DNA of 64,000 nt. Origin: Candidatus Micrarchaeaceae archaeon. Its GTDB lineage: Archaea; Micrarchaeota; Micrarchaeia; Micrarchaeales; Micrarchaeaceae. This document shows positions 1 through 64,000 of the stretch, piece by piece. Under the pieces are notes generated by a model. The model did not search any database, was not told the origin of the DNA, and saw nothing but the letters and a program-made list of their open reading frames with translations. How positions within the stretch are numbered: position 1 is the stretch's first letter; each line of letters opens with the position of its first letter. The stretch is from contig DAIDAC010000002.1 in assembly GCA_027310825.1 (NCBI GenBank), positions 62,001 through 126,000 on the forward strand, given 5' to 3'. A program made the translations under genes and the position numbers.

Positions 1-519
1 TATGAAAGGAATCAGCAGAATCACTATCGCTACTGGTATCGCGACCACGTATTCTACGAATGTAGTCAACGTTATCGTGCCCAGGAATGTCGGCGATATG
101 TACTTGAGGAGAAGATAGATTATGAAAATCGCTACGGCGTATATCAGCGCAGCGTAAACTGCATTGACGAGACCGACTTTCACTGCAGACTTTACCTGGT
201 TTCTTGATGCTCCTACTCGTTCTCCGACCCAAATCGCTACCACCAACGGCAATATTATCGAGCCAGGCAGATAGAGTATCCATCCTGCTATCGAAACAAG
301 GATTGGGTTGACGGAAGGAACACTGCTTGTCAATGGGATTAGCACGAACTGTATGATTGCGCCGACAACAAGTATCACTATCCAGAAAGTGAGAGGGCCA
401 ACTATGTCTATTTCAACCGCGCCCTGGCTCTGAGCCATGCTCTTCTGCGCAGCAGGGGCTGGCATCTGTGGAGCCGGATCATCTTCGTCGTCCATTGCTT
501 TGTTGTTGACCTTTGCCAA
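1..519 (-). CDS. Multi-pass membrane protein, 3' end outside the window
   Basis: The frame is open from a TTG at 519 (MAKVNNK...) to the left edge, so the C-terminus is missing. An acidic, Pro/Ala-rich cytoplasmic head of about 35 residues is followed by at least four hydrophobic segments: one starting TFWIVILVVGAIIQ, one around ILYLPGSIILPLVVAIWVG, one around VYAALIYAVAIFIIYLLL, and one at the edge. ATG 495 is an alternative start. It is divergent from secG and probably shares the TATA region near 551-560. I do not recognise the family; a Yip1-like fold is possible but unsupported. Confidence 0.7.
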   Translation of the reverse strand, partial: MAKVNNKAMDDEDDPAPQMPAPAAQKSMAQSQGAVEIDIVGPLTFWIVILVVGAIIQFVLIPLTSSVPSVNPILVSIAGWILYLPGSIILPLVVAIWVGERVGASRNQVKSAVKVGLVNAVYAALIYAVAIFIIYLLLKYISPTFLGTITLTTFVEYVVAIPVAIVILLIPFI

Positions 520-547
520 GTAAACACTCTACACTCTTAGACACGAA

Positions 548-562
548 AGGATATAAAAAGGT
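548..562. promoter_or_regulatory. TATA box between divergent membrane protein and secG
   Basis: The sequence GGATATAAAAAGG lies about 25 nt before the secG ATG at 582 and about 30 nt before the TTG at 519 on the other strand. It fits an archaeal TATA element serving a near-leaderless secG transcript and possibly the divergent gene. Confidence 0.5.
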
Positions 563-581
563 TCTTGGCGCAACTTAGACT

Positions 582-743
582 ATGCCAGGAATAATGTCGC
601 CGCAGAGCCAAGCAGGCATCAGCAGCTTCTACGATGCCCAGACAAGGGGGCCGAAGCTGAATCCGAAGATAGTCCTAGCGTGCATAGTCGCATTCGCTCT
701 CATTATAATCATAATAAACGCAGTCATAGCATACGGGCTGTGA
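582..743 (+). CDS. secG: Preprotein translocase subunit SecG (Sec61-beta)
   Basis: This 53-residue protein has the Sec61-beta layout. A polar N-terminus carries the motif FYDAQTRGPKLNPKIV at about residues 17-31. A single C-terminal transmembrane helix follows (LACIVAFALIIIIINAVIA), leaving the tail at the outer face. The GPK(I/L)xPKxV element before the helix is the family hallmark. SecG is the small non-essential subunit of the archaeal SecYEG channel. The TATA box at 551-560 places the transcript start almost at the ATG. Length is normal for the family. Confidence 0.85.
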   Translation: MPGIMSPQSQAGISSFYDAQTRGPKLNPKIVLACIVAFALIIIIINAVIAYGL

Positions 744-836
744 TTCGAAAGTCGAAAGAACGCTTTCCTATTTTTGCACTTTCCAGCGTCTTTATATATT
801 TGGAAATCTGCTACTTCTACTGAATCGGTGTACTAC

Positions 837-1262
837 ATGAACACAAACACAATCAAGGCATCAGCATTGGCATCAGTTATCGCAGTAGCTTGCTTGGTAA
901 TTACGACAGGCGCATTGCCGGTCCACCTGCCAGGCGGAGGAATCGGGCCACTGTCAAGGACATGCACAACAGCGCCTACAATAGTTAGTTATATGGGCTC
1001 TATCTCGTGCGGCAGCAGCCCATGGAGCGTGCAGGTCACCAATGTAATCTATGCAGCGCCATCGTCTTCAAACTCGATAGCCAGCTTGATCGGCGTGTAT
1101 TATGGAAGCAATTTTGTGACAAGCGCAAAAATCTTCAATTATAGCTCAGCGCTTTTCTGCTATAAGAAGTATTGTTTGACTGTACACATAGGCTCCGCTT
1201 TGCCAACCACGCATTTCAACACTGCGTGGTCCCAGGTATCGCTTAGTGGCACATACCCATAA
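837..1262 (+). CDS. Secreted or membrane-anchored cysteine-containing protein
   Basis: A 141-residue protein. I chose ATG 837 because a TATA box (TTTATATATT, 791-800) lies about 37 nt upstream; a longer in-frame start at 774 would lie upstream of this promoter. An N-terminal hydrophobic segment (ASALASVIAVACLVI) acts as signal or anchor. The outer domain has four cysteines, in CTT, SCG and CYKKYC contexts, that could form two disulfides. It is rich in Ser and Asn, as expected of an extracellular protein. No family recognised. Confidence 0.7.
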   Translation: MNTNTIKASALASVIAVACLVITTGALPVHLPGGGIGPLSRTCTTAPTIVSYMGSISCGSSPWSVQVTNVIYAAPSSSNSIASLIGVYYGSNFVTSAKIFNYSSALFCYKKYCLTVHIGSALPTTHFNTAWSQVSLSGTYP

Positions 1263-1294
1263 GAAAAAGCTTTTGCGTGTAGCCTGAAATACGG

Positions 1295-2179
1295 CTACAC
1301 GACTTTGAATATATCTTTTCTTGTTTCTGTCACTTCTCCTTGTTCTGCCATCATGTAGAGAATGGCCCTTATGCCCTCTTCGTCTATTCCAGTTGCTTTC
1401 GATACGTCTGAGACCTTTGTGGCTTTGCTGCCAAGCGCATCGACGATCTTCATCGCGTTTTTGTTGACGAACGACTTCAATGTTATGTAATATTTCTTGT
1501 TGAACGCCCTTGTCCCAATTACAAGTCCTCTCCTTATGCTCTCCTCTAGCTCTGCGGATATTGTAGACGCTTCTGCCTGGTTCTCCACAACCAGGAAGCC
1601 ATTCGCCTCAAGCGCGTTGAGATATCCGCCTGGGCCTTGCGTTATCTGCCTCTCCCACCTCTTCGGCTGTTGTGGCTGTTGAGGCGGCGGTGCTGCCGGT
1701 GCAGGAGCCTGTGCCGCAGGTTTCGCACCTTCTCTCTTTCCGAAAAGATAAGCGTTGTAAATCCTCTTCGATATTCCGTATTTGAACTCTGTCTCGCCGG
1801 CTTTCTTGAACGGCTCCACGTACTTTTTCTTTATCAGTTCGACTATTACCTTTCTTTCTCCTGCATTGAAAGCGCTCTTCAACTTTGTCTTTGTCCTCTC
1901 TCCATATCTTATTGTATCGAGCTTTCTCAACACGGCCAGCTCCTCTTGTGTTATCGGCGGAGCAGGCCTTTGCGGAGGTGCAGACGCTGCGGCCTGTGCC
2001 TTTTGCGGCTGGCCGGTTAGCAGTGCAACAAGGTCGCTCTTCTTCGCAAGTATGAACTGCCTGTCTCCTGACTTCAAGAAATCAATCTCATCTCCTTCCT
2101 TCAAGCCCAGGGCATTGGTCACATCGCTAGGAAGATAAACTACCAACTGCCCTTTCTTGCTCTTATAAAGTTTTGACAA
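1295..2179 (-). CDS. AbrB/SpoVT-type DNA-binding protein with C-terminal winged helix
   Basis: A 294-residue protein starting at TTG (MSKLYKSKKGQ). Residues 1-50 form a swapped-hairpin AbrB/SpoVT domain (GQLVVYLPSDVTNALGLKEG then DEIDFLK). A Pro/Ala/Gln linker follows, then a lysine-rich helical domain (about 80-150), a second Pro/Gln linker (about 155-172), and a C-terminal region ending in a winged-helix-like stretch (KIVDALGSKATKVSDVSKAT, IRAILYMMAEQGEV). It is likely a regulator or nucleoid-type protein. It is divergent from nnrD, and the two 5' ends almost meet; a near-palindromic TATA (CATTTTAAAGATG, about 2196-2208) could drive both. Confidence 0.7.
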   Translation of the reverse strand: MSKLYKSKKGQLVVYLPSDVTNALGLKEGDEIDFLKSGDRQFILAKKSDLVALLTGQPQKAQAAASAPPQRPAPPITQEELAVLRKLDTIRYGERTKTKLKSAFNAGERKVIVELIKKKYVEPFKKAGETEFKYGISKRIYNAYLFGKREGAKPAAQAPAPAAPPPQQPQQPKRWERQITQGPGGYLNALEANGFLVVENQAEASTISAELEESIRRGLVIGTRAFNKKYYITLKSFVNKNAMKIVDALGSKATKVSDVSKATGIDEEGIRAILYMMAEQGEVTETRKDIFKVV

Positions 2180-2244
2180 ACTACCCCCAGGACAAGCATT
2201 TTAAAGATGTCCAAGTAAGTTATGGTGTGCAAGGCTTAAAAGGG

Positions 2245-3096
2245 TTGTCGAAGGTTTCAGAAACAAGCTCACGCGATGTTTACACCGCGACAGAGCTCCA
2301 GAAGATGGACTCCAACAAATACACAAGAGGCAGCGTGCTAATAGTCGGAGGAAGCGTGGAATTTTCAGGAGCTCCGATACTTGCTGCGCAGGCAGCGCTC
2401 CGTACCTGCTCCGGCTATGTGACTGTTGCCGCGCCGTCCAGAGTTGTCGGGATGGTTGCGCCTTCAATGCCGATTTTTGTCTATAAAAAGTTAACCGGAG
2501 TTCTTGAAAAAGACAAAGCGACATTAAAAAAGGTCAGGCGCGACTCCGTTGTCGTGGGACCTGGAATGGAGCACACACCATCAAACGCACGGCTTGTTGC
2601 AGAAATTTTGAAAACTGAACGAAAACTCGGAAACACCGTAGTTGTCGATGCAGGAGCGTTAGGCCCCGCAGTAAAATCCGGCATATCTGGCGCGATACTG
2701 ACTCCGCACGACGGCGAGTTCCAAAAGATATCAGAAAAGAAACCAGGAAAAACGGCCAAGGCAAGGATCTCTGCAGCAAAAGGATTCGCAAAGTCGCACA
2801 AATGCATATTGGTGCTCAAAGGCCACGAAACAATAATCACAGACGGGGAGAAAGTCAAGATAAACAAGGCGAAGAGCCCTGCCCTGGCAACGATGGGAAG
2901 CGGCGACGTCCTCGACGGGATAATTGCGAGCTATGCCGCAAGGCACAAAAATCGATTCGAGTGCGCCGTAGCCGGAGTTCATGTACATTCAATGATAGCT
3001 GATAAGCTATTCAAGAAAAAGGGAGAGCACATAACTGCGCAGGACGTAATCGACGCCATTCCAGATACATTAAAAGGCTTTGACGTGATTAAGTAG
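2245..3096 (+). CDS. nnrD: ADP/ATP-dependent NAD(P)H-hydrate dehydratase
   Basis: It repairs hydrated NAD(P)H, dehydrating the S-epimer with nucleotide-triphosphate hydrolysis. The ribokinase-like fold is seen in RGSVLIVGGSVEFSGAPILA near the N-terminus, VVVGPGMEHTPS in the middle, AILTPHDGEFQKI, KGHETIITDGEKV and, near the C-terminus, ATMGSGDVLDGIIASYAA with the catalytic GSGD-type loop. The N-terminal epimerase domain of fused bacterial Nnr proteins is absent. I prefer the TTG at 2245 (MSKVSETSSR); an in-frame TTG at 2173 would overlap the divergent gene. argS follows 7 nt downstream, probably in the same transcript. Confidence 0.85.
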   Translation: MSKVSETSSRDVYTATELQKMDSNKYTRGSVLIVGGSVEFSGAPILAAQAALRTCSGYVTVAAPSRVVGMVAPSMPIFVYKKLTGVLEKDKATLKKVRRDSVVVGPGMEHTPSNARLVAEILKTERKLGNTVVVDAGALGPAVKSGISGAILTPHDGEFQKISEKKPGKTAKARISAAKGFAKSHKCILVLKGHETIITDGEKVKINKAKSPALATMGSGDVLDGIIASYAARHKNRFECAVAGVHVHSMIADKLFKKKGEHITAQDVIDAIPDTLKGFDVIK

Positions 3097-3103
3097 TGAT
3101 ACG

Positions 3104-4996
3104 ATGCAGCAGTCGCCTTATGGAATAGTAAAGAGCGAAATATTGGAATCGATAGCTGCTGCGCTGCAGTCGCTCAAGTACAAAACTGACGACATAGAAA
3201 GCACCATCATATCATCTCAGCAGTTCGGCGACATCTCCTGCTCCGTCGCATTCAGGCTTGCCAAGTCGCAGAAGAAAAGCCCAAAGGAAGTGGCAGAGAA
3301 TATTGCCACTGCAATAAAGAAGCCGGATTCTGTTTCAAAGATAACTGTGGAGAATTGCTTCATCAACTTCCATCTAGAGAGGAAGGCTTTCGCAAAGCGC
3401 ACATTATCATATGCAATAAACCTTTCAATCGGCGCAGTAGTGTCAGATGCCGGCGCCAACTCGAAGGCTATAATAGAATATCCTAGCGCAAATCCGGCTC
3501 ACCCGCTTCACGTGGGGCAGGTGAGAAGCGCGCTTCTTGGTGATTGCCTATCCAATGTGCACGAGGCATGCGGCTACAAAGTTGAACGAGAGGACTACAT
3601 CGACGACAGAGGGCTCCAGGCAACACAGGCGCTGTGGGGCACGATGAACAAGGAAAAGCTGGGCATCAAGCCAGATCTTTCTAAGAAGTTCGACCACGCG
3701 CTCGGCGATGCATACGTCGCTGCGAACAAATATTTCGCAGAGCACAAAGAGACAGAGGAAGACGTCAAAAAACTGATGGAGCTCATCGAAGAGGATGGAA
3801 CATACGAATCAAAACTTTCCAGAGAGCAGGCAGAAGAATACGTAAAGGCAGAACGCGAGACGCTCTTCTCTTACAAAATGTACCACGACATAATGGTATG
3901 GGAGAGCGACGTCATCAGGGCAAAGCTTCTCAGCAAAGCTCTTGAGATGTTGGACAATAAAGGCGTGCTGGAGAAGCCGACCGATGGCAAATATTCCGGA
4001 TGCACAATAATCGCACTTTCAAAGATAAAGAATCTTCCAAAGGAGCTTCAAGGCGCGCGCGAAGAGGCGAAGGTCCTTCTCCGCAGCAACGGCACGCCTA
4101 CCTATCTTGCAAAGGACATTGCATTCCACATGTGGAAGTTCGGGCTTCTCGACGACACATTCAACTACACCAAGTTCATGGCAAAGCAGCCGAACGGCAA
4201 ACCGCTTTTCACGACTGGAGAAAAGGGTTCAAGGATGGAATTCGGAAGGGCGCAGAAAGCAGTCAATCTTATCGATGCGCGCCAGAGCGCAGAGCAGCTT
4301 ATGATAAAAGTTGTCTTCGACGTAATCGGAGAGAACAAAGCCGCGGAAGGATTCAACCACCTTGCATACGGGCTTGTTGAATTGGAAAGCGGAGCTCTCG
4401 CTGGAAGAAAAGGAACGTGGCTCGGCTTCACTGCAGACGACCTTCTCAGAGAGGCGACAGAGAAGGCGCTCACCTTGATCAGGGAGAGGTTCAAGGGCGA
4501 CAAGGGCGCAAGCGCAGATATCGCAAGCAACGTCGCAATCGGAGCAATCAAGTTTGAGTTCCTGAAAATGAGCCCGGAGAAAGTTGTTGTGTTCTCCTGG
4601 AAGAACGCGCTCAACTTCGAGGGAATATCTGGACCGTATTGCCAGTACACTTATGCTCGCGCAATGCGCATGATAGAAGATTCCGGCTTCATAGCAGAGA
4701 ACGCAGCTGTTGATCCGACTATACTTGTCAACGACAGCGAGTTCGCGCTGTTCAAGAAAATGTCGATGCTAAAGGAAATTTCGGAGAAGACATGCGCGGA
4801 GTTGCGGCCAAACGTTCTTACAGAATACTGCGGAGAGCTTGCTCTCGCATTCAGCAAATTCTACGAAAGCGTTCCAGTTTTGAAAGCGGCGTCAGAGCAG
4901 GAGCGGCTGTCGAGGCTTGCGCTTACGTTGGCGTTTGCTAACACATTGAAGTATGCGCTCGCGATGCTGGGCATTTCTGCAGTTAAAAGAATGTAG
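3104..4996 (+). CDS. argS: Arginyl-tRNA synthetase
   Basis: Class I synthetase of 630 residues that charges tRNA-Arg. An N-terminal Add-1-like domain (residues 1-100) is followed by the catalytic domain with HIGH-type motif PSANPAHPLHVGQVRSALLG. The C-terminus has the DALR anticodon-binding domain, including GPYCQYTYARAMRM. The KMSKS region is unusual: where archaeal enzymes read KMSTRKG this one reads ALAGRKG, followed by a recognisable FTADDLLREA. It lies 7 nt after nnrD, and the next gene is convergent and abuts its stop. Confidence 0.93.
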   Translation: MQQSPYGIVKSEILESIAAALQSLKYKTDDIESTIISSQQFGDISCSVAFRLAKSQKKSPKEVAENIATAIKKPDSVSKITVENCFINFHLERKAFAKRTLSYAINLSIGAVVSDAGANSKAIIEYPSANPAHPLHVGQVRSALLGDCLSNVHEACGYKVEREDYIDDRGLQATQALWGTMNKEKLGIKPDLSKKFDHALGDAYVAANKYFAEHKETEEDVKKLMELIEEDGTYESKLSREQAEEYVKAERETLFSYKMYHDIMVWESDVIRAKLLSKALEMLDNKGVLEKPTDGKYSGCTIIALSKIKNLPKELQGAREEAKVLLRSNGTPTYLAKDIAFHMWKFGLLDDTFNYTKFMAKQPNGKPLFTTGEKGSRMEFGRAQKAVNLIDARQSAEQLMIKVVFDVIGENKAAEGFNHLAYGLVELESGALAGRKGTWLGFTADDLLREATEKALTLIRERFKGDKGASADIASNVAIGAIKFEFLKMSPEKVVVFSWKNALNFEGISGPYCQYTYARAMRMIEDSGFIAENAAVDPTILVNDSEFALFKKMSMLKEISEKTCAELRPNVLTEYCGELALAFSKFYESVPVLKAASEQERLSRLALTLAFANTLKYALAMLGISAVKRM

Positions 4997-5260
4997 TCAT
5001 TTTTCTCCCTCCACTCCTGCTTCCTTGCGAGAGTCCTCAGCCCATCTCGCCTCAATTTCGCGGAGCATTTTGCGGAGTCCTTCACGAAGCTCAGGGGTCA
5101 GGGTGCCCCACCTTGCATCTCTTTCAAGAAGCGCCTTTGCTTCGCTGTAACGCTGCTCTCTCGACATTTGCGGAATTGGCGAGCCATTCGGCAATCTGTC
5201 TGCACTTACGAAGTCTGGCACCGTTCCATCCCATCTTTCCAATGGGATTCTTCTCTGCAT
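4997..5260 (-). CDS. Small charged protein of unknown function
   Basis: An 87-residue protein, rich in Arg, Glu and Leu in its second half (LTPELREGLRKMLREIEARW) and likely helical there. The ATG is 14 nt after the stop of the larger gene at 5275-5910, so the two are probably co-transcribed. A competing frame at 5124-5306 overlaps the same bases; the helical C-terminal half and regular codon use favour the frame given here. No family recognised. Confidence 0.5.
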   Translation of the reverse strand: MQRRIPLERWDGTVPDFVSADRLPNGSPIPQMSREQRYSEAKALLERDARWGTLTPELREGLRKMLREIEARWAEDSRKEAGVEGEK

Positions 5261-5274
5261 CGTACACCAATGGA

Positions 5275-5910
5275 TTATTCTTCTCTGCTCTTCTCTTCCT
5301 CTTCATATTCTTCTGATGTCCCTTCCGGAGTCAGCTTGAACTTCCTCACTCTGACTATGTTGTGCTCTGCCTGCAATACATCGAGTGCATGGGCCTCTAC
5401 GAGCTTTGGATCCTTCTTGAGCGCCTTGACTACTTTGCCGAAATCGAATTGTGCTCTTCTGAACTTGGTTTCAGCCATATCGAACTTCTCTCTCAGGTAA
5501 TCCAGCACTTTCTTCTTTGCTTCCTTTCTTTCGTTCGACTTTGAGTCTCCCGGCAGGTCGAGCGCTGTGCTGACGCCGAGTTTGCCATGTCCTGAAATGT
5601 TCATGCTGAAAGAGTCCTCCCCTTTTCCAATTGCAAAACCGAGTTCCACCATAGCCTTCCTGGCCTCTTCATCTCCTGCTTCGGAGCGGCTCCTGAGCTC
5701 GAGCATCATGCCTGTCAGGTCGTTGCCGATCACTTTCCTCGCTTCCTCAGCAGCGTCCTTATCTATTGTCTTCTGGTTGTACGACTGCGCGCCGGTTCTT
5801 ATCGCATCTGCTATCTTCGCAGATGACTCTCTGAGCAGCTTCTTCGTCTCATCGCTTACCGGAGCAGTGACTACTTCTACTTTTCTGACTTCGACCTCTG
5901 CCTTTGGCAT
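5275..5910 (-). CDS. Highly charged helical protein of unknown function
   Basis: 211 residues from ATG 5910 (MPKAEVEVRKVEVV). This start follows a GGTGAGG ribosome site and a TATA box (CCTTAAATAC, about 5941-5950); an in-frame TTG at 5922 lies within that leader. It is Lys/Glu rich with a long helical middle (SNERKEAKKKVLDYLREKFD) and an acidic tail ending in a run of Glu. It heads a two-gene unit with the 87-residue protein. I do not recognise a domain. Confidence 0.65.
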   Translation of the reverse strand: MPKAEVEVRKVEVVTAPVSDETKKLLRESSAKIADAIRTGAQSYNQKTIDKDAAEEARKVIGNDLTGMMLELRSRSEAGDEEARKAMVELGFAIGKGEDSFSMNISGHGKLGVSTALDLPGDSKSNERKEAKKKVLDYLREKFDMAETKFRRAQFDFGKVVKALKKDPKLVEAHALDVLQAEHNIVRVRKFKLTPEGTSEEYEEEEKSREE

Positions 5911-5985
5911 TGCCTCACCCAATAAAACTCTGTCTGTCGGGTATTTAAGGGCTACGAAATAGTGCAGAGGACCACAAGGTCGCTA

Positions 5986-6414
5986 TTATTTCTTCACAAG
6001 TTCTTTGTAGTTGGAAATGTGCAATTTGTATCGCTCTTTTAGAAAATTCCTCTTGTCAATAATTTTTGTATCTTCTGTTATGAGCACCTCATCAATCGCG
6101 ATCGCGGTTGCCACAATTATACAATCTATGTAATCAGGTATGTGCTTCAGCAGTTCGAAACTTATGTCGACCACTTCTTTATTATAAAAAGGTTCCACTC
6201 TGAACATCGAAGATATTACATCGATGGCTTCATTTGTGTGATTGGTCGATACGCCAAGTTTTGCGGCCTTTGCCTGTAGTTCAAACAACGATATGCTGCT
6301 TACTGCAAGCTTGCTCATATCAATATTGATTTTCCCTTCGTCTATTGCCTTAAGGAGATTTGTATCTACACCAATCCTAGATAGCGGCAATAGATACGTT
6401 GTATCGATAATCAA
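5986..6414 (-). CDS. vapC: PIN-domain ribonuclease, VapC-type toxin
   Basis: A 142-residue PIN protein. The metal-binding acidic residues are placed as in VapC: Asp4 in MIIDTTYLLP, a Glu in SISLFELQAK, and the Asp pair in DYIDCIIVATAIAIDEVLIT and TEDTKI. VapC toxins cleave specific RNAs and are held inactive by the partner antitoxin. The gene starts 2 nt after the stop of the upstream vapB-like gene, the standard toxin-antitoxin arrangement. It is lower in GC than its neighbours, consistent with an acquired module. Confidence 0.8.
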   Translation of the reverse strand: MIIDTTYLLPLSRIGVDTNLLKAIDEGKINIDMSKLAVSSISLFELQAKAAKLGVSTNHTNEAIDVISSMFRVEPFYNKEVVDISFELLKHIPDYIDCIIVATAIAIDEVLITEDTKIIDKRNFLKERYKLHISNYKELVKK

Positions 6415-6416
6415 AC

Positions 6417-6656
6417 TTACACCGATTTCGATAATCCCCCCCTGAACTCTTCAAACTCTTTGGCAGTGACGCGAGCAACTTCCTTAGAACGAATCAACTT
6501 TGTCAGTCTCGATTTGTTCATCAAGACTCTTTTTAATACTTCGTTGATTACCTTAGACATTGCCTTTGTTGTCTTGTACTCTTCGATGCTCTCTTTAACC
6601 AACGCGTCGTATACTTCCTTTTCCAATATTACAGTCGTACGTTTCTCCATAATCAT
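6417..6656 (-). CDS. vapB: VapB-type antitoxin, ribbon-helix-helix
   Basis: A protein of about 79 residues starting MIMEKRTTVILEKEVYDALV. The beta strand RTTVIL plus following helices match a ribbon-helix-helix operator-binding domain. The C-terminal part (ARVTAKEFEEFRGGL) is the type of segment that wraps the toxin. A TATA box (GTATTTATATG, about 6681-6692) puts the transcript start next to the ATG at 6656 or the ATG at 6650, so the message is near-leaderless. It probably autoregulates the vapBC pair. Confidence 0.72.
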   Translation of the reverse strand: MIMEKRTTVILEKEVYDALVKESIEEYKTTKAMSKVINEVLKRVLMNKSRLTKLIRSKEVARVTAKEFEEFRGGLSKSV

Positions 6657-6714
6657 CAACAATATGTTTGTATGCTTAAACATATAAATACTTTTCGGTG
6701 ATCAAGAACAAGAA

Positions 6715-6744
6715 CGGACTCAGCGGGATTTGAATCGGGGCCTT
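6715..6744 (-). repeat. Degenerate tRNA 3'-end-like fragment
   Basis: About 30 nt resemble the 3' end of the tRNA-Arg at 7241-7328, sharing CGGACT, GCGGGATTTGAA and GGCCT in register. No 5' partner for the acceptor stem is present and the T stem would not pair, so it is not a functional tRNA. It lies between vapBC and a hypothetical gene and may mark an old integration or duplication. Confidence 0.45.
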
Positions 6745-6786
6745 CGCATAGAAGCTATAAATACAGGTTCGGTTGATTGTGTCGAT

Positions 6787-7239
6787 ATGGTAAAAGTCTC
6801 AAAAAGCAGGGATCTCGCAAAGGCACGGGAGGAATACGCGCAAGCTATGCACCGCGCGACGCATCCACAAAAGATCAGAGCATATGTCTATCTTATTGAC
6901 GAAGATTCGACTCCGTTTTTCGAGAAGGCTCTGGAGATTGCACTGGAGCATAACTTGGGCAGAAAGGAGATCGCGGAGCCTGCAGAAAAGCTTATCTATC
7001 TTTACGCGGACAAGGCGAAAACTGCAGCAGAAGGCACTGTAATATCCTATAGCCATTCCCGTAATCTATATCGTAAAGCAGATGAACTTGTTAAACACAT
7101 TCCAAAAGAGAGGAGGAACGATATTCATTCGAGGATAGAACGCGCTCTCAGAATTGTCGCATCAAGAGAGGAAGAAAAACGCAGGAAAGAAAGTGAGAAC
7201 AACGCGCTTCTTCTCAGATTAGATGAAAACCCACAGTAA
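6787..7239 (+). CDS. Helical hypothetical protein
   Basis: A 150-residue protein from ATG 6787 (MVKVSKSRDLAKAREE). A TATA box (GCTATAAATAC, about 6752-6762) lies about 30 nt upstream, which excludes the longer in-frame start at 6730. The sequence is almost all amphipathic helix with many Lys, Arg and Glu, and tandem helix pairs (FFEKALEIALEHN, SRNLYRKADELVKH) suggest a TPR-like or helical-hairpin fold. Family not recognised. It ends next to tRNA-Arg. Confidence 0.6.
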   Translation: MVKVSKSRDLAKAREEYAQAMHRATHPQKIRAYVYLIDEDSTPFFEKALEIALEHNLGRKEIAEPAEKLIYLYADKAKTAAEGTVISYSHSRNLYRKADELVKHIPKERRNDIHSRIERALRIVASREEEKRRKESENNALLLRLDENPQ

Positions 7240-7240
7240 A

Positions 7241-7328
7241 CGGACTTGGCGGGATTTGAACCCGCGGCCTATGTCTGTCTCCAAAATAATAGGAGGACAT
7301 CGCTCTATCCAAGCTGAGCTACAAGTCC
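7241..7328 (-). tRNA. tRNA-Arg(CCU) with a 13-nt intron
   Basis: The cloverleaf is complete: acceptor GGACTTG/CAAGTCC, D stem GCTC/GAGC, anticodon stem ATGTC/GACAT, T stem GCGGG/CCCGC with loop TTCAAAT, discriminator G. The anticodon loop is interrupted by an insertion. Removing TTATTTTGGAGAC (7277-7289), right after position 37, leaves loop CTCCTAA with anticodon CCT, which reads AGG. The position matches the canonical archaeal 37/38 intron, and CTCC/GGAG pairing across the junction supports a bulge-helix-bulge. No CCA is encoded. Confidence 0.85.
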
Positions 7329-7381
7329 ACGATGAGAGTTGGCGGTCCAGGTATTTAATGATTGCTTTGTCAGATTAACCT

Positions 7382-7960
7382 ATGATTGCTGATTTGTACG
7401 TGATAAGAAAAAGCGGCAAGTACAAGGGTAAATACACATACGGCCTATTCGCAACCCAGTTCGTGCCTAAGGGAACCATTGATGGATTCTTCTGCAAAAA
7501 GTGCGGATATTATTCAAAGGAAGAGTTTGCTAAGTTGCCAAAAAAGAAGCGACTCTTTATAATAGATCATGAAGTGGTGCAGGAAAACGGGCTTTATTCC
7601 CATTTCTGCGATAAAAGAATGCAATACGATAATCACTCCTGCAATGCGAATGTTCTAAGTTCCGGCAAAGGATTTGGGATCGTTGTAAGGGATATCAAAA
7701 AGGGAGAAGAGGTAACATCGGATTACCGAATGAACGGCGAAGACGAGGTTCATTTTGAAGGAGGCTGCAAATGCGGGTCAAAGGACTGCATGAAAGACAC
7801 GACGTTCAGGCCGCCAGCATCAAAGAAACTGCAAAACTTCTGGAATAGAAGAATAAATGCAGCAGTGAAGCGAATTCCTTACGTAAAGCAACCTCTGAAA
7901 AGAAAACTTCTGAAAGAACATCCGGAGCTAAGTTACCTTTTCGACAAGAAGGCGAAGTGA
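7382..7960 (+). CDS. SET-domain protein, probable lysine methyltransferase
   Basis: 192 residues. The SET core shows GKYTYGLFATQFVPKGT near the N-terminus, the NHSCNAN motif at about residues 83-89 that closes the SAM/lysine site, and VVRDIKKGEEVTSDY with the conserved tyrosine. A post-SET-like zinc cluster follows (CKCGSKDC), and two further cysteines (CKKC) sit in the insert. SET enzymes methylate lysines on proteins; the archaeal substrate could be a chromatin protein but is unknown. A TATA-like GTATTTAATG (about 7350) suggests a leaderless transcript from the ATG. The C-terminal tail is basic. Confidence 0.8.
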   Translation: MIADLYVIRKSGKYKGKYTYGLFATQFVPKGTIDGFFCKKCGYYSKEEFAKLPKKKRLFIIDHEVVQENGLYSHFCDKRMQYDNHSCNANVLSSGKGFGIVVRDIKKGEEVTSDYRMNGEDEVHFEGGCKCGSKDCMKDTTFRPPASKKLQNFWNRRINAAVKRIPYVKQPLKRKLLKEHPELSYLFDKKAK

Positions 7961-7965
7961 GGCGC

Positions 7966-8646
7966 CTAAGGCAGAGGGGCTTTTGCCGTGATGACATAAG
8001 TGTCCTTCATGTCTGCTGCCACACAGACGAGATCGCTCCTCACTGGAATCGGATTCTTTTCCTCAAGCAAAATCCTGAACTTATGCCTTGACAATATCTG
8101 TTGTGCTCTGTAGAATTCGTCTTCCATAAGCAGTGTCAGGAACAGAATGGAATTGTCGTTCATTACGCTGGCGATGTTTGGGAAAATAATGCCTGGCCAA
8201 GGATCATCGTACTCCAATCGCCACAAGCCCCCGTTCGGGTTCAACGGAACATTCCTTCCGACGACAATGTCGAATGTGCCCTCAACATACTCATTCAGAT
8301 ACCTCAAATCGCCCAGCCTTACCGACTTTCTTCCAAGTTCTGCAGCCTTTTCGACACTGCTTTGGCGCGCATCTATCCCAATCATGCTGGTGCCTTCTCC
8401 GAAGAGCTCGTAAAGCAATGGCTCTTCGTGCATTGTGCCGCAGCAGATATCGAGTATTCTCGGGTTCTTGAATTGGATGTCGCTTAGATAATGTTGCAGG
8501 ACTGCCCTCAGGTCGCTCTGCTCTCTCGATACGAGCTCTTTGAATGTGGGGCGGCGTGCCACATCGTAATTTCTGAGCAGCTCTTCAGGGACTTTTCTCT
8601 CGTTGCTCGCTGTTGGCAAGCTTGCTGGTGCGGTTGTAATTACCAT
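7966..8646 (-). CDS. Class I SAM-dependent methyltransferase
   Basis: 226 residues. A helical N-terminus (about 60 residues) precedes a Rossmann core: motif I PRILDICCGTMHEE, motif II acidic residue in MIGIDARQ, and GDLRYLNE followed by FDIVVGRNV. The SAM-binding loop reads CCGT rather than GxGxG, so affinity for SAM is not certain. The substrate cannot be read from the sequence. The start ATG has a GGTGAAGG site just upstream. It is convergent with the SET-domain gene, 5 nt apart. Confidence 0.65.
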   Translation of the reverse strand: MVITTAPASLPTASNERKVPEELLRNYDVARRPTFKELVSREQSDLRAVLQHYLSDIQFKNPRILDICCGTMHEEPLLYELFGEGTSMIGIDARQSSVEKAAELGRKSVRLGDLRYLNEYVEGTFDIVVGRNVPLNPNGGLWRLEYDDPWPGIIFPNIASVMNDNSILFLTLLMEDEFYRAQQILSRHKFRILLEEKNPIPVRSDLVCVAADMKDTYVITAKAPLP

Positions 8647-8799
8647 AGGCGACCTTCACCCTCGTCAGATATATATGTGTTCCTGGCACCCCGAAGAAAA
8701 CTATTTTAATGCCACTGCCAATAATAATAGCGTGTTCTGGTTGCGGATAAACCTTTTAGGCTTATCTAGTGCAATCACTACGCTGTTCTGGTGAACAAT

Positions 8800-9852
8800 A
8801 TGGCAAAGAAGACTGCACCATCAAAATCAAGCAACATGAAAGAGGATCATCTGCTACTGATAAAGCCTGCATCGAAGAGGTTTGGCCTCGACTATCTTCA
8901 CATAACACTGATAGTCCTTGTAGTCATACTCGTTGCGCTCGCATTCGCGCTCACCACGTTCAAGGTCGGCACGCTAACAGTGCCATGCCAATACGGGCTT
9001 GCAACAAACGGAACATGTGCTGCTCCACAGCACACATCTTCGCAGGTTCTCGCATCTGCAGAGAAATATCTCGCAGCATATTCTACTGTCAACTCATCGC
9101 TTTCGCTTCTTCCGTTCTACTCCGAGCCGAACAACGCAAGCGTGACATATCTTTCGAACTCCTCTACATGGCTGGTGCAGGTTCCTTACCTTGACCCGCA
9201 GGCTCTGTCGCAGAAGTTCTACTTCAGCATGGTTCTTTCCGACAAGACACTGTTGCTGCAGAAATCATATGTGCAGACGATAAACCCGCTTTCGACTACA
9301 AACAACCAGGCCGTGGCTCTTGGAACAGTCAGCCTTGCTGGAAAGGTGACATGTGCAGCATCTGCTCCGATTCCAGTATATCCTATAATAGACATATACG
9401 CGCCAGGAGGAGTGGCTGCGATATCATCTGCAATTAACGCATCGCAGAAATACGGCCATGCGCTCAACATGAGCTACAAGTTCATAGTGTCTGGCTTTGC
9501 CGAGGGCAAATATTCCGGCTACGGGGTCAACCAAACGGTCAACACAATGGGATCCCTTCTATGCGCATCGACGCAGCCGAAGTTCCCTGCTTTCTTCAAG
9601 AACTTCAGCATAGTGTTCATCGGCAACCCGCTAAGCAACGACACTCTTGGCCAAGTCGCATCGGGCTCCGGCCTAAACATGACGCAGTACATCTCGTGCC
9701 TGAAGAATTCATCCATAGCAGTGAACAGAGATTCGCTGCTGGCGCAGTTCTACAACATAACAACAAATCCGGTCGACATAGTCAACTGCAAGTACTCGAC
9801 GCTGCCTCAGACGCTGAACTTCGCAGTCAACTACGCGCTCAACAACACATAA
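8800..9852 (+). CDS. Membrane-anchored thioredoxin-fold (DsbA-like) protein without CxxC
   Basis: 350 residues from ATG 8800, preceded by GGTGA at about 8789-8793. A cytoplasmic head of about 35 residues and one transmembrane segment (ITLIVLVVILVALAFAL) are followed by a large outer domain with many N-x-S/T sequons. The C-terminal half resembles the thioredoxin-4/DsbA-like proteins of DPANN archaea: strand PIIDIYAPGG where an active site CPYC would be expected, then a helical insert with MGSLLCASTQPKFPAF. No CxxC is present, so a redox role is doubtful; assembly or binding is more likely. Fold assignment is inference. Confidence 0.55.
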   Translation: MAKKTAPSKSSNMKEDHLLLIKPASKRFGLDYLHITLIVLVVILVALAFALTTFKVGTLTVPCQYGLATNGTCAAPQHTSSQVLASAEKYLAAYSTVNSSLSLLPFYSEPNNASVTYLSNSSTWLVQVPYLDPQALSQKFYFSMVLSDKTLLLQKSYVQTINPLSTTNNQAVALGTVSLAGKVTCAASAPIPVYPIIDIYAPGGVAAISSAINASQKYGHALNMSYKFIVSGFAEGKYSGYGVNQTVNTMGSLLCASTQPKFPAFFKNFSIVFIGNPLSNDTLGQVASGSGLNMTQYISCLKNSSIAVNRDSLLAQFYNITTNPVDIVNCKYSTLPQTLNFAVNYALNNT

Positions 9853-9866
9853 TCACAATCGCGTTC

Positions 9867-10337
9867 ATGCACATAATAGTAGGTATCGATCCAGGAAAGA
9901 CATCTGCAGTAGCATGCCTCAACCTTTCTGGAGAGCTGTTGTACTCTTCTCATGCAGCATACGCCGGACTCGATTGGATAGTCGACGAGATAAAGAGCAT
10001 AGGAATTCCATCCATCATAGCCTGCGATAGGCAGCCTGGAGAGATGGCGAGGAAGATTGCCGCTTCTTTCAATGCAAAGCTGTTCAGTCCAGAGAAGGAG
10101 ATGACTGTTCTTGAGAAGCGGGAGGCAGTAAGGAAGTTCGACCTCAGGAATCCGCACGAGCGCGACGCATGCTCAGCGGCCATCAAGGCTTACAACTCAT
10201 ACGCCAACAAGCTCAAGCAGGCAGAGCACATAGCAAAGAGCAAGAACATAGGAGAGATAGACCAGATAAAGTCAAAGGTAATCGAGAAATACTCCATAGA
10301 CGAAGCGATCCGTGGAGAGCAGGCGAACAGGCGATAA
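9867..10337 (+). CDS. DUF460 N-terminal domain, RNase H-like predicted nuclease
   Basis: 156 residues. The first strand HIIVGIDPGKTSAVACLNL with Asp in DPG, and later ACDRQPGEMA and DLRNPHERDACSAAIKAY with acidic residues, match the RuvC/RNase H-like domain of archaeal DUF460. Full DUF460 proteins are much longer with coiled coils and a C-terminal domain; this one has only the nuclease-like domain and a short lysine-rich helical tail. Its stop precedes the exonuclease III ATG by 1 nt, pointing to a shared role in DNA processing. Confidence 0.65.
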   Translation: MHIIVGIDPGKTSAVACLNLSGELLYSSHAAYAGLDWIVDEIKSIGIPSIIACDRQPGEMARKIAASFNAKLFSPEKEMTVLEKREAVRKFDLRNPHERDACSAAIKAYNSYANKLKQAEHIAKSKNIGEIDQIKSKVIEKYSIDEAIRGEQANRR

Positions 10338-10338
10338 C

Positions 10339-11091
10339 ATGCTGCGTTTTCTTTCATGGAATGTCAACGGCGTAAGGAGCGCGCTGAAGAAGGACCTTGC
10401 AACGATAATAAAGTCTAACGAGTACGACGCGATAATGATGCAGGAGATAAAAGCGGACGTGATGCCTCAGCTGCTGGGGTCGAAGTATTATTCTTACATG
10501 TTTCCCGCGCAGAAGAAGGGATACAGCGGAGTCATGTCGCTGGTGAAACAGAAGCCGATCAACTACATAAAAGGAATCGGCATAGAAGAATTCGACAACG
10601 AAGGGCGTGTGCAGGCTCTCGAGTACGATAAATATTTTCTTGTCAATGTCTATTTCCCGTCATCAAGGCGCGACCTCTCCAGGCTTGATTACAAGGTAAG
10701 GTTCAACGATGCGCTTCTTCCATTTCTGAAACAACTTAGAGAGAAGAAACCCGTTGTGCTGACCGGAGACTTCAATGTTGCGCACACCGAAGACGACATC
10801 GCGCGGCCGAAGGAGAACGACGGCAACGCAGGTTTCACAAAACAGGAACGAGAATGGTTCGACAACCTTCTCAAGAGCGGTTATGTCGACACGTTCAGGC
10901 TTTTCAAGCAGGGCAACGGGCACTACAGCTGGTGGCTTTGGGCGTTCGACGTCCGCGAGCGAAACATAGGATGGAGGATAGACTACTTTGTTGTGTCAAA
11001 GGAACTGGAGAAGAATGTAAAAGGCGCAGAAATACTAAAAGAGGTCAACGGCTCAGACCATGCGCCTGTCGTCGTTGAACTTGCGATTTGA
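10339..11091 (+). CDS. xthA: Exodeoxyribonuclease III / AP endonuclease
   Basis: 250 residues, full length for the ExoIII family. Catalytic motifs are in order: FLSWNVNGVRSALKK (Asn7 class), MMQEIKAD (metal-binding Glu), VLTGDFNVAH (Asp and Asn), GHYSWW, GWRIDYFVV and VNGSDHAPVVVEL (Asp-His). The enzyme nicks DNA 5' of abasic sites and starts base-excision repair. It fits with the AlkA-like glycosylase elsewhere in this window. The ATG is 1 nt after the DUF460 stop, so translation is probably coupled. Confidence 0.93.
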   Translation: MLRFLSWNVNGVRSALKKDLATIIKSNEYDAIMMQEIKADVMPQLLGSKYYSYMFPAQKKGYSGVMSLVKQKPINYIKGIGIEEFDNEGRVQALEYDKYFLVNVYFPSSRRDLSRLDYKVRFNDALLPFLKQLREKKPVVLTGDFNVAHTEDDIARPKENDGNAGFTKQEREWFDNLLKSGYVDTFRLFKQGNGHYSWWLWAFDVRERNIGWRIDYFVVSKELEKNVKGAEILKEVNGSDHAPVVVELAI

Positions 11092-11094
11092 GAA

Positions 11095-11253
11095 TCAGCG
11101 TTCTGTGTTCTGGACGAACTTTCCATCGCACAGAATGTATCCTGCGATTACGTCCTCTCTTATCATTCTTCTCAGTGTCTGCTCTGGCACTCTTCTGCCG
11201 TTGACTACAAAATTTATCGGCGGTGCCTTCTGCGCTGTTTCTCTTGCTGCCAT
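11095..11253 (-). CDS. Small conserved-looking protein, 52 residues
   Basis: The frame reads MAARETAQKAPPINFVVNGR and ends in AGYILCDGKFVQNTER. It has a basic start, a beta-like VVNGRRV and a helix EQTLRRMIRED. TATA-like elements (CTTTAAATAT and GTATAAATCC, about 11275-11293 on the complement) place the transcript start at the ATG. The stop lies 4 nt beyond the convergent xthA stop. An overlapping frame from TTG 11257 has a poor composition and was not chosen. Function unknown. Confidence 0.5.
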   Translation of the reverse strand: MAARETAQKAPPINFVVNGRRVPEQTLRRMIREDVIAGYILCDGKFVQNTER

Positions 11254-11301
11254 TCAATCACTGCAGTAGCTGGATTTATACTGATATTTAAAGGATACGT
11301 T

Positions 11302-11829
11302 TCACTTTCCGATCTTTGCTCCGCACGCCTGGCAGAACTTCGCTCCTGCATTGTTGCGCGCTCCGCATTTTGTGCAGAAAACTCCTCCCTGCTGCTGTTG
11401 CTGCTGCGGCTGCATCGCCGGAGCCATAGACGGCTGTGAAATCATCTTGTTGATGTAGTCGGCGAGCGCCTTTGCATCTGCTTTGTGCAGTCCGCCTATC
11501 TCTCCTTCTTGCTCTCCCGGCTTGAGGAATCCCCTTTCTCCAAGCGATGAAGTGTAACCTGCCACTTGCAAAAACACAGAAGACGAGATGAAACCCTTTT
11601 CCATTCTCACGCTCGCTATCCTGTTGTATGGAATGCTCTCTACGTCCTTCCTTAGGCCTAGCGTTGCCCTGTTCAGCAGAAGAAGCCTCCTGTCTGTTGC
11701 GACAACAGTAGTCTGATTAACCAGAGCTCCACCTGGACCCACCTTTCTTTGAGTAGCAGTGACTATGGCCTGCTCGCCATCCATCATTTCGCTCTTTGCG
11801 TAAGCCACGTCTTCAGGATAAACCGCCAT
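11302..11829 (-). CDS. PH-like domain protein with C-terminal zinc ribbon
   Basis: 175 residues. Residues 20-120 show the bacterial PH pattern: VVATDRRLLLLNRATLG followed by IPYNRIASVRMEKGF and a terminal helix KADAKALADYINKM. A Gln/Pro linker leads to a double-Cys zinc ribbon, FCTKCGARNNAGAKFCQACG. Such proteins often act as membrane-associated or scaffold proteins; no enzyme motif is present. Single gene with its own upstream gap. Confidence 0.75.
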   Translation of the reverse strand: MAVYPEDVAYAKSEMMDGEQAIVTATQRKVGPGGALVNQTTVVATDRRLLLLNRATLGLRKDVESIPYNRIASVRMEKGFISSSVFLQVAGYTSSLGERGFLKPGEQEGEIGGLHKADAKALADYINKMISQPSMAPAMQPQQQQQQGGVFCTKCGARNNAGAKFCQACGAKIGK

Positions 11830-11915
11830 GTAATCATATTCATAGCAGCAACAAGCTACTTAAACATTTGTCTACGCTGAGCTTTGCATAGCTTTTTAAA
11901 GATGCCCTGACAAGT

Positions 11916-12755
11916 TTGCCTTGCGATCAGTCGCGTGTGGGTTTTGTGAGTCCTACCTTGCAAAAACAGATCAAGTCTCGAGAGAGGATAAAAGGCGCTT
12001 CTCTTACATTAAGCCTGGCTATAAGGTGCGGCGCAAACCTTCTTCCGATAAAAGGGCTGATATATGCGCTGATGCATGCGAAGGCGAGCCGGCAAGTGTC
12101 ATCTTCTACAAAGGCCAGCACACAGGCTTCTCTGAGAAGACTGACAAGGCACATAGCGCGGCTTTCTGCAATGGCCACAGACCTTCAGAAGATGAGGGAA
12201 ATAGAAGGAGATGAATTCTACGCCGCGATAAAAGCTGCGACGTTCGCGTATGTCGACGTGTTTTACCATCTTGACAACCATCAGAGGGATTCGTTCATAA
12301 CAAGCTGCTCGGGCCACCACGGCAAGAAGATAGCCCACGAGCAGAACCTTCTTTTGATACCTGCGATCATGGCTTCTAGGGGAGAGAGCAAAGCCGACGT
12401 GACCAACTATCTTTCCTGCGCGATGTACAGGGTTCCGTTTAGGGTATTGTTCCATTCGTCAAAGGCTGCGATGCACATAGAGCTCCTCCAGCAGGCGATG
12501 GGGCTAAAGTCTTCTCCGGATTCGCATCTGAAGAGATTCTCGACAACGCTCGCAAACATGGAGAAGTGCATGAACCAGATAGAAGAGGGCAAAGTCAATC
12601 CAGAAATAGACGAAGTGCTCAAGCAGGAGTTCGTTGACGAAGCGGTCTACATATCACAGAATACGGACATGAAGATAGCCGACTTCATCAGCGAGAAGAT
12701 AATGCCGAGCGCATTCACCGACAGGCTCGCGAGAAGGATTATACGAAGACTTTAA
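11916..12755 (+). CDS. Helical hypothetical protein
   Basis: Up to 279 residues, probably soluble and mainly helical with a basic C-terminus (DRLARRIIRRL). The start is uncertain. A TATA box (CTTTTTAAAG, about 11890-11899) puts the transcript start near 11920, so TTG 11916 is too early and GTG 11937, GTG 11946 or ATG 12072 are better candidates. From about residue 90 onward (MREIEGDEFYAAIKAATFAY) the sequence looks well constrained, with HHGKK, a His/Cys-containing loop and several amphipathic helices. No family recognised. Confidence 0.55.
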   Translation: MPCDQSRVGFVSPTLQKQIKSRERIKGASLTLSLAIRCGANLLPIKGLIYALMHAKASRQVSSSTKASTQASLRRLTRHIARLSAMATDLQKMREIEGDEFYAAIKAATFAYVDVFYHLDNHQRDSFITSCSGHHGKKIAHEQNLLLIPAIMASRGESKADVTNYLSCAMYRVPFRVLFHSSKAAMHIELLQQAMGLKSSPDSHLKRFSTTLANMEKCMNQIEEGKVNPEIDEVLKQEFVDEAVYISQNTDMKIADFISEKIMPSAFTDRLARRIIRRL

Positions 12756-12785
12756 TACTCGAAGGAACTCTAATTCTTCGATTCA

Positions 12786-13208
12786 ATGCCGATTCAACCG
12801 GGAACACTCAGAACTAGGTGCGCTTTCCTCCAGATAAACAGGCACGACGATGGAAATAATGTGATACTCGCTGTGCGGAGAAAGACCCTTGATGACGGGA
12901 GAGTTCCTGATCCTAGATTCGTGGAAGGAGAAACTTACGACAGATGGTGGGTCGAGCTGGCTCCTCCTGCGCCGCTTGTCGGAAAGTACAAAAGAGGAGA
13001 GATATCACAGGAAGAATTTGCCAAAAAGTACAGCGAATACATGGATGCTCCAGAAGCAAAGGCAGAAATAGAAAAGTTAATCGCGCTTGCCATGGAAGAA
13101 GGCGTCACAATAACTTGCGTCGAGCCAAAAGGTCAATTCTGCCACAGGCTGCTTCTTGCAGAAAGGTGCCACCAACTACAGCCTCTTCTAAGAATCGAAC
13201 ACGCCTAG
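12786..13208 (+). CDS. DUF488 family protein
   Basis: 140 residues. The stretch WVELAPPAPLVGKYKRGEIS with a following FAKKYSEYM, and near the C-terminus GVTITCVEPKGQFCHRLLLA, match the DUF488/COG3189 pattern; the CxE...CHR residues are the conserved cluster. The biochemical role of the family is not established. The gene lies just upstream of tRNA-Glu, where the mobile region begins. Confidence 0.75.
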   Translation: MPIQPGTLRTRCAFLQINRHDDGNNVILAVRRKTLDDGRVPDPRFVEGETYDRWWVELAPPAPLVGKYKRGEISQEEFAKKYSEYMDAPEAKAEIEKLIALAMEEGVTITCVEPKGQFCHRLLLAERCHQLQPLLRIEHA

Positions 13209-13241
13209 TTTTAAATATTACGTGCACAGATACTCACACAG

Positions 13242-13316
13242 GCTCCCCTCGTCTAGCTCGGTCAAGGACATAGCCCTCTCAAGGCTAAAACTCGGGTTCA
13301 AATCCCGAGGGGAGCA
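13242..13316 (+). tRNA. tRNA-Glu(CUC), integration target
   Basis: Acceptor GCTCCCC/GGGGAGC, anticodon stem TAGCC/GGCTA with loop CTCTCAA (anticodon CTC, codon GAG), T stem CTCGG/CCGAG with TTCAAAT loop, discriminator A, 75 nt. A TATA-like TTTTAAATATTA lies about 30 nt upstream. Its last 11 nt, CGAGGGGAGCA, recur at 18566-18576 and 20195-20205, and an integrase gene begins 75 nt downstream. Confidence 0.92.
13306..13316 (+). repeat. Left attachment core within tRNA-Glu 3' end
   Basis: CGAGGGGAGCA is the 3' half of the T stem plus the acceptor strand. The same 11 nt end both downstream segments. As with many tyrosine recombinases, the element would rebuild the tRNA 3' end on integration. Confidence 0.7.
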
Positions 13317-13320
13317 TTTT

Positions 13321-13362
13321 AGCTTGTCGACGAGAGCGGGTTCATATCCCGCACACAAAGCT
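13321..13362 (+). other. tRNA-like acceptor/T-arm minihelix
   Basis: A 42-nt stretch has a perfect T arm (GCGGG, loop TTCATAT, CCCGC) enclosed by AGCTTGT and ACAAAGCT, which pair as an acceptor-like stem with one bulge. D and anticodon arms are missing. It begins 4 nt after tRNA-Glu, inside the element. It could be a deleted tRNA gene or an element-encoded tRNA mimic. Confidence 0.45.
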
Positions 13363-13390
13363 ATATAAAGAAAGACTTTCATAAGCTATT

Positions 13391-14593
13391 ATGCCTTACA
13401 TGGAAGACCAGGCGACTCTTGATGGCGTGTTTGCGCGCGTGACGGAAGACCCAATGTTGTCCAAACAGAATGCCGAATACATCAGGGCGCATATCGAATT
13501 TCTGAAGGCGAAGCAGTCAAACATCAGGACGCAGATCAAGCATCTATACCACATAAGGAGGTTCTATAGGCTTCTAAAGAATCCGAAGAGGGACTTCAAG
13601 CAGCTTACTAGAGAGGATATGCAAGCTGCCACGGCGAGAATGGAAGATACAGAATACGGGACGGAAACCAAGAGGAACATCAAAGTAGTTGTCAAGTATT
13701 TTTGGAAGCACCTCAAAGGTGAGGACGAGTTCTATCCCGCAGAAGTCAGGTGGATTAAAACGTCAGGGGACAAAAAGGATAGGAAGATGCCCGAAGATCT
13801 ACTTACCGAAGAAGAAATCAGAAGAATGATAGAGTCTGCAACCACGCTCAGGAACAAGGCAATAATAGCAATCTTATACGACACAGGATGCAGGATAGGC
13901 GAATTGCTCAATGTGAGAAAGAAGGATGTAAACCTAAGCACTACGCCGGCGCACGTTCTATTGGACGGTAAAACGGGCCAGAGACAGGTTCCGGTCATAT
14001 TCAGTGCGCCTTATGTGGCACAGTATCTAAACTTCATAAAGGAAAAGAAGCCGAACGAGCCACTATGGACTTCATACAACAACGGCAAAGATACTGATAG
14101 GAAGGCCGATTACAGAGGCATATCAAAGATGCTTAAGGTAACGGCGAAGAAGGCGAAGATAGAGAAGAGGGTGCACCCGCACCTATTCAGGCACAGCAGG
14201 GCTACTTCATATGCCAACAAGCTCACAGAACAGCAGCTAAAGAATATGTTTGGATGGACCAACAGCTCTACTATGGCAGCTACTTACGTGCATTTAAGCG
14301 GAAGGGACATAGACAGCGCAGTGATGCAGGCGAATGGGCTAAAACCGCAGGAGGCCACAACAGAAACCAGATTAAAAGCAAAGATGTGCCAAAGGTGTCA
14401 ATTTCAAAATACTATGGACTCGAAGTACTGCAACAGATGCGCTCTGCCCCTTGACCCTGAACTGGCAATGGAAGTGCAGAGCAAGGAATCGGATGTGAAA
14501 CAAGCGGTCGCAGAGGCCCTGAAGGACCCGAAGGCGATAGAAGACATAGTACATGCGTATCTTTTGATGCAAGCGAAGAAAGGGAAGAAATAG
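13391..14593 (+). CDS. Tyrosine recombinase (integrase) with zinc-ribbon tail
   Basis: 400 residues. An N-terminal SAM-like core-binding domain (about 10-125) is followed by the catalytic domain: Arg in DTGCRIGELLNVRKKD, HPHLFRHSRAT carrying the His-x-x-Arg, the second conserved position at Trp in FGWTNSSTM, and the nucleophile Tyr in AATYVHLSG. A C-terminal zinc ribbon follows (CQRCQFQNTMDSKYCNRC) and then a helical tail. TATA-like AGCTATATAAAG lies about 25 nt before the ATG. It is the likely integrase of the surrounding element at tRNA-Glu. Confidence 0.9.
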   Translation: MPYMEDQATLDGVFARVTEDPMLSKQNAEYIRAHIEFLKAKQSNIRTQIKHLYHIRRFYRLLKNPKRDFKQLTREDMQAATARMEDTEYGTETKRNIKVVVKYFWKHLKGEDEFYPAEVRWIKTSGDKKDRKMPEDLLTEEEIRRMIESATTLRNKAIIAILYDTGCRIGELLNVRKKDVNLSTTPAHVLLDGKTGQRQVPVIFSAPYVAQYLNFIKEKKPNEPLWTSYNNGKDTDRKADYRGISKMLKVTAKKAKIEKRVHPHLFRHSRATSYANKLTEQQLKNMFGWTNSSTMAATYVHLSGRDIDSAVMQANGLKPQEATTETRLKAKMCQRCQFQNTMDSKYCNRCALPLDPELAMEVQSKESDVKQAVAEALKDPKAIEDIVHAYLLMQAKKGKK

Positions 14594-14811
14594 CGGCAAC
14601 TTTCTGATAAAACTCTTTTCCAAAGAGTTTTGCGGTATTCCATCGCAAACAAAAGAATCGCGTATATCGCTGTTATTGCGTAAATTAGCGTATTCAGATT
14701 TAGGCGGTAGACTACACTGCTGATATACAGCACTCCGATTATGAACAAAAGGATGAAGACATGGTCTATTATGGAAAGCCTCGCGCTTTTCGTGAAACTA
14801 GACTGCTTCAT
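14404..14811 (-). CDS. Small membrane protein, antisense overlap with integrase 3' end
   Basis: Up to 135 residues. ATG 14811 has a clear TATA (CCTTATATATCTCC, about 14834-14847) giving a near-leaderless message. The first 65 residues are convincing: a basic start, then two hydrophobic segments (HVFILLFIIGVLYISSVV; TLIYAITAIYAILLFAM) and a basic cluster. The rest runs antisense to the last 190 bp of the integrase and looks like non-selected sequence, so the true 3' end may have shifted or decayed. Function unknown. Confidence 0.5.
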   Translation of the reverse strand: MKQSSFTKSARLSIIDHVFILLFIIGVLYISSVVYRLNLNTLIYAITAIYAILLFAMEYRKTLWKRVLSESCRYFFPFFACIKRYACTMSSIAFGSFRASATACFTSDSLLCTSIASSGSRGRAHLLQYFESIVF

Positions 14812-14934
14812 GCTATGTTTTCTGACGAAGGAGATATATAAGGCTTGTGTTCAGGTATATGAATGTATATCAAAGTATATGCTTAATTTCTAACTATCTG
14901 GGCTTGGATTGAAGAATATAAAAATAGACAAGGC

Positions 14935-15729
14935 TTAGCCGGTTAGTTGCTTGGTTTCTGATGTGTTAGAGACATTCACACCATTTTCGTAATCGAATAG
15001 TCTAGTCAGTAGCACTATGGCATTCTCTACATCTTGGCCTGGCCCAGCAAATCTGAATTTCGATAGCTGACATGCCATATCTTTACCCCTTGTCGGTTTA
15101 AACTGTCCGACCATGAGTGTTGGCGTTTTCTGGCCTTCAATAATTAATTCATAGTTTAACGGTGGCAAAGCATTGTATTCCTCTTGTGTGAGCGTAAGCA
15201 AATCTACCAGTACGACTTTCCCGGCATTGATTCCTTTCTCTGGTTCTTCTGGGTTTTGCTTTGGACGCCAACCTAGGCGAATACTTTTACCAGGCGCCAA
15301 CGCTCGGACAAACTCTTGCAAGTCATTTAATGTAACGATGGCGATTGCCTGGTTTATGTGCTCTGCTAACGGGCCTTGTGGAGCCTCTTCGCCAATGCTC
15401 AAAACTGCGATGCCTTTCGAGGGTATGCCTCCAAATGTTACCTTCAAATCCTTCCTATACCCTATATGGCGATCGATGTTCGTTGGATATTTTGGGTCTG
15501 GATAAAAGGATAGCTCTACAAATTCAATAGGGCTTGTTCGAAATTTAAACTCTGTAAAAACATCTTTCAATCTCCTTAGCTTCTCAAACACTTCTGTGGA
15601 GCATCCTACATCAAGAAGTATTGTAAGAACAGGGTCCTTTCTCATAATGGCCTCTATAGAAGAAGTCTGCTCCGCTGGTGCGATTTCCTTGCCTTCTGGC
15701 TCCTTGCCCACGGGCTTTTTACCTTGCAT
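14935..15729 (-). CDS. Element-encoded protein of unknown function (operon gene 3)
   Basis: 264 residues with a polar, Lys/Glu/Pro-rich N-terminus (about 25 residues) and then a mixed alpha/beta domain (VLTILLDVGCSTEVFEKLRR, KGIAVLSIGEEAPQG, INQAIAIVTLNDLQEFVRAL, KVVLVDLLTLT). No enzyme motif recognised. It is the last of three same-strand genes. Its ATG follows AGTGATTAA, a sequence repeated before the other two genes of the operon. Confidence 0.6.
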   Translation of the reverse strand: MQGKKPVGKEPEGKEIAPAEQTSSIEAIMRKDPVLTILLDVGCSTEVFEKLRRLKDVFTEFKFRTSPIEFVELSFYPDPKYPTNIDRHIGYRKDLKVTFGGIPSKGIAVLSIGEEAPQGPLAEHINQAIAIVTLNDLQEFVRALAPGKSIRLGWRPKQNPEEPEKGINAGKVVLVDLLTLTQEEYNALPPLNYELIIEGQKTPTLMVGQFKPTRGKDMACQLSKFRFAGPGQDVENAIVLLTRLFDYENGVNVSNTSETKQLTG

Positions 15730-15765
15730 TTAATCACTTTTTAATCATCTGAGTAATTCTGTAGG

Positions 15766-16446
15766 CTAAGGTGCTATGGATTCCCTAAGCAATGCTTCGA
15801 GCTGCCTCTCCGTCTTTCTCAATGCCGCCCTCTGTTCCTTTATTCTATCTCGCAACTCAATCTCCATCGCTCTTGGCGATGCAGCGCACGCTATCCAAGT
15901 CTGCAAAGGTCCACGCACCTCATGGCGGATCTCTATCCTTTCTATAATTAAACATCCAGCATTGAGATACAGTATCGGTACCGTATCATGAGAATCTTTG
16001 CCAAGATCGCGATAAATGATTTGGGCGATTACCGGCGTTTTCTCTGCATTGGGATTATGTCCTATTGACTCAATTGCTACAATGATGGGTTGAGTGTGGG
16101 CATCTTCCCAAGAATACAGTCGCTGTTCGCTCTTCTCTTTCTCAGACATAGGCGTACGGGTGCCGTTCTTATTTATTTTACATGTTCTGTTTTCCTTGAG
16201 CCCAACATCTGCTATTTGAACCTGTTCCTTCTCTAGTATTCTACGAAGTTCAGGATGTTTGTTTGCTTCAACGACAAGTCGTTCGGAAGATATTCTTTTG
16301 AGCCCAAACTGTTTGACTACTTCATCTCCTTCTGCACATGACAAATGTGTCGCTATCAGGGTTACACCACCGATTGTAATGAACTTCAGAGCCTCCGCTC
16401 TAGTTTCCTTCGGTGCATTTACCGTTGTTGCCGCTGGTATTGCCAT
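15766..16446 (-). CDS. Element-encoded protein of unknown function (operon gene 2)
   Basis: 226 residues. A mixed alpha/beta protein whose middle (PIIVAIESIGHNPNAEKTPV, PILYLNAGCLIIERIEIRHE) looks like a beta-rich domain; the C-terminus is a coiled coil (ELRDRIKEQRAALRKTERQL). The ATG directly follows the stop of the upstream gene (TAAATG). The preceding codons AGT GAT TAA form the GTGAT ribosome site, so translation is coupled. No family recognised. Confidence 0.6.
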   Translation of the reverse strand: MAIPAATTVNAPKETRAEALKFITIGGVTLIATHLSCAEGDEVVKQFGLKRISSERLVVEANKHPELRRILEKEQVQIADVGLKENRTCKINKNGTRTPMSEKEKSEQRLYSWEDAHTQPIIVAIESIGHNPNAEKTPVIAQIIYRDLGKDSHDTVPILYLNAGCLIIERIEIRHEVRGPLQTWIACAASPRAMEIELRDRIKEQRAALRKTERQLEALLRESIAP

Positions 16447-16959
16447 TTAATCACTTTTTATCGGTTTAGACTGTTCTCGAACCCATGCGTCAATGGCGTC
16501 TTGCCGCCTTCTAATACCTACACCAGCCCTTACCAAAGAAACTTCGTCCTTTTCGAGCTGTTCAAGCGTCTTTGCTGGCGTAGAGCTGTTCTGAGCAACT
16601 ACAAACCTCACCCTTTCGCTTTTGTCAGTAGCAAGCTTTTCAAGTATGTCTGCTGGTGTACGGTGATTTTGCCCCAAACATAGTTTCATGCCTAAGCTGG
16701 TATCCTCTTCTGAAAGCGTTCTGAGTAGCTCTATTGGTGTTGAAGGATTCTTTACTACGGCTGCCCTTACAACCGGGTCCTCATCTCTTGCAAATCTATA
16801 AAGTGCCCAGTCAGGCGCCCAAGGAGTTCTCCTATCTCCTGCTTCCCCACTGGCCTGCGAAATCCTGCCCTCACGAGTCCATGCAAAATTAAACGCCGGC
16901 GGATTAGGCCCTAAAGCTACTCCTCTAGCGGCATCTGCTGCAGGTCTTGTTTGAGTCAT
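16447..16959 (-). CDS. LRV/HEAT-like repeat protein (operon gene 1)
   Basis: 170 residues. From about residue 55, three tandem units of about 24 residues can be aligned: DEDPVVRAAVVKNPSTPIEL, DTSLGMKLCLGQNHRTPADI and KSERVRFVVAQNSSTPAKTL. The V-R-x-x-V/L-x-x-N-x-x-T-P pattern is that of the leucine-rich-repeat variant (LRV) family, a protein-binding superhelix. The N-terminus is Ala/Pro rich and not conserved-looking. It is first in the three-gene operon; its ATG follows CAGTGATTAA. Confidence 0.65.
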   Translation of the reverse strand: MTQTRPAADAARGVALGPNPPAFNFAWTREGRISQASGEAGDRRTPWAPDWALYRFARDEDPVVRAAVVKNPSTPIELLRTLSEEDTSLGMKLCLGQNHRTPADILEKLATDKSERVRFVVAQNSSTPAKTLEQLEKDEVSLVRAGVGIRRRQDAIDAWVREQSKPIKSD

Positions 16960-17077
16960 TTAATCACTGTAATAACTAGCGTATTTCCAAATATTTAAAC
17001 CCTCTGAAAAGTGAAAATATCCGAGTAAAACCTTGTGATTTTGTAACATGAGGCGGTCGCTGCGAGCGAGAATTACT

Positions 17078-17869
17078 CTACTTTGCCCTCGCTACCACAT
17101 TGAAATTGCGGTCATCTTTTGTTAACGGCTTGTTCTCCTTGCTACGGTTTAATACTATTATAGGTTCCCAACCCGCTTGTCTCAGCATGCCCTTTATCTC
17201 GTCTTGGGAATACAGCCTTAATGTCACTGTTTGAGAGTATAGCAGTTTAAGCGAAGATCTATTATCCCTGTAATAGCTCCAACGTCCGCTGCTCAACGAT
17301 GTTTTCTTGTCGAATCTGCCCTCGTCCATTACCAGAATTCCGCTTTCCCTATCGAAGGAGGTCCAAGGCGCATCGGTTCTTGACTCCTTGTTCGCGAGCG
17401 CACTAATGAAGAATAGACCGCCGGGGTTGGTTGCACCATGCAGTGCCCTAAAAAACCTTATGTCGTCAGCTTTTGTTCCATATCCCATACTAGTGAAGAC
17501 ATTCGCCACCGCATCGAACTTTTGTTCTCCTTTTAGGATACGAGCCGCATTCTGCATCTTTCCGTGAATGAAAGTAATCCTACCTGTAACCTTGCGTGCC
17601 TTTGCGTTCTGCTGCGCCAGCTGCAAAAAGTACCTAGAAACATCTATTCCCGTTACGTCATATCCTAGCTGCGCCAAAGGAACAGAAACTCTTCCAGTAC
17701 CGCAAGGGAAGTCGAGCACCCTTCTTCCTTTAACCCTGAATTTTTTAAGCTGCGAAGCTATGAACTTTGCCTCCTCGACTCCTTCCGACCACTTTTTTTG
17801 CAGGAAGGGTGCGTAATATTGCTCTCCACGTGTGCACATCTTTTCTACAGAATAGACTCTCGTTGCCAT
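17078..17869 (-). CDS. Class I SAM-dependent methyltransferase
   Basis: 263 residues. Clear Rossmann motifs: GRRVLDFPCGTGRVSVPLA (motif I), VTGIDVSRYFLQLA (motif II Asp), and FDAVANVFTSMGY with NPGGLFFIS. The C-terminus has YSQTVTLRLYSQDEIKGMLR, a pattern seen in small-molecule methyltransferases of the methyltransf_25/11 type. Substrate unknown. It is cargo of element 1 and is not part of the three-gene operon, being separated by 118 bp that contain an AT-rich stretch. Confidence 0.75.
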   Translation of the reverse strand: MATRVYSVEKMCTRGEQYYAPFLQKKWSEGVEEAKFIASQLKKFRVKGRRVLDFPCGTGRVSVPLAQLGYDVTGIDVSRYFLQLAQQNAKARKVTGRITFIHGKMQNAARILKGEQKFDAVANVFTSMGYGTKADDIRFFRALHGATNPGGLFFISALANKESRTDAPWTSFDRESGILVMDEGRFDKKTSLSSGRWSYYRDNRSSLKLLYSQTVTLRLYSQDEIKGMLRQAGWEPIIVLNRSKENKPLTKDDRNFNVVARAK

Positions 17870-18049
17870 TCCAACACAGTAACATTTCCTACCGAGTGTA
17901 TTTATGCGTTTTGTGCTGTGGCCCTTTTCTCCCTCCGCTCTTTCCCAAAGAGCCGAGCCCCTTTTCCTTTAAGCAATGTTCCTATGCTATGCGCTCCGAC
18001 CAAATTCACCCCTCACTCCGTTCGCCCCCTCTTTGGTCTACGCTTACTT

Positions 18050-18242
18050 AACTTCTTGAAAAGAAGTTTAATCAAGAATGACGGAGCTCACAAGCGAGCC
18101 AGAGGACCCGTATTTTCCACTGGGAAAATTACCTTTCGCCGCTAGGCTCAAGGTACCCGTGCCCTCTGGCTCGCAGCAGGGGTGTGGGAGGGGTGTATGA
18201 CACCCCTCTCCTTCAGCACCCACCCCTGTGCTCGCTCCGTCA
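18050..18242. ncRNA. Structured element, copy 1 (five nested stems plus leading hairpin)
   Basis: A leading hairpin AACTTCTT/AAGAAGTT (18050-18068) is followed by P1 TGACGGAGC/GCTCCGTCA (18079-18087 with 18234-18242). Inside P1 are P2, a 12-bp GCGAGCCAGAGG stem (18094-18105 with 18163-18174), and P5 CAGGGGTG/CACCCCTG with an inner hairpin AGGGGTGT-ATG-ACACCCCT. P2 encloses P3 (ATTTTCC/GGAAAAT) and P4 (TACCTT/AAGGTA). Strand and function are unknown; it could act as RNA or as folded DNA. No plausible protein is encoded here. Confidence 0.6.
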
Positions 18243-18244
18243 AA

Positions 18245-18419
18245 ATCTTCTTAGGAAGAAGGTCAGCCAAGAATGCAGAGGCTCGCTGCGCGCCAGAGGA
18301 ACCCTATTTTCCGCTTAGGAAAATTAGCCTTTCACTTCGTTCAGGCTACCGTGTCCCTCTGGCTCGCACCCCCCGTGTCAGAGGGGTGTATGACACCCCT
18401 CGGGGTGCTCGCCTCTGCA
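18245..18419. ncRNA. Structured element, copy 2, stems covary with copy 1
   Basis: Same layout: leading hairpin ATCTTCTT/AAGAAGGT, P1 TGCAGAGGC/GCCTCTGCA (18274-18282 with 18411-18419), P2 GCCAGAGG/CCTCTGGC, P3 ATTTTCC/GGAAAAT, P4 TAGCCT/AGGCTA, P5 CACCCC/GGGGTG with the identical inner hairpin. P1 differs from copy 1 at four pairs and all four stay paired; P4 differs at two, both still paired. A third degenerate start (GAAAAGAAGTTTTACAAGAA, from about 18461) follows. Confidence 0.6.
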
Positions 18420-18560
18420 AAAACTTTTTTTAGCCAGGAGTTCCCTGCGGTCAGCTCGCCGAAAAGAAGTTTTACAAGAAAAGGGGGCTGCGTTCAAGGA
18501 TAACAACCAATATCAATTAATACGGCTTAATATCATCAAAGCACTCGCAAATTCTCACAC

Positions 18561-18576
18561 GAGAACGAGGGGAGCA
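18561..18576. repeat. Attachment-site repeat, middle copy
   Basis: GAGAACGAGGGGAGCA, identical to 20190-20205 over all 16 bp. Its last 11 bp match the 3' end of tRNA-Glu (13306-13316). It separates element 1 from element 2. Confidence 0.7.
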
Positions 18577-18695
18577 CTTAATTTATATCCTAATATGGTT
18601 GAAAAGGACATATTACGATATGAATATCAATCTGCTAAAAGTCCGATACATCAAAAATTATAATTCTGAGTTCTTTTATCCTGTCAGAGTTCATT

Positions 18696-19964
18696 TTATC
18701 CCTGTTGTTTATTTTCCAATAACCATCGCCATGCCGGAATCATGGCTATCTCAAGTTTCCCGTCTTTGATTGTGCCTTCTTGATCAAAAGTAATTATTAC
18801 TCCTTCTTTTGCTTTCGTATGTTTCATCGCTTCGAGCAAGCCGCCTAATTCTCTGCTTCTGTTGCCGTCACTCACTTCATATGACACCTGAATCACCATC
18901 TTTTCTCTAGGTATCACAAAATCCGCCTCTGCGCCGGTTCTGCCCTTATAATAATAAAATTCTTTCCCTAATCTTTTCAGGTGTACAGCTATTGTATTTT
19001 CAAGAAGCGCTCCACGTCTTTCGTTCATACTTGGCGCATTCTTGGCGATTATTCCATTGTCAACACAGTATACCTTCTTGGGGTTCTTATCAAGTATTTT
19101 TATCTTGGTGTCGTATCTTCTTACAGTGAATACTAGGTAGGTCTCCTCGGTAGCATCTATGTATTTTTGGACTGTATTAGCGCTCTTTATGCCGAAATTC
19201 TGGCCTATTGACCTATAGGTTATGGCATTTCCCGCGTTTGCTATGAGAAACTTTATTACGGACTTAAGCTCGCCTGGCTTTCTAATGCTGTACCTGCTTA
19301 CAATATCCCTTTGTATTATGTCATTCAACAACTGCGTCAGCACCAGCTCATTATTCTGTACTACTACCTCTGGCATTCCTCCGATATTGAAGTATTCCTT
19401 GAAATATTTGCTGAGCTGCGCCTTTTCCCCGGTCGAATATGCTCCCTTTTGCGATTTTACGTTCCTTGCGAGCAAAAATTCGTCAAATGCGAAGGGATAC
19501 AGCTCTATGTCTATGTGCCTTCCCGTGAGATGAGTGCCCAATTCCCTACTCAACAGATTGGCATTAGACCCTGTTATAAAAACATGGTATCCATCTCTCA
19601 AAATTCTGTTAACAAACAACTCCCATCCCGTAACATTCTGTATCTCATCAAAGAAGAAATACTTCTTGGTTCCAAATTCCTCTACCACCACTTCCATCAA
19701 AGCTTGAAAATCTTCAGTTTTGAATTCTGAAAGTCTCTCGTCGTCAAAGTTAAAATAGTAAAAATCGTCTGAAAATCTAGCTTTTATGATCTGTTTTAGC
19801 AAGGTACTTTTCCCACACCGCCTGAGTCCTTTGATCACAAATGCAGCAGAGCCCGTGTAAGAAGTTAATTTCAACAGTATATCTCGCCGTATACTCCCAT
19901 CGAGCGGCTTAAACTCCCTCAATTGGTCCTTTATTATGGTTCCCAATATGTTTTTTGCTATCAT
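18696..19964 (-). CDS. AAA ATPase with C-terminal DUF4143 domain
   Basis: 422 residues. The AAA_14 ATPase domain has Walker A IKGLRRCGKSTLLKQI near residue 45, Walker B KKYFFFDEIQN, and the sensor-like VFITGSNANLLSREL. The DUF4143 domain follows (GGMPEVVV and later ENTIAVHLKRLGKEFYYYKG, TGAEADFVI), with a PD-(D/E)XK-like E...D/ADFVI...Q pattern. These proteins are common in archaea and often mobile or stress-linked, but their role is unsettled. A TATA (GGTATAAATATCC) lies about 25 nt before the ATG. Confidence 0.85.
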   Translation of the reverse strand: MIAKNILGTIIKDQLREFKPLDGSIRRDILLKLTSYTGSAAFVIKGLRRCGKSTLLKQIIKARFSDDFYYFNFDDERLSEFKTEDFQALMEVVVEEFGTKKYFFFDEIQNVTGWELFVNRILRDGYHVFITGSNANLLSRELGTHLTGRHIDIELYPFAFDEFLLARNVKSQKGAYSTGEKAQLSKYFKEYFNIGGMPEVVVQNNELVLTQLLNDIIQRDIVSRYSIRKPGELKSVIKFLIANAGNAITYRSIGQNFGIKSANTVQKYIDATEETYLVFTVRRYDTKIKILDKNPKKVYCVDNGIIAKNAPSMNERRGALLENTIAVHLKRLGKEFYYYKGRTGAEADFVIPREKMVIQVSYEVSDGNRSRELGGLLEAMKHTKAKEGVIITFDQEGTIKDGKLEIAMIPAWRWLLENKQQG

Positions 19965-20008
19965 AGTAATTCTTTGGGGAAAACGGATATTTATACCTTT
20001 GCATATTG

Positions 20009-20022
20009 CTCATTATAATGAG
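20009..20022. promoter_or_regulatory. Palindrome upstream of ATPase promoter
   Basis: CTCATTATAATGAG is a perfect 14-bp palindrome a few bases upstream of the ATPase TATA box. A related AT-rich inverted motif follows (TATTGCTCAATATGATGCG). The position suits an operator or activator site for the ATPase gene. Confidence 0.4.
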
Positions 20023-20153
20023 TAATATTACGCTTATTGCTCAATATGATGCGTATTGGTATACCATCACTTCTGACCTTTATAATTGTATAATCACAAT
20101 ATGTATAATTTGAATTATACTGAGAAAGCCTATCGTTTTAACAGTTAGCAATA

Positions 20154-20504
20154 TTATAGGAGGGTCGGAAATGTGACGCCGGATATACGGAGAACGAGGG
20201 GAGCAAATGAAATGTGCGACGTTAAATCGACGACAGAAATGAGTTTTGTTCCTTGCAGCGCCTTTACCGTGTTCTTGATGTTCTTGACTGTAAATGTGTT
20301 GTATGCCAAATTCCTTCCCTTATCCTTTGTTCCGCCCACGAGCCAAAATTCGGATCTCCCTATGTTTATCGACGCCCAGTAATTCTTCATTTCTCCAGAG
20401 CCCCGCATGTTGATGGAGCCGCCCAGAGTTCCTGTGTAGAACTTCAACGCCCTGTTCATGTTCTTTATTGGTATCAAAGTCGCGTGTCTAGATTTTGCCA
20501 ACAT
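20154..20504 (-). pseudogene. Glyoxalase/VOC-fold protein truncated at its C-terminus by insertion
   Basis: From ATG 20504 (MLAKSRHATLIPIKNMNRAL) the sequence follows the vicinal-oxygen-chelate pattern: RALKFYTGTLGG, NYWASINIGRSEFWLVGG, YNTFTVKNIKNTVKAL. After about residue 98 the frame crosses the attachment repeat 20190-20205 and ends in unrelated residues. The expected terminal beta strands with the metal-site Glu (FFKDPDGN-type) are missing. The TATA box (TTTATATTTTTGG, about 20538-20550) is intact, so it may still be transcribed. Confidence 0.6.
20190..20205. repeat. Attachment-site repeat, right copy
   Basis: GAGAACGAGGGGAGCA; 16 of 16 identical to 18561-18576. The final 11 bp equal the tRNA-Glu 3' end. 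It marks the right end of the mobile region, inside the VOC gene. Confidence 0.7.
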
Positions 20505-20583
20505 AAAATCACAATACCTTATGGTGTCCAAAAATATAAATATGGTGCGACGATTGTCGGTAGTTTTCGCCTATATTTATAGA

Positions 20584-20618
20584 GGAGTCGTTCGTTGGCG
20601 CAGCGCGCAAAAAGGATG
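20584..20618 (+). repeat. 35-bp duplicate of the start of the nitrilase gene
   Basis: Matches 21347-21381 at 34 of 35 positions. The source lies in the coding region of the nitrilase gene (residues about 23-34); this copy is intergenic between the VOC and hydrolase genes and is not in a gene. It looks like a recent fragment duplication. Confidence 0.65.
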
Positions 20619-20635
20619 GATGTAAGGAACCCGTC

Positions 20636-21196
20636 TCACTTTTTTCCAGACAGCTCCATAACAGAGTCCAAAGCAGATTGTAAAGTCGGTCCATCTTTGG
20701 TGCTGAAATGGCCCTTTGCATGTTCTACAATAATCTTGGCGTTCAGCTCAGCCTTGAAAAAGTCTGCGTAGTGAAGCGAAACATACGGATCGTTGTCAGA
20801 ATGTATTGCGATGAATTTATCGCAGTGCGACTTTATCTTCTTCCAGTCTATGTCGGTTTTGTAAAAGCTCTTGAGATCTTCAAATCCAAGGTCAGAAGTG
20901 TATCCTGCGACGAGCACGATCCCTCCTACTTTTTCTCCAGGTTTTAGGCTTTCCAAGTATCTCAATATCGCGATGCAGCCTACGCTGTGCCCTATCAAAT
21001 AGCAATCTTTGTCAGGAGTTCCGATTACTTCTTTCATCTTGTTAAGCCAAGGAACCATTCTAGGATGTTCGGTATCTGGCATGAGCGGAACCTGCGCATT
21101 GAATCCTTTCTTTGCCAGCTCGCTCTTTAGCCAAGGATACCAACGCGTGTCGGGAAGCCCTTCCCAGCAGTGGATGACGAATGCTCGCTTTGCCAT
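20636..21196 (-). CDS. RBBP9/YdeN-type serine hydrolase
   Basis: 186 residues, an alpha/beta hydrolase. FVIHCWEGLPDTRWYPWL at the start is typical of the RBBP9 family. The nucleophile elbow is IGHSVGC, the acid is in IHSDNDPYVS, and the catalytic His is in HAKGHFSTKDG. Substrate unknown. The family is about 180-200 residues, so this is full length. Confidence 0.85.
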   Translation of the reverse strand: MAKRAFVIHCWEGLPDTRWYPWLKSELAKKGFNAQVPLMPDTEHPRMVPWLNKMKEVIGTPDKDCYLIGHSVGCIAILRYLESLKPGEKVGGIVLVAGYTSDLGFEDLKSFYKTDIDWKKIKSHCDKFIAIHSDNDPYVSLHYADFFKAELNAKIIVEHAKGHFSTKDGPTLQSALDSVMELSGKK

Positions 21197-21278
21197 GCTA
21201 AGTCATACAAAAGAAAGTATAAATATCCTGCCGCGTTCTCACCAATTTCTATAATAATCTTCATTAGCAATGTTAAGC

Positions 21279-22061
21279 ATGAAATTCAAGATTGCGCTCG
21301 TTCAGATGGACATTTGCGACGACTCAAAGAGGAATCTGAAGAAGATGGAGTCGTTCGTCGGCGCAGCGCGCAAAAAGGATGCGGATCTAGTCGTGTTTCC
21401 TGAGATTGCATTATCCGGCAACAGCGAAAATACAAAAGACTTCGATGTCGACAACAGATTCAGAGACAAATTCGCCGCTCTTGCAGAAGAAAACTCCGTC
21501 GATCTTGTTCCTGGTTCTGTAGTGGTTCCAAACGGGAAGAAACTTCACAACATTGCTTACTACATAGACAGGAAAGGGAGGGAACTTGCGCGTTACAGCA
21601 AGCAGAACCTCTGGCTTTCTGAGCGGGGATGGATGGAACAGGGAAAAAGCCACGCAGTAGCAAAAACACGCTTCGGGAAAGTTGGTCTTCTTATTTGCTG
21701 GGACATGTCATTGCCGGAATTGTTTGCGCCGATTGTCAAAGAAGGCGCTGAGCTTATAGTTTGCCCAAGTTACTGGTGGTATGGACCTGATCTTCCTGCC
21801 ACTGTCGACACTGTCAAGGCGCTCGCAATGGCGCGCTCGTTCGAATGCCTTTCCATTCTTGCATACTGCAACGCTGCCGGGACAGACAGCACAGGCAGAG
21901 TACTTCTTGGAAGATCGCAAGTGGTCAATCCATACGACTCTGATGTAAAAATACTCGACCACAACAAGGAAGGGCTCCTTGTCGCCGATGTCGACACCGG
22001 AAAAGTCGATGAGCTTGAGAAATGGCTTGGCATAAGGCGCGCTCGCATGGAACGCATTTAA
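21279..22061 (+). CDS. Carbon-nitrogen hydrolase (nitrilase family)
   Basis: 260 residues from ATG 21279; a TATA-like CTATAATAAT near 21250 makes this near-leaderless (ATG 21270 is the alternative). The Glu-Lys-Cys triad is visible: VVFPEIALSG, ARYSKQNLWLSERGW and LLICWDMSLPELF. The start KIALVQMDICDDSKRNL is typical of the omega-amidase/amidohydrolase branch. Substrate is not determined by the sequence. The stop is 29 nt before the HAD gene. Confidence 0.88.
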   Translation: MKFKIALVQMDICDDSKRNLKKMESFVGAARKKDADLVVFPEIALSGNSENTKDFDVDNRFRDKFAALAEENSVDLVPGSVVVPNGKKLHNIAYYIDRKGRELARYSKQNLWLSERGWMEQGKSHAVAKTRFGKVGLLICWDMSLPELFAPIVKEGAELIVCPSYWWYGPDLPATVDTVKALAMARSFECLSILAYCNAAGTDSTGRVLLGRSQVVNPYDSDVKILDHNKEGLLVADVDTGKVDELEKWLGIRRARMERI

Positions 22062-22090
22062 TCCTTTCTGCTGCATATTAGAGAGGTTAA

Positions 22091-22477
22091 ATGGAGGAAC
22101 AAAAAGGGCACAAGATATTCCTTATCGATATGGACGGGACTATCTGCGACAACATAAGGAACGAAGCCGGAATCGCAGCAATGGCGGCGGCGAAGCCTTA
22201 TCCCGATTCAATCGCTATGGTCAACAAGCTCCACGACGAAGGAAACTTCATCTGCATATTTACCGCAAGGACCGACGAGCACAAGCAAGTTACAGAGGAA
22301 TGGCTGAAGGAGCACAAAGTGAAGTACGACCAGATAATACTCAACAAGCCAAGGAAGATCGGCAAATACACGGAATATCATTGGATCGATGATGCAAAAG
22401 TAAAGGCCACTACTTACAAAGGAGCATTCACACGTTTTGTCAAGAAAAAGGTTGAGATCGACGCGTTCGAAGATTAA
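22091..22477 (+). CDS. HAD-superfamily phosphatase-like protein
   Basis: 128 residues. Motif I is IFLIDMDGTICDN, motif II is ICIFTARTDEH, and the Asp at the end, HWIDDAKVKA, serves as motif IV. The short form without a cap resembles HAD proteins of the capsule/nucleotide-sugar type. The substrate is unknown. It ends exactly at the convergent mat gene. Confidence 0.8.
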   Translation: MEEQKGHKIFLIDMDGTICDNIRNEAGIAAMAAAKPYPDSIAMVNKLHDEGNFICIFTARTDEHKQVTEEWLKEHKVKYDQIILNKPRKIGKYTEYHWIDDAKVKATTYKGAFTRFVKKKVEIDAFED

Positions 22478-23677
22478 TCAGAACACTTCGTACTTTCCGT
22501 CTGCTAATCCTCTTGTTATGTATCCTATGTTCGAGAGCATGTCTTCTCCTACGTCGTAAATCTTCGACTTTATCTTTTCCAGCTTTTCTCCATCCTGCAT
22601 CACGACGCTTATGCTCATGTTTCTAGGGTCGTCTATCCTTCGCCCTATCTGCGACACAAGGGAGACCACACAATCCTTGACCTGCGGGTGTATCTTCACC
22701 ACTTCAATCGCAATCTCCCGCGCCAAAACATTGTATATTTTTCCGGTATGGCTTACAGGATTCTTTCCTGCTGTTGCCTCCAACGACATCGGCCTGAACG
22801 GGGTGATGAGGCCGTTCGCCCTGTTTCCTCTTCCCACTTCTCCGTCGTCCCCAGCTTCGCAGCTCAATCCAGACTTTGTAAGATAGACTTCCTTCCTGTC
22901 GTAGTCGTCAGATGTGTTGAGGACAACTTCAACATCGGTGCCGGCAATTTCCTTTGCATGCTTCTTCACATCGTTCACAACAGCTTCCTTCGACTTGATA
23001 TATTCATCGATGTTCTTCACGTGCTTTGCCACAAACGCGGCAGCAAGAGTAATGCTGAAAGTTTTTTCTTCTCTTATCGTAAACACCTTTATGTCCTCTC
23101 CTACCATCGGCATCTTCTTCTTGTAGTCTGCGCTGTTGAGGAACATTTCCACTTCGAGCGCAAGCCTTTCCGCTTTTGTGAACGGAGCAAATCCGATTCC
23201 GAAAGAGGTGTCGTTTGCAAGTTGTACGTCAAGGCTTCTTGAAAACATTTTTGTGAGGTCTTCAGAGCCCTTTCTTATCTTTGTTTCAATTATCACTTCG
23301 TTTTCTATGTCAAGAAATCGTGTGTTCTCCTTAAGATAATCCTCAGCCGCCTTTACTACAAGCTCGTCGACAGGGACCGCTGCTCCCTGGTGCACTTTTG
23401 TCGCTCTTCCTGCGATTATTATCTCAATGGCTTTTGTTATTTTGCCTCTTCCGAAGCCTACATCAGATTCTCCACCGATGATTAGCGCTTTGTCAAGGTT
23501 GTGGTGGAGCACAGCGCCAAAGTTGTCGATATAATACTTCGACAGCTCAAGGCTTGCGCGTTCAACTATTCCGTCTATGAGGCTGTCTGGGTGTCCGCGC
23601 CCCTTTCTTTCGACGTATTCGACTGCGCTGTCCCATACCGACGGACTCACCTGCTCCAAAATATCTATCTTTGCCAT
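22478..23677 (-). CDS. mat: Archaeal S-adenosylmethionine synthetase
   Basis: 399 residues, the normal length for the archaeal MAT family (distinct from bacterial MetK). Conserved segments: YVERKGRGHPDSLIDGIVER at the N-terminus, ALIIGGESDVGFGRGKI in the first third, and GDDGEVGRGNRANGLITPFR with the methionine/ATP site, then RRIDDPRNMS. It makes SAM for the several methyltransferases in this window. The start ATG overlaps the infB stop by one base, so the two are translated as a coupled pair. Confidence 0.95.
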   Translation of the reverse strand: MAKIDILEQVSPSVWDSAVEYVERKGRGHPDSLIDGIVERASLELSKYYIDNFGAVLHHNLDKALIIGGESDVGFGRGKITKAIEIIIAGRATKVHQGAAVPVDELVVKAAEDYLKENTRFLDIENEVIIETKIRKGSEDLTKMFSRSLDVQLANDTSFGIGFAPFTKAERLALEVEMFLNSADYKKKMPMVGEDIKVFTIREEKTFSITLAAAFVAKHVKNIDEYIKSKEAVVNDVKKHAKEIAGTDVEVVLNTSDDYDRKEVYLTKSGLSCEAGDDGEVGRGNRANGLITPFRPMSLEATAGKNPVSHTGKIYNVLAREIAIEVVKIHPQVKDCVVSLVSQIGRRIDDPRNMSISVVMQDGEKLEKIKSKIYDVGEDMLSNIGYITRGLADGKYEVF

Positions 23678-25437
23678 TACACGCCCCTCTTCGACATCTT
23701 CTTTATCGCAACTATCTTCTTAAGCAGTTCCTTTTCGTTGTCGTCCAGCAAATTGGCGAAGTTCCCCTGAAGGAGCCGTTCGTCGCCGTCAGTAACCCTT
23801 GTGTAAAGCACCATGTTCTCCTTGACCTGTCGTCCAAGCGTTGGCCCATCTACTGATATCGCAATCTCATCGCCCTTCTTGGCCATGTCGATCTTGCTTT
23901 TGTCTCTCTGTATCTCCTTGATTTTTCCAACTATCTCTCCAGTTTCGTTTATGAGTGTGTATCCAGGCTTTATTCTTCCGCCGATTACTTCAACTCCGAA
24001 CACGGCCGGGTTTGAAACTCTGAAGAACGAGTTCGGCAGCGCCTTTACTGCTCCTGGGAATACTGTGCTGCTCTCCACTTTTCCGACTATGTTCTTCCTT
24101 TTGTCTTCAATGAACAATTTGTAGTCGTCAAGAAGTTTGTAGATGATTGTTCCCTGTATCACTTTTACTCCGCTGCTCTGCTCCGCCTCTTTCGCTTCTT
24201 CGTCGAGCTGGACGTTGAACGCCAGCACAACCGCGTTGAGAGGCTCTGTTGCGTTTAACGTGAATGCGTCAAGAATGTCTCTCTTCGTGACATTGCCTAT
24301 TCCCTTCTTGCTTATCCCAAGCCCTGCGCTCTTCAGCAGTCTTGATATTGCTTCTAGGCCGCCGATCGAATCCGCTTTCAGTATCACTCCCTTCTTGTCT
24401 GTGTCAAACACTTCGCTTATCTCGGATATGATGTCTTTTTCGTAGTTGTCGTCTACTATTTGCACTATTGGAGAGCCAGGCATCGCCTCTTCAAGCCCGT
24501 TTCCGCTGATCTTTATCCCGCTTGCCGCGCTGGCGAAGTCAACGTTGTAGAACTTTGACGATGACTCTCTGATTTCCTGGAGCGGCCTTGGCTTCAGCAG
24601 AGCCTTTATCTTTGCGACTTGCACCTTTCCCGCTGCGTTTGCGAACGCGATGTTGTCATTCACTCTCAGTGTGCCATCGTAAAGCACTACATCTATTGTC
24701 ATTCCCAATCCGCGAACCTCTTTCTTCTCGAGAATGCTTCCCTTTCCCGGTCCGTTGACCTCGATCTTCAGCTCAGCCTCCAAAAATCTCTGCGCAAGCC
24801 CTGTCACCATCATCAGAAGCTCAGCCAATCCTTCTCCTGTCTTCGCGCTGATAGGAACTATCGCAAGCTCCTTCTTGAAATCCTTCACGTTGTTGAAAAG
24901 TTCGCTTGTGAAACCCAGCTCGCTGAGCTTTCCTATCATCTGGTACATCCGGTTCTGGAATTCCTCTTGGACGTAGGCATTCTGCGTCTTCAGCGACGCC
25001 ATCACGCTGTTGCTCTTGCTGTTTATCCAACCTGTCACGAGGTCGACCTTGTTGGCCGCGACTATGAACGGCGTTTTGTACTCCTTCAGTATTTCTATCG
25101 CCTCTATCGTCTGCGGCTCGAAACCCTTGGATATGTCGACGACAAGTATTGCAATGTCTGCCACGCTGCCTCCTCTCTTTCTGAGGTTTGTGAACGCTTC
25201 GTGGCCTGGCGTGTCTATGAAAAGCAGTCCAGGAAGAGTGATCTTGGCTCCTGTATTCTTCATCATCGGCCCTACTATCTTCTCTATCGCGTCGATAGGG
25301 ACTTCGCTTGCCCCTATGTGCTGGGTTATGCCTCCGGCTTCCCTTGCCGCGACTGTGCTGCTCCTTATTTTGTCGAGAAGGGACGTTTTCCCGTGGTCAA
25401 CGTGCCCCATCACAACTATTATCGGCTGCCTTATCAT
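23677..25437 (-). CDS. infB: Translation initiation factor aIF5B (IF-2-like)
   Basis: 586 residues from ATG 25437 (MIRQPIIVVMGHVDHGKTSL). G motifs: GHVDHGKT (G1), GGITQHIGA (G2), FIDTPGHEAF (G3), AANKVDL (G4) and ISAKTGEG (G5). Domains II-IV follow, ending in the aIF5B C-terminal domain. It is a GTPase that joins ribosomal subunits and promotes initiator tRNA binding. A TATA (TGTATAAAGAC, about 25457-25467) and a GTGAGG site precede the ATG; GTG 25446 is an alternative. Length is typical. Confidence 0.95.
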   Translation of the reverse strand: MIRQPIIVVMGHVDHGKTSLLDKIRSSTVAAREAGGITQHIGASEVPIDAIEKIVGPMMKNTGAKITLPGLLFIDTPGHEAFTNLRKRGGSVADIAILVVDISKGFEPQTIEAIEILKEYKTPFIVAANKVDLVTGWINSKSNSVMASLKTQNAYVQEEFQNRMYQMIGKLSELGFTSELFNNVKDFKKELAIVPISAKTGEGLAELLMMVTGLAQRFLEAELKIEVNGPGKGSILEKKEVRGLGMTIDVVLYDGTLRVNDNIAFANAAGKVQVAKIKALLKPRPLQEIRESSSKFYNVDFASAASGIKISGNGLEEAMPGSPIVQIVDDNYEKDIISEISEVFDTDKKGVILKADSIGGLEAISRLLKSAGLGISKKGIGNVTKRDILDAFTLNATEPLNAVVLAFNVQLDEEAKEAEQSSGVKVIQGTIIYKLLDDYKLFIEDKRKNIVGKVESSTVFPGAVKALPNSFFRVSNPAVFGVEVIGGRIKPGYTLINETGEIVGKIKEIQRDKSKIDMAKKGDEIAISVDGPTLGRQVKENMVLYTRVTDGDERLLQGNFANLLDDNEKELLKKIVAIKKMSKRGV

Positions 25438-25524
25438 GGTCCTCACAGAAGGAAGTCTTTATACACTGAATATTTGAAGCGCAAACGTTAAATATCAATA
25501 AATGCTCACAACTAGCGTGTGAAA

Positions 25525-26112
25525 ATGGCGGCATATGCAGTTGCAGCGCCTGCTGAAGGCGATGCAAAGGTTATGGAAAGGGCAGGCCTAGAGATAAAAA
25601 GGTTAGAACTGTATTCGCTTTTCGAGAGATGGGGCTTCAGGGTCGAGGGGGCACAGGCTCCTTCCGGCGAGGACTCTGCCGCGTTCGCGAAAAAGCCGGT
25701 CGTGTCGTTGAAGGATATAGAGCTTATGCTGTCGTCTACTCCTATAGAGAAAGTCCTGGAGAGCTATGACACTCTTATCAACAAGATCAAGCTTTCCCAA
25801 AAGGCGATTGCAGAGAATGCTTATCTGCTGATGCGAGGGTTCGAGGCTCTCATGGGCAGCTACCAAATACTCCAGAGAGAAAGCATGAGAGAAGACGACA
25901 AAGGTCCGCATATCGACAACGACTGGATAGCGGCCAACGCCTACCTTCTCAACATACCAGAGAGCAGGATGAATGTGCGTCTTAGAAAATTCAGCCAGAT
26001 GTCGATGCAGGAAAGAAGGCGGATTATACGGAACGACCCTGTCATTATGATGGCGGTAGGCTCTGACGCTGACGTGCAAGCCGAGGAGCGCATGAACGGA
26101 GCAGACAAGTGA
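25525..26112 (+). CDS. Hypothetical soluble helical protein
   Basis: 195 residues from ATG 25525 (MAAYAVAAPAEGDAKVM); an in-frame GTG lies at 25519. It is divergent from infB. TATA-like CGTTAAATATC at about 25485-25495. Mostly alpha helix with conserved-looking ENAYLLMRGFEALMGSYQI and MSMQERRRIIRNDPVIMMA. No catalytic motif and no family recognised. Confidence 0.6.
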   Translation: MAAYAVAAPAEGDAKVMERAGLEIKRLELYSLFERWGFRVEGAQAPSGEDSAAFAKKPVVSLKDIELMLSSTPIEKVLESYDTLINKIKLSQKAIAENAYLLMRGFEALMGSYQILQRESMREDDKGPHIDNDWIAANAYLLNIPESRMNVRLRKFSQMSMQERRRIIRNDPVIMMAVGSDADVQAEERMNGADK

Positions 26113-26165
26113 AACATTTATAATAGTGCATTCTGCATTATACTAAAACTACTTTTGTGAGTTTC

Positions 26166-26729
26166 ATGACGGAAAGAACACTTGTATTGATAAAGCCGGA
26201 GGGAATGAAGAGAGCGCTTAGCGGAGAGATAATCCGAAGGTTTGAGCAGACTGGCCTCAAGATTGTAGCGATAAAAATGCTTACTGCGACGACAGACCAG
26301 GTTGCAAAGCACTACACCGATGATCCGAAGTGGCTAGAGGAAGTCGGCAGCAAGTCGATAAAATCCTACGCCGAGCGCGGAATCAAGGTCAAGGAATCTG
26401 CAATGGACATCGGAAAGAGGATAAGAAAGGGGCTTATGGACGCTCTCACAAGCGGGCCTATCATCGCACTTGTTCTCGAAGGCAACGAGGCAATCCCTGT
26501 TGTTCGAAAAATACTCGGATCGACTGCGCCTGCAAAGGCAGACCCTTCTACAATTAGGGGAATGTATTCGACTGATTCGTATTCACTTGCAGACGAAAGA
26601 GGCCGTCCAATCCGCAGCATAGTCCACGCATCTGACAGCCCGGAAGTCGCGAAGAAAGAGATAGACGTGTGGTTCAAAAAGGGAGAAATCCACGAATACA
26701 AGCGCTGCGATGAAGACCTTATCTACTGA
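26166..26729 (+). CDS. ndk: Nucleoside diphosphate kinase
   Basis: 187 residues from ATG 26166, with GTGAG just upstream. Motifs: TLVLIKPEGMKRALSGEII, LKIVAIKMLTAT, GPIIALVLEGNEAIPVVRKI, and STIRGMYSTDSYSLA with VHASDS carrying the phosphorylated His. It transfers phosphate between nucleoside tri- and diphosphates. It is longer than the usual 140-150 residues because of an insert after the second strand (YTDDPKWLEEVGSKSIKSY), which occurs in some archaeal enzymes. Confidence 0.93.
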   Translation: MTERTLVLIKPEGMKRALSGEIIRRFEQTGLKIVAIKMLTATTDQVAKHYTDDPKWLEEVGSKSIKSYAERGIKVKESAMDIGKRIRKGLMDALTSGPIIALVLEGNEAIPVVRKILGSTAPAKADPSTIRGMYSTDSYSLADERGRPIRSIVHASDSPEVAKKEIDVWFKKGEIHEYKRCDEDLIY

Positions 26730-27029
26730 TTAAACAGTAGCAGCGTACTTCAGATCGTCGCTCATCATTTCTGGGTTCCACAGCGGATCCCACACAAGCT
26801 CTATGTCGACTTTCTTTACATTAGGAATAGATTCCAGCCTAAGCTGGACGTCTGCCAGTATTATGCTGATTACCGGGCACATCGGGCTTGTCATCGTAAG
26901 GGTTACCTTTACGTTGTCCTCTTTGTCCGGCTTTATATTATATATGAGGCCTAGGTTGACTATGTCTGATCCCATTTCAGGATCGACGCACTTTGTCAAT
27001 TCCTTCACAGCGTCGCTTACCTTGATCAT
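26730..27029 (-). CDS. MIP18/PaaD-type iron-sulfur assembly protein
   Basis: 99 residues, a DUF59/MIP18 domain. VKELTKCVDPEMGSDIVNLG, IYNIKPDK, TLTMTSPMCPV and VDIELVWDPLWNPEMMS are the family signatures; the single Cys in MCPV is the conserved reactive residue. Members support Fe-S cluster maturation (Sufi-type or CIA-type). Convergent with ndk and abutting its stop. Clients in this window would include SdhB. Confidence 0.85.
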   Translation of the reverse strand: MIKVSDAVKELTKCVDPEMGSDIVNLGLIYNIKPDKEDNVKVTLTMTSPMCPVISIILADVQLRLESIPNVKKVDIELVWDPLWNPEMMSDDLKYAATV

Positions 27030-27169
27030 TATATCAAATGTATTGATAATTCGAGATATATAAGCTTTTTCACGCCTGGGCTTGCAAGCGCTCCTGCAAT
27101 GTTCGCAATATTTTTGCTATGTCCGGAGAATCGAGAGACTCTTCTGTCACTCTATTGCAAACACTTCGG

Positions 27170-27562
27170 TCAAAGCGAGGAGTGCCTTATCAGATTATCG
27201 TAAGTTTCGAGGAATTCCTGGTGCGGCTGGTATACCGGCGCAGCAGGCAGCGGCGATTCGTTGCGCAGAGCTATTCTCATTGCATGGGTCTTGCACAGGC
27301 GCCTCCTGCCGATCTGCGAGTCCAGTGTTTTATACGTGTGCAGGAATTTTCTGTCTGTCTTTCCGGCTTTTCTGGCATAGGCTGCGCCAGCTTCAAGGTC
27401 TCCTGCTTTTGCTATCAGGCTCCATTGATAGAAATAGGTCTCCAGTATCGACGGTCCGGTTCTTAGCAGCGCACGCTGTTCCTCCCTGACCCCGCGCTCA
27501 ACATCCTGTTCCTCTTTTTTTGGACGCGGAGTAGCGCTGTTCTTGCTCTCCGTTGTGCCCAT
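27170..27562 (-). CDS. Hypothetical charged protein
   Basis: 130 residues from ATG 27562 (MGTTESKNSATPRPKKEEQD); a strong TATA (GTATATATACC, about 27590-27600) rules out the longer frame at 27649. A disordered polar N-terminus leads to a helical middle (SILETYFYQWSLIAKAGDLE, AYARKAGKTDRKF) and a C-terminal helix. No motif recognised; likely lineage-specific. Confidence 0.5.
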   Translation of the reverse strand: MGTTESKNSATPRPKKEEQDVERGVREEQRALLRTGPSILETYFYQWSLIAKAGDLEAGAAYARKAGKTDRKFLHTYKTLDSQIGRRRLCKTHAMRIALRNESPLPAAPVYQPHQEFLETYDNLIRHSSL

Positions 27563-27707
27563 TTTCCCGGATAACTGAACGAGTCCATGGTATATATACA
27601 GGATTGGGGGTTCGTCAAACCCGTATGTGCGCGCATCGCAGCATTGCAAAACGTGTCGCAGAAAAACCGAGCTACCAAATGTATTGTGGCTGCGCTAAAG
27701 ATTAATA

Positions 27708-28418
27708 TTATAAATAAGCCTCAGAGGGGAATTGAACCCCCAACCTATTGCTTACGAAGCAATCGCTCTGCCATTGAGCTACTGAGGCATTAAGCCTGAA
27801 TAAGTCTGGATATATACGCCCAAGTCTATAAAGATGATTCCAATTAGAGAAGCCAATCTTCTTAAGGTATAGTTCAACTTGCTCTTTTCCGTTTAAATAA
27901 AGATAAGTGTTGGCTATTGTCTCTATTTCACATTTTGGATTAAATCCTTTAGTTATCAAAATGTCATGTATTTGTGAGATTAGTCCTGCATTTCTCATGT
28001 GTAACGCAATTCTTGGATATGGGGTGACGTAAGCTACTCTTTTGTCAAAAGAAACACAACCGTCTGTATCAACTATTCCCCTAATGCAACATCTAGTCAG
28101 ATCCCAATCGGCAGATATCTTATCTGGTATCTTCACAGTTGCATGTTTGCTTCTTCCAGTTGGCATTCCAAGTTCTTTTAACTCGTCGACGAACTTTTTG
28201 TTACAGATTCTAAACTTGAGTCCTCTGCTGTGAACAAATATCCTTGGGTTATAGTTCAATTCTCTTGACACGATCGGCACAAGTCTACGCGTGAAATAGT
28301 CATAATCGTTGATCGGGTTTCCTGTCATTTCAACCCAAGAATGCTTTTTGGTAGAATATATGTTACCGTCGCCTATTATCGCACCTATAAACTCACACAT
28401 ATCTGGTGAAAGCTCCAT
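27708..28418 (-). CDS. LAGLIDADG homing endonuclease, reading frame running through tRNA-Thr
   Basis: 236 residues. The two LAGLIDADG helices are FIGAIIGDGNIY (about residues 10-21) and CIRGIVDTDGCVSF (about 111-124), each with its catalytic Asp. The C-terminal domain ends near LKKIGFSNWNHLYRLGRIYP. Beyond that, residues about 210-236 are the sense translation of the tRNA-Thr gene (27717-27788), and the stop codon falls 8 nt past the tRNA 3' end. The tRNA TATA box (about 27809-27818) lies inside the endonuclease codons. Whether the whole ORF is translated is unknown. Confidence 0.7.
   Translation of the reverse strand: MELSPDMCEFIGAIIGDGNIYSTKKHSWVEMTGNPINDYDYFTRRLVPIVSRELNYNPRIFVHSRGLKFRICNKKFVDELKELGMPTGRSKHATVKIPDKISADWDLTRCCIRGIVDTDGCVSFDKRVAYVTPYPRIALHMRNAGLISQIHDILITKGFNPKCEIETIANTYLYLNGKEQVELYLKKIGFSNWNHLYRLGRIYPDLFRLNASVAQWQSDCFVSNRLGVQFPSEAYL
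27717..27788 (-). tRNA. tRNA-Thr(CGU)
   Basis: Acceptor GCCTCAG/CTGAGGC, D arm GCTC/GAGC, anticodon stem ATTGC/GCAAT with loop TTCGTAA (anticodon CGT, codon ACG), T stem GGGGG/CCCCT with loop TTCAATT, discriminator U as in other archaeal tRNA-Thr. 72 nt, no intron and no CCA. The whole gene overlaps the 3' end of the homing endonuclease frame on the same strand. Confidence 0.92.
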
Positions 28419-28524
28419 GCTCAGTCACATTGTATTCGATAAGTCATATGTAGTGTAGTGTAAGGCATTTAAATATTAGCAATAGATAGTTATCAACACT
28501 AGAGAACGCTTTATGTGGTACTTC

Positions 28525-31500
28525 ATGGCCGATGACATCAATAATAGCAATAATCCACCACAGGCTCCGCCTTCCGGAATGAAGGTAGAGGTCACTCCGA
28601 ACATACCGAGCTCAAAGCCATCGGAGCAGAACTACGAATTCTACGAAGGATCTGGCAACAACGGAGGCCACAAGACGCACATAATGAGGATAGTGCTCGC
28701 TGCTCTTATAGTGATCGTGCTGGTCGGCATTGTATATTATGTAGCTGTGCTAATGCCCCACAAAGGCGGCACAACGACATCGACCATAGGCCAGAACACC
28801 ACAACAGTGCAGTCGACAAGCTACCTGAGCTCGTGCGGAACAATAAGCTCGCCGGGATCATACTTCCTATCATCTGACATAAAGTACACAGCCGTTAAGG
28901 GTGCATGCTTCAACGTGACCACAAACTATGTCAGCATAGAGTGCAACGGCCACTCGATAGTAGGATCAGGGCCTTTCGCAAGCGTAATGCCATTCAGCTA
29001 TGGAATCTACACGTCAGGCACAACAGGAGTTTCTGTAGACGGCTGCACCATAGACAACTTCTCATACGGAGTGTACGAGCAGTCATCGCAGGGGCTCAAT
29101 CTAACGAACTCGCACATAACAAACAACTACATGTCTAACCTTTACATCGGCTCGTCTTCTGGCGGCAACATAGCCAACGACAACATAACCTATTCGATAA
29201 GCCAGAGCGGCGCAGTGCTTCTGACAAACGGCTCAAACAACAACAGGTTCTACAACAACAACCTGAAGTTCAATGCATTCTACGGATTCAACATAAGCTC
29301 CATAAACAACAACTTCATAGGCAACAAGGTCAACGGATCGCAGGACTCTTTCCTGTGCGCGCCGTCCGCAGGATTCCCTAGCAGCAACCTGGCCAATGGA
29401 AACAGCTGCTACAACCAGAGCGGCTGCGACTGGATAAAGTGCGGAGGCAACAACGCCCCTCTCAACGTGTCCAAGGTAACGCTTCAATCAGTTGTGAGCA
29501 GCTGCGGCTCAATCAACCTGCCTGGAAGATACTCGATGTCGTCTAGCCTCAACATGCACAGCTTCTCAGAGGCATCGCTGTCAGTGCTGCAGCAGTACAA
29601 CATCCCATGCATAAGGATAAACGCTCCGAACGTGAACCTGCAGTGCAACGGCTTCGCAATCTCCAACGCATATGTAGGCATAGATGTGAGGGCATCAAAC
29701 GTGTCGCTCAACAACTGCCAGGTATTCAACTCAACCACAGGAGTGCGGATCGGCTCATTCACCGGAACGCACGTCACCAACGCAGTGTTCTCCGGCGACA
29801 ACTCCAGCGTTTCGCTGCAAGCCAGCACAGGCAGCGTTCTGCAGGGCATAACAAGCGACAACAACACATACGGAATGTACATGAAGAATGCAAGCTCAAA
29901 CATATTCAACGCATTCTCAACGAATTACAACCAATACGGAATATACCTGACGAATTCGCTCGGCAACATCTTCACACACGGAGCAGCTTTCAACAACACC
30001 AAATACGACATCTTCGCAACGCTAGACTCCGCTAACCAGAGCTCAAACCTGATGTCTGCTACGGCATGCGGCTTCACTGACACGAAGTGGGCGACTTGCA
30101 CGCAGTACACATCAAACACCGCATCCACTGTCACGGAACTAAGCTCTTGTTCTGACATAAAGCGCCCTGGCTCGTATGTCCTGACGATAACCCTGCCTAG
30201 CGCCACAAACGAATGCATGAAAATAGACTCAAGCAACGTACGACTCAACTGCAACTTCAACCAGATAACCACATCGAGCTCTCAGTTCCAGCCTGGCCCT
30301 GCGATATGGGCGAACGGCCGCAGCAACATAACGATAAGCAACTGCACTGTCGGAGGCTTCAACTCCGGAATAAGTGTATACAACTCAACAGACGTACAGA
30401 TGAACAACGACAACGGGAGCTCGCTTCTCAACTACGGCATAACTCTGAAGAACGACTCCAACTCAAGGCTCACAACCCTGAAGGTCATAGGCACGGAAAA
30501 CTATTCAATAGGCCTAATAGGCTCGACAAACATCACGCTTCAAGGAAGCAACACATCTCTAGGCAACCAATTCAACGACGGGCTGTTCATCGACAACACG
30601 ACGCGCAGCAAGATAATAAACAACCTCGGATACCGCAACTTCGACGGCATTGACATAGTAGGCAACTCCACGAACAACACAGTATACGGCAACGCATACA
30701 CAGGCAACCTCGGCGTTGCATACGAATGCGACGCAAGGGACAGCGGGCTTGGTGCAGAGAACGGCGGAGTCAATACGGGCAGCAAGAAGACAAACTGCAA
30801 GTGGCTTGCAGCGATTCCTCTCGGCTCTTCTGGGCTGCCGTGCCAGCTAGCAAGCCAGCCAAACGCATTCATACTTACACAGGACTACGCATACGGCTTC
30901 GGCGCGACCTGCCTAACAATTACAGGCAACGGAACAACGATAAACTGCCAAGGCCACACGATACTGGCTACAAACGGCGGAACGCTGGCCGCATTCAACA
31001 CAGGCGCAGGGCAGGGAATTCTAGAGAACTGCTTCCTCAAGGGCTTCTCGACTCCAATAACCGCAAGCAACACGCTCCAGCTAGAAATATACAACAACAC
31101 GATCTACCAGAATACAAGCTCAGTAAATCCAAACGTAACCGTAATCAATGTTTCGAAGTCGTCGCAGTTCAAGGTATTGAACAACAACGTGTTCACACAC
31201 TACTCTGGCATAGGCATATACCAGGACACGCAGGGCTCGGTGCTGAACAACAACGTCACTGCATTCGGCACAGCTTACTCCATCACAGGAACGCTCACCA
31301 ACTACACTACATTCAGCAACAACACCGCGCACCAGGGCAGCGGAATAGGTGCGCTGATATCAGGGCCAACTCTGCTCGTGCTGAAGAACAACAACTTCTT
31401 CGGAATAGTGAGCGGGCTATGGTGCCTGGCGCAGTCGCAGGGATCCACGAACAACACAGACGGCGGCAACAACTACTGCTCGTCTAACAGAGGATGCGCT

Positions 31501-31533
31501 TGGATACAGACGTCTTCTTCGACCTGCCACTGA
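28525..31533 (+). CDS. Large surface-anchored right-handed beta-helix (NosD/pectate-lyase-like) protein
   Basis: 1002 residues from ATG 28525, with GTGGT upstream (ATG 28513 is the alternative). A cytoplasmic Asn/Pro-rich head, then a transmembrane anchor (IVLAALIVIVLVGIVYYVAV), then about 900 extracellular residues. The outer part is made of four similar modules that open with S-S-C-G/S-x-I-x-x-P-G-x-Y (the fourth more divergent) and end in a C-x-W-x-x-C-type pair, as in CDWIKC, KWATC and CAWIQTSSSTC. Within them are N-x-x-I/V-x-N-x-x-I steps typical of parallel beta-helices. There are very many Asn-x-Ser/Thr sequons. Role: cell-surface or adhesion structure, inferred. Confidence 0.75.
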   Translation: MADDINNSNNPPQAPPSGMKVEVTPNIPSSKPSEQNYEFYEGSGNNGGHKTHIMRIVLAALIVIVLVGIVYYVAVLMPHKGGTTTSTIGQNTTTVQSTSYLSSCGTISSPGSYFLSSDIKYTAVKGACFNVTTNYVSIECNGHSIVGSGPFASVMPFSYGIYTSGTTGVSVDGCTIDNFSYGVYEQSSQGLNLTNSHITNNYMSNLYIGSSSGGNIANDNITYSISQSGAVLLTNGSNNNRFYNNNLKFNAFYGFNISSINNNFIGNKVNGSQDSFLCAPSAGFPSSNLANGNSCYNQSGCDWIKCGGNNAPLNVSKVTLQSVVSSCGSINLPGRYSMSSSLNMHSFSEASLSVLQQYNIPCIRINAPNVNLQCNGFAISNAYVGIDVRASNVSLNNCQVFNSTTGVRIGSFTGTHVTNAVFSGDNSSVSLQASTGSVLQGITSDNNTYGMYMKNASSNIFNAFSTNYNQYGIYLTNSLGNIFTHGAAFNNTKYDIFATLDSANQSSNLMSATACGFTDTKWATCTQYTSNTASTVTELSSCSDIKRPGSYVLTITLPSATNECMKIDSSNVRLNCNFNQITTSSSQFQPGPAIWANGRSNITISNCTVGGFNSGISVYNSTDVQMNNDNGSSLLNYGITLKNDSNSRLTTLKVIGTENYSIGLIGSTNITLQGSNTSLGNQFNDGLFIDNTTRSKIINNLGYRNFDGIDIVGNSTNNTVYGNAYTGNLGVAYECDARDSGLGAENGGVNTGSKKTNCKWLAAIPLGSSGLPCQLASQPNAFILTQDYAYGFGATCLTITGNGTTINCQGHTILATNGGTLAAFNTGAGQGILENCFLKGFSTPITASNTLQLEIYNNTIYQNTSSVNPNVTVINVSKSSQFKVLNNNVFTHYSGIGIYQDTQGSVLNNNVTAFGTAYSITGTLTNYTTFSNNTAHQGSGIGALISGPTLLVLKNNNFFGIVSGLWCLAQSQGSTNNTDGGNNYCSSNRGCAWIQTSSSTCH

Positions 31534-31540
31534 CTTAGAC

Positions 31541-32257
31541 TCAGATTAAGCCCATGGAACCGTACTGGCTGGCACGGAATACTCTTGTAGTATCGATATT
31601 GTCTTTGTCCTCGCGCTTTTGCACTTTTGTGAACGGCTTCGCCGGCGTCGCTATTACCTTTGCGACAACTTCATCATACACTTTCTCGACCGCAGCCAGC
31701 CATTCTTCATGCTCCTTCCTCCATTTCGCTACCTGCTCTGCATCTCCTATTGGGCTGTAATAGCCAGGGCCTTTCCGATTCATGCGTTGCAGATCGCTGT
31801 TTATTCTAGACGTTTCTTCTCTGCTCTTGCCGCTTGCCCATTCTGCAAGATCCCAGTACATGAGGAACTCGTGGCCCAGATTTCCCTTGTCTATCTTATG
31901 CACTATCTCTTCAGGAGTCCGTGAGAGAAGCGCAGTGATGTATTTGCTTTGCAGCATCGACTGATGGGAGAAGCATAGGACGCCCGTTTCTTCGCTTCCT
32001 CGTTCCATGAAATAAATAGCCATCCATAGGTTGCCTGCCCTCTGCAGAAGGGTCCTGGCCTCTACCTCTTTTCCTTCCTTGAACAAAACAGACGCCTGCT
32101 TCTGCATGGATAAAGTCGGGTTCATTACCTTCTCTACGTCGGTAAAATGCGGTCCGCATTGGTGCACAAGGCGCCCCTTTGAATCAGTCCAGCTCTCTGT
32201 GTATTCCTGCCGGCCTCTACGGCTAAGCGTGCCCATTTCTATTGATCCTGTTGCCAT
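31541..32257 (-). CDS. Hypothetical soluble protein
   Basis: 238 residues, start ATG with GTGATGG upstream. Helical with Trp/Lys/Glu-rich segments (WRKEHEEWLAAVEKVYDEVV). One Cys-rich site near the N-terminus (HQCGPHF) and another Cys in TGVLCFSHQ. A TPR-like helical array is possible (LSMQKQASVLFKEGKEVEAR). No family recognised. Confidence 0.6.
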   Translation of the reverse strand: MATGSIEMGTLSRRGRQEYTESWTDSKGRLVHQCGPHFTDVEKVMNPTLSMQKQASVLFKEGKEVEARTLLQRAGNLWMAIYFMERGSEETGVLCFSHQSMLQSKYITALLSRTPEEIVHKIDKGNLGHEFLMYWDLAEWASGKSREETSRINSDLQRMNRKGPGYYSPIGDAEQVAKWRKEHEEWLAAVEKVYDEVVAKVIATPAKPFTKVQKREDKDNIDTTRVFRASQYGSMGLI

Positions 32258-32363
32258 TCCATCACGATATAACTCACATCCGCTTTCTATTTATCCTTTC
32301 CGATACACCACCTCTTCACTGCACGTCGCAAAGCCTTTTAATTCTTTTTTTGATTAGCTTAGC

Positions 32364-33224
32364 ATGGCTAATCGGCAGAGGAAAAAGCCTGCACAGTCTG
32401 CAATGGAGTACCTCATGACGTACGGGTGGGCAATTCTGATTATTGCGGTTGCACTTGCGGTTCTATTTCAGATGGGTGTTTTCTCCGGCGGAAACTTCAC
32501 CCCAAAGGCACAGGCTGGTTCGTGCCAAGTGCAGAGGAGTGCAGCAGGAGTATCGTTGGAAGGGCAGTGCAACGGAATGCTGCCGCAATTCACAGCGCAC
32601 TTCTCACCGAGCAGCTCCTCAAAGATAACAATCACATCGAACTCATTCCAGTCAGGAAACCCATCGATTACAATAACTGCATGGAGTACCACCGCTTCCA
32701 ACACATACATAGGAGGCGATGTTATGTACTACGGCGCCGGAGGAGGGTGCGCCAATGGCATACTCATAGGGTACTTTGGCCCCCAAGGAGGCTACTCCGT
32801 AATCTGCGCTGATAACTATGCAGGATCGTCCATAAACAATGGCGCATGGCAATTCATAGCCGTGAGCTATGCGCCGAGCGGCGCAGGAGCACTGTATATT
32901 AACGGTGCGAACGTGAAAACCGGATCAGGCACGTTGAATCTAGTGGGCCCGGTCACCGTTTACATAGGTGGCATAAGTATCGATGGAAACTTCCTTTCTG
33001 GCGGAGTATCAAATGTTCAGATCTACAACACCTCGCTCTCTCAGGCGGAGATAACTGCACTCTATGACGAGGGTATAGGTGGCGCACCCATACGCCCACA
33101 GAACCTTGTGGGGTGGTGGCCGCTGAACGGCAACGCGAACGACTACTCAGGAAACAACAACAATGGCGCAGCCACCGGGGTTACATACAACAGCTCGTGG
33201 TCGAGCAGTTACACTGCTCCGTGA
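32364..33224 (+). CDS. Class III signal-peptide pilin-leader protein with LamG-like domain, copy 1
   Basis: 286 residues. The N-terminus has AQSAMEYLMTYGWAI then a hydrophobic helix (LIIAVALAVLFQMGVF): a type IV pilin-like class III leader that anchors the protein by the pilus system. The remaining 240 residues resemble a concanavalin/LamG beta-sandwich: AWQFIAVSYA, LYINGANV, then VSNVQIYNTSLSQAEITALY and WWPLNGNANDYSGNNN at the end. The DNA 32403-32585 is identical to the start of copy 2. The stop overlaps the start of copy 2 (TGATG). Confidence 0.8.
   Translation: MANRQRKKPAQSAMEYLMTYGWAILIIAVALAVLFQMGVFSGGNFTPKAQAGSCQVQRSAAGVSLEGQCNGMLPQFTAHFSPSSSSKITITSNSFQSGNPSITITAWSTTASNTYIGGDVMYYGAGGGCANGILIGYFGPQGGYSVICADNYAGSSINNGAWQFIAVSYAPSGAGALYINGANVKTGSGTLNLVGPVTVYIGGISIDGNFLSGGVSNVQIYNTSLSQAEITALYDEGIGGAPIRPQNLVGWWPLNGNANDYSGNNNNGAATGVTYNSSWSSSYTAP
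32403..32585 (+). repeat. 183-bp identical repeat, copy A
   Basis: The DNA encoding the pilin leader and first part of the mature domain (MEYLMTYG... to ...GQCNGMLP) is identical base for base to 33251-33433. Codon-neutral positions are also identical, so the match is not just selection on protein. Confidence 0.85.
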
Positions 33225-34084
33225 TGTTTATGATGAAATCCCAAAGCGCGATGGAGTACCTCATGACGTACGGGTGGGCAATTCTGATTATTGCGGTTGC
33301 ACTTGCGGTTCTATTTCAGATGGGTGTTTTCTCCGGCGGAAACTTCACCCCAAAGGCACAGGCTGGTTCGTGCCAAGTGCAGAGGAGTGCAGCAGGAGTA
33401 TCGTTGGAAGGGCAGTGCAACGGAATGCTGCCGGAGTTTGCGGCGCAGTTCAACGGTGCAAGTAGTAACATCATTGTTGGAAACCCTGCAGTGTTAAATC
33501 CGACGACTGCCATAACCGTAACAGGGTGGGCGGACCTAGCTCCAACGGAGAATTCATGGATTCCAATAGTGGCTAAAGGACAAGACACTCAATACGAATT
33601 ACGTTTTTACGGCACATCGAGCCCGTATAATATAGATTTGAATATAGTTGTCGGGGGCACTCGTTATACGAAACAGGGCTCCATACCAATATATTCAGGC
33701 ACATGGTACTTTTTTGCAGGCACCTATGGAGGTGGAACAGTGACAACCTACGTTAACGGTGTCCGGGATTATGCTACATCAGGAGCAACTGGCAGTATTG
33801 CAACAACTACGAGCCCTCTCTACATCGGGGCACGCCCTGGCGCAGGTGAATTCATAAACGGAGAGATAGCAGATGTTCAAATCTACAACACCTCCCTTTC
33901 CCAGGCAGAGATAACTGCACTGTACCAGGAAGGTATAGGCGGGGCGCCTATCAACCCAAACTATCTTGTAGGATGGTGGCCGCTCAACGGAAATGCGAAC
34001 GACTATTCCGGAAACAACAACAATGGCGCTGGGACAAATGTAGGTTACAGCGGTTCTTGGCAGAGCGGCTACACTGCACCATAA
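33224..34084 (+). CDS. Class III signal-peptide pilin-leader protein with LamG-like domain, copy 2
   Basis: 286 residues, start MFMMKSQSAMEYLMTYGW (ATG overlaps the upstream TGA by one base; ATG 33230 or 33233 also possible). Same leader and helix as copy 1, then a different middle (ELRFYGTSSPYNIDLNIVVG) and a similar end (VQIYNTSLSQAEITALY, WWPLNGNANDYSGNNN). The middle is about as long as in copy 1 but diverged. Surface display by the pilus machinery is inferred. Confidence 0.8.
   Translation: MFMMKSQSAMEYLMTYGWAILIIAVALAVLFQMGVFSGGNFTPKAQAGSCQVQRSAAGVSLEGQCNGMLPEFAAQFNGASSNIIVGNPAVLNPTTAITVTGWADLAPTENSWIPIVAKGQDTQYELRFYGTSSPYNIDLNIVVGGTRYTKQGSIPIYSGTWYFFAGTYGGGTVTTYVNGVRDYATSGATGSIATTTSPLYIGARPGAGEFINGEIADVQIYNTSLSQAEITALYQEGIGGAPINPNYLVGWWPLNGNANDYSGNNNNGAGTNVGYSGSWQSGYTAP
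33251..33433 (+). repeat. 183-bp identical repeat, copy B
   Basis: Second copy of the repeat at 32403-32585; identity ends abruptly at CCG before the variable domain. Spacing between copies is 848 bp. It could support homologous recombination or gene conversion between the two genes. Confidence 0.85.
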
Positions 34085-34122
34085 ACCTTTTATTATAAGA
34101 CTGCCAACTTTCTTCGATTCTC

Positions 34123-35904
34123 ATGCTTTTCAAGGAACTTGCTCAGTATTACGAGAAGCTAGACGCTGTTTCTTCTCGGCTGACAATGATAGAAATCATG
34201 ACAGAGCTTTTCAAGCACACGAAGCCAGACGAGATAGCCAACGTTGTCTACATAACGCAGGGGGTGCTAGCTCCTCCGTTCGAGGGCGTGGAGTTCGGGA
34301 TGGCAGAGAAGCTTGTCGAGGAATCGATCGCAATAGCCACAGGCTTCACCAAGGAAGACGTCGAAAAGGAGTACAGAAAGCAGGGAGACATGGGAAAAGC
34401 GGCACAGATAATAAAGGAAAAGTCAAGGCTAAAGAGAATGTCGCAGAAGGAGCACAGCGTCAACGAGGTCTACGATGCGATGCGAAAGATCGCAGGCACA
34501 TCCGGCTCAGGCAGCAAAGATGTCAAGGTAAAAATGCTTGCAAATCTGATTGCGGCAGCAGAACCTGTAGATGCGAAGTACGTCGTCAAATATCCTCTAG
34601 ACGAATTGAGACTGGGTGTCGGCGACTCGACGGTGTTAGAGGCGCTTTCTGTCATGGCTACGGGCCACAGGAAGCTGAAGCCAGAGCTCGAGAATGCGTA
34701 CAACCTGTGCAGCGACCTCGGGCTTGTTGCTGAGTCATTGGCAAAAGGGGGAGAGAAAGCGATAGAACATTTCCATGTAACGCTTTTCAAGCCGATTCGT
34801 CCTGCTTTGGCAGAGCGGCTCCCGACCGCAGAGCAGATAATTGAGAAGATGAACGGAAAGTGCGCGGTCGACCAAAAATACGACGGATTTCGATGCCAGA
34901 TCCACAAAGACGGCAACAAGGTGAAAATATTTTCAAGACGACTTGAGGACACCACTGCAATGTATCCTGATCTTGTCCAAGCGGTGCAAAAGGAGGTAAA
35001 GGCGAAGTCAATAATACTCGATGGAGAAGCGCTCGCATTCAACGAGGATACTGGAGAGTTCCTTCCGTTCCAGGAAACGATACAGCGAAAAAGAAAGCAC
35101 GGAATAGCAGAAGCTGCAATCGACACTCCGCTAAAACTATTCGCGTTCGACGTTATGTATCTTGATGGAGAAAACACAATGGGCGAACCATATCACAAAA
35201 GGCGTGATACTCTGGAAAAACTTTTCAAGGACACAGAAACGATCCGTCCATCAGGCCAGATAATTTGCACGACAGCAAAGCAGCTGTCCGAGTTCTTTGA
35301 GAAGACAATAGAAAGCGGGCTAGAGGGAATAATCGCAAAGGAGCTCAACGCTCAATACATCGCAGGAGCCAGAAAGTTTTCTTGGGTCAAGATGAAGAGA
35401 AGCTACAAGGGCGAGCTTTCCGACACCCTTGATCTTGTCATAGTGGGCTACTACAGAGGGCGAGGCAGCAGGCAAGCATTCAAGTTCGGTGGCCTTCTCG
35501 GCGCAACATACAACGACAAGAAAGACGTCTTCGAAACCATATCCAGGATAGGAAGTGGATTCACAGAAGCGCAGATGGTCGAGCTCAGGAAGATGCTTGA
35601 GAAGATAACAACGAAGACGAAGCCTGCGCGTGTCGATGCAGTTGTCGAACCGGACTTCTGGGTGACTCCTAAGTATGTCGTCACTGTCAGGGCAGATGAG
35701 ATAACGAAATCGCCTACCCACACGTGCGCACGCCAAAGGCAAGAGGACGGCACAGAAGCCGGGCTCGCGCTCCGTTTCCCAAGACTTGTAGGCGAAGAAG
35801 CGGTCAGGTCTGACAAGAGCGTAGAGGAAGCGACCACATCAAAGGAAGTCCTAGAGATGTTCAAGCAGCAGAAAAGGGTAACGCTCTCGAGCACTGAGGC
35901 TTGA
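34123..35904 (+). CDS. lig: ATP-dependent DNA ligase
   Basis: 593 residues, the archaeal LigI-like length. An N-terminal helical DNA-binding domain is followed by the adenylation domain with motif I CAVDQKYDGFRCQ (Lys near residue 252), then ILDGEALAFN (motif III), GLEGIIAKELNA (motif IV) and WVKMKRSY (motif V), then the OB domain with VEPDFWVTPKYVV and TCARQRQEDG. It seals nicks in replication and repair. A short gap and a TATA-like stretch separate it from the pilin genes. Confidence 0.95.
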   Translation: MLFKELAQYYEKLDAVSSRLTMIEIMTELFKHTKPDEIANVVYITQGVLAPPFEGVEFGMAEKLVEESIAIATGFTKEDVEKEYRKQGDMGKAAQIIKEKSRLKRMSQKEHSVNEVYDAMRKIAGTSGSGSKDVKVKMLANLIAAAEPVDAKYVVKYPLDELRLGVGDSTVLEALSVMATGHRKLKPELENAYNLCSDLGLVAESLAKGGEKAIEHFHVTLFKPIRPALAERLPTAEQIIEKMNGKCAVDQKYDGFRCQIHKDGNKVKIFSRRLEDTTAMYPDLVQAVQKEVKAKSIILDGEALAFNEDTGEFLPFQETIQRKRKHGIAEAAIDTPLKLFAFDVMYLDGENTMGEPYHKRRDTLEKLFKDTETIRPSGQIICTTAKQLSEFFEKTIESGLEGIIAKELNAQYIAGARKFSWVKMKRSYKGELSDTLDLVIVGYYRGRGSRQAFKFGGLLGATYNDKKDVFETISRIGSGFTEAQMVELRKMLEKITTKTKPARVDAVVEPDFWVTPKYVVTVRADEITKSPTHTCARQRQEDGTEAGLALRFPRLVGEEAVRSDKSVEEATTSKEVLEMFKQQKRVTLSSTEA

Positions 35905-35968
35905 CGTGGCTATAGGCATCTTTAAATATCTGACTGTCGAGAGTATATTCTAGTTCTAAGGCGATCAA

Positions 35969-36490
35969 ATGGCGACCCAAAGATTCAATTTTGGTAGAAA
36001 GAGCGCTGCACCTTCTGCAGCACTCGAGAGAAAGGACCCGGAAATTGTCATCAGCAAAGAGCCGGTTCCAGGCGCAGTAGCCATCAGCCCAAAATTCGAG
36101 CCTGCATGGCTTGACATCTCGATCGCCAGGGCGATGAACTGGGCGTCGTGGCGCGCAGACATGGAACTCAGCGTTCTTGACAACGTATTCCTCAGAAAGC
36201 AGGACATTACTACTCGATTTTATCCCACGACTGCCAACTTCCTGGAAACCTTCGGGCCGCTGAAGCAGGGGATTGTGCAGAAGCTTGTCAGGCTTGACGA
36301 AAGCGATTTGTCAAAATCCAGGGAAGTCGCGCTTAGCAGAAGGGTGCGCGAGGAGCAGAAAGAGCTTGTCGACCAACTCAAGGTGCAGCTGAGGATACTA
36401 AACCGCGTTGAGGGTCTAGTGCTATACCAGCGCCCTCTAGAAGGCATATCAAACGCTCTCGGCGACCTAAGGAGGCCGCGCAAGACATAA
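35969..36490 (+). CDS. Hypothetical protein, 173 residues
   Basis: Start ATG 35969, with TATA-like CTTTAAATATC about 50 nt upstream. A Pro/Ala-rich N-terminus is followed by a conserved-looking core (AMNWASWRADMELSVLDNVF) and a helical C-terminus (LVDQLKVQLRILNRVEGLVL) that may be a coiled coil. Next gene begins 2 nt after the stop, so they form a pair. Family not recognised. Confidence 0.6.
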   Translation: MATQRFNFGRKSAAPSAALERKDPEIVISKEPVPGAVAISPKFEPAWLDISIARAMNWASWRADMELSVLDNVFLRKQDITTRFYPTTANFLETFGPLKQGIVQKLVRLDESDLSKSREVALSRRVREEQKELVDQLKVQLRILNRVEGLVLYQRPLEGISNALGDLRRPRKT

Positions 36491-36492
36491 CA

Positions 36493-36714
36493 GTGTCTGT
36501 CGCAACCCATGTGCTCAAGAGCAGACCTGGCGCAACATCCGCGCTGGAGTTCGCCAAAACAATACCAGAAGTAAACAAGGACGAGCGGGAGAACATAAGC
36601 CTGTTGGTTGCTCCGATAATGGCGTTCTCAGGAACAGTTATGGTAACGCCTCAGCATCCTCCGTCGTGGTTCAGCGGAAGCCTAAGCACTCCTGACGCCT
36701 TCAAGAAGCCTTGA
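36493..36714 (+). CDS. Small hypothetical protein, 73 residues
   Basis: GTG start, 2 nt after the preceding stop. MSVATHVLKSRPGATSALEF with an acidic stretch and NISLLVAPIMAFSGTVMV. The 3' end overlaps the convergent winged-helix gene by 33 bp. Composition looks like real coding, but it is short. Confidence 0.5.
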   Translation: MSVATHVLKSRPGATSALEFAKTIPEVNKDERENISLLVAPIMAFSGTVMVTPQHPPSWFSGSLSTPDAFKKP

Positions 36715-37008
36715 GAATTTCTGCACAGCCTTGATCACTGGCTTCACTCTAGGATTCAGCCTGTAGCCTAGCCCGTAGCCCTTTTCTGTCCTTACGTGGG
36801 TTGGCTGTATTATATTTAGGTCGAGAGACAGTTCTCTCAACGTTATGATAAGCGTTTTTCTTGTAAACTTCTTTTCAAGAATGGAATAAAGCTCTCTTGT
36901 AGTCCTCGGGCTCTTCTGAAGCAACAACAACATAACAGAATAATTTGGCCTACTCAGCGCCTTCCTCAAAAGCCAAATTTCGTCCTTGGACTTCTCTTTC
37001 TCCAACAT
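36682..37008 (-). CDS. Winged-helix DNA-binding protein
   Basis: 108 residues. KALSRPNYSVMLLLLQKSPR then RELYSILEKKFTRKTLIITL and a wing YGLGYRLNPRVKP match the PadR/ArsR-like winged-helix fold. It is divergent from the pilus operon; between them is a 14-bp palindrome at 37079-37092. It is probably the regulator of that operon (inference). Confidence 0.72.
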   Translation of the reverse strand: MLEKEKSKDEIWLLRKALSRPNYSVMLLLLQKSPRTTRELYSILEKKFTRKTLIITLRELSLDLNIIQPTHVRTEKGYGLGYRLNPRVKPVIKAVQKFSRLLEGVRSA

Positions 37009-37078
37009 AATACAATAATGCTAGTGAAGGTTTATAAAGGTTATCTCAGTCTATGCGGCATACCACAGTTATAAATAT

Positions 37079-37092
37079 TTTACTTAAGTAAA
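37079..37092. promoter_or_regulatory. Palindrome overlapping the pilus operon promoter region
   Basis: TTTACTTAAGTAAA is a perfect 14-bp palindrome just upstream of the TATA element (GTTATATATTA, about 37095-37105). A related half site (TTAAAGTAAA) follows the TATA. It is a candidate operator for the divergent winged-helix protein. Confidence 0.5.
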
Positions 37093-37122
37093 TAGTTATA
37101 TATTAAAGTAAAAGGCAGTTTA

Positions 37123-38646
37123 ATGCTACTAAAAATCAAGGGTCTTCTTCAGAAGGCGGGTAGAGCAGAAATGGCGCAAGATGGTCCTGAACGGCAGCCG
37201 TCGCAGCTCACTTTTTCGACGACAAGGGACTATCCGGAGCAGGTCGAATGGCGCGACGAGGCACGCCATAGGGTGCTCGGAAAGCGCAGCGGAAAGTACG
37301 TCTATGCCGTCCTCGCCAACAACATGAGCGCCGGTGACACCAACGCAGCAGCAAAAGTCAAGTCGCTTGTGGTGGAGCAGATGCTTTCGATGCGGCCAGA
37401 TCCGGCATCATTGATAACAAGCGCATATAGCGCGTGCTTTTCTCTGCTCGCAGGCTATCAGACAAGCGAAAGAAAGGAGGTTCTTGCCTACATGATAGCC
37501 CATGACATCGTTGGATCTGGGCCAATTAGCATGCTCCTCGAAGATTCATCGAACATAGAGGAAATAGAGATCAATTCTCCCACGTCGAACATAATGATAT
37601 TCCATTCGAAATACGGGCGCTGCACCACAAACCTCAGATTCACAAGCGAGCAGTGCTTCAGGTTCACCATGAACAGGCTAATAGCGGCGACAGAGAAAGA
37701 GCTCAACTCCAGCACGCCAATCATCGATGCGCAACTTTCCGACGGATCAAGGCTGCACGCGCAGCTAAACCCGTATTCGATATCTGGAGCAGCTGCGACC
37801 ATTCGCCTCAATGGGGGAAAGTCTGTGGACCTTAGGCGGCTAATCTGCGAAGGAAGCGTCACTAGCGAAGCTCTCGCATATCTTTGGCTTGCGATAGACA
37901 ACGGGCAGAACATAATAATATCCGGGGCTCCTGCATCAGGAAAGACTTCTATGCTGCTCTCGCTCAACGCATTGGCTCCGAGCGGCAAAAGAGTGGTGAC
38001 TATCGAAGAGGACATAAACGAGCTGAAGTTTCACAGCAACTTTGTCAATATTGTATCGCTCCAGGCTTCTTCTAGAGGAAAGATCGACCTGAAAAGCCAG
38101 GTGATCAATGCACTCCATATGCGGCCAGAGCGCCTCATCATAGGAGAGATAAGAGGCCCAGAAGCGCGTGAGGTGTTTTCTGGATCGAATCTAGGCATTC
38201 CTTTCATGACGACAATGCACAGCAGCGCAAACGGCGGCGCAATCATCGACAGGCTTCTCACTGAGCCGATGTCCGTGGAGCCGCACGCCCTGACGATGTT
38301 AGACATCTCGCTATACACGCTCCAGAGGGCAGAGAACGAGCGACTTCTCGAAAGCATAGTCGAATACAGATGGCACAGCAGGAGCGAGGCACGGCTCGAC
38401 GAAGTGCAGGCTTCCGACGGTCCTCTGTTCAAGCAGTCTGAAATATACAGGAACGGCGTGATCAACAGCGAGGCGATGAAAAGCTCGAAGGTCATAGAGC
38501 GATATTGCGCGCTAAATCTTGTCACAAAGCAAAGGGCGCTCAAAGAGCTGAAAACCCGCGCAGATTTCATTGAAGGGCTGAAGAAGCCTGAGAACGCAGC
38601 GAAATCTGTTAACGAATACATAGCAAGTTTCATGGAGATAAAATGA
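37123..38646 (+). CDS. Type IV pilus/secretion ATPase (TadA/FlaI family)
   Basis: 507 residues. Walker A is IIISGAPASGKTSMLLSLNA, the Asp box VVTIEEDINELKF, Walker B RPERLIIGEIRGPEAREVFS, and the His box FMTTMHSSANGGAI. The N-terminal domain has LLEDSSNIEEIEINSP typical of the family. It powers pilin assembly at the membrane. The ATG is near the predicted transcript start. The first platform gene begins 4 bp before its stop. Confidence 0.9.
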   Translation: MLLKIKGLLQKAGRAEMAQDGPERQPSQLTFSTTRDYPEQVEWRDEARHRVLGKRSGKYVYAVLANNMSAGDTNAAAKVKSLVVEQMLSMRPDPASLITSAYSACFSLLAGYQTSERKEVLAYMIAHDIVGSGPISMLLEDSSNIEEIEINSPTSNIMIFHSKYGRCTTNLRFTSEQCFRFTMNRLIAATEKELNSSTPIIDAQLSDGSRLHAQLNPYSISGAAATIRLNGGKSVDLRRLICEGSVTSEALAYLWLAIDNGQNIIISGAPASGKTSMLLSLNALAPSGKRVVTIEEDINELKFHSNFVNIVSLQASSRGKIDLKSQVINALHMRPERLIIGEIRGPEAREVFSGSNLGIPFMTTMHSSANGGAIIDRLLTEPMSVEPHALTMLDISLYTLQRAENERLLESIVEYRWHSRSEARLDEVQASDGPLFKQSEIYRNGVINSEAMKSSKVIERYCALNLVTKQRALKELKTRADFIEGLKKPENAAKSVNEYIASFMEIK

Positions 38647-39341
38647 CGATAGAGAACGAACCTGTTGCTGACGCTGTCCCTTATGGAATCGCAGCGCTTG
38701 CGATGTTTGTTGCAGTAGGCATCGATGCAATGCTCGCACTGCCTGTCATTGCCATGTCTTTTGCGATAGTCCTTAAGATTAAGCTTGTGCTCAGAAGGCG
38801 CAAACAATCAGAGAAGGACTTCAACGACGCAATATCTGCGTTCAAGACGATGCACCACAAAGTTGGCAAAGGGATGCCGTTCGCTTCATCTATAAGCGAT
38901 GTGTTCTCGAAAATGGGAAGCAGTGCTGTCGGAAGGGCGCTCAATGCAGCCAGAGAACGGATCCTGCTAGGCCAACTCAACGGCGACGCAATACTTGAAG
39001 AGTGTGCAAAGCTCGAGGGAGACGTAAGCGAAGCGTTATGCAGGCTTGGGGTGTCGCACACAGACCAGATGCAAGGCAAGCTTATCGAGGTGGCGAACGA
39101 GATGGAGCGGAAGAGGGCGACAAAGGCCGAAGTGGGCGCATCGGCGCTGAACAAATACCTTCTTTTGAGCACGGTGGCTAACACAATACTCCCTTCGCTT
39201 GCAATATTTGCGTTCGTCGGATACTCTATACTGTATTACTCTGCTCCTTCGCTTCTAGGATTTTCTCTGCTGCTTCTGTTGGTTTTTCCAACGATATCCT
39301 CTTTAATCAGGGCAAAGGTGGGCCAGGTTTATGATGAGTAG
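38643..39341 (+). CDS. Pilus platform protein, N-terminal-type half (TadB/FlaJ-like)
   Basis: 232 residues. Hydrophobic segments at the start (about 15-45) and the end (about 180-225, including AIFAFVGYSILYYSA) frame a cytoplasmic domain of the T2SSF type (FKTMHHKVGKGMPFASSISD, LNAARERILLGQ). With the next gene it would make up the double-domain FlaJ platform. Start overlaps the ATPase stop by ATGA. Confidence 0.75.
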   Translation: MTIENEPVADAVPYGIAALAMFVAVGIDAMLALPVIAMSFAIVLKIKLVLRRRKQSEKDFNDAISAFKTMHHKVGKGMPFASSISDVFSKMGSSAVGRALNAARERILLGQLNGDAILEECAKLEGDVSEALCRLGVSHTDQMQGKLIEVANEMERKRATKAEVGASALNKYLLLSTVANTILPSLAIFAFVGYSILYYSAPSLLGFSLLLLLVFPTISSLIRAKVGQVYDE

Positions 39342-40089
39342 AAGAGAAATCCTTAGCATTTCACTGCTTACGGCGAGCGCGATTGCTGGACTGGTGCAAA
39401 ATCTCTATATAGCGGTGCCGTTGCTCGCAATCGGCATAGCTGCAAGAGCAAAAAGAAAAGCTGCCGGGCAAGACCGAATAAACACAGACACATACAATTT
39501 CCTGAACGGCCTTGCAAAAGAGCTCGACAAATCCGGCAATCTTGGAAGATCTGCAGAACTGGCTTGCGGTTCGGATTATTTATTCTCCAATTCGCTGAGA
39601 AGGGCACTCAAGCGGTATCAAGAAACTTCAGACGCAGAAACTTCATTCAAAGCGCTCGACGAGTTCCATTCAGCATTTCTTAGTGAAGCCGCACTGCTTA
39701 TCGCAAAAGGGTTACACACAGGCAAAGACGTAAGCTCTCAGCTGAACGATCTTGTCGAAAGGCTTGAAGAGCGGCAGAGGACAACGCTCAAGGTAGTCGG
39801 CATAGCCAGCAACGCATTCTCGATAAACAGGATAGGCAGCGCCGTGTTCTTCCCCCTTTTCGCAGGCATCGGCATCAACATAATAGGATTCGCAGGCACG
39901 ATGGGCGGAAACAGCATAGACACAACAGGCATAACCGCGATAATGCTCGGCTACATAGCGATATCCAACTTCATAAACGCAAGATACGACGGCAAAACCG
40001 TCAGCAGGATAACCGAGAACTTTGCTATGTACTCTTCGATTGGCGTTATTCTGTTCAGGCTCTCGTCTGTTCTTGCATTTGGCATTTAG
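39331..40089 (+). CDS. Pilus platform protein, second half (TadC/FlaJ-like)
   Basis: 252 residues. Starts 11 bp before the previous stop. A hydrophobic N-terminus is followed by a cytoplasmic T2SSF-like domain (EYLFSN-type, LAKELDKSGNLGRSAELACG) and several transmembrane helices with GIGINIIGFAGTMGG and a tail. The split of platform into two genes is common for TadB/TadC, not for archaellum FlaJ. Confidence 0.75.
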   Translation: MMSRREILSISLLTASAIAGLVQNLYIAVPLLAIGIAARAKRKAAGQDRINTDTYNFLNGLAKELDKSGNLGRSAELACGSDYLFSNSLRRALKRYQETSDAETSFKALDEFHSAFLSEAALLIAKGLHTGKDVSSQLNDLVERLEERQRTTLKVVGIASNAFSINRIGSAVFFPLFAGIGINIIGFAGTMGGNSIDTTGITAIMLGYIAISNFINARYDGKTVSRITENFAMYSSIGVILFRLSSVLAFGI

Positions 40090-40104
40090 CATTTAGGTGA
40101 AAAC

Positions 40105-40341
40105 ATGATATACATAAGCGAAATAAAGGCGCTGCTTACAATGGCAAGAGTAAGCAAGGGGCAGGGCTCATTGGAATACATAATGGTGCTTTCTGCAGTC
40201 GGCATAATAATAGTCATAGCGCTCGCCATGGTGACCCAGCTTAAGGGCACAGCAATGCACGCATTCTTCGGAAGCTCGTCGAACCAGAGCGTCGCAACCC
40301 AGTTGGCAAACGAACTTTCAAACCTGAGCTCGTCAAAATAG
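40105..40341 (+). CDS. Class III signal-peptide pilin
   Basis: 78 residues, with AGGTGA 4 nt before the ATG. The leader is basic and ends in KGQGSLEYIMVLSAV, where a prepilin peptidase would cleave after Gly and the hydrophobic helix begins at Leu/Glu. The mature part is about 55 residues, Ser/Asn-rich at the end. It is probably a subunit of the pilus made by the preceding genes. Confidence 0.75.
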   Translation: MIYISEIKALLTMARVSKGQGSLEYIMVLSAVGIIIVIALAMVTQLKGTAMHAFFGSSSNQSVATQLANELSNLSSSK

Positions 40342-40349
40342 GTGATTGG

Positions 40350-40730
40350 ATAAAAGGACAACTCTCACTTGAGTTTATGGTGTACCTTGCGATCTCAGCG
40401 ATATCGCTCGTAGTGTCGTTGCCATTCTTCATCAGGGGAAACTACGGGGTTTCTTCTTACGCAACGATGTCAGAAATAGGGTCGCTGGCTTCGATGATAA
40501 ACCAGGGTATGCAATCTTATCAGAGCTCTTTTGCTGCTTATGTTCCGAGCGGCATCTGCAACGCAACGATATCGAACAACTCGATCGTATACAACGGCGC
40601 GCGTTATCCGCTTTATGGCAGAATAGAAATAAGCCAAAGTTATCTATGCAAGAACTCTGGAAATATTCTCCACTTTGAGATGCAGAGAAACGCAGGTGAA
40701 AATTACACATTGTCGGTCTCTTCAGTCTGA
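40350..40730 (+). CDS. Second pilin-like protein, probable AUA start
   Basis: 126 residues if begun at ATA 40350, giving MKGQLSLEFMVYLAISAISL, a textbook short class III leader. The first ATG in frame (40377) would cut off the leader's K-G-Q and glutamate. An AGGTGAT ribosome site (40340-40346) is 3 nt before this ATA; no ATG, GTG or TTG occurs between it and 40377 in this frame. A possible disulfide is in the outer domain (SGICNAT and SYLCKNS). If the ATA is wrong, the start is 40377 (117 residues). Confidence 0.6.
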   Translation: MKGQLSLEFMVYLAISAISLVVSLPFFIRGNYGVSSYATMSEIGSLASMINQGMQSYQSSFAAYVPSGICNATISNNSIVYNGARYPLYGRIEISQSYLCKNSGNILHFEMQRNAGENYTLSVSSV

Positions 40731-40732
40731 GG

Positions 40733-41542
40733 TCAAATTCCAATCGACCTCTTCATCTGCTGCCCTGCCTTTTGCTCCTGCGGACCTATATCGTTTCTAA
40801 CGGACTCTATTACGTGCAGTATATCATCCTTCAGTTCTGCAAATTCCTCTTTCGCCGCCTTCAGCTTTTCTGCGGTCTGCTCTAACGTTTTTCTTTTTTG
40901 CGGGTCCCTTTCAGATTTGTATAGGGCTTTATCTTCCTTCTCCAGCTTTTCCAGCTTTGGCTCTATTCTGAAGAAACCATTGAAAAGCCCGTCTGCAACG
41001 CTGTTGTACCTCTTCTTCCAGTTCGTGAACTCCTGGACAGCAGCAATCAATATCGGCATCTCTACAGGATGGTATCCCACCTGCACCATGAGCTCTTCAT
41101 AATCCTGTTCCCTCTTCTGCACATATGCAGCCAGGAGCGCGTTCGCCATGTCGATCTTGATATTGGGATTAAGCTTGCCTTCTGTCCTCAGGCTTTCGTA
41201 GTCGGTAGCCAGCTGTTTCCCTGCAAGCACATGGTACGCGTCGTTTAACTTTTTCGACATCTCCGCTGCGTTCTTCTCTTCGCTGACGTCAGGGTGGTAT
41301 TTCTTGATCTGCTCTAGGTATGCTTTTCTGATCTTCACCTTGTCGCTGGTTCTCTTTATGTTGAGCGCATCAAAGTGCTCCTTGAGCGGATCATCGGTCG
41401 TCTTTTTGCTTGCTTTCCCTATGGCATCGCTAATGGCGCTCTCTATATCCTCAGTGTCGTCGAGCAGTTCCTTGAAGGCCTTTTCCCTCCTCCGTTCAGC
41501 CATCTCCTCCAAGCTCTTCTTCAAGCTTCCGAAAATTGTCAT
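40733..41542 (-). CDS. J-domain protein
   Basis: 269 residues. A J domain is at about residues 53-112: FDALNIKRTSDKVKIRKAYL then IKKYHPDVSEEKNAAEMSKKLNDAYHVL, with the HPD motif. It lacks the Gly/Phe and zinc-finger regions of DnaJ. The C-terminus is a long charged helix. It may act as a co-chaperone or scaffold, but no DnaK is in this window. Convergent with the pilin-like gene, 2 nt apart. Promoter region shared with the divergent gene at 41613 (AATATTTAAG). Confidence 0.8.
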   Translation of the reverse strand: MTIFGSLKKSLEEMAERRREKAFKELLDDTEDIESAISDAIGKASKKTTDDPLKEHFDALNIKRTSDKVKIRKAYLEQIKKYHPDVSEEKNAAEMSKKLNDAYHVLAGKQLATDYESLRTEGKLNPNIKIDMANALLAAYVQKREQDYEELMVQVGYHPVEMPILIAAVQEFTNWKKRYNSVADGLFNGFFRIEPKLEKLEKEDKALYKSERDPQKRKTLEQTAEKLKAAKEEFAELKDDILHVIESVRNDIGPQEQKAGQQMKRSIGI

Positions 41543-41612
41543 GACATTCGCTTATCTCGTTTTGTGCAGGTTAAGCTTAAATATTGGCTAACTCACTGTT
41601 AATTGGGTTGTT

Positions 41613-42041
41613 ATGTCAGCAGATGTCACATCAGTGCATCACGTATACCACAGCATGGTCCATAGCGCGCCGACCGCATCAACAAAACAGATAAAGATAG
41701 GGGTCATGGGCACTTCTAAGATCCTCGATGACCTAGACAGGCTTTGGACACTGAGGTCCGAGAAACTAACGAAAAGAAGCGACTACGAATTCAGGTCAAA
41801 GCCAGAGCCCGGATCGCTCTGCGCATTCATCAATGTAAAAAACAACCGCGGTGAAGAGCGCCCGATATACTGCTTCTCGATATCTCTTAACCTTGAGAAC
41901 ATGGACGATGCCCATGCGACTGTGACGTTCACCGATCTTTCATACGGAATGCAAAGGCGAGAGGAGTTCCTTTCGATTATTGATAAAGTGTACGCAGACC
42001 TACAGAAAGAGCAGCAAACGAAGACGCTCAGCAGAAGATAA
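41613..42041 (+). CDS. Hypothetical protein, 142 residues
   Basis: Starts MSADVTSVHHVYHSMVHS. A mixed alpha/beta protein with FRSKPEPGSLCAFINVKN, YCFSISLNLEN and a helical basic C-terminus. No motif recognised. TATA-like CTTAAATATTGG, about 30 nt upstream, may be shared with the J-domain gene. Gap to the following gene is 33 bp. Confidence 0.55.
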   Translation: MSADVTSVHHVYHSMVHSAPTASTKQIKIGVMGTSKILDDLDRLWTLRSEKLTKRSDYEFRSKPEPGSLCAFINVKNNRGEERPIYCFSISLNLENMDDAHATVTFTDLSYGMQRREEFLSIIDKVYADLQKEQQTKTLSRR

Positions 42042-42074
42042 TTTAATCCCTCGCTCCGTAGATTAACTGGTAAA

Positions 42075-42716
42075 ATGAAGTACGAATCTTACGTCGACAA
42101 GAGGGTATGGTCCAAAGGCGTAAAGCACATCAAGAAGAACGACAAAGTCCTCGCAAGGGTTCTCGGGAGCGTCAAATTCCAACCAGACGAATGGTGGCTG
42201 CACAAGGATTACTATGCATCTATCGTAAGGGCGATAATCTACCAGCAGATATCCGGAAAGGCCGGCGATGCGATTATCAAAAAGTTCGCTTCTCTTTACA
42301 ACGGAAAACTTCCAAGACCTGCAAAATTCCTTGCCACGCCTGAGAAAATGGTTCGCGCAGCTGGCGTCTCACCACAGAAATACTCTTATCTAGTCGATTT
42401 GTGCACACGGATAGAAGATGGAAGGCTTGAGCTAAAGAAATTTTCTAAGATGGACGACGAGAAAATAATCGAGGAACTCGACGAGGTGCGGGGAATCGGC
42501 AGATGGACTGCAGAAATGTTCCTGATGTTCAGCCTAGGCCGTGTCGATGTAGTTCCGTACGATGACCTCGGTCTCCAGAAATCTGTTCAACGGGTTTACA
42601 AGCTGCGGGCTCTTCCGAGCAGGGAGAAGTTCGAAATGTTGTCCAGGAAATGGAGGCCTTACGGCACCATTGCATCTCTTTATCTTTGGAGAAGCCAGGA
42701 CGGTAGCAAAGAATAA
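42075..42716 (+). CDS. DNA-3-methyladenine glycosylase (AlkA/HhH-GPD family)
   Basis: 213 residues. HhH-GPD fold: AIIYQQISGKAGDAIIKKF, then the helix-hairpin-helix VRGIGRWTAEMFLMFSLGR and the catalytic Asp in VDVVPYDDLGLQ. It excises alkylated bases, starting base-excision repair; ExoIII (10339-11091) could act next. Lacks the Fe-S cluster of EndoIII. Length fits the short archaeal AlkA forms. Confidence 0.85.
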   Translation: MKYESYVDKRVWSKGVKHIKKNDKVLARVLGSVKFQPDEWWLHKDYYASIVRAIIYQQISGKAGDAIIKKFASLYNGKLPRPAKFLATPEKMVRAAGVSPQKYSYLVDLCTRIEDGRLELKKFSKMDDEKIIEELDEVRGIGRWTAEMFLMFSLGRVDVVPYDDLGLQKSVQRVYKLRALPSREKFEMLSRKWRPYGTIASLYLWRSQDGSKE

Positions 42717-43337
42717 TCAGCCAGGCATCGCGCTCTTTGGCCGCTGACTTTTCTGAGGTCTTGGAACGCTTATTGCTCTTACGAATATGTCTGCCATCTG
42801 CTTGACGTCGCATCTTGGGTCATGCGGGTGTGGCAGCCTCGAGCTCTTCATCTTTATGCCTCCCCTGAGCATTCCGTTTACAAATGAATTTAGATGGAAC
42901 ATGTTGTGTGTTCCGAACATGTCCCAACGGTTCCTTCCGGCCTTTGTCAGCAGATAATCGAGAACCTCTATGTCGCCTTCCCAGTTTGAAACTGCAACTA
43001 TCTTATCATAGTTTTCCTTTTGGGCATCAAGGTAGCGAGTCAGCCCCCTCGCAACTTCCTCGACAGGCTTCCCGTTCTCTTTATAATATGAAAGAGGCTT
43101 CTTGACCACATTGTCGAGAATTTCCTGCTTTACTGCTCCGTACGGCTGTATTATGAAATGCCTTACATCGCCATTGATTACCTTGTCTTTTACAAACTGC
43201 TCTATTTCACCTTTCTTCAATGCAGAAGGATCTGGAAGAACAATCACAGCTAACTCTAGTATTGCGTGTGTTCCATCGAGTATTACAGGTCCGCCTAGCT
43301 CGGCATCTATCAGCAGGTAACCCTTTTTTTCGTTCAT
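42717..43337 (-). CDS. DnaQ/RNase T-like exonuclease-fold protein, divergent
   Basis: 206 residues. The start YLLIDAELGGPVILDGTHAI has the D-x-E and the beta strand of DEDD exonucleases. Near the C-terminus the LPHPHDPRCDVKQMADIFV stretch matches the H-x(4)-D site of DEDDh proteins. The middle Asp is in NWEGDIEVLDYLL. Activity is plausible but not certain, as the spacing is unusual. Same strand as the upstream gene, 11 nt apart. Confidence 0.55.
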   Translation of the reverse strand: MNEKKGYLLIDAELGGPVILDGTHAILELAVIVLPDPSALKKGEIEQFVKDKVINGDVRHFIIQPYGAVKQEILDNVVKKPLSYYKENGKPVEEVARGLTRYLDAQKENYDKIVAVSNWEGDIEVLDYLLTKAGRNRWDMFGTHNMFHLNSFVNGMLRGGIKMKSSRLPHPHDPRCDVKQMADIFVRAISVPRPQKSQRPKSAMPG

Positions 43338-43348
43338 AAAATCATATT

Positions 43349-44371
43349 TTACAGGTCAGACATCGACTTGAACAAGTTCTCTGCATTGGCGTTCAGGCCC
43401 CTCAAGTAGGTTCTTTGGCGCAGCTCATCTTCATCTACCGTTGCCCTCTTGGCTATCATCTCCATCATGAACTGCTCGATCGCTTCGAGGTCCTTTGGAG
43501 AAATTCTTGGATTGTGCATTCTAGACCATTCCGGCTTGGCTTCGTATTCTATCTTGCTCTGCCTGATGAGATCTCTTGTCCATTCTATGCTGCTCTCTGC
43601 AGCCATGCTCATGAAGCCAAATCCCCTTTTAAGGTGTTCCACCGACAGTCCGGTCTCGGTCATGTAGTGTATAAGGTTGGCACCCTCCTCAATCAGGAAT
43701 GCCCTGATGCTGCCGTAGAAGGTATCTATTATGTAAACTGCATCGTAGGCATCCTTTATGCCTCTTTTCATGCCTTTCTCCATCCATGTGCCCCACTTCA
43801 GGAGCACCTGCAGGTAAGCCGGAACCGTGTATACTGCAAGCTGTCCGCCTGGGGATTCGGAGTCGTCTATGTATTCCGGTTGGCTCTGCTCGAAGAAGAA
43901 GCTTGCTTTTAGCGGAATGCTGAAATCGATAATGTCTCCAGAGCATATATCGAGCTCTACTCCAGACTTTGTTATGAAAACAGCGGTCGTTCTCTTCTCG
44001 TTTAATTTTATTAGCGTCAAGCCGTAAGTGTCAGGATTGCTGACCAGCGCTGCGAACACCGCATTTGGCACAGCATAATCAAGATCCTTCGCACCTCTCA
44101 AAAAGAGCTCTGTGCGGTCTTCCAGCTTTTCATCGAGCTTTGTAAGCAGTGGAGAATCGTTGAGCGCCTCTGCGTATGTAGGTCTATGGACCTGCAAATC
44201 CGCTCCTGTAATCAAGCACTTCGCTGCGCTGCCTATCAATACCATATTTTCCTCTCCGAAGTACGAGCACAGCTCTCTGTGTATGCTCTTCAGATCGCTC
44301 TTTGTCGGAAGCTTGTTTCTTGAAGTCATTGCACCAACTTTGGGAGCGGTAAGGTCAAAATTGTACACCAT
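43349..44371 (-). CDS. Nucleotidyltransferase-like protein
   Basis: 340 residues from ATG 44371 (MVYNFDLTAPKVGAMTSRNK). The first half has MVLIGSAAKCLITG and RGAKDLDYAVPNAVFAALVS, a G-S/A...D-x-D arrangement like nucleotidyltransferases of the MNT/AbiEii type. The second half is helical with KWGTWMEKGMKRGIKDAYDA. Substrate not predictable. A TATA (CTTTAAATATC, about 44403-44413) lies upstream. It heads a two-gene unit with the DnaQ-like gene. Confidence 0.55.
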   Translation of the reverse strand: MVYNFDLTAPKVGAMTSRNKLPTKSDLKSIHRELCSYFGEENMVLIGSAAKCLITGADLQVHRPTYAEALNDSPLLTKLDEKLEDRTELFLRGAKDLDYAVPNAVFAALVSNPDTYGLTLIKLNEKRTTAVFITKSGVELDICSGDIIDFSIPLKASFFFEQSQPEYIDDSESPGGQLAVYTVPAYLQVLLKWGTWMEKGMKRGIKDAYDAVYIIDTFYGSIRAFLIEEGANLIHYMTETGLSVEHLKRGFGFMSMAAESSIEWTRDLIRQSKIEYEAKPEWSRMHNPRISPKDLEAIEQFMMEMIAKRATVDEDELRQRTYLRGLNANAENLFKSMSDL

Positions 44372-44534
44372 ACCGATCCACAATAACTATCGCGCGTTTC
44401 TTGATATTTAAAGGTAGCGAAATGTTGCAAAATGTGAACAAAAGCTTGCGGTTTTGTAAAGTGGCATTTTCTCTGCCATAGGCTAGGCAACCATATAAAT
44501 ACCTTTTTAGCGGAGTTATCAACGCTGTTTCTAC

Positions 44535-44607
44535 GCGATCGTAGTCTAGTCTGGTAGGACATTGCCTTGCCAAGGCAGTAGCCCGGGTTCAAATCCCGGC
44601 GGTCGCA
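44535..44607 (+). tRNA. tRNA-Gly(GCC)
   Basis: Acceptor GCGATCG/CGGTCGC (one G-U pair), anticodon stem TTGCC/GGCAG with one mismatch, loop TTGCCAA (anticodon GCC, codon GGC), T stem CCGGG/CCCGG with loop TTCAAAT, discriminator A. 73 nt. TATA-like CCATATAAATACC lies about 40 nt before. No CCA encoded. Confidence 0.9.
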
Positions 44608-44672
44608 TTTCTAATTTTCAAAAGCTCATACATCGAAAATGCACACACTGCATCGTGGTTCGAAAAGCTAGA

Positions 44673-45269
44673 TCAAGGCGGCCATCTTGGGTATCTTCCG
44701 AACAACTCGCCGTAAAAATTATGCCCTCTGACGTTGTCTCCGTGTGCATAATTGTCAGGATATGGTCCTTTCGCCTGTTCAGCGAGACTATCGCTGTCAC
44801 TATACTCGGAGCTGGTATCGACAGCTTTTGTCTGCGACTGCATTTGTGCTGCACGCTGCTGTGCCTCCTGTGCGTATGCTGCGTACATTGCCCATGCTCT
44901 TGCATTCCTCTCCGCCTCCTGTGCGTATGCCGCCGCCTGCGCTGCCGCATCTCTTGCATTTTTCTCCGATCTCAGCACACCCTGAGCGTCTATGCCTCTA
45001 GACGGGTGCGGCGGCCATTCCATTTCAACCCGCAAATACGGCAGGTACACTCTATCTTGAGCTGTGAAAAAAGGCTGTCCCGGCGCTGCATAAGCCTGGC
45101 TAGGCGCGAAGTTCGGCGTTAACCATTCCAATGTTGCCCCCATTGACGGAAAGAACACCCTATCCGGGCCGACGAAATACGGCTGGCCTCTCGCAGCGCT
45201 ATCCTTGTTTGGAGCGATCTGAGTCATCTGCTCCGGCGTGGCTTGCGGCCTTGATCTAAACAAACCCAT
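44673..45269 (-). CDS. Hypothetical protein with two internal repeats and Ala/Gln-rich coiled coil
   Basis: 198 residues from ATG 45269 (MGLFRSRPQATPEQM); TATA-like ATAAGTATTTAATG gives a leaderless message. Two repeats: RGQPYFVGPDRVFFPSMGAT then GQPFFTAQDRVYLPYLRVEM. Between residues about 110 and 155 there is an Ala/Glu/Gln-rich coiled coil (AAAYAQEAERNARAWAMYAA). Ends Pro/Trp-rich. No family recognised. Confidence 0.55.
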   Translation of the reverse strand: MGLFRSRPQATPEQMTQIAPNKDSAARGQPYFVGPDRVFFPSMGATLEWLTPNFAPSQAYAAPGQPFFTAQDRVYLPYLRVEMEWPPHPSRGIDAQGVLRSEKNARDAAAQAAAYAQEAERNARAWAMYAAYAQEAQQRAAQMQSQTKAVDTSSEYSDSDSLAEQAKGPYPDNYAHGDNVRGHNFYGELFGRYPRWPP

Positions 45270-45406
45270 AGTGGTGACTCCGTTCATTAAATACTTATAG
45301 ATTATGGTGCCTAACGTCAATCATCTACCTGCTTCGTTGTAGCGTCGCATTTCTAACCATACACTATTAAATATCAAAATCGCCGCTAATATATACAGGG
45401 GATGAG

Positions 45407-46060
45407 ATGGCACCAGAAGCCAAGAGAAACGATGCAGTTGCAGTAGAGCTTAGGCAATGGGCTGGAAAGATAAGCGATGAGGGAAGGCCACATATTGTGG
45501 AGCCTACACGCGCGCTTATTGCAGCATTTAGGAGCAAACTCGAATCCATGGGATACAAAATTCCTGAAGACAAAACAGAGAAGAAAAGCGAAGGATTTGG
45601 AGGCCATCTGGCATTTAATGTCTGGGGGGACTCTGACGACTCCCAAAGTTCTGCACAAAAACGCGAGCAATCACCACAAGAAGAGCCTATGTCTATTGGC
45701 CTTGCAGGCATCAAGAAACCAAAGGAATTCGACAGTGCAAAGGACTACCACGAGCTGAGTGATTGGCTGTTAGGCAGTGAGCATGAGATTAGATTCCAGA
45801 TGCTTGTCGACGGTACACTTTCCGATGTTGCAGGAATTATTGCCTCGAACAACGACGCATTAGAGAGGGAAAAAATGAAGAGCAAAGCAGAAAAAAGAAT
45901 CACAGAGGCCATACGTATGTATTCTGATGCTGTGGTTACTGCAAAGAATGACATAGAAAGGGCAAAAGATGTTGAAACCGTCGGACTCATCAAATCGGAA
46001 TTACATAACTCTGTAGATCTTGCAAGGGACTATCTAGTCAAAACAATCACCAATGTATAG
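45407..46060 (+). CDS. Hypothetical helical protein, 217 residues
   Basis: Starts MAPEAKRNDAVAVELRQWAG. TATA-like ATTAAATATC at about 45366-45375. A polar, disordered middle (KKSEGFGGHLAF and SDDSQSSAQKREQSPQEEP) separates two helical regions, with a C-terminal helix pair (KRITEAIRMYSDAVVTAKND). No motif recognised. One of three neighbouring same-strand genes up to 47765. Confidence 0.55.
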   Translation: MAPEAKRNDAVAVELRQWAGKISDEGRPHIVEPTRALIAAFRSKLESMGYKIPEDKTEKKSEGFGGHLAFNVWGDSDDSQSSAQKREQSPQEEPMSIGLAGIKKPKEFDSAKDYHELSDWLLGSEHEIRFQMLVDGTLSDVAGIIASNNDALEREKMKSKAEKRITEAIRMYSDAVVTAKNDIERAKDVETVGLIKSELHNSVDLARDYLVKTITNV

Positions 46061-46145
46061 TGCTTAAAATCTGAAGGCATTATACCGTTATTTTAGGGTT
46101 TCGCTAGGCTTAAATATCAGAAAAACTGAGGGAATCTGGATAGAA

Positions 46146-47078
46146 ATGTCAGCGACTGAGGTTTTGGCAGAGGGTTCGAAGTGCAGCGACAACTCGTATA
46201 GCCTGGTGCAGAAAGGTCTAGAAGTAACTATGGAAAGCGCCCCCAGGGTAGAAGCATTGGTCGCGAAATCAAAAGAGCTAGAGACCGCAGGTCAAAAATC
46301 AGTGCACGACGAGGCATCAATATGGGACGAGTTAGGCCGTCCCGGTGAGGCTGGCGCTTCAACGCGTAACCTTCTTGTAGGGTATTTCCAAGACGCAGAG
46401 AACCTGCTTTCTGAAATGTGGCAGAATGCTACTGCAAACGGATCAGTTGAAGAACAGTATAGAGTCATAAATGCTAGAGAACATGCCTATAATGAAGCAA
46501 ACTGGCTGACAAGAGTGTATCTTCACACGTTGAGCAAGTACACTGGCCTAGCGCTTGCTGCAAAAACTGCAGAAGAATTTGACAGCGCATATAGTGAAAT
46601 GTACGAAAGGCTTTTCGGTGCGTCCTTAAGTATACTCAATGGCGCCAAAACCCTGCAACATAAGATTAAGCAGGCTTATGATGGCGATCCAATCGTAGAG
46701 TTCCCAATAGAGGAACGAATCGTCTTGAAGGGGGAATTCCGTATCCTTGATTTATCTCAGTACGATGCTGCAATATCAATTAATGTGCGTGCGGATAAGA
46801 ACCCATTGGAAACAGTTCTTGCCGACGCAAAAGAAGGGGCAAAAGCAATTGATGAGACTAATGAAGCTTCGGCCAACGCATTTATAAACACATCAAGATA
46901 CGGTGAAAAGTTCATTACATTGTCTATACTTTACAGACGCGGAAATAGGAAAGAAGTTGTATACCTGGCTCTAAGGGCTCTGAGAACATTAAGGAGCAGA
47001 CATGAATCACCAGATAAGGACGTGCACTACATAACTGGTGAGCCGCTGCATCCTCGGCTACCGAGCCACAGAGAATAA
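46146..47078 (+). CDS. Hypothetical helical protein, 310 residues
   Basis: Mostly amphipathic helix: a coiled-coil N-terminus (PRVEALVAKSKELETAGQKS), a helical middle with NAREHAYNEANWLTRVYLHT, and a C-terminal beta-containing part. TATA-like CTTAAATATC at about 46109-46118. The following gene starts 21 nt after its stop. No known domain; could be lineage-specific. Confidence 0.55.
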   Translation: MSATEVLAEGSKCSDNSYSLVQKGLEVTMESAPRVEALVAKSKELETAGQKSVHDEASIWDELGRPGEAGASTRNLLVGYFQDAENLLSEMWQNATANGSVEEQYRVINAREHAYNEANWLTRVYLHTLSKYTGLALAAKTAEEFDSAYSEMYERLFGASLSILNGAKTLQHKIKQAYDGDPIVEFPIEERIVLKGEFRILDLSQYDAAISINVRADKNPLETVLADAKEGAKAIDETNEASANAFINTSRYGEKFITLSILYRRGNRKEVVYLALRALRTLRSRHESPDKDVHYITGEPLHPRLPSHRE

Positions 47079-47099
47079 AATGATTAACGCGGTGCAAAC

Positions 47100-47765
47100 A
47101 TGCAAAACACCCCATCAACAGCGCCAAAGCCTGAGAGATCGCCAGAGCCTACACTGACAATGCTTGCTGACAATCTTCAGAAATACGCGCCTGGGCTTGT
47201 CGCAAAGGTCAACGAAGCGAATCTCGCCTACCAAAAGGAAGACTACGAGCTCGCGGCGAAGATATGCGAGAGCATTGCAGATACTCTCCACAAGTCATTC
47301 AGAGGAATCGCGCACACAGGAGGGCCGTCAGCATTCTTCGACCACGTCGAAACGGAGCTTTTTGAGACTGCGCTCGGATTCCTTGCTACAAATACCAGGC
47401 TGCTCAAGCACTTCTGCGATTATCCGCCTGACGGAACGCTTGCCGAAGAGCTCATAAGCAAGAATTCGCTCATAGCAAGCTTGTATTCGTGGAGGGCAGA
47501 CCTTGAAGAGAAGCTGTCGCATCTGGAGAACAGGGAGAGCGGCAGGTTCAGCAGGCTCTTCGCCGCAAAAAAGCACGTCGACAGGGCATTGGAGCGATGG
47601 ACGCTTGCCGCAGAAATGTCCGAGAAGCTAAGCCAGACAAAATCAGAAGGAGAAAAGCTCTTTCTAGAACTGCAGGCAAGAACTTTCAGGCGAGACGCAG
47701 AACTGCTAAAGCCAAAGATCGATCTTATTCTTTCTGACATGAACGGATTGCACATGAGAAAGTAA
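47100..47765 (+). CDS. Hypothetical coiled-coil protein, 221 residues
   Basis: Starts MQNTPSTAPKPERSPEP, a disordered head, then helices (YAPGLVAKVNEANLAYQKED, LISKNSLIASLYSWRADLEE) and a basic region (RFSRLFAAKKHVDRALERWT). It shares helix-heavy composition with its upstream neighbour but no clear alignment. Probably co-transcribed with it. Unknown function. Confidence 0.55.
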   Translation: MQNTPSTAPKPERSPEPTLTMLADNLQKYAPGLVAKVNEANLAYQKEDYELAAKICESIADTLHKSFRGIAHTGGPSAFFDHVETELFETALGFLATNTRLLKHFCDYPPDGTLAEELISKNSLIASLYSWRADLEEKLSHLENRESGRFSRLFAAKKHVDRALERWTLAAEMSEKLSQTKSEGEKLFLELQARTFRRDAELLKPKIDLILSDMNGLHMRK

Positions 47766-47809
47766 CGCGCGAGCGTAATTTCTTAATATGCTTGTTTCCA
47801 ATCACTCAC

Positions 47810-48364
47810 ATGAAAGAGATAGAGCTCCGCGTCGTCGGAATAGACGAGCGCCAGGTTCGCAGCAGACTGAAGGCGATCGGCGCAAAGCATCTTGGAAAGA
47901 AGAGGCTGAAGCGACTCGAAGTCAGGCTTGTCAACACGCCGAAGCTCAAGAGATGGCTGCGTGTGAGGACAGACGGCCATTCGACTACTTTTACGATGAA
48001 GGAGAATCGAGGTACAAAGGAGAACGTACACGAGTGGGAGCTTACGGTCGGAGACTTCAAGTCGATGAGCCAGATAATCCAAAGGGCGTTCACAAAGAAC
48101 CTAAAGGCCTACATAGAGAGCGACCGCGACAGATATCACTTCAACAATACGGAAATAACAATAGACAAGTGGCCGAAGATACCTCCGTTCATGGAGATAG
48201 AGGGCAAATCAAAAAAGCAAGTCGACGCCGTTTACAAGAAGCTCAACATAAAGGGAAAGCCGATCGGCAACATCTGGGACATTTATCGACTGTACGGACT
48301 GAACTTCAGAGATGTGAACAGAAAAACCAACGACGAGATAAAGCGGATACTTGATAGGCTCTAA
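47810..48364 (+). CDS. CYTH-domain protein (class IV adenylate cyclase/thiamine-triphosphatase fold)
   Basis: 184 residues from ATG 47810; TATA-like CTTAATATG near 47782-47790 makes it leaderless. Signature: EIELRVVGID (E-x-E), WLRVRTDG, TFTMKEN, HEWELTVGD, and TEITIDKWPKIPPFMEIEGK. These charged residues line the tunnel that binds triphosphates and metal. Actual substrate (ATP, thiamine triphosphate or polyphosphate) is unknown. Confidence 0.85.
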   Translation: MKEIELRVVGIDERQVRSRLKAIGAKHLGKKRLKRLEVRLVNTPKLKRWLRVRTDGHSTTFTMKENRGTKENVHEWELTVGDFKSMSQIIQRAFTKNLKAYIESDRDRYHFNNTEITIDKWPKIPPFMEIEGKSKKQVDAVYKKLNIKGKPIGNIWDIYRLYGLNFRDVNRKTNDEIKRILDRL

Positions 48365-48416
48365 TGACAGCTCCTTCTACTTCTGAAATAAAAAAGAAAA
48401 AGAAAGAAAAAATAAA

Positions 48417-49157
48417 TTAGCCTACTCCAAGGCCTACATTGCCGCTAGCTCCAACAGTCAGGTTTGTGCCCTGTGGGACTACCAATCCTGCCTGCATAGT
48501 TCCGTTGACATTCATTCCAGCGCCTATGCTTGCAACTACTGGGCTAGGGTTGTTCACCGTCAAATGCCCGCTAGACTGCACTGCAAGGCTGGAGTTGTGC
48601 CACACGAGTATCTGGACCACAGGCAGCATTACTATCTTGCCGTTGCCTGTCGTGTGCAGCGACTGGTTTGCCATGAAGTCTATGTTTGCCCAGTTCACGG
48701 CTTTTGTGCCGTTTGTAGCAGCGACTGTGAAGTTTCCGAACACCTTCAGCACACTGCTTGGCAGAACGACATTGTTCACCGTGCCGTTTGCAGACGTCGC
48801 AGTCACCGATTTTACGGCGACAGCGATTTCATTGTAATTTCCAGCAGGCAGTGTAGCATTTCCTACAAAGGCGTATGAGCTCTTCAGCGTCAGAAGGTCA
48901 TATGTGCCGCTTCCTGTGACTGGAACAGTGTACCACTGCCCGGTCGTCTGGCTGTGCACTGTTATGTTCTGCACCGTCAGGTTGACTGCGGAATAGGCAG
49001 TCCCGCTTAGAGGAGCGTCAGACACGCTGTATAGCATAGCGCCTGTCTTCTGGCCGTAAGTTGTCGTCGTATGTACGCCGTTCATGAGCGCAACGGCTGC
49101 AAGAGCGACAATGACCACAACTACGACTACTCCTATCAGTAACGAATTTTTTGCCAT
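48417..49157 (-). CDS. DUF4382 domain membrane-anchored protein
   Basis: 246 residues. An N-terminal transmembrane helix (LIGVVVVVVIVALAAVALM) is followed by an outer domain with the DUF4382 start YSVSDAPLSGTAYSAVNLTV and ITVHSQTTGQWYTVPVTGSG, then TYDLLTLKSS. Rich in Asn-x-Thr/Ser. Likely cell-surface; the domain's function is not known. Single gene. Confidence 0.72.
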   Translation of the reverse strand: MAKNSLLIGVVVVVVIVALAAVALMNGVHTTTTYGQKTGAMLYSVSDAPLSGTAYSAVNLTVQNITVHSQTTGQWYTVPVTGSGTYDLLTLKSSYAFVGNATLPAGNYNEIAVAVKSVTATSANGTVNNVVLPSSVLKVFGNFTVAATNGTKAVNWANIDFMANQSLHTTGNGKIVMLPVVQILVWHNSSLAVQSSGHLTVNNPSPVVASIGAGMNVNGTMQAGLVVPQGTNLTVGASGNVGLGVG

Positions 49158-49231
49158 ATTATCATCTTGGTATAAACTTAGAAGGGAAAGACTAAAAACA
49201 ATTGCTGGTGTTTCGGGGCGCCATGTCTTTC

Positions 49232-49507
49232 TTAAGCCAGCCTCTTTATGATGTGGTAACCGAACTGAGTCCTCACCAATCCGGAAACTTGTCCCACTTG
49301 AAGCGCGAACGTGGCCTGTTCGAACTCCCTTACCATGACGCCATGGCCGAAAAAGCCGAGGTCTCCGCCCTGCTTCCTGTTTCCGTCAAGCGAATACTCC
49401 GCAGCAAGCTTTGCGAAACTCTCGCCCCTGTTCAGCTTGTCAAGCACTTCTTGTGCAGTCGACATCTTCTCCACCAATATGTGCGCGCATCTTATTTTGT
49501 CTGCCAT
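49232..49507 (-). CDS. Parvulin-type peptidyl-prolyl isomerase
   Basis: 91 residues, just a PpiC/rotamase domain: MADKIRCAHILVEKMSTAQE, then FAKLAAEYSLDGNRKQGGDL and LVRTQFGYHIIKRL. It catalyses cis/trans proline isomerisation and may act as a folding helper in the cytoplasm, as no signal peptide is seen. Follows the ZIP gene by 9 nt. Confidence 0.9.
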   Translation of the reverse strand: MADKIRCAHILVEKMSTAQEVLDKLNRGESFAKLAAEYSLDGNRKQGGDLGFFGHGVMVREFEQATFALQVGQVSGLVRTQFGYHIIKRLA

Positions 49508-49516
49508 GCTATCACG

Positions 49517-50239
49517 TTATACTATTGAAGTAAGAACCAATATTAGAATTACCGCAAGCCCCATGAAAAGCATCATTCTCAAAGGAGGGTGGTTGAACGT
49601 CTCTCTCAAAATGCTTGATGCTCCTATGTAAAGGAATTCTCCAACGAAGATTGCAAGTATCACAGCAAGGTAAGCCTCGTTGAGAGCAACAAGGTAAACT
49701 GTGACAATGACACCGAGCACAGGAGCTATTGCGTCGATTCCAAGGAACAGCTTCGCGTATTTTGTGCTCGCCTTGTTCCTGAACATGATTGTCACTGTGT
49801 TTATTCCGTCAGTGAAGTCGTGGAATATCACTGCGAGTGCGACTATTATCCCTATGCTTGGGCTTACCAGATAAGCAGAGCCTATCGCCACTCCGTCAAG
49901 GAAGCTGTGTATGCAGAGGCTACCTGCTCCGACCGGGCCCATGATGTGGCCATGTTCCTCTTTGCTTTCATGATGGTGCGTAAGGAAATACCGTTCAAGG
50001 AAGCTGTAGAACAGATATGAAAACACGACAACGATCATCACGTCTCTTACAGATATGCCTGCCATCTGCGCAGTTGCTATGCTCTCCGGCAGTATGTCGA
50101 GGAATGCAACTGCAACAAGCGCACCGGCAGCGAACGCAAAAAAGAGCGGCAGATGCTTCTTCAGCTTTATCGCAGCCGTTCCTCCTACCAACGTAGATAT
50201 GAATGTCAATGCCGCTAGGCCAAGTACGATGTAGCTCAT
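49517..50239 (-). CDS. ZIP-family metal transporter
   Basis: 240 residues from ATG 50239. Eight hydrophobic segments; a His-rich loop (HHHESKEEHGH) between TM3 and TM4; the metal-binding TM4/TM5 motifs LCIHSFLDGVAIG and FHDFTDGINT. Probably takes up zinc or iron. The ATG overlaps the stop of the beta-CASP gene by ATGA. Confidence 0.88.
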   Translation of the reverse strand: MSYIVLGLAALTFISTLVGGTAAIKLKKHLPLFFAFAAGALVAVAFLDILPESIATAQMAGISVRDVMIVVVFSYLFYSFLERYFLTHHHESKEEHGHIMGPVGAGSLCIHSFLDGVAIGSAYLVSPSIGIIVALAVIFHDFTDGINTVTIMFRNKASTKYAKLFLGIDAIAPVLGVIVTVYLVALNEAYLAVILAIFVGEFLYIGASSILRETFNHPPLRMMLFMGLAVILILVLTSIV

Positions 50240-51195
50240 GCCCTTACCTTGTTGTAGCACAGATTAGCGAACGGTTCAGCTGAATAGCCTTCGCTTCTCA
50301 GATTCCATGCGAATTCTGCAGCGCTGCCTCCGTATGTGAAGACCTCTTTTGCCCCGGTCGCATCTATGTATGCCTTCGCCTGTTGGAAGTCTGCGTGGTC
50401 GCTTAGCGGGAACTGAGCATCTGTCTTGAAGTTATACATCTTTGAGAAGCCGGTAGCGACAGCGGTGAAAACCCTTTTTCCGTAGAGAGAGCAAAGCTGC
50501 ACAGATATCTGGTCGAGCATGTGCGGTTCTACTATACCTACAAAGTTCCCCTTCAACAGCTCGTCGTGCCCGCTGTTTTCGTCGTATGCAGATGCATAGT
50601 CGAGCTTCACGCCGCTTGCACAATAGACTTTGTTGATGTTGCTAATCTTCTTGTTGACTACCGGGACTATGCTCATCTCGTTCAGCAGCGCGATTATCTC
50701 CTGTGTTTTTCCAAGCGCGTATGTGCCGAACAGGACAATGCCTTCCTGCAGCCTTCTCTCTGTCCATTTCTGTATGTCGCGTTCTGTTTCGCTGCGTTCG
50801 TCGAAGACAAGATCCTTTTGCGGATATGTCGAATCAAGTATTACGATGTCAGCGCGTTCAACCTGCAGTTGGTTGCATGCTCTCGACTTCTGCATCTGGA
50901 AGTCTCCGGTGTAGATTATCCTTTTTCCGGTGCTCTCGTCATCGATGACTATCTGTTTTGAGCCCAGCATGTGCCCCGCGTCTAGCATTTTTATGCAGCT
51001 CGGAACCTTTTGCACTCTGACTATATCTCTGTTGTGTATCGTCTTCAGAAGCGCAGCGGTTTCGTCGCTCGCGATGACGCTCTTCGAGCTTTTTATCGAT
51101 GAAATGTGGTCGGAATGGGCGTGCGAGACAAAGTCTGCAGTGGCTCCAGCCTCTTTTCTGTCTAGCGAAAGCTCCAGGTCGTTTAAGCTTATCAT
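50236..51195 (-). CDS. Beta-CASP metallo-beta-lactamase-fold nuclease
   Basis: 319 residues. Metal motifs: FVSHAHSDHISSIK (motif 2), MLDAGHMLGSKQIV (motif 3), ILDSTYPQ (motif 4) and the beta-CASP AVATGFSKM with the C-terminal FPLSDHADFQQ. This is the Artemis/mRNA-3'-end-processing (COG1236) group, which cuts RNA or DNA. Shorter than CPSF-73-type proteins and lacks KH domains, so a DNA- or RNA-repair enzyme is possible. It is first in the operon with ZIP and parvulin genes. Confidence 0.85.
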   Translation of the reverse strand: MISLNDLELSLDRKEAGATADFVSHAHSDHISSIKSSKSVIASDETAALLKTIHNRDIVRVQKVPSCIKMLDAGHMLGSKQIVIDDESTGKRIIYTGDFQMQKSRACNQLQVERADIVILDSTYPQKDLVFDERSETERDIQKWTERRLQEGIVLFGTYALGKTQEIIALLNEMSIVPVVNKKISNINKVYCASGVKLDYASAYDENSGHDELLKGNFVGIVEPHMLDQISVQLCSLYGKRVFTAVATGFSKMYNFKTDAQFPLSDHADFQQAKAYIDATGAKEVFTYGGSAAEFAWNLRSEGYSAEPFANLCYNKVRA

Positions 51196-51270
51196 CTAGT
51201 CGCCTATCACTATAGAAAAGAGCATATTAAATAGATTACTGAATCAAAAAGTATTGCCAGTGGTGACTTT

Positions 51271-52197
51271 TTGGCAGAGAACGTAATCATAATTGGATCA
51301 GGACCTGCGGGTCTAGCCGCTGCAGTGTACACTGCAAGAGAGGACTTCAAGCCATTGGTCATAGCGGGCGCGATTCCAGGAGGTCAGTTGCTTCTTACTA
51401 CGGTAGTTGAAAACATGCCTGGATTCCCGGAAGGAGTGATGGGCCCAGAGCTGATTGAAAAGATGACAAAGCAGGCGCAGAGATTCGGAGCAAGAATGGT
51501 CAACGAAGATGTTGTTGACGTCGACTTCAGCAAAAAGCCATTCAAGGTAAAGACTGCATCAAAGACCTACGAAGGCAACACGGTAATAATTGCGACAGGA
51601 GCCACTGCCCAACTTCTTGGAATTCCTTCTGAGATGGAACACATGGGCAAAGGTGTCAGCACTTGCGCGACTTGCGACGGGGCCTTCTTCAAAGGAAAGG
51701 CCAACGTAGTAGTTGTCGGCGGTGGAGACACTGCAATGGAAGACTCAAACTTCCTCACACGGTTCGTAAAGCAAGTAACGATCGTCCACAGAAGAGACGC
51801 GTTCAGGGCAAGCAAGATAATGCAGCAGCACGTGCTCGAGAATCCGAAGATAAAGGTCATGTGGAACAGCGCAGTTGAAGAAATACTTGGAAAAGATGCA
51901 ACCGGCGTAGAAGGGGTAAAAATAAAAGACGTCAACACCGGCAAAGTCACAACTGTCCCTTGCCAAGGCGTATTCATAGCGATTGGTTACAAACCGAGCA
52001 CAGGTTTCTTGGTTGGAAAGCTTCCGCTTGACCAGAAGGGATACATAGTCGTCAAAGACGAAGTGCTTACAAACATACCTGGAATATTTGTCGCCGGTGA
52101 CGTTGCCGACCATTACTATAGGCAAGCAGGAACTGCCGCAGCTGCTGGAATAAAGGCCGCGCTGCATGTTCGTGAGTATTTACAGGAAATGGGGTAA
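51271..52197 (+). CDS. trxB: Thioredoxin-disulfide reductase
   Basis: 308 residues from TTG 51271, with GGTGA 4 nt upstream. FAD-binding IIIGSGPAGLAAAVYTARED, the redox-active CATCDGAFFKG, the NADPH-binding VVVGGGDTAMED and the C-terminal FAD motif GIFVAGDVADHYYRQAG. It reduces thioredoxin and would support the peroxiredoxin at 55117-55572. It is convergent with dinB. Confidence 0.95.
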   Translation: MAENVIIIGSGPAGLAAAVYTAREDFKPLVIAGAIPGGQLLLTTVVENMPGFPEGVMGPELIEKMTKQAQRFGARMVNEDVVDVDFSKKPFKVKTASKTYEGNTVIIATGATAQLLGIPSEMEHMGKGVSTCATCDGAFFKGKANVVVVGGGDTAMEDSNFLTRFVKQVTIVHRRDAFRASKIMQQHVLENPKIKVMWNSAVEEILGKDATGVEGVKIKDVNTGKVTTVPCQGVFIAIGYKPSTGFLVGKLPLDQKGYIVVKDEVLTNIPGIFVAGDVADHYYRQAGTAAAAGIKAALHVREYLQEMG

Positions 52198-53250
52198 TCA
52201 GAAAAGCTTCTTCTGCTGTTTCTTCTCTGATCCAAACGAAGAAATCCTCACGCCAACCTTCCGTATCTGCTTGTCTGCGATTAGCTCTCTTATAAGTTCA
52301 TGAGAAGTTTGCTTTAGCACGTCCACAGAATCAGTAAATTCTGGAAGGCTCTTGCTTTTCAACTTTTCACTGAAGTCAGAGTATCTTGCCTTGACTGTTA
52401 TTGTTTTGTAATGGAGATCCTGCCTCTTTGCATCTGCTATTACCTCATCTGAAAGCATGTCGAGCATAGGATCAATCTTCTTCGGGTCGCTAGTCTTCGT
52501 TTCAAGCGTTCGCTCTCTGCTCACCGAAAGGACTTTCCATACCTCTATGACTTTGCTGTTGTCTTTTCCGTTCGCCAGGTTGTAAAGCTCACGCCCGAAA
52601 GACCCTGCAACTGCTGCAAGTGCTGTTGGATTCGACTTTGCCAACTGGTCTATCGTTTTTATGCCAGAAAGCCCAAGTCGTTCCTTTGTCTTTGGCCCAA
52701 CTCCAGGAATCTTGTCGACGTCTTTTCCTTCGAGGAACTTCACAATATCCTTTTCTGTGACGACTTTCAGCCCATCCGGCTTTGCGGCGTCGCAAACCAT
52801 CTTCGCGAATATCTTTCCGGAGCTTATTCCTACAGTGCAGGGCAATCCAAGCTCTTTGCTGACACGTTCCTTCAAGTCCTTGCCAAGCTTCTCCGCTTTC
52901 TGGTAGTCGATCTCGCCCAGATCAAGCGCAGCTTCATCTATGCTAAGCACTTCCGTCGGGTATTTGTACGACTTTAGGAGTGTCATAACCTTCTGCGAAA
53001 TCTGTTCGTAATATTCGTGGTCTGCAGGCACGTAAACAAGATCAGGCTTTATCTTCAGGGCCGTCGCAACAGGCATTGCGCTCCTTATCCCTGCTCTCTT
53101 TGCCGCGTAGCTTGCTGTCTCGACAACTCCCCTAAGCTTGTGCTCTTCGTCTCCGGTGCCTACTACGAATATCTTCCCGTTCAGTTCAGGCCTTCTAAGC
53201 AACTCGCACGATGCGTAGAACGAATCCATGTCGACAAAAAGAACTGCCAC
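52198..53250 (-). CDS. dinB: DNA polymerase IV (Y family)
   Basis: 350 residues, full length. ALFVDMDSF-type start reads MAVLFVDMDSFYASCELLRR; other marks are YAAKRAGIRSAMPVATALK, LSIDEAALDLG with the catalytic acidic pair, and helix-hairpin-helix IPGVGPKTKERLGLSGIKT. The little-finger domain follows with RERTLETKTSDPK. Translesion synthesis. Unlike Dpo4 it has no visible PIP box at the end except KKQQKKLF, which resembles QxxLF and may bind the clamp. Last gene of a four-gene unit. Confidence 0.93.
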   Translation of the reverse strand: MAVLFVDMDSFYASCELLRRPELNGKIFVVGTGDEEHKLRGVVETASYAAKRAGIRSAMPVATALKIKPDLVYVPADHEYYEQISQKVMTLLKSYKYPTEVLSIDEAALDLGEIDYQKAEKLGKDLKERVSKELGLPCTVGISSGKIFAKMVCDAAKPDGLKVVTEKDIVKFLEGKDVDKIPGVGPKTKERLGLSGIKTIDQLAKSNPTALAAVAGSFGRELYNLANGKDNSKVIEVWKVLSVSRERTLETKTSDPKKIDPMLDMLSDEVIADAKRQDLHYKTITVKARYSDFSEKLKSKSLPEFTDSVDVLKQTSHELIRELIADKQIRKVGVRISSFGSEKKQQKKLF

Positions 53251-53260
53251 GTTATCAGTA

Positions 53261-53953
53261 TTATTTGGTCGCAGTTAGTATAAATGCAGCGCCGAACGAC
53301 AGATTCCTCAACTTCACATCCTTGAAGCCTGCTTCCTGCACCATTTTGAAAAGCCTGTTCTTGTCGAACTTCCAAAGGCTGTCGATAAGATACTGGTATG
53401 CATTCGAATTGTATTTCGCTGCAATCGTTGGTACGATTCTGAAGTAGTACAGTTTGTAGAACGCGCTCATGGCTCCTGTCGGCCGCGCCACTTCCAGGAA
53501 CACGATTTTGCCGCCTGGCCTCAGCACTCTGTGCGATTCCTGCACGAACTTCTCCAGCGAGTCGAAGTTCCTTAGCGCGAATCCGCATGTCACTATGTCG
53601 TAACTGTTGTCAGGAGAGGTCGGCACAAGCACGTCTGCTACTCTGAAAGTCACGTTTGTCAATCCTTGCTCCTGTACTTTCTGCTTTGCTATGGATAGCA
53701 TGTCCTCGTTGAAGTCCATGCCTAGTACCTCTACGCTTTTGTTGCGCCTCTTCGCCTCCTCGCATATTGCAATTGTAAGATCCCCTGTTCCAGTGGCTAC
53801 GTCGACAACGCTGATTCTGTCTCTGGCAAGCGCGCAACACTCCGCGGCAGCCTTCTTCCTCCACCTTATGTCTGCGCCAAAGCTGAGCTTGTGGTTGACA
53901 GTATCGTAGTGCTTTGCGATTGTGGAGAACATCTCCTTTATCTGATCGCTCAT
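53261..53953 (-). CDS. ubiE: Demethylmenaquinone methyltransferase (UbiE/MenG)
   Basis: 230 residues from ATG 53953 (MSDQIKEMFSTIAKHYDTVN), with GGTGGAT upstream; an in-frame GTG lies at 53965. Family motifs: HKLSFGADIRWRKKA, VVDVATGTGDLTIAI, VTCGFALRNFDSLEKFVQES and HRVLRPGGKIVFLEV. It adds a methyl group in menaquinone or ubiquinone synthesis, which fits with the succinate dehydrogenase in this window. Distance to the next gene is 10 nt. Confidence 0.9.
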   Translation of the reverse strand: MSDQIKEMFSTIAKHYDTVNHKLSFGADIRWRKKAAAECCALARDRISVVDVATGTGDLTIAICEEAKRRNKSVEVLGMDFNEDMLSIAKQKVQEQGLTNVTFRVADVLVPTSPDNSYDIVTCGFALRNFDSLEKFVQESHRVLRPGGKIVFLEVARPTGAMSAFYKLYYFRIVPTIAAKYNSNAYQYLIDSLWKFDKNRLFKMVQEAGFKDVKLRNLSFGAAFILTATK

Positions 53954-53968
53954 AGTCCAATCCACCCA

Positions 53969-55120
53969 CTATTGTATGTTCTTGCCCTGCTTTATTAAAC
54001 TGTCGTATTTGGTTAGTGTATTGTCTAACCTGAAGCCTTTTATGAACTCCAGAGCTCCTTTCGCAAGCTTCTCTCTTAATTTCTTGTCGCAGTAGAACTT
54101 GCAGAACTTGTCGGCGAAGTCTCCAGCATCCATAAACTCGTACACCAATCCGTTCTTGCCATCGCTGACCATGCGCTGCTCAGGCTTCAACGACAGAAGC
54201 GCGTTGTTCGAATTGTTGATAAGCAAAGGGAGCCCGCACGCCATAGCTTCGAGGAATGTCCTTCCAGGGCTTTCCCACAACGACGTCGATACAAAGAACG
54301 ATGCGTTGTTGTACTCCTTGACAAGCTCTTTCCCGTGCGCAGGTCCATTTAATGTCACGTTCTTTTCAAGTCCGGCATCTTCTATCTGCTCCCTATAGCG
54401 GGCAATGTGTATTCCGTCTCCGACTATTTTGAGAAGGTGCTTGCCTCTGAGCTCTTTGTGCTCGTCTACCAGCAGTTTCATGCTGTTTATCATGAAGGTT
54501 ATCCTTTTCTGGTTCTCGTCTAGCCTTCCCACATAGAGCGCGCTGCCCGTGCTCTTTATCTTCATCTTTTTGTAGATGTCGTCGGGGGCGATAGGTATGT
54601 AAGACACTCTTGTCTTTTTCTCAAACGAATTCTTTGCAGTTTCTTCCTGCTCAGCTGTTATCGCGACATAAGCGTAGAGCCATCTCTTCATTGTAGTAAC
54701 AAGATAGAAGACGGCAGGCATTCTCGGATGTATTTTTGTGAAGTCCTTGAGGTTGAGCATCACGTTTGCTCTGTCGGTGTAGATGACTTTTGTGTTGTTG
54801 TGCATCTTCATGTATTCGTCGACGACAAGAACGTCTCTTATCGAGTTCATGAAGATGTAATCATAGTCTGTGTTTAGGATGTGTTCCTTTGTGACGGCTT
54901 TCTTCTTTGTGAATGCGGAAAAATCAGCGAAGAAGTCAACGCTGTGCCTCGTCTTGGTAAAGTGTTCATATAGCTGGAACGAGGCTTTTGCAGCCCCACC
55001 GAAAGTTCCCTGTTTTTTTCTCGATCGATCCACCGCTACTATTATTCTGGCAAGCGGCGACGACACTTTTATCTGGCTCGGAGGCAACGACCCGGTTTCA
55101 GTTATGAGTATGCGCATCAT
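53969..55120 (-). CDS. Group 1 (GT4-like) glycosyltransferase
   Basis: 383 residues. N-terminal acceptor-binding half (GGAAKASFQLYEHFTKT) and a GT-B C-terminal half: LYVGRLDENQKRITFMINSM, KIVGDGIH, VTLNGPAHGKELVKEYNNAS and SLWESPGRTFLEAMACGLPL with the E-x7-E motif. It transfers a sugar from a nucleotide donor, probably for surface glycans. Start ATG overlaps the peroxiredoxin stop by 4 bp. Confidence 0.85.
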   Translation of the reverse strand: MMRILITETGSLPPSQIKVSSPLARIIVAVDRSRKKQGTFGGAAKASFQLYEHFTKTRHSVDFFADFSAFTKKKAVTKEHILNTDYDYIFMNSIRDVLVVDEYMKMHNNTKVIYTDRANVMLNLKDFTKIHPRMPAVFYLVTTMKRWLYAYVAITAEQEETAKNSFEKKTRVSYIPIAPDDIYKKMKIKSTGSALYVGRLDENQKRITFMINSMKLLVDEHKELRGKHLLKIVGDGIHIARYREQIEDAGLEKNVTLNGPAHGKELVKEYNNASFFVSTSLWESPGRTFLEAMACGLPLLINNSNNALLSLKPEQRMVSDGKNGLVYEFMDAGDFADKFCKFYCDKKLREKLAKGALEFIKGFRLDNTLTKYDSLIKQGKNIQ

Positions 55121-55572
55121 TTCAATCCTTTTAGAAATTCCACTACTGCGTCTGCGTGGCCTGGCGCATTTACATCGCCGAAGTCCTTTATCACTATTCC
55201 ATTTTTGTCAAGAACGAAAGTTTTTCTTTTTGTCCCTCCTTTGAAGATTCCGCTGTCACGGAATGCGTCGTATTCCTTGATCACTTTGCTTTCCGGGTCA
55301 GACAGCAGCAGTATCTTCAATCCGTATTTGTCCCTGAACCTGCAGTGCGAATCGTAATCGTCTTTGCTTATGCCGACCACGTCTGCGCCGAGCTTTTTGA
55401 TGTCAAGATATCGTTTGGTGAAGTCGTTTGCCTCTATAGTGCAGCCAGGCGTGTCGTCCTTTGGATAGAAATACACGACCAGCGGCTTACCGCTAAACTC
55501 CTTCAGCGAATGCCTCTTCCCGTCGCTCCCGGCGAGGTCGAAATCAGGTGCTTTGGCTCCCTCCTTTATCAT
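55117..55572 (-). CDS. bcp: Thioredoxin-dependent peroxiredoxin (BCP/PrxQ type)
   Basis: 151 residues from ATG 55572; GGTGGT is 4 nt before it. The active site YFYPKDDTPGCTIEANDF contains the peroxidatic Cys, with no second Cys at the PrxQ position five residues on, so it may be a 1-Cys form. End motif is FVLDKNGIVIKDF. It removes hydroperoxides and likely uses thioredoxin reductase nearby. First gene of the unit with the glycosyltransferase, UbiE and DinB. Confidence 0.9.
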   Translation of the reverse strand: MIKEGAKAPDFDLAGSDGKRHSLKEFSGKPLVVYFYPKDDTPGCTIEANDFTKRYLDIKKLGADVVGISKDDYDSHCRFRDKYGLKILLLSDPESKVIKEYDAFRDSGIFKGGTKRKTFVLDKNGIVIKDFGDVNAPGHADAVVEFLKGLK

Positions 55573-55634
55573 CGTACCACCATACAAATATAAACACGAA
55601 AACTTATATACTAAGACATAATAAGGATTTGTTT

Positions 55635-56303
55635 ATGTCGATATTCTCAGGCTTGTTCAACAAGAGCAAAGTTGTAGTCAGCAGCATTAACGTCAAGTGG
55701 AGGGGCAACACCCACTCGCTAGGAAGAATGCCAGTTAACGGCAAGACTTTCGAGATAAGCATACCATTCCAAAACAAGCCGCAAGACGATTACTCATTCC
55801 TGAAGGCGCAGGCAAAGCCGCCTGTCACGATAAAGAACATCGTGGTTAAGGAACCCTTCAAGCTGGTTTCTGTGACGCCGACGGTTCCGGCGAGCATCAA
55901 CGAAAACGAAAAGACGATATTCAAGGTCAAGCTCGAGGCTCCGCAGTACAACTACGAGGGTCCGCTCGATGTAGAGCTTATATCGGAGGCAACCGACCTA
56001 GTGCACGTCGAAATATCGAAGATTGGGCTGAAGACTCCTGACAACAGCATAGAGATAAAGGACAAACCGAAGATAATGGATGTGTCAAGGGGCCAGGTGT
56101 TCAAGCAAAACCTCCACCTATACGGTGCAGTCAACATCGGAACAGAGATAAAGAAGATAGAAATACTGCCGCCATTCACGTTTGTCAGCTCTGACCCGAA
56201 GATTCCGTTCAAGATAGATAACAAAACAGGATTCCTGATCGACATATACGTGCAGGCTCCGCAGTCAAATTACGGCGGGCCTTTGGAAATAACGATGTCG
56301 TAA
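55635..56303 (+). CDS. Hypothetical protein with two Ig-like beta repeats
   Basis: 222 residues from ATG 55635, about 30 nt after the TATA box CTTATATACT. Two beta-sandwich-like units end in the same phrase: LEAPQYNYEGPLDVELI near residue 115 and VQAPQSNYGGPLEITMS at the C-terminus. No signal peptide or anchor, so it is probably cytosolic. Likely an internal duplication. Function unknown. Confidence 0.6.
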   Translation: MSIFSGLFNKSKVVVSSINVKWRGNTHSLGRMPVNGKTFEISIPFQNKPQDDYSFLKAQAKPPVTIKNIVVKEPFKLVSVTPTVPASINENEKTIFKVKLEAPQYNYEGPLDVELISEATDLVHVEISKIGLKTPDNSIEIKDKPKIMDVSRGQVFKQNLHLYGAVNIGTEIKKIEILPPFTFVSSDPKIPFKIDNKTGFLIDIYVQAPQSNYGGPLEITMS

Positions 56304-57269
56304 TCACTTCTCCTTTCCGACAAGAGCGAGCTGCGCAAGCATCGCCTCGAGTTGTATTCTTTCGTTTGCGCCTTCAACTATCCTGAAGTTCGCCTCACCG
56401 AGCTGTACAACGATCTTCAACTTCTTTCTTTCATCGATGTTAAGGTTCTGCGTTTCTTTGTAACACTGAGTAATTATATCCTCTGCGCTCATTCCCTGCT
56501 TTAGCATAAGGTTGTCGAGCTCAGTCCTCGCGGACTCGAAATCTCCTTCTATCGAGTGCTTGAGCATGGCGATTATCTCCTTCGGCCTTGCTTTCGCCGC
56601 TACTTCATAGATGCTCATCTCGGTTATCTTGTTGCTCTGCATTGCCGAGCTCTGGAGTATGTTTGTAAGCTTCCTTAGGTCGCCGTCGCCGACGTATATG
56701 AGTGCGTCTATGGCCTTGGGCTCTATGTCCAGGCCCTCTGCCTTGACTATCCTTCCTACATACTCTCTCATGTCCTCTTCTCCCAGGGGCTTGAACCTGA
56801 AGACAACGCACCTGCTTTGGATCGGCTCTATTATCTTGCTGGCGTAGTTTGCGCTGAGCACGAAGCGGGTTTCCTTGGCGAACTTCTCCATAGTCCTTCT
56901 GAGCGCGTGCTGCGCATCTCCAGTCAGCGAATCAGCTTCATCGAGGAATATTATCTTGATCGGAACCTTTGCCATTGATCTGGTCTTCGCGAACTCCTTG
57001 ACTTCTCCTCTTATGACATCGATTCCTCTTGTATCCGATGCATTGAGCTCCTTGAAAGCGCTGCTCAGTTCGTCTTTGTAAAGGTCGTTTGCCATTGCAA
57101 TCGCGCAAGTGGTCTTTCCTATTCCAGCAGAGCCTGCGAATATCATGCTTGGAAAGTTGCCTTTCTCGACAAACGACTTCAGCCTTCCCACAATTAGCTT
57201 TTGCCCTATCACGTCGTCTAGGTTGTGAGGTCTATATTTCTCAATCCACGGCAAGTCTGGCATCTGCAT
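56304..57269 (-). CDS. rfcS: Replication factor C small subunit
   Basis: 321 residues. Walker A is FAGSAGIGKTTCAIAMA, Walker B IIFLDEADSLTGDAQHALRR, the SRC motif appears as PIQSRCVVFRF, and RPHNLDDVIGQ is at the start. It is the clamp-loader subunit for PCNA. MQMPDL has two possible ATGs (57269, 57263). Convergent with the Ig-like gene, ending next to it. Confidence 0.95.
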   Translation of the reverse strand: MQMPDLPWIEKYRPHNLDDVIGQKLIVGRLKSFVEKGNFPSMIFAGSAGIGKTTCAIAMANDLYKDELSSAFKELNASDTRGIDVIRGEVKEFAKTRSMAKVPIKIIFLDEADSLTGDAQHALRRTMEKFAKETRFVLSANYASKIIEPIQSRCVVFRFKPLGEEDMREYVGRIVKAEGLDIEPKAIDALIYVGDGDLRKLTNILQSSAMQSNKITEMSIYEVAAKARPKEIIAMLKHSIEGDFESARTELDNLMLKQGMSAEDIITQCYKETQNLNIDERKKLKIVVQLGEANFRIVEGANERIQLEAMLAQLALVGKEK

Positions 57270-57365
57270 TAATCGGCACCTAGAAAACAGAGAACAATAA
57301 GTATCTGTGCGATGTCTTTAATAAGATTATCCCTAAATTACTATCCACCAGTAACTCTTACTTAT

Positions 57366-57438
57366 GGGGATGTACGCTAACCTGGTAGACTACTAGCTTT
57401 GGGAGCTAGTCGTCCGAGTTCAAATCTCGGCATCCCCA
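57366..57438 (+). tRNA. tRNA-Pro(UGG)
   Basis: Acceptor GGGGATG/CATCCCC, anticodon stem CTAGC/GCTAG with loop TTTGGGA (anticodon TGG, codon CCA), T stem CCGAG/CTCGG with TTCAAAT loop, discriminator A. 73 nt, no CCA encoded and no intron. Confidence 0.9.
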
Positions 57439-57445
57439 TTTCTAA

Positions 57446-57970
57446 TTAGCTAATCATCCTGACGTACTCTGGAATTCCGTCCTTCAATACTCTTCTTAGC
57501 AGAGCGACAGGCTTGCTCGGCACACTCTTTATTGGCAACAGCCACAGGTGCGTATGTGCGTCCTCTAAAACCAGGAAAAACCTCGACACTCTGTCAGCTG
57601 TTCCGTATTCCCGGTAGCTTTCATGAACTACATCTCCGACTGCAAGATGCGGCGTCCTGCCATTCCATCGTCCGTACCTGTCCCAATTTTCAGAGCCGTG
57701 GTGGTTGCTGTAAAATAGCGTATACCCTTTTGGTATCTTTGCATGGTCCATTTCTGGTATTTCCGCCTCAGAATACATGCGGAAAGCTTGGCTTCCTTCA
57801 CCGAGCATTATGTGTAGTCTCGCCATCCTAGAGCTACTGATTTGCTGCACGCCCGCAGTTCCATTGGCAGGCCAATGCCTGTCGACTATCATGCAATTGC
57901 GTTCGCATTTCGGCGTGCATTTATCGAAGTCAAGCCGTGTAATCAGTTGCACACTTGATTTTGTTGCCAT
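57446..57970 (-). CDS. Hypothetical protein, 174 residues
   Basis: From ATG 57970 (MATKSSVQLITRLDFDKCTP). Four Cys in the first third (KCTPKCERNC plus a Cys-less follow-on) could bind a metal. The middle is beta-rich with YTLFYSNHHGSENWDRYGRW and the end has SRFFLVLEDAHTHLWLLPIK. The start is 14 nt after the upstream stop. Family not recognised. Confidence 0.55.
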   Translation of the reverse strand: MATKSSVQLITRLDFDKCTPKCERNCMIVDRHWPANGTAGVQQISSSRMARLHIMLGEGSQAFRMYSEAEIPEMDHAKIPKGYTLFYSNHHGSENWDRYGRWNGRTPHLAVGDVVHESYREYGTADRVSRFFLVLEDAHTHLWLLPIKSVPSKPVALLRRVLKDGIPEYVRMIS

Positions 57971-57984
57971 CGATACGCACTTCA

Positions 57985-58434
57985 CTATCTCTCAGACACT
58001 CTGCCCCCTCTAAAGGATACCAGCAGCAGAACAACGCCTATTCCAACCATTATAATCTCGACCAGGTTATCCATGAGGAATCCTTGGTTTAATTGGCCTG
58101 GCGCATAATTGTTCTTGTTGACCAAGACTGGGATATTGGAACCTACCGGATAAGTTGCTGTCTCATTCTGCGTTGCAAAGATTGTGACATTTCCGCTACT
58201 AACATTGTTCCATTTGTAAGTGTACGTAATCATGTATTCGGTACACGCATAGCTTGGGCCAAGTCTCCCTCCGCCGCAATATGTGGATTGCGCTCCAGAC
58301 GCGATGACCTTTGCAGTCACTGGTATGTAATTTACAGAGTTTGTATACAGAAGATAGATCCCAAGCAGCACGAAAAGTATGCCTGCAAATCTGTAAATCG
58401 GCTTTCTGGCTTCTGGGGGTACATATCCTGCCAT
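57985..58434 (-). CDS. Two-TM membrane protein (DUF3592-like)
   Basis: 149 residues from ATG 58434; GGATGATC, close to the anti-Shine-Dalgarno complement, precedes it (an in-frame TTG lies at 58446). One transmembrane helix near the start (FAGILFVLLGIYLLYTNS), an outer domain with YMITYTYKWNN and NKNNYAPGQL, and a second helix at the end (IIMVGIGVVLLLVSF). The layout resembles DUF3592 proteins. Two Cys in the outer domain. Confidence 0.6.
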   Translation of the reverse strand: MAGYVPPEARKPIYRFAGILFVLLGIYLLYTNSVNYIPVTAKVIASGAQSTYCGGGRLGPSYACTEYMITYTYKWNNVSSGNVTIFATQNETATYPVGSNIPVLVNKNNYAPGQLNQGFLMDNLVEIIMVGIGVVLLLVSFRGGRVSER

Positions 58435-58606
58435 ACGATCATCCAATGCTGCGTCTGTCTACTTAGTCTTATCACAATATTTATTGCTTGGTATTATCGG
58501 TGTGTTTCATACGAACCTCAATACGTCAATCAACACTTTTCTGGAAAGCTTTTAAAAGCTCAGGTCAAATTCATAATCCGCGTAATTTTAGAGGGGAGAC
58601 CAGTTC

Positions 58607-59971
58607 ATGAAGATCAAGATTGGCAAGAAGAGCAAGAGCAATGGGGTGCAGAACGGGGAGGCGCTAAAGCAGCGCTCGCTGCAGGCTCACGAGAAGCACA
58701 GAGGGAAAATAGAGGTGATAGGCAAGGTATCTCTCAAGGATCTCCACGACCTTGCTGTATATTATACGCCTGGAGTCGCTTACCCTAGCCTAGCGATAAA
58801 GGACAACAAGGATCTGTCTTACATTTACACGTCTAGAGGCAACAGGATCGCAATACTTACAGACGGCTCGCGAGTCCTAGGCCTCGGCAACATAGGCCCT
58901 GAGGCAAGCCTTCCGGTCATGGAAGGGAAAGCGCTCCTTTTCAAGAAGTTCGGAAATGTAGATGCGATACCGCTTGCAGTTGACGCAGAAACAACGGCAG
59001 AGATAGTCGCGATTGCAAAGGCGATTGCTCCCACAGTAGGGGGAATAAACCTGGAAGACATCGCATCTCCAAAGTGCTTTGAGATATTCGACATATTGCA
59101 GAAAGAGCTGTCAATACCTGTGTTCCACGACGACAGGCAGGGAACAGCAGTTGTTGCGCTAGCCGCGCTAGAAAACTCGCTGAAAATAGTCGGCAAAGAC
59201 ATCAAGAGCGTCCGCATAGTAATAAACGGAGCAGGCGCAGCTGGAATAGGGATATCACAACTTCTTCTCGCAGCCGGTGCAGAAAACATTATTCTGTGCG
59301 ACACAAGAGGGATAATCTACAAGGGCAGAAACGACAACATGAACCAGTTAAAGGAGACAATATCTGAGCACACCAACAAAAACGGATTGAAAGGACAACT
59401 CCAAGATGCGGTCAAGGGCGCAGATGTTTTGATAGGTGCATCAAACAAAGGCGCATTCAGCGAACGATTGATCAAGTCGATGGGCAGCAGGTCGATAGTA
59501 TTTGCGCTCGCAAATCCTGATCCTGAGATTGGTTATGAAGACGCAAAATCTGCAGGCGCAGAAATCGTGGCAACAGGGGCAAGCGGAGTTCCAAACCAGA
59601 TAAACAACATGCTTGCATTCCCGGCCATATTCAGAGGAGCGCTTGACGCAGAGGCGAGGAAGATAAACACTGCGATGCTGATCGCAGCGGCAGGCGCGCT
59701 CGCATCAAGCATCTCAAAGTCCAAGCTAAATGCAGAGCACATAATACCGAATTTCAACGATGACGACATAGACGAGATAACGGCTGAAATAGCTGCGTCT
59801 GTTGCAAAGGCAGCTCTCGACACAGGCGTCGCAAGGGCGGCGAATGTCGACACTGCAGAAATAAAAAAGAGCGTAAGACAGGGACTGAAGCGCTATCTGA
59901 ACCTTGAGAAAGCGGCTTCGAAGGTGGGCGCTGAGAAATTCTTAAACATGCTGATGAAAAAGAAGCCTTAG
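58607..59971 (+). CDS. Malic enzyme (NAD(P)-dependent malate dehydrogenase, decarboxylating)
   Basis: 454 residues. Malic domain: KVSLKDLHDLAVYYTPGVAY, LTDGSRVLGLGNIGPEASLP, and metal-binding FEIFDILQKE followed by VFHDDRQGTAVVALAAL. NAD-binding domain: IVINGAGAAGIGISQLLLAA. Produces pyruvate, CO2 and NAD(P)H from malate. The nearby sdh operon makes fumarate, so the two may link a partial TCA cycle. The 3' end overlaps the NUDIX gene by 4 bp. Confidence 0.92.
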   Translation: MKIKIGKKSKSNGVQNGEALKQRSLQAHEKHRGKIEVIGKVSLKDLHDLAVYYTPGVAYPSLAIKDNKDLSYIYTSRGNRIAILTDGSRVLGLGNIGPEASLPVMEGKALLFKKFGNVDAIPLAVDAETTAEIVAIAKAIAPTVGGINLEDIASPKCFEIFDILQKELSIPVFHDDRQGTAVVALAALENSLKIVGKDIKSVRIVINGAGAAGIGISQLLLAAGAENIILCDTRGIIYKGRNDNMNQLKETISEHTNKNGLKGQLQDAVKGADVLIGASNKGAFSERLIKSMGSRSIVFALANPDPEIGYEDAKSAGAEIVATGASGVPNQINNMLAFPAIFRGALDAEARKINTAMLIAAAGALASSISKSKLNAEHIIPNFNDDDIDEITAEIAASVAKAALDTGVARAANVDTAEIKKSVRQGLKRYLNLEKAASKVGAEKFLNMLMKKKP

Positions 59972-60420
59972 AGCACGTCTTTTATTTTCTTTTCTATCAA
60001 CACTCTGTCTGCAAAGATGTTTGTGTAATTCTTTCCGTTCGCTATCTCATCCATGCTCGCCCATCTGTAATTCCTGTTTTCCATATCAAGCTTCACTTCT
60101 GTTTTGCTAGATGAAAAAACGAAGAAAGCATTCCGCCACTTTTTCCTCTTCCACACCGGGTCGTAAAGCATGACGTTGTCGATTCTTGCAATAAGTTTGA
60201 GATGCTTCCTTTCGATTTTCGTTTCTTCTTCTATTTCTCTGTAAGCCGCGTCTAGGTATTCCTCACCCTCTTTCCTTCCTCCGGTGATGAATGTCCAGAT
60301 TCCTGGAAACGACATGAACGGAAGCCAGATCCGCTTGAGGAGAAGAACCTTTCCATCGTTGACAACTGCAGCGGTTATTCCGTCCTTGTTCACTTCCTTG
60401 TAATGAGATAAATCAATCAT
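59968..60420 (-). CDS. NUDIX hydrolase
   Basis: 150 residues. The Nudix box is GGRKEGEEYLDAAYREIEEE followed by TK, with all Glu in place. Start of the fold: GITAAVVNDGKVLLLKR. Hydrolyses a nucleoside diphosphate linked to X; exact substrate unknown. It is divergent from sdhA. Confidence 0.87.
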   Translation of the reverse strand: MIDLSHYKEVNKDGITAAVVNDGKVLLLKRIWLPFMSFPGIWTFITGGRKEGEEYLDAAYREIEEETKIERKHLKLIARIDNVMLYDPVWKRKKWRNAFFVFSSSKTEVKLDMENRNYRWASMDEIANGKNYTNIFADRVLIEKKIKDVL

Positions 60421-60471
60421 GATAGTGAATTCTTACAGACATTTAAAATACTTCGCAGATAATCAGTTCTG

Positions 60472-62211
60472 ATGGAGGTACTCAAGCACGACATAGTCAT
60501 ACTCGGCAGCGGACTCGCCGGCATGCGGGCAGCGCTCCAGGCCGCAAAGGCTTCCGACGGAAAACTGAGCATAGCGCTCGTGTCAAAGCTCCACGCGATG
60601 CGAAGCCATTCTGTTTCTGCTGAAGGTGGGATATCCGGAGTTCTCTACCCTGGGCAGGACAACGACAGCGTTGCTCTTCACGGTTATGACACTGCAAAGG
60701 GCTCCGACTTCCTCGGAGACCAAGACGCGATCGAGATTTTGATAAACCACGCTCCCGAGGAAATAAAACTGTTCGACCACCTTGGAGTTCCGTGGAACAG
60801 GGATCAAAAAGGAAAGGTGACGCTGAGGGCCTTCGGAGGAATGAGCGTTCCAAGGACTGTTTTCGCTGCAGACAAGACCGGCTTCTTCATGCTGAACACT
60901 CTTTACGACAACCTTCTCAGCTTTCCAAGCGTGAAGATATACCACGAACACATCGCAACAAAGCTTCTTATCAAGGACAACAAGTTCAATGGAATAATTG
61001 CTATCGATATGGCGACCGGCGAACTTCGCGCAATAACCGGAAGCTCTGGAATAATCGCGACCGGGGGCTTTGCGAGGACATACGGTTTCACCACAACAGC
61101 TTACTCCAGCACAGGCGACGGAATAGCGCTCGCATACAATGAAGGTCTGTCGCTGAAGGACATGGAATTCGTCCAGTTCCACCCGACCGGGCTTATACCA
61201 AGCGGAATACTGATCACAGAAGCTGCGCGAGGCGAGGGCGCATACCTTCTCAACAGCAGGGGAGAGCGCTTCATGAGCAACTATGTAAAGAAAATGATGG
61301 AGCTTGCCCCGCGTGACATAGTATCGCGGTCTATGGTGACGGAGATAGAAGCAGGTCGAGGCTTGACAGACAAGCGGTATGGCGACTTGGAGTTCCTGCA
61401 CTTGGACATGAGGCACCTGGGCGAAGCGAAAATCGACGAAAGGCTTCCTATGATAAAGGAGATATCAATGAAGATGATAGGACTCGATCCTGCGCACGAT
61501 TTAATTCCAGTTAGGCCTGTTGCGCACTTCACTATGGGCGGAATCAACACGAACATAGACGGCAATGTGCTGTCAAGAACTGGAAAGCCTGTCTCCGGGC
61601 TCTGGGCGGCAGGCGAATGCGGATGTGTAAGCGTACACGGATCAAACAGGCTTGGCAGCAACTCGCTCAGCCAATGCGTAATCTGGGGAAAGATAACAGG
61701 AAACCTCGCAGCGCAAAACGCGGCGAAGAAAAAAGCACTGGATAACGCATTCATAAACAAATCGCTTTCCGGTGAAGACGAAAAAATAGGTCTGATGCTA
61801 AGCGCAGAGGGAACAAATCCATACGAAATAAGGAGAGCACTCTGGCGAACCATGGACGAGCACGTCGGCGCCTACAGAGAAGCGAAGTCGCTAATGCAAG
61901 CACAGAAGAAGATCGCTGATCTGATGAAGAAATACAAACGGGTCGCAGTCATGGACAAGAGCATGGTCTACAACACAAACCTCCGTGACACAATCGAAAT
62001 CGGCAACATGCTAAACCTCGCAAGCGTTGTCGTGGAATGCGCCCTCAACAGAAAGGAATCAAGGGGTGCGCACGCAAGGCGCGAATACCCTGTGCGCAAC
62101 GACAAGCAATGGATGAAGCACACAGTCGCTGCGAAATCCGGAGATAAAATTAAGATAACGTACTCACCAGTCAAGATTACGAAGTGGAAACCTGAAGAGA
62201 GGAAGTATTAG
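60472..62211 (+). CDS. sdhA: Succinate dehydrogenase/fumarate reductase flavoprotein
   Basis: 579 residues. FAD site ILGSGLAGMRAALQAAKA; the covalent FAD His in AMRSHSVSAEGGISG; active-site Arg/His segments VQFHPTGLIPSGILITEAAR and PVRPVAHFTMGGI; SGLWAAGECGCVSVHGSNRL. Oxidises succinate to fumarate (or the reverse) at the membrane. First of the operon A-C-D-B. 1 nt between its stop and the next start. Confidence 0.95.
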   Translation: MEVLKHDIVILGSGLAGMRAALQAAKASDGKLSIALVSKLHAMRSHSVSAEGGISGVLYPGQDNDSVALHGYDTAKGSDFLGDQDAIEILINHAPEEIKLFDHLGVPWNRDQKGKVTLRAFGGMSVPRTVFAADKTGFFMLNTLYDNLLSFPSVKIYHEHIATKLLIKDNKFNGIIAIDMATGELRAITGSSGIIATGGFARTYGFTTTAYSSTGDGIALAYNEGLSLKDMEFVQFHPTGLIPSGILITEAARGEGAYLLNSRGERFMSNYVKKMMELAPRDIVSRSMVTEIEAGRGLTDKRYGDLEFLHLDMRHLGEAKIDERLPMIKEISMKMIGLDPAHDLIPVRPVAHFTMGGINTNIDGNVLSRTGKPVSGLWAAGECGCVSVHGSNRLGSNSLSQCVIWGKITGNLAAQNAAKKKALDNAFINKSLSGEDEKIGLMLSAEGTNPYEIRRALWRTMDEHVGAYREAKSLMQAQKKIADLMKKYKRVAVMDKSMVYNTNLRDTIEIGNMLNLASVVVECALNRKESRGAHARREYPVRNDKQWMKHTVAAKSGDKIKITYSPVKITKWKPEERKY

Positions 62212-62212
62212 C

Positions 62213-62626
62213 ATGGAGAAAAAAACCTACGACATGCGCGGCCATCAGGCCAACATAGCTCGCCTTTTTGTATTCGACAAAGAGGGCTTCGTCCACATGC
62301 TCTTCTACAGGATTCTGATATTCTACTCTGTTGTGTATGGCCTGGCAGTTCTGGTTTTCCTTACATACGGCTTGTCGCCATTGCTTCTGAAGGCGATGAC
62401 TGCTGTGCTGTGGATATTTTTCACTCCCCAGGTGTATGAAACTGCAAAAGGGTTTTCGCTGATAGGCAGCAAAGGGCTTGCATTCGGCCATCTCAGCGAA
62501 GAATACATATTTCTTGCAAAGAACAAGTACCACAAGGGAGTATCGATATTCCCCACTGTCACGACTGTCGCGTTTGCAATGTGGATAATAGGCTTTGTGA
62601 TGATGCTGTTATGGTGGAACATATGA
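62213..62626 (+). CDS. sdhC: Succinate dehydrogenase membrane subunit C-like
   Basis: 137 residues. A basic/polar N-terminus (about 40 residues) followed by three hydrophobic helices (ILIFYSVVYGLAVLVFLTYG; MTAVLWIFFTPQVYETAKG; FAMWIIGFVMMLLWW). No strong heme ligands identified from motif alone, though position and topology fit SdhC. The sdhD ATG overlaps its stop by ATGA. Confidence 0.7.
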   Translation: MEKKTYDMRGHQANIARLFVFDKEGFVHMLFYRILIFYSVVYGLAVLVFLTYGLSPLLLKAMTAVLWIFFTPQVYETAKGFSLIGSKGLAFGHLSEEYIFLAKNKYHKGVSIFPTVTTVAFAMWIIGFVMMLLWWNI

Positions 62627-62817
62627 GCGCGTTCAAAAACGGGATGATGTTCTTCTACGGCGCCATGGCAGGAGTCCCTCTTCTGCTCTGGCTTGTTGCA
62701 ATGCTGTCGCCGTATCCACAATATCACGTCGTAAGGCTTGCATTCATCGCGCTCGCAGCTGTCGGTTCTATCGTATTCGGCATAATGGGCTACAAAGAGG
62801 TGTTCTCGCATGGCTAA
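62623..62817 (+). CDS. sdhD: Succinate dehydrogenase membrane subunit D-like
   Basis: 64 residues from ATG 62623, which overlaps the sdhC stop. Two transmembrane helices (MMFFYGAMAGVPLLLWLVAM; LAFIALAAVGSIVFGIMGY). A longer in-frame start at 62581 lies within sdhC and is unlikely. Its 3' end overlaps sdhB by 8 bp. Assignment rests on position. Confidence 0.6.
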   Translation: MSAFKNGMMFFYGAMAGVPLLLWLVAMLSPYPQYHVVRLAFIALAAVGSIVFGIMGYKEVFSHG

Positions 62818-63547
62818 AACTACATTCATAATCAACGAATTCAACAACAATAGCGAGTCGTTCAAGGAGAAGCGCTATGTCGTCGACGTAACAGAGCTCA
62901 CAACAGTCCTCGATTCCCTGATTGCGATAAAAGAGGAAAAGGATCCATCGATTTCGTTCAGATACAGCTGCAGAATGGGGATATGTGGCTCTTGCGCAAT
63001 GGTTATAAACGGAAAGCCAAGGCTTGCATGTGAAACAACCGCAGCAAGCCTGAACGGAGATGTGAAAGTTGAGCCTATCCAGGCGCAGCCGCTCCTTAAG
63101 AGCCTTGTCACCGACTTCGACGACTTCTTCGAGAAGCACGCAAGCGTCCATCCATGGCTTTACAGGAAGCACGATTCAGACAGATTCGACAACAAGACAA
63201 TACTTCCACAAACGGAAGAGGAGCGCGACGAATTCCTTCCATTCTCGGAATGCATAAAGTGCGGGCTTTGCCTTGACGCATGCCCTGTCGCCAACACCAA
63301 CAAGGAATTCGTTGGCCCGCAAGCCCTGGCCCAGGCTTATCGTTATTATGCTGATTCAAAGGACCAAGGAGCAGAGAAAAGGCTAGACTACCTTGACACG
63401 ATCGATGGAGCATGGGGATGCGAGTTCGCAGGCGCCTGTTCGATAGTATGCCCGAAGCATGTAGACCCTGCACTTGCAATACAGCTTCTCAAAGGAGAAA
63501 TATCGAAGTACAAGCTGACTGGCAAGGCGAAGCACAATCGCAAATAA
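62810..63547 (+). CDS. sdhB: Succinate dehydrogenase iron-sulfur subunit
   Basis: 245 residues. [2Fe-2S] motif CRMGICGSCAMVINGKPRLA with a final C; [4Fe-4S] CIKCGLCLDACP; and CEFAGACSIVCPKHVDP for the last cluster. It passes electrons from SdhA to quinone. The operon ends here; the intergenic gap to the next gene is 42 bp. Confidence 0.94.
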   Translation: MAKTTFIINEFNNNSESFKEKRYVVDVTELTTVLDSLIAIKEEKDPSISFRYSCRMGICGSCAMVINGKPRLACETTAASLNGDVKVEPIQAQPLLKSLVTDFDDFFEKHASVHPWLYRKHDSDRFDNKTILPQTEEERDEFLPFSECIKCGLCLDACPVANTNKEFVGPQALAQAYRYYADSKDQGAEKRLDYLDTIDGAWGCEFAGACSIVCPKHVDPALAIQLLKGEISKYKLTGKAKHNRK

Positions 63548-63589
63548 CGGTTGAAGGATAGCCTTAAATATCACTTGTTTCTCACACCT

Positions 63590-64000
63590 ATGATGGCGAC
63601 TGCAGGAAAACATATTGGAGTAGCTACTGGAGTGCCTTCCGGAATAAGGTCAGAGGAGCCAAAGCAATTAGCATTCGAGAAGGCGATGGACGAAGTCGTC
63701 AACGTATTTCTTCCTAATCTAAAAGACACGGTAAAATTGAAGGAGATCAACCTAAAGAAAGTAAGAAAAAATGATCTTAACTGCAGAACCGGGGAAACGC
63801 ACTTCCATGCAATCCAGAAATTTGAAGGGCTGGGAACCGCAGTCGGTTACTCAATGATAATGGCAAGGAAGCTGTTGGATGCGCTTCTGGAGGATGCGGG
63901 CGTGCAGGATAGAATAGGAGCATATCCAAAAGTGATCATCAAGGCGAAAGGAGGCACTGATTACACCAACGGCAGAGTTCGCCTTGACCTCACTGATGAA
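63590..64000 (+). CDS. Hypothetical protein, N-terminal part only
   Basis: The frame from ATG 63590 (MMATAGKHIGVATGVPSGIR) is open to the right edge. TATA-like CCTTAAATATC lies at about 63562-63572. Sequence contains NCRTGETHFHAIQKFEGLGT and KVIIKAKGGTDYTNGRVRL. Mixed alpha/beta, no known motif recognised. Not complete in this window. Confidence 0.55.
   Translation, partial: MMATAGKHIGVATGVPSGIRSEEPKQLAFEKAMDEVVNVFLPNLKDTVKLKEINLKKVRKNDLNCRTGETHFHAIQKFEGLGTAVGYSMIMARKLLDALLEDAGVQDRIGAYPKVIIKAKGGTDYTNGRVRLDLTDE

Follow-up and report, generated by a model that had tools for sequence, protein, structure and literature searches.

In the window, that is, the whole 64,000-nucleotide stretch of DNA analysed here, a first-pass annotation had described a tandem, non-coding element whose two copies keep a common fold while differing in sequence. 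This locus raises the question of whether such a block has relatives, what carries it, and whether the molecule that folds is RNA or DNA. As discussed below, the block is one member of a genuine and new family of structured, modular elements carried by mobile genetic elements (MGEs) of Micrarchaeota.

Extent and fold of the element

The structured unit spans positions 17991-18489 and thus exceeds the 18050-18480 proposed initially, because it also takes in a hairpin at the 5′ side (17998-18038) and, at the 3′ side, a module that ends with AGGGGGC (18482-18488). All its parts are given here on the + strand, in the order Pa-R-core1-R-core2-Pz-3′ end. In Pa, which could be aligned in 11 homologues, GACCAAA (17998-18004) pairs with TTTGGTC (18032-18038), and its loop holds GCCCCCT (18024-18030), which pairs with the terminal AGGGGGC to form a pseudoknot. 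The first R module follows at 18050-18078 (AACTTCTT-GAA-AAGAAGTT plus TAATCAAGAA). Core 1 (18079-18242) is closed by P1 (18079-18087/18234-18242), and contains P2 (18094-18105/18163-18174), P3 (18113-18118/18123-18128), P4 (18130-18135/18150-18155), P5 (18176-18182/18223-18229) and an inner hairpin at 18188-18209. A second R module (18247-18273; CTTCTT-AGG-AAGAAG GTCAGC CAAGAA) separates it from core 2 (18274-18419), with P1 at 18274-18282/18411-18419, P2 at 18288-18299/18356-18367, P5 at 18368-18372/18402-18406 and the inner hairpin at 18380-18401. Finally, the R-like module Pz (18422-18480; AACTTTTTTTAG ... CGAAAAGAAGTT plus TTACAAGAA) is present in all complete homologues.

The two copies recognized at first (18050-18245 and 18246-18426) do each adopt the fold P1(P2(P3,P4),P5), with z-scores of -8.72 and -5.22, respectively. 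A shuffled-sequence control, which the first-pass annotation had named beforehand as a check on its claim, leaves that claim standing: equally good folds were obtained in 0 of 200 dinucleotide shuffles for either copy. The differences that it had listed are also present in the sequence. P1 remains paired despite its changes (TGACGGAGC/GCTCCGTCA in copy 1 and TGCAGAGGC/GCCTCTGCA in copy 2), P4 changes in a compensatory manner (TACCTT versus TAGCCT), P5 reads CAGGGG in one copy and CACCCC in the other, and the inner hairpin AGGGGTGT-ATG-ACACCCCT is the same in both. What had been taken for a third, degenerate start at 18461 is instead the closing arm of the 3′ module, which occurs in every complete homologue, and there is no third copy.

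The aligned elements share a common plan. In the 5′ part, hairpin Pa is followed by hairpin Pb and then CAAGAATG. In the middle, P1 encloses P2 (with P3 and P4) and P5, and P1 is followed by an A-rich spacer of about 3 nt in every core of the alignment. The 3′ part consists of hairpin Pz, then CAAGAA, and an end, GGGGGC, complementary to the Pa loop. Two unpaired segments, CAAGAATG and CAAAA, are also kept among homologues.

Describing the locus as a tandem element proved too simple, since the arrangement is R-core-R-core-R′, the cores are unequal and the leader is a module that also occurs in tRNA introns. Core 2 shares 95% identity with the core of a homologue from another genus (G145) and 74% with core 1. 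Because it is nearer to the former, simple tandem duplication does not account for the copies, and recombination at R probably brought the two together. Such a composite origin weakens the comparison of the two copies as a record of their history, while covariation is unaffected. Modules also occur in a shuffled arrangement at L048 and L061.

Homologues and covariation

Complete or partial copies of the element occupy 11 loci, spread over 10 genomes of Micrarchaeota that all belong to one order: the window genome (G000), G013, G070, G084, G088 (two loci), G089, G092, G096, G132 and G145. They come from a DNA search of 100 relatives, from a screen of the GTDB species genomes for shared 20-mers (nine stretches, eight from Micrarchaeota and one from Clostridia, the latter taken as chance) and from a covariance model built on the 5′ module, which was applied to 164 genomes within the order and to 301 within the phylum. 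The covariance-model search of archaeal genomes, which the first-pass annotation had proposed, did yield homologues. Its matches that score under 41 bits consist mostly of an R module and nothing else, and among the 301 phylum genomes it placed the element nowhere beyond those 10 genomes. No copy was found in IMG/VR by exact pattern or by two protein-based scans, nor in INPHARED or PLSDB by blastn. The source genome measures 975 kb, and the nearest homologues are in Candidatus Micrarchaeota MAGs. In line with the earlier suspicion that no described family has this plan, Rfam 15 at gathering thresholds gave only tRNAs in the window; when thresholds were relaxed, a search of five loci with homologues returned two weak matches to snoRNAs (E = 0.15 and 2.1), neither of them placed on the element.

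The expected covariation was also found, with a score well above shuffled and slid controls. For instance, the Pa stem appears as GCCCAA/TTGGGC, GCGCAA/TTGCGC, GCACAA/TTGTGC and GACCAAA/TTTGGTC, and both sides have changed in four of its seven pairs (11 homologues). On alignments made by the tool itself, two-sided changes affect 17 of 42 pairs in the cores, whose score lies above all 500 shuffles and all slid registers, and 5 of 21 pairs in the 5′ module, where 8 of 500 shuffles equalled the count, and neither a shuffle nor a slid register equalled the covariation score. The pseudoknot, a long-range pairing over about 290 nt, covaries in L037 (TAACCCCT/AGGGGTTA), in L023 (GCTCC/GGAGC) and, with one G.T pair, in L014. 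Its permutation test gave 8 of 20000, a value that is optimistic because the segments were chosen by eye.

The mobile-element context

The link to mobile DNA, proposed from the window alone, is borne out by a fixed place in six MGE loci (in G013, G084, G088, G089, G096 and G145). In these, the element begins 10-20 nt past the stop codon of a conserved gene of about 76 aa, on the same strand, and this gene is usually preceded by one of about 50 aa that resembles ribbon-helix-helix (RHH) proteins, an assignment made by eye and with no Pfam match. Among the products of the host MGE are a tyrosine integrase and a membrane ATPase of the HerA/FtsK type; an AbiV-like protein is part of the cargo that separates the element from the ATPase, and DNA methyltransferases are nearby. 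In the window, the integrase gene (13391-14593, + strand) adjoins a tRNA-Glu (13242-13316), and its product is 85% identical to the integrase of G006, which lies beside RHH and 76-aa genes, and 52% identical to that of the element-bearing MGE of G084. The remnant of a HerA/FtsK-type ATPase N-terminus (14404-14811, - strand) matches the 605-aa ATPase of L011 with 36% identity over 94 aa (E = 1e-11). No attR copy of the tRNA-Glu end was found in the window.

Related MGEs that have the 76-aa gene in G006, in G159 and at a second locus of G084 (G084:C8) lack the element, which is thus accessory. Decayed copies are present in chromosomes (L014, L023, L015 and L097). The search for empty sites corresponding to chromosomal copies gave no clean one; near 1430-1500 of L097 (G096:C4) there is a decayed 3′ end of the element where G092 (L013) holds a full one.

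The cargo of element-bearing MGEs is of a defence type, comprising an AbiV-like HEPN protein, DNA methyltransferases, a Vsr-like nuclease and a putative restriction gene; the nuclease and restriction assignments come from sequence only. Relative to the element start and in its orientation, these genes lie at 10116-10856 and 4512-6848 in L011, at 11723-12700 in L010 and at 411-767 in L012. Elsewhere in the window, a LAGLIDADG-like open reading frame (27708-28418, - strand; Pfam E = 0.0019, below the cut-off) overlaps a tRNA-Thr (27717-27788) with its 3′ end.

The R module in tRNA introns and at RNA ends

The R module is far more widespread than the element. Its pattern, AACTTCTTNNNAAGAAGTTTNATCAAGAA, has 75 matches in 50 of the 164 genomes of the order, and the reversed control has none. 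Over 29 nt, the first R of the window matches tRNA-Thr introns in two other genomes of Micrarchaeota (G017 and G042) without a single difference. R lies within full-length tRNA models (108-119 nt spanning R) in at least 15 genes (L016-L020, L028, L106, L110, L116, L119, L123, L124 and L126-L128), and these tRNAs are complete once R is removed, as expected of introns of the bulge-helix-bulge (BHB) type. In other cases it is in the T-loop (L117/L021 and L133). R is also found 3 nt past the 3′ ends of tRNA-Ala genes and 2 nt past the 3′ end of a 16S rRNA, as if it marked the ends of these RNAs; the loci with R at 2-3 nt from such an end are L125 (near 1498-1529), L104, L105, L107, L112, L113 and L115. 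At RNA genes, its orientation is always that of the RNA's own strand.

In R, the tail copies the bases with which the 3′ strand of the stem begins, AAGAA following CTTCTT and AAAAG following ACTTTT, and this match holds in other stem sequences (21 versus 5.1 expected by shuffling). R thus holds two mutually exclusive pairings.

Several observations concern the spread of R. Near-identical R-hairpin introns of about 40 nt in Thr, Arg and Ala isotypes form a spreading intron family of Micrarchaeota. In L118 (1447-2349), R interrupts a pilin-like gene in its N-terminal part, where it lies in frame and is flanked by imperfect direct repeats of about 14 bp (QSAME-...-QSAMEYL), which suggests mobility. 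A tandem array in G150:C22 (L063/L065, near 24861-25029) consists of units of about 40 bp, each with an R-like hairpin. In addition, a conserved, structured-looking sequence, GCTGAGGGAAATTTAGGCGACAAACCCGCAAGCGGGTCTGGGTG..., follows tRNA-Ala and R in several genera (L105, L107-L109, L111-L114 and L130); the example in L105 has no Rfam match.

R might be a hairpin that moves back and forth between the non-coding cassettes of MGEs and the RNA genes of their hosts. In the latter it would turn into an intron for the splicing endonuclease or into a signal for the ends of tRNA and rRNA, and the MGE element would be the reservoir that gives rise to the tRNA introns of Micrarchaeota. We consider this scenario possible but rather unlikely.

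RNA or DNA

The first-pass annotation had deduced selection on folding from the compensatory changes. The family and its covariation are supported, whereas the changes do not establish selection on folding as RNA, as G-U pairs are at about 2%, against 10-14% in tRNA and SRP RNA. In curated alignments, G-U accounts for 8 of about 690 cells (1.2%) and A.C for 9; by alifold, G-U reaches 2.3% in the element versus 14.4% in the SRP RNA of the same genomes under the same treatment, and in the tRNAs of carrier organisms it is 10.5%. Hence, the element has neither the G-U frequency of a structured ncRNA nor an excess of G-U over A.C, and the equal rarity of the two pairs indicates no strand preference. 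It is known that template switching during replication yields paired changes without G-U intermediates, and that it makes and repairs perfect stems (PMC8794818). The changes seen here fit this process, so that compensatory change alone is no proof of RNA selection, and the scarcity of G-U makes DNA template switching or a folded-DNA function a serious alternative. Because its pairing contrasts so strongly with that of the SRP RNA and tRNAs in these genomes, the element is a clean test case for RNA selection versus DNA template switching. Unpaired-base composition gives no signal as a strand test, SRP RNA likewise not being purine-rich by the same method, and no conserved promoter was recognized by eye at the element. 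The pseudoknot, the constant place and strand, and the link of sense-strand R to RNA ends moderately favour RNA.

Our preferred explanation, which we hold tentatively and with somewhat less than even confidence, is that the element is a transcribed, modular, MGE-borne ncRNA cassette; that it is transcribed, that it is processed at R and that it serves the MGE are inferences from the above. The cassette would be accessory to a family of integrating Micrarchaeota MGEs, and its + strand would be read together with the small upstream MGE genes. A compact pseudoknotted fold, made by the Pa loop with the 3′ end, would enclose one core, or two in the window, each core being predicted as a closed multi-branch structure followed by the A-rich spacer and then by the R hairpin. 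As this layout is the same as that at tRNA and 16S rRNA 3′ ends and in tRNA introns, R is most likely a processing or protection signal. R may set the ends of folded cores, and R-to-R recombination could swap or add cores, as in the window. The perfect Watson-Crick stems might arise from hairpin-prone DNA that is corrected arm-to-arm by template switching, in addition to selection for the fold.

Alternatively, the element could be a folded DNA site of the MGE, for instance a replication or transfer origin, or a packaging or cargo-recombination site, that works as single-stranded DNA or a cruciform, probably with the - strand folded. The pairing chemistry described above agrees with this, as do the GCTNCGC loops, which are enriched (26 versus 2.3 expected) and on the - strand read as C(GNA)G, of the d(GCGNAGC) type, a class of DNA mini-hairpin loops with extraordinary stability (PMC4686876). 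Moreover, a gene for an RHH-like DNA-binding protein adjoins the element and a HerA/FtsK-type ATPase is encoded, as near transfer or partition sites, and the element separates the MGE backbone from variable cargo (AbiV-like protein and methyltransferases). However, no relaxase or HUH initiator was found among the MGE proteins scanned, a subset of open reading frames of which many had no assignment. Some related MGEs do without the element, R is in sense orientation at RNA ends, and an origin has no need for its ends to pair in a pseudoknot. We regard a DNA site as the main rival, somewhat less likely than an ncRNA. It is less likely still that the element is a selfish mosaic of palindromic repeats, similar to REP or MITE sequences and functionless for the MGE, with compensatory changes produced by template switching rather than by selection on the fold. 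The dispersal of R, including arrays and the pilin-like gene, the shuffled modules, the perfect stems and the decay of chromosomal copies would all be expected of such a mosaic. Nevertheless, it would have to account for the way in which the element always follows the same gene, and in one orientation, in six diverged MGEs, for conserved unpaired segments, and for pseudoknot covariation over about 290 nt, which is hard to produce by arm correction.

An IS200/IS605-type end, a PATE or an omega-RNA-like element served in trans by TnpA/TnpB is very improbable. A hairpin with a trailing tetranucleotide-like motif recalls such ends, and Y1 transposases occur in 14 of the 22 genomes checked; yet none was found in eight carriers of R or the element (G000, G013, G048, G017, G042, G027, G051 and G055), R is absent at the ten Y1 loci checked, and no TnpB gene was noticed next to the element. 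On these grounds, a Y1 transposase link, whether of the IS200/IS605 or the REP-RAYT kind, was rejected.

Relation to known systems

GOLLD, ROOL and HEARO are large, multi-branched, non-coding structured RNAs of phages and mobile elements. The Micrarchaeota element is likewise large, multi-branched, pseudoknotted and MGE-borne; unlike them, it measures about 300 nt, is confined to one archaeal order, has few G-U pairs and matches nothing in Rfam. Integron attC and oriT are folded single-stranded DNA sites. With them the element shares its place downstream of a small gene's stop, structure kept over sequence, adjacent cargo and a nearby RHH-like gene, but it has five to eight helices in about 300 nt and occurs once per MGE, no relaxase was found, and attC hallmarks were not seen. 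REP/BIME and the double-hairpin elements of fungal mitochondria are mobile palindromic repeats. R resembles both in being a short mobile hairpin with a conserved tail, perfect stems and paired changes, and differs from them in sitting within a conserved, pseudoknotted architecture of 300 nt and in the lack of a Y1 transposase in several carriers.

Among the side results, we value most that the leader is identical to tRNA introns. In Thermoproteales, transposed BHB introns of like sequence occur across different tRNA genes and positions (Fujishima 2010, as reviewed in PMC4033280). R spreads similarly over tRNA genes and positions across Micrarchaeota, which is consistent with the broad specificity of the ARMAN splicing endonuclease (PMC12397907). 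Unlike those introns, R is also found in the MGE element, in the 3′ flanks of tRNA and 16S rRNA and in arrays, and the available parts of both sources (PMC4033280 and PMC12397907) describe no link of such introns to an MGE element or to RNA flanks. The review calls for snapshots of archaeal tRNA intron insertion events (PMC4033280). A mobile cassette with a leader that is letter-identical to a tRNA intron of a same-family species bears on how these introns are gained and moved, and the sharing of R may tie mobile DNA to their origin.

Lastly, other genera of the family hold another class of large elements, rich in palindromes, which likewise start with R (L025/L050 and L054).
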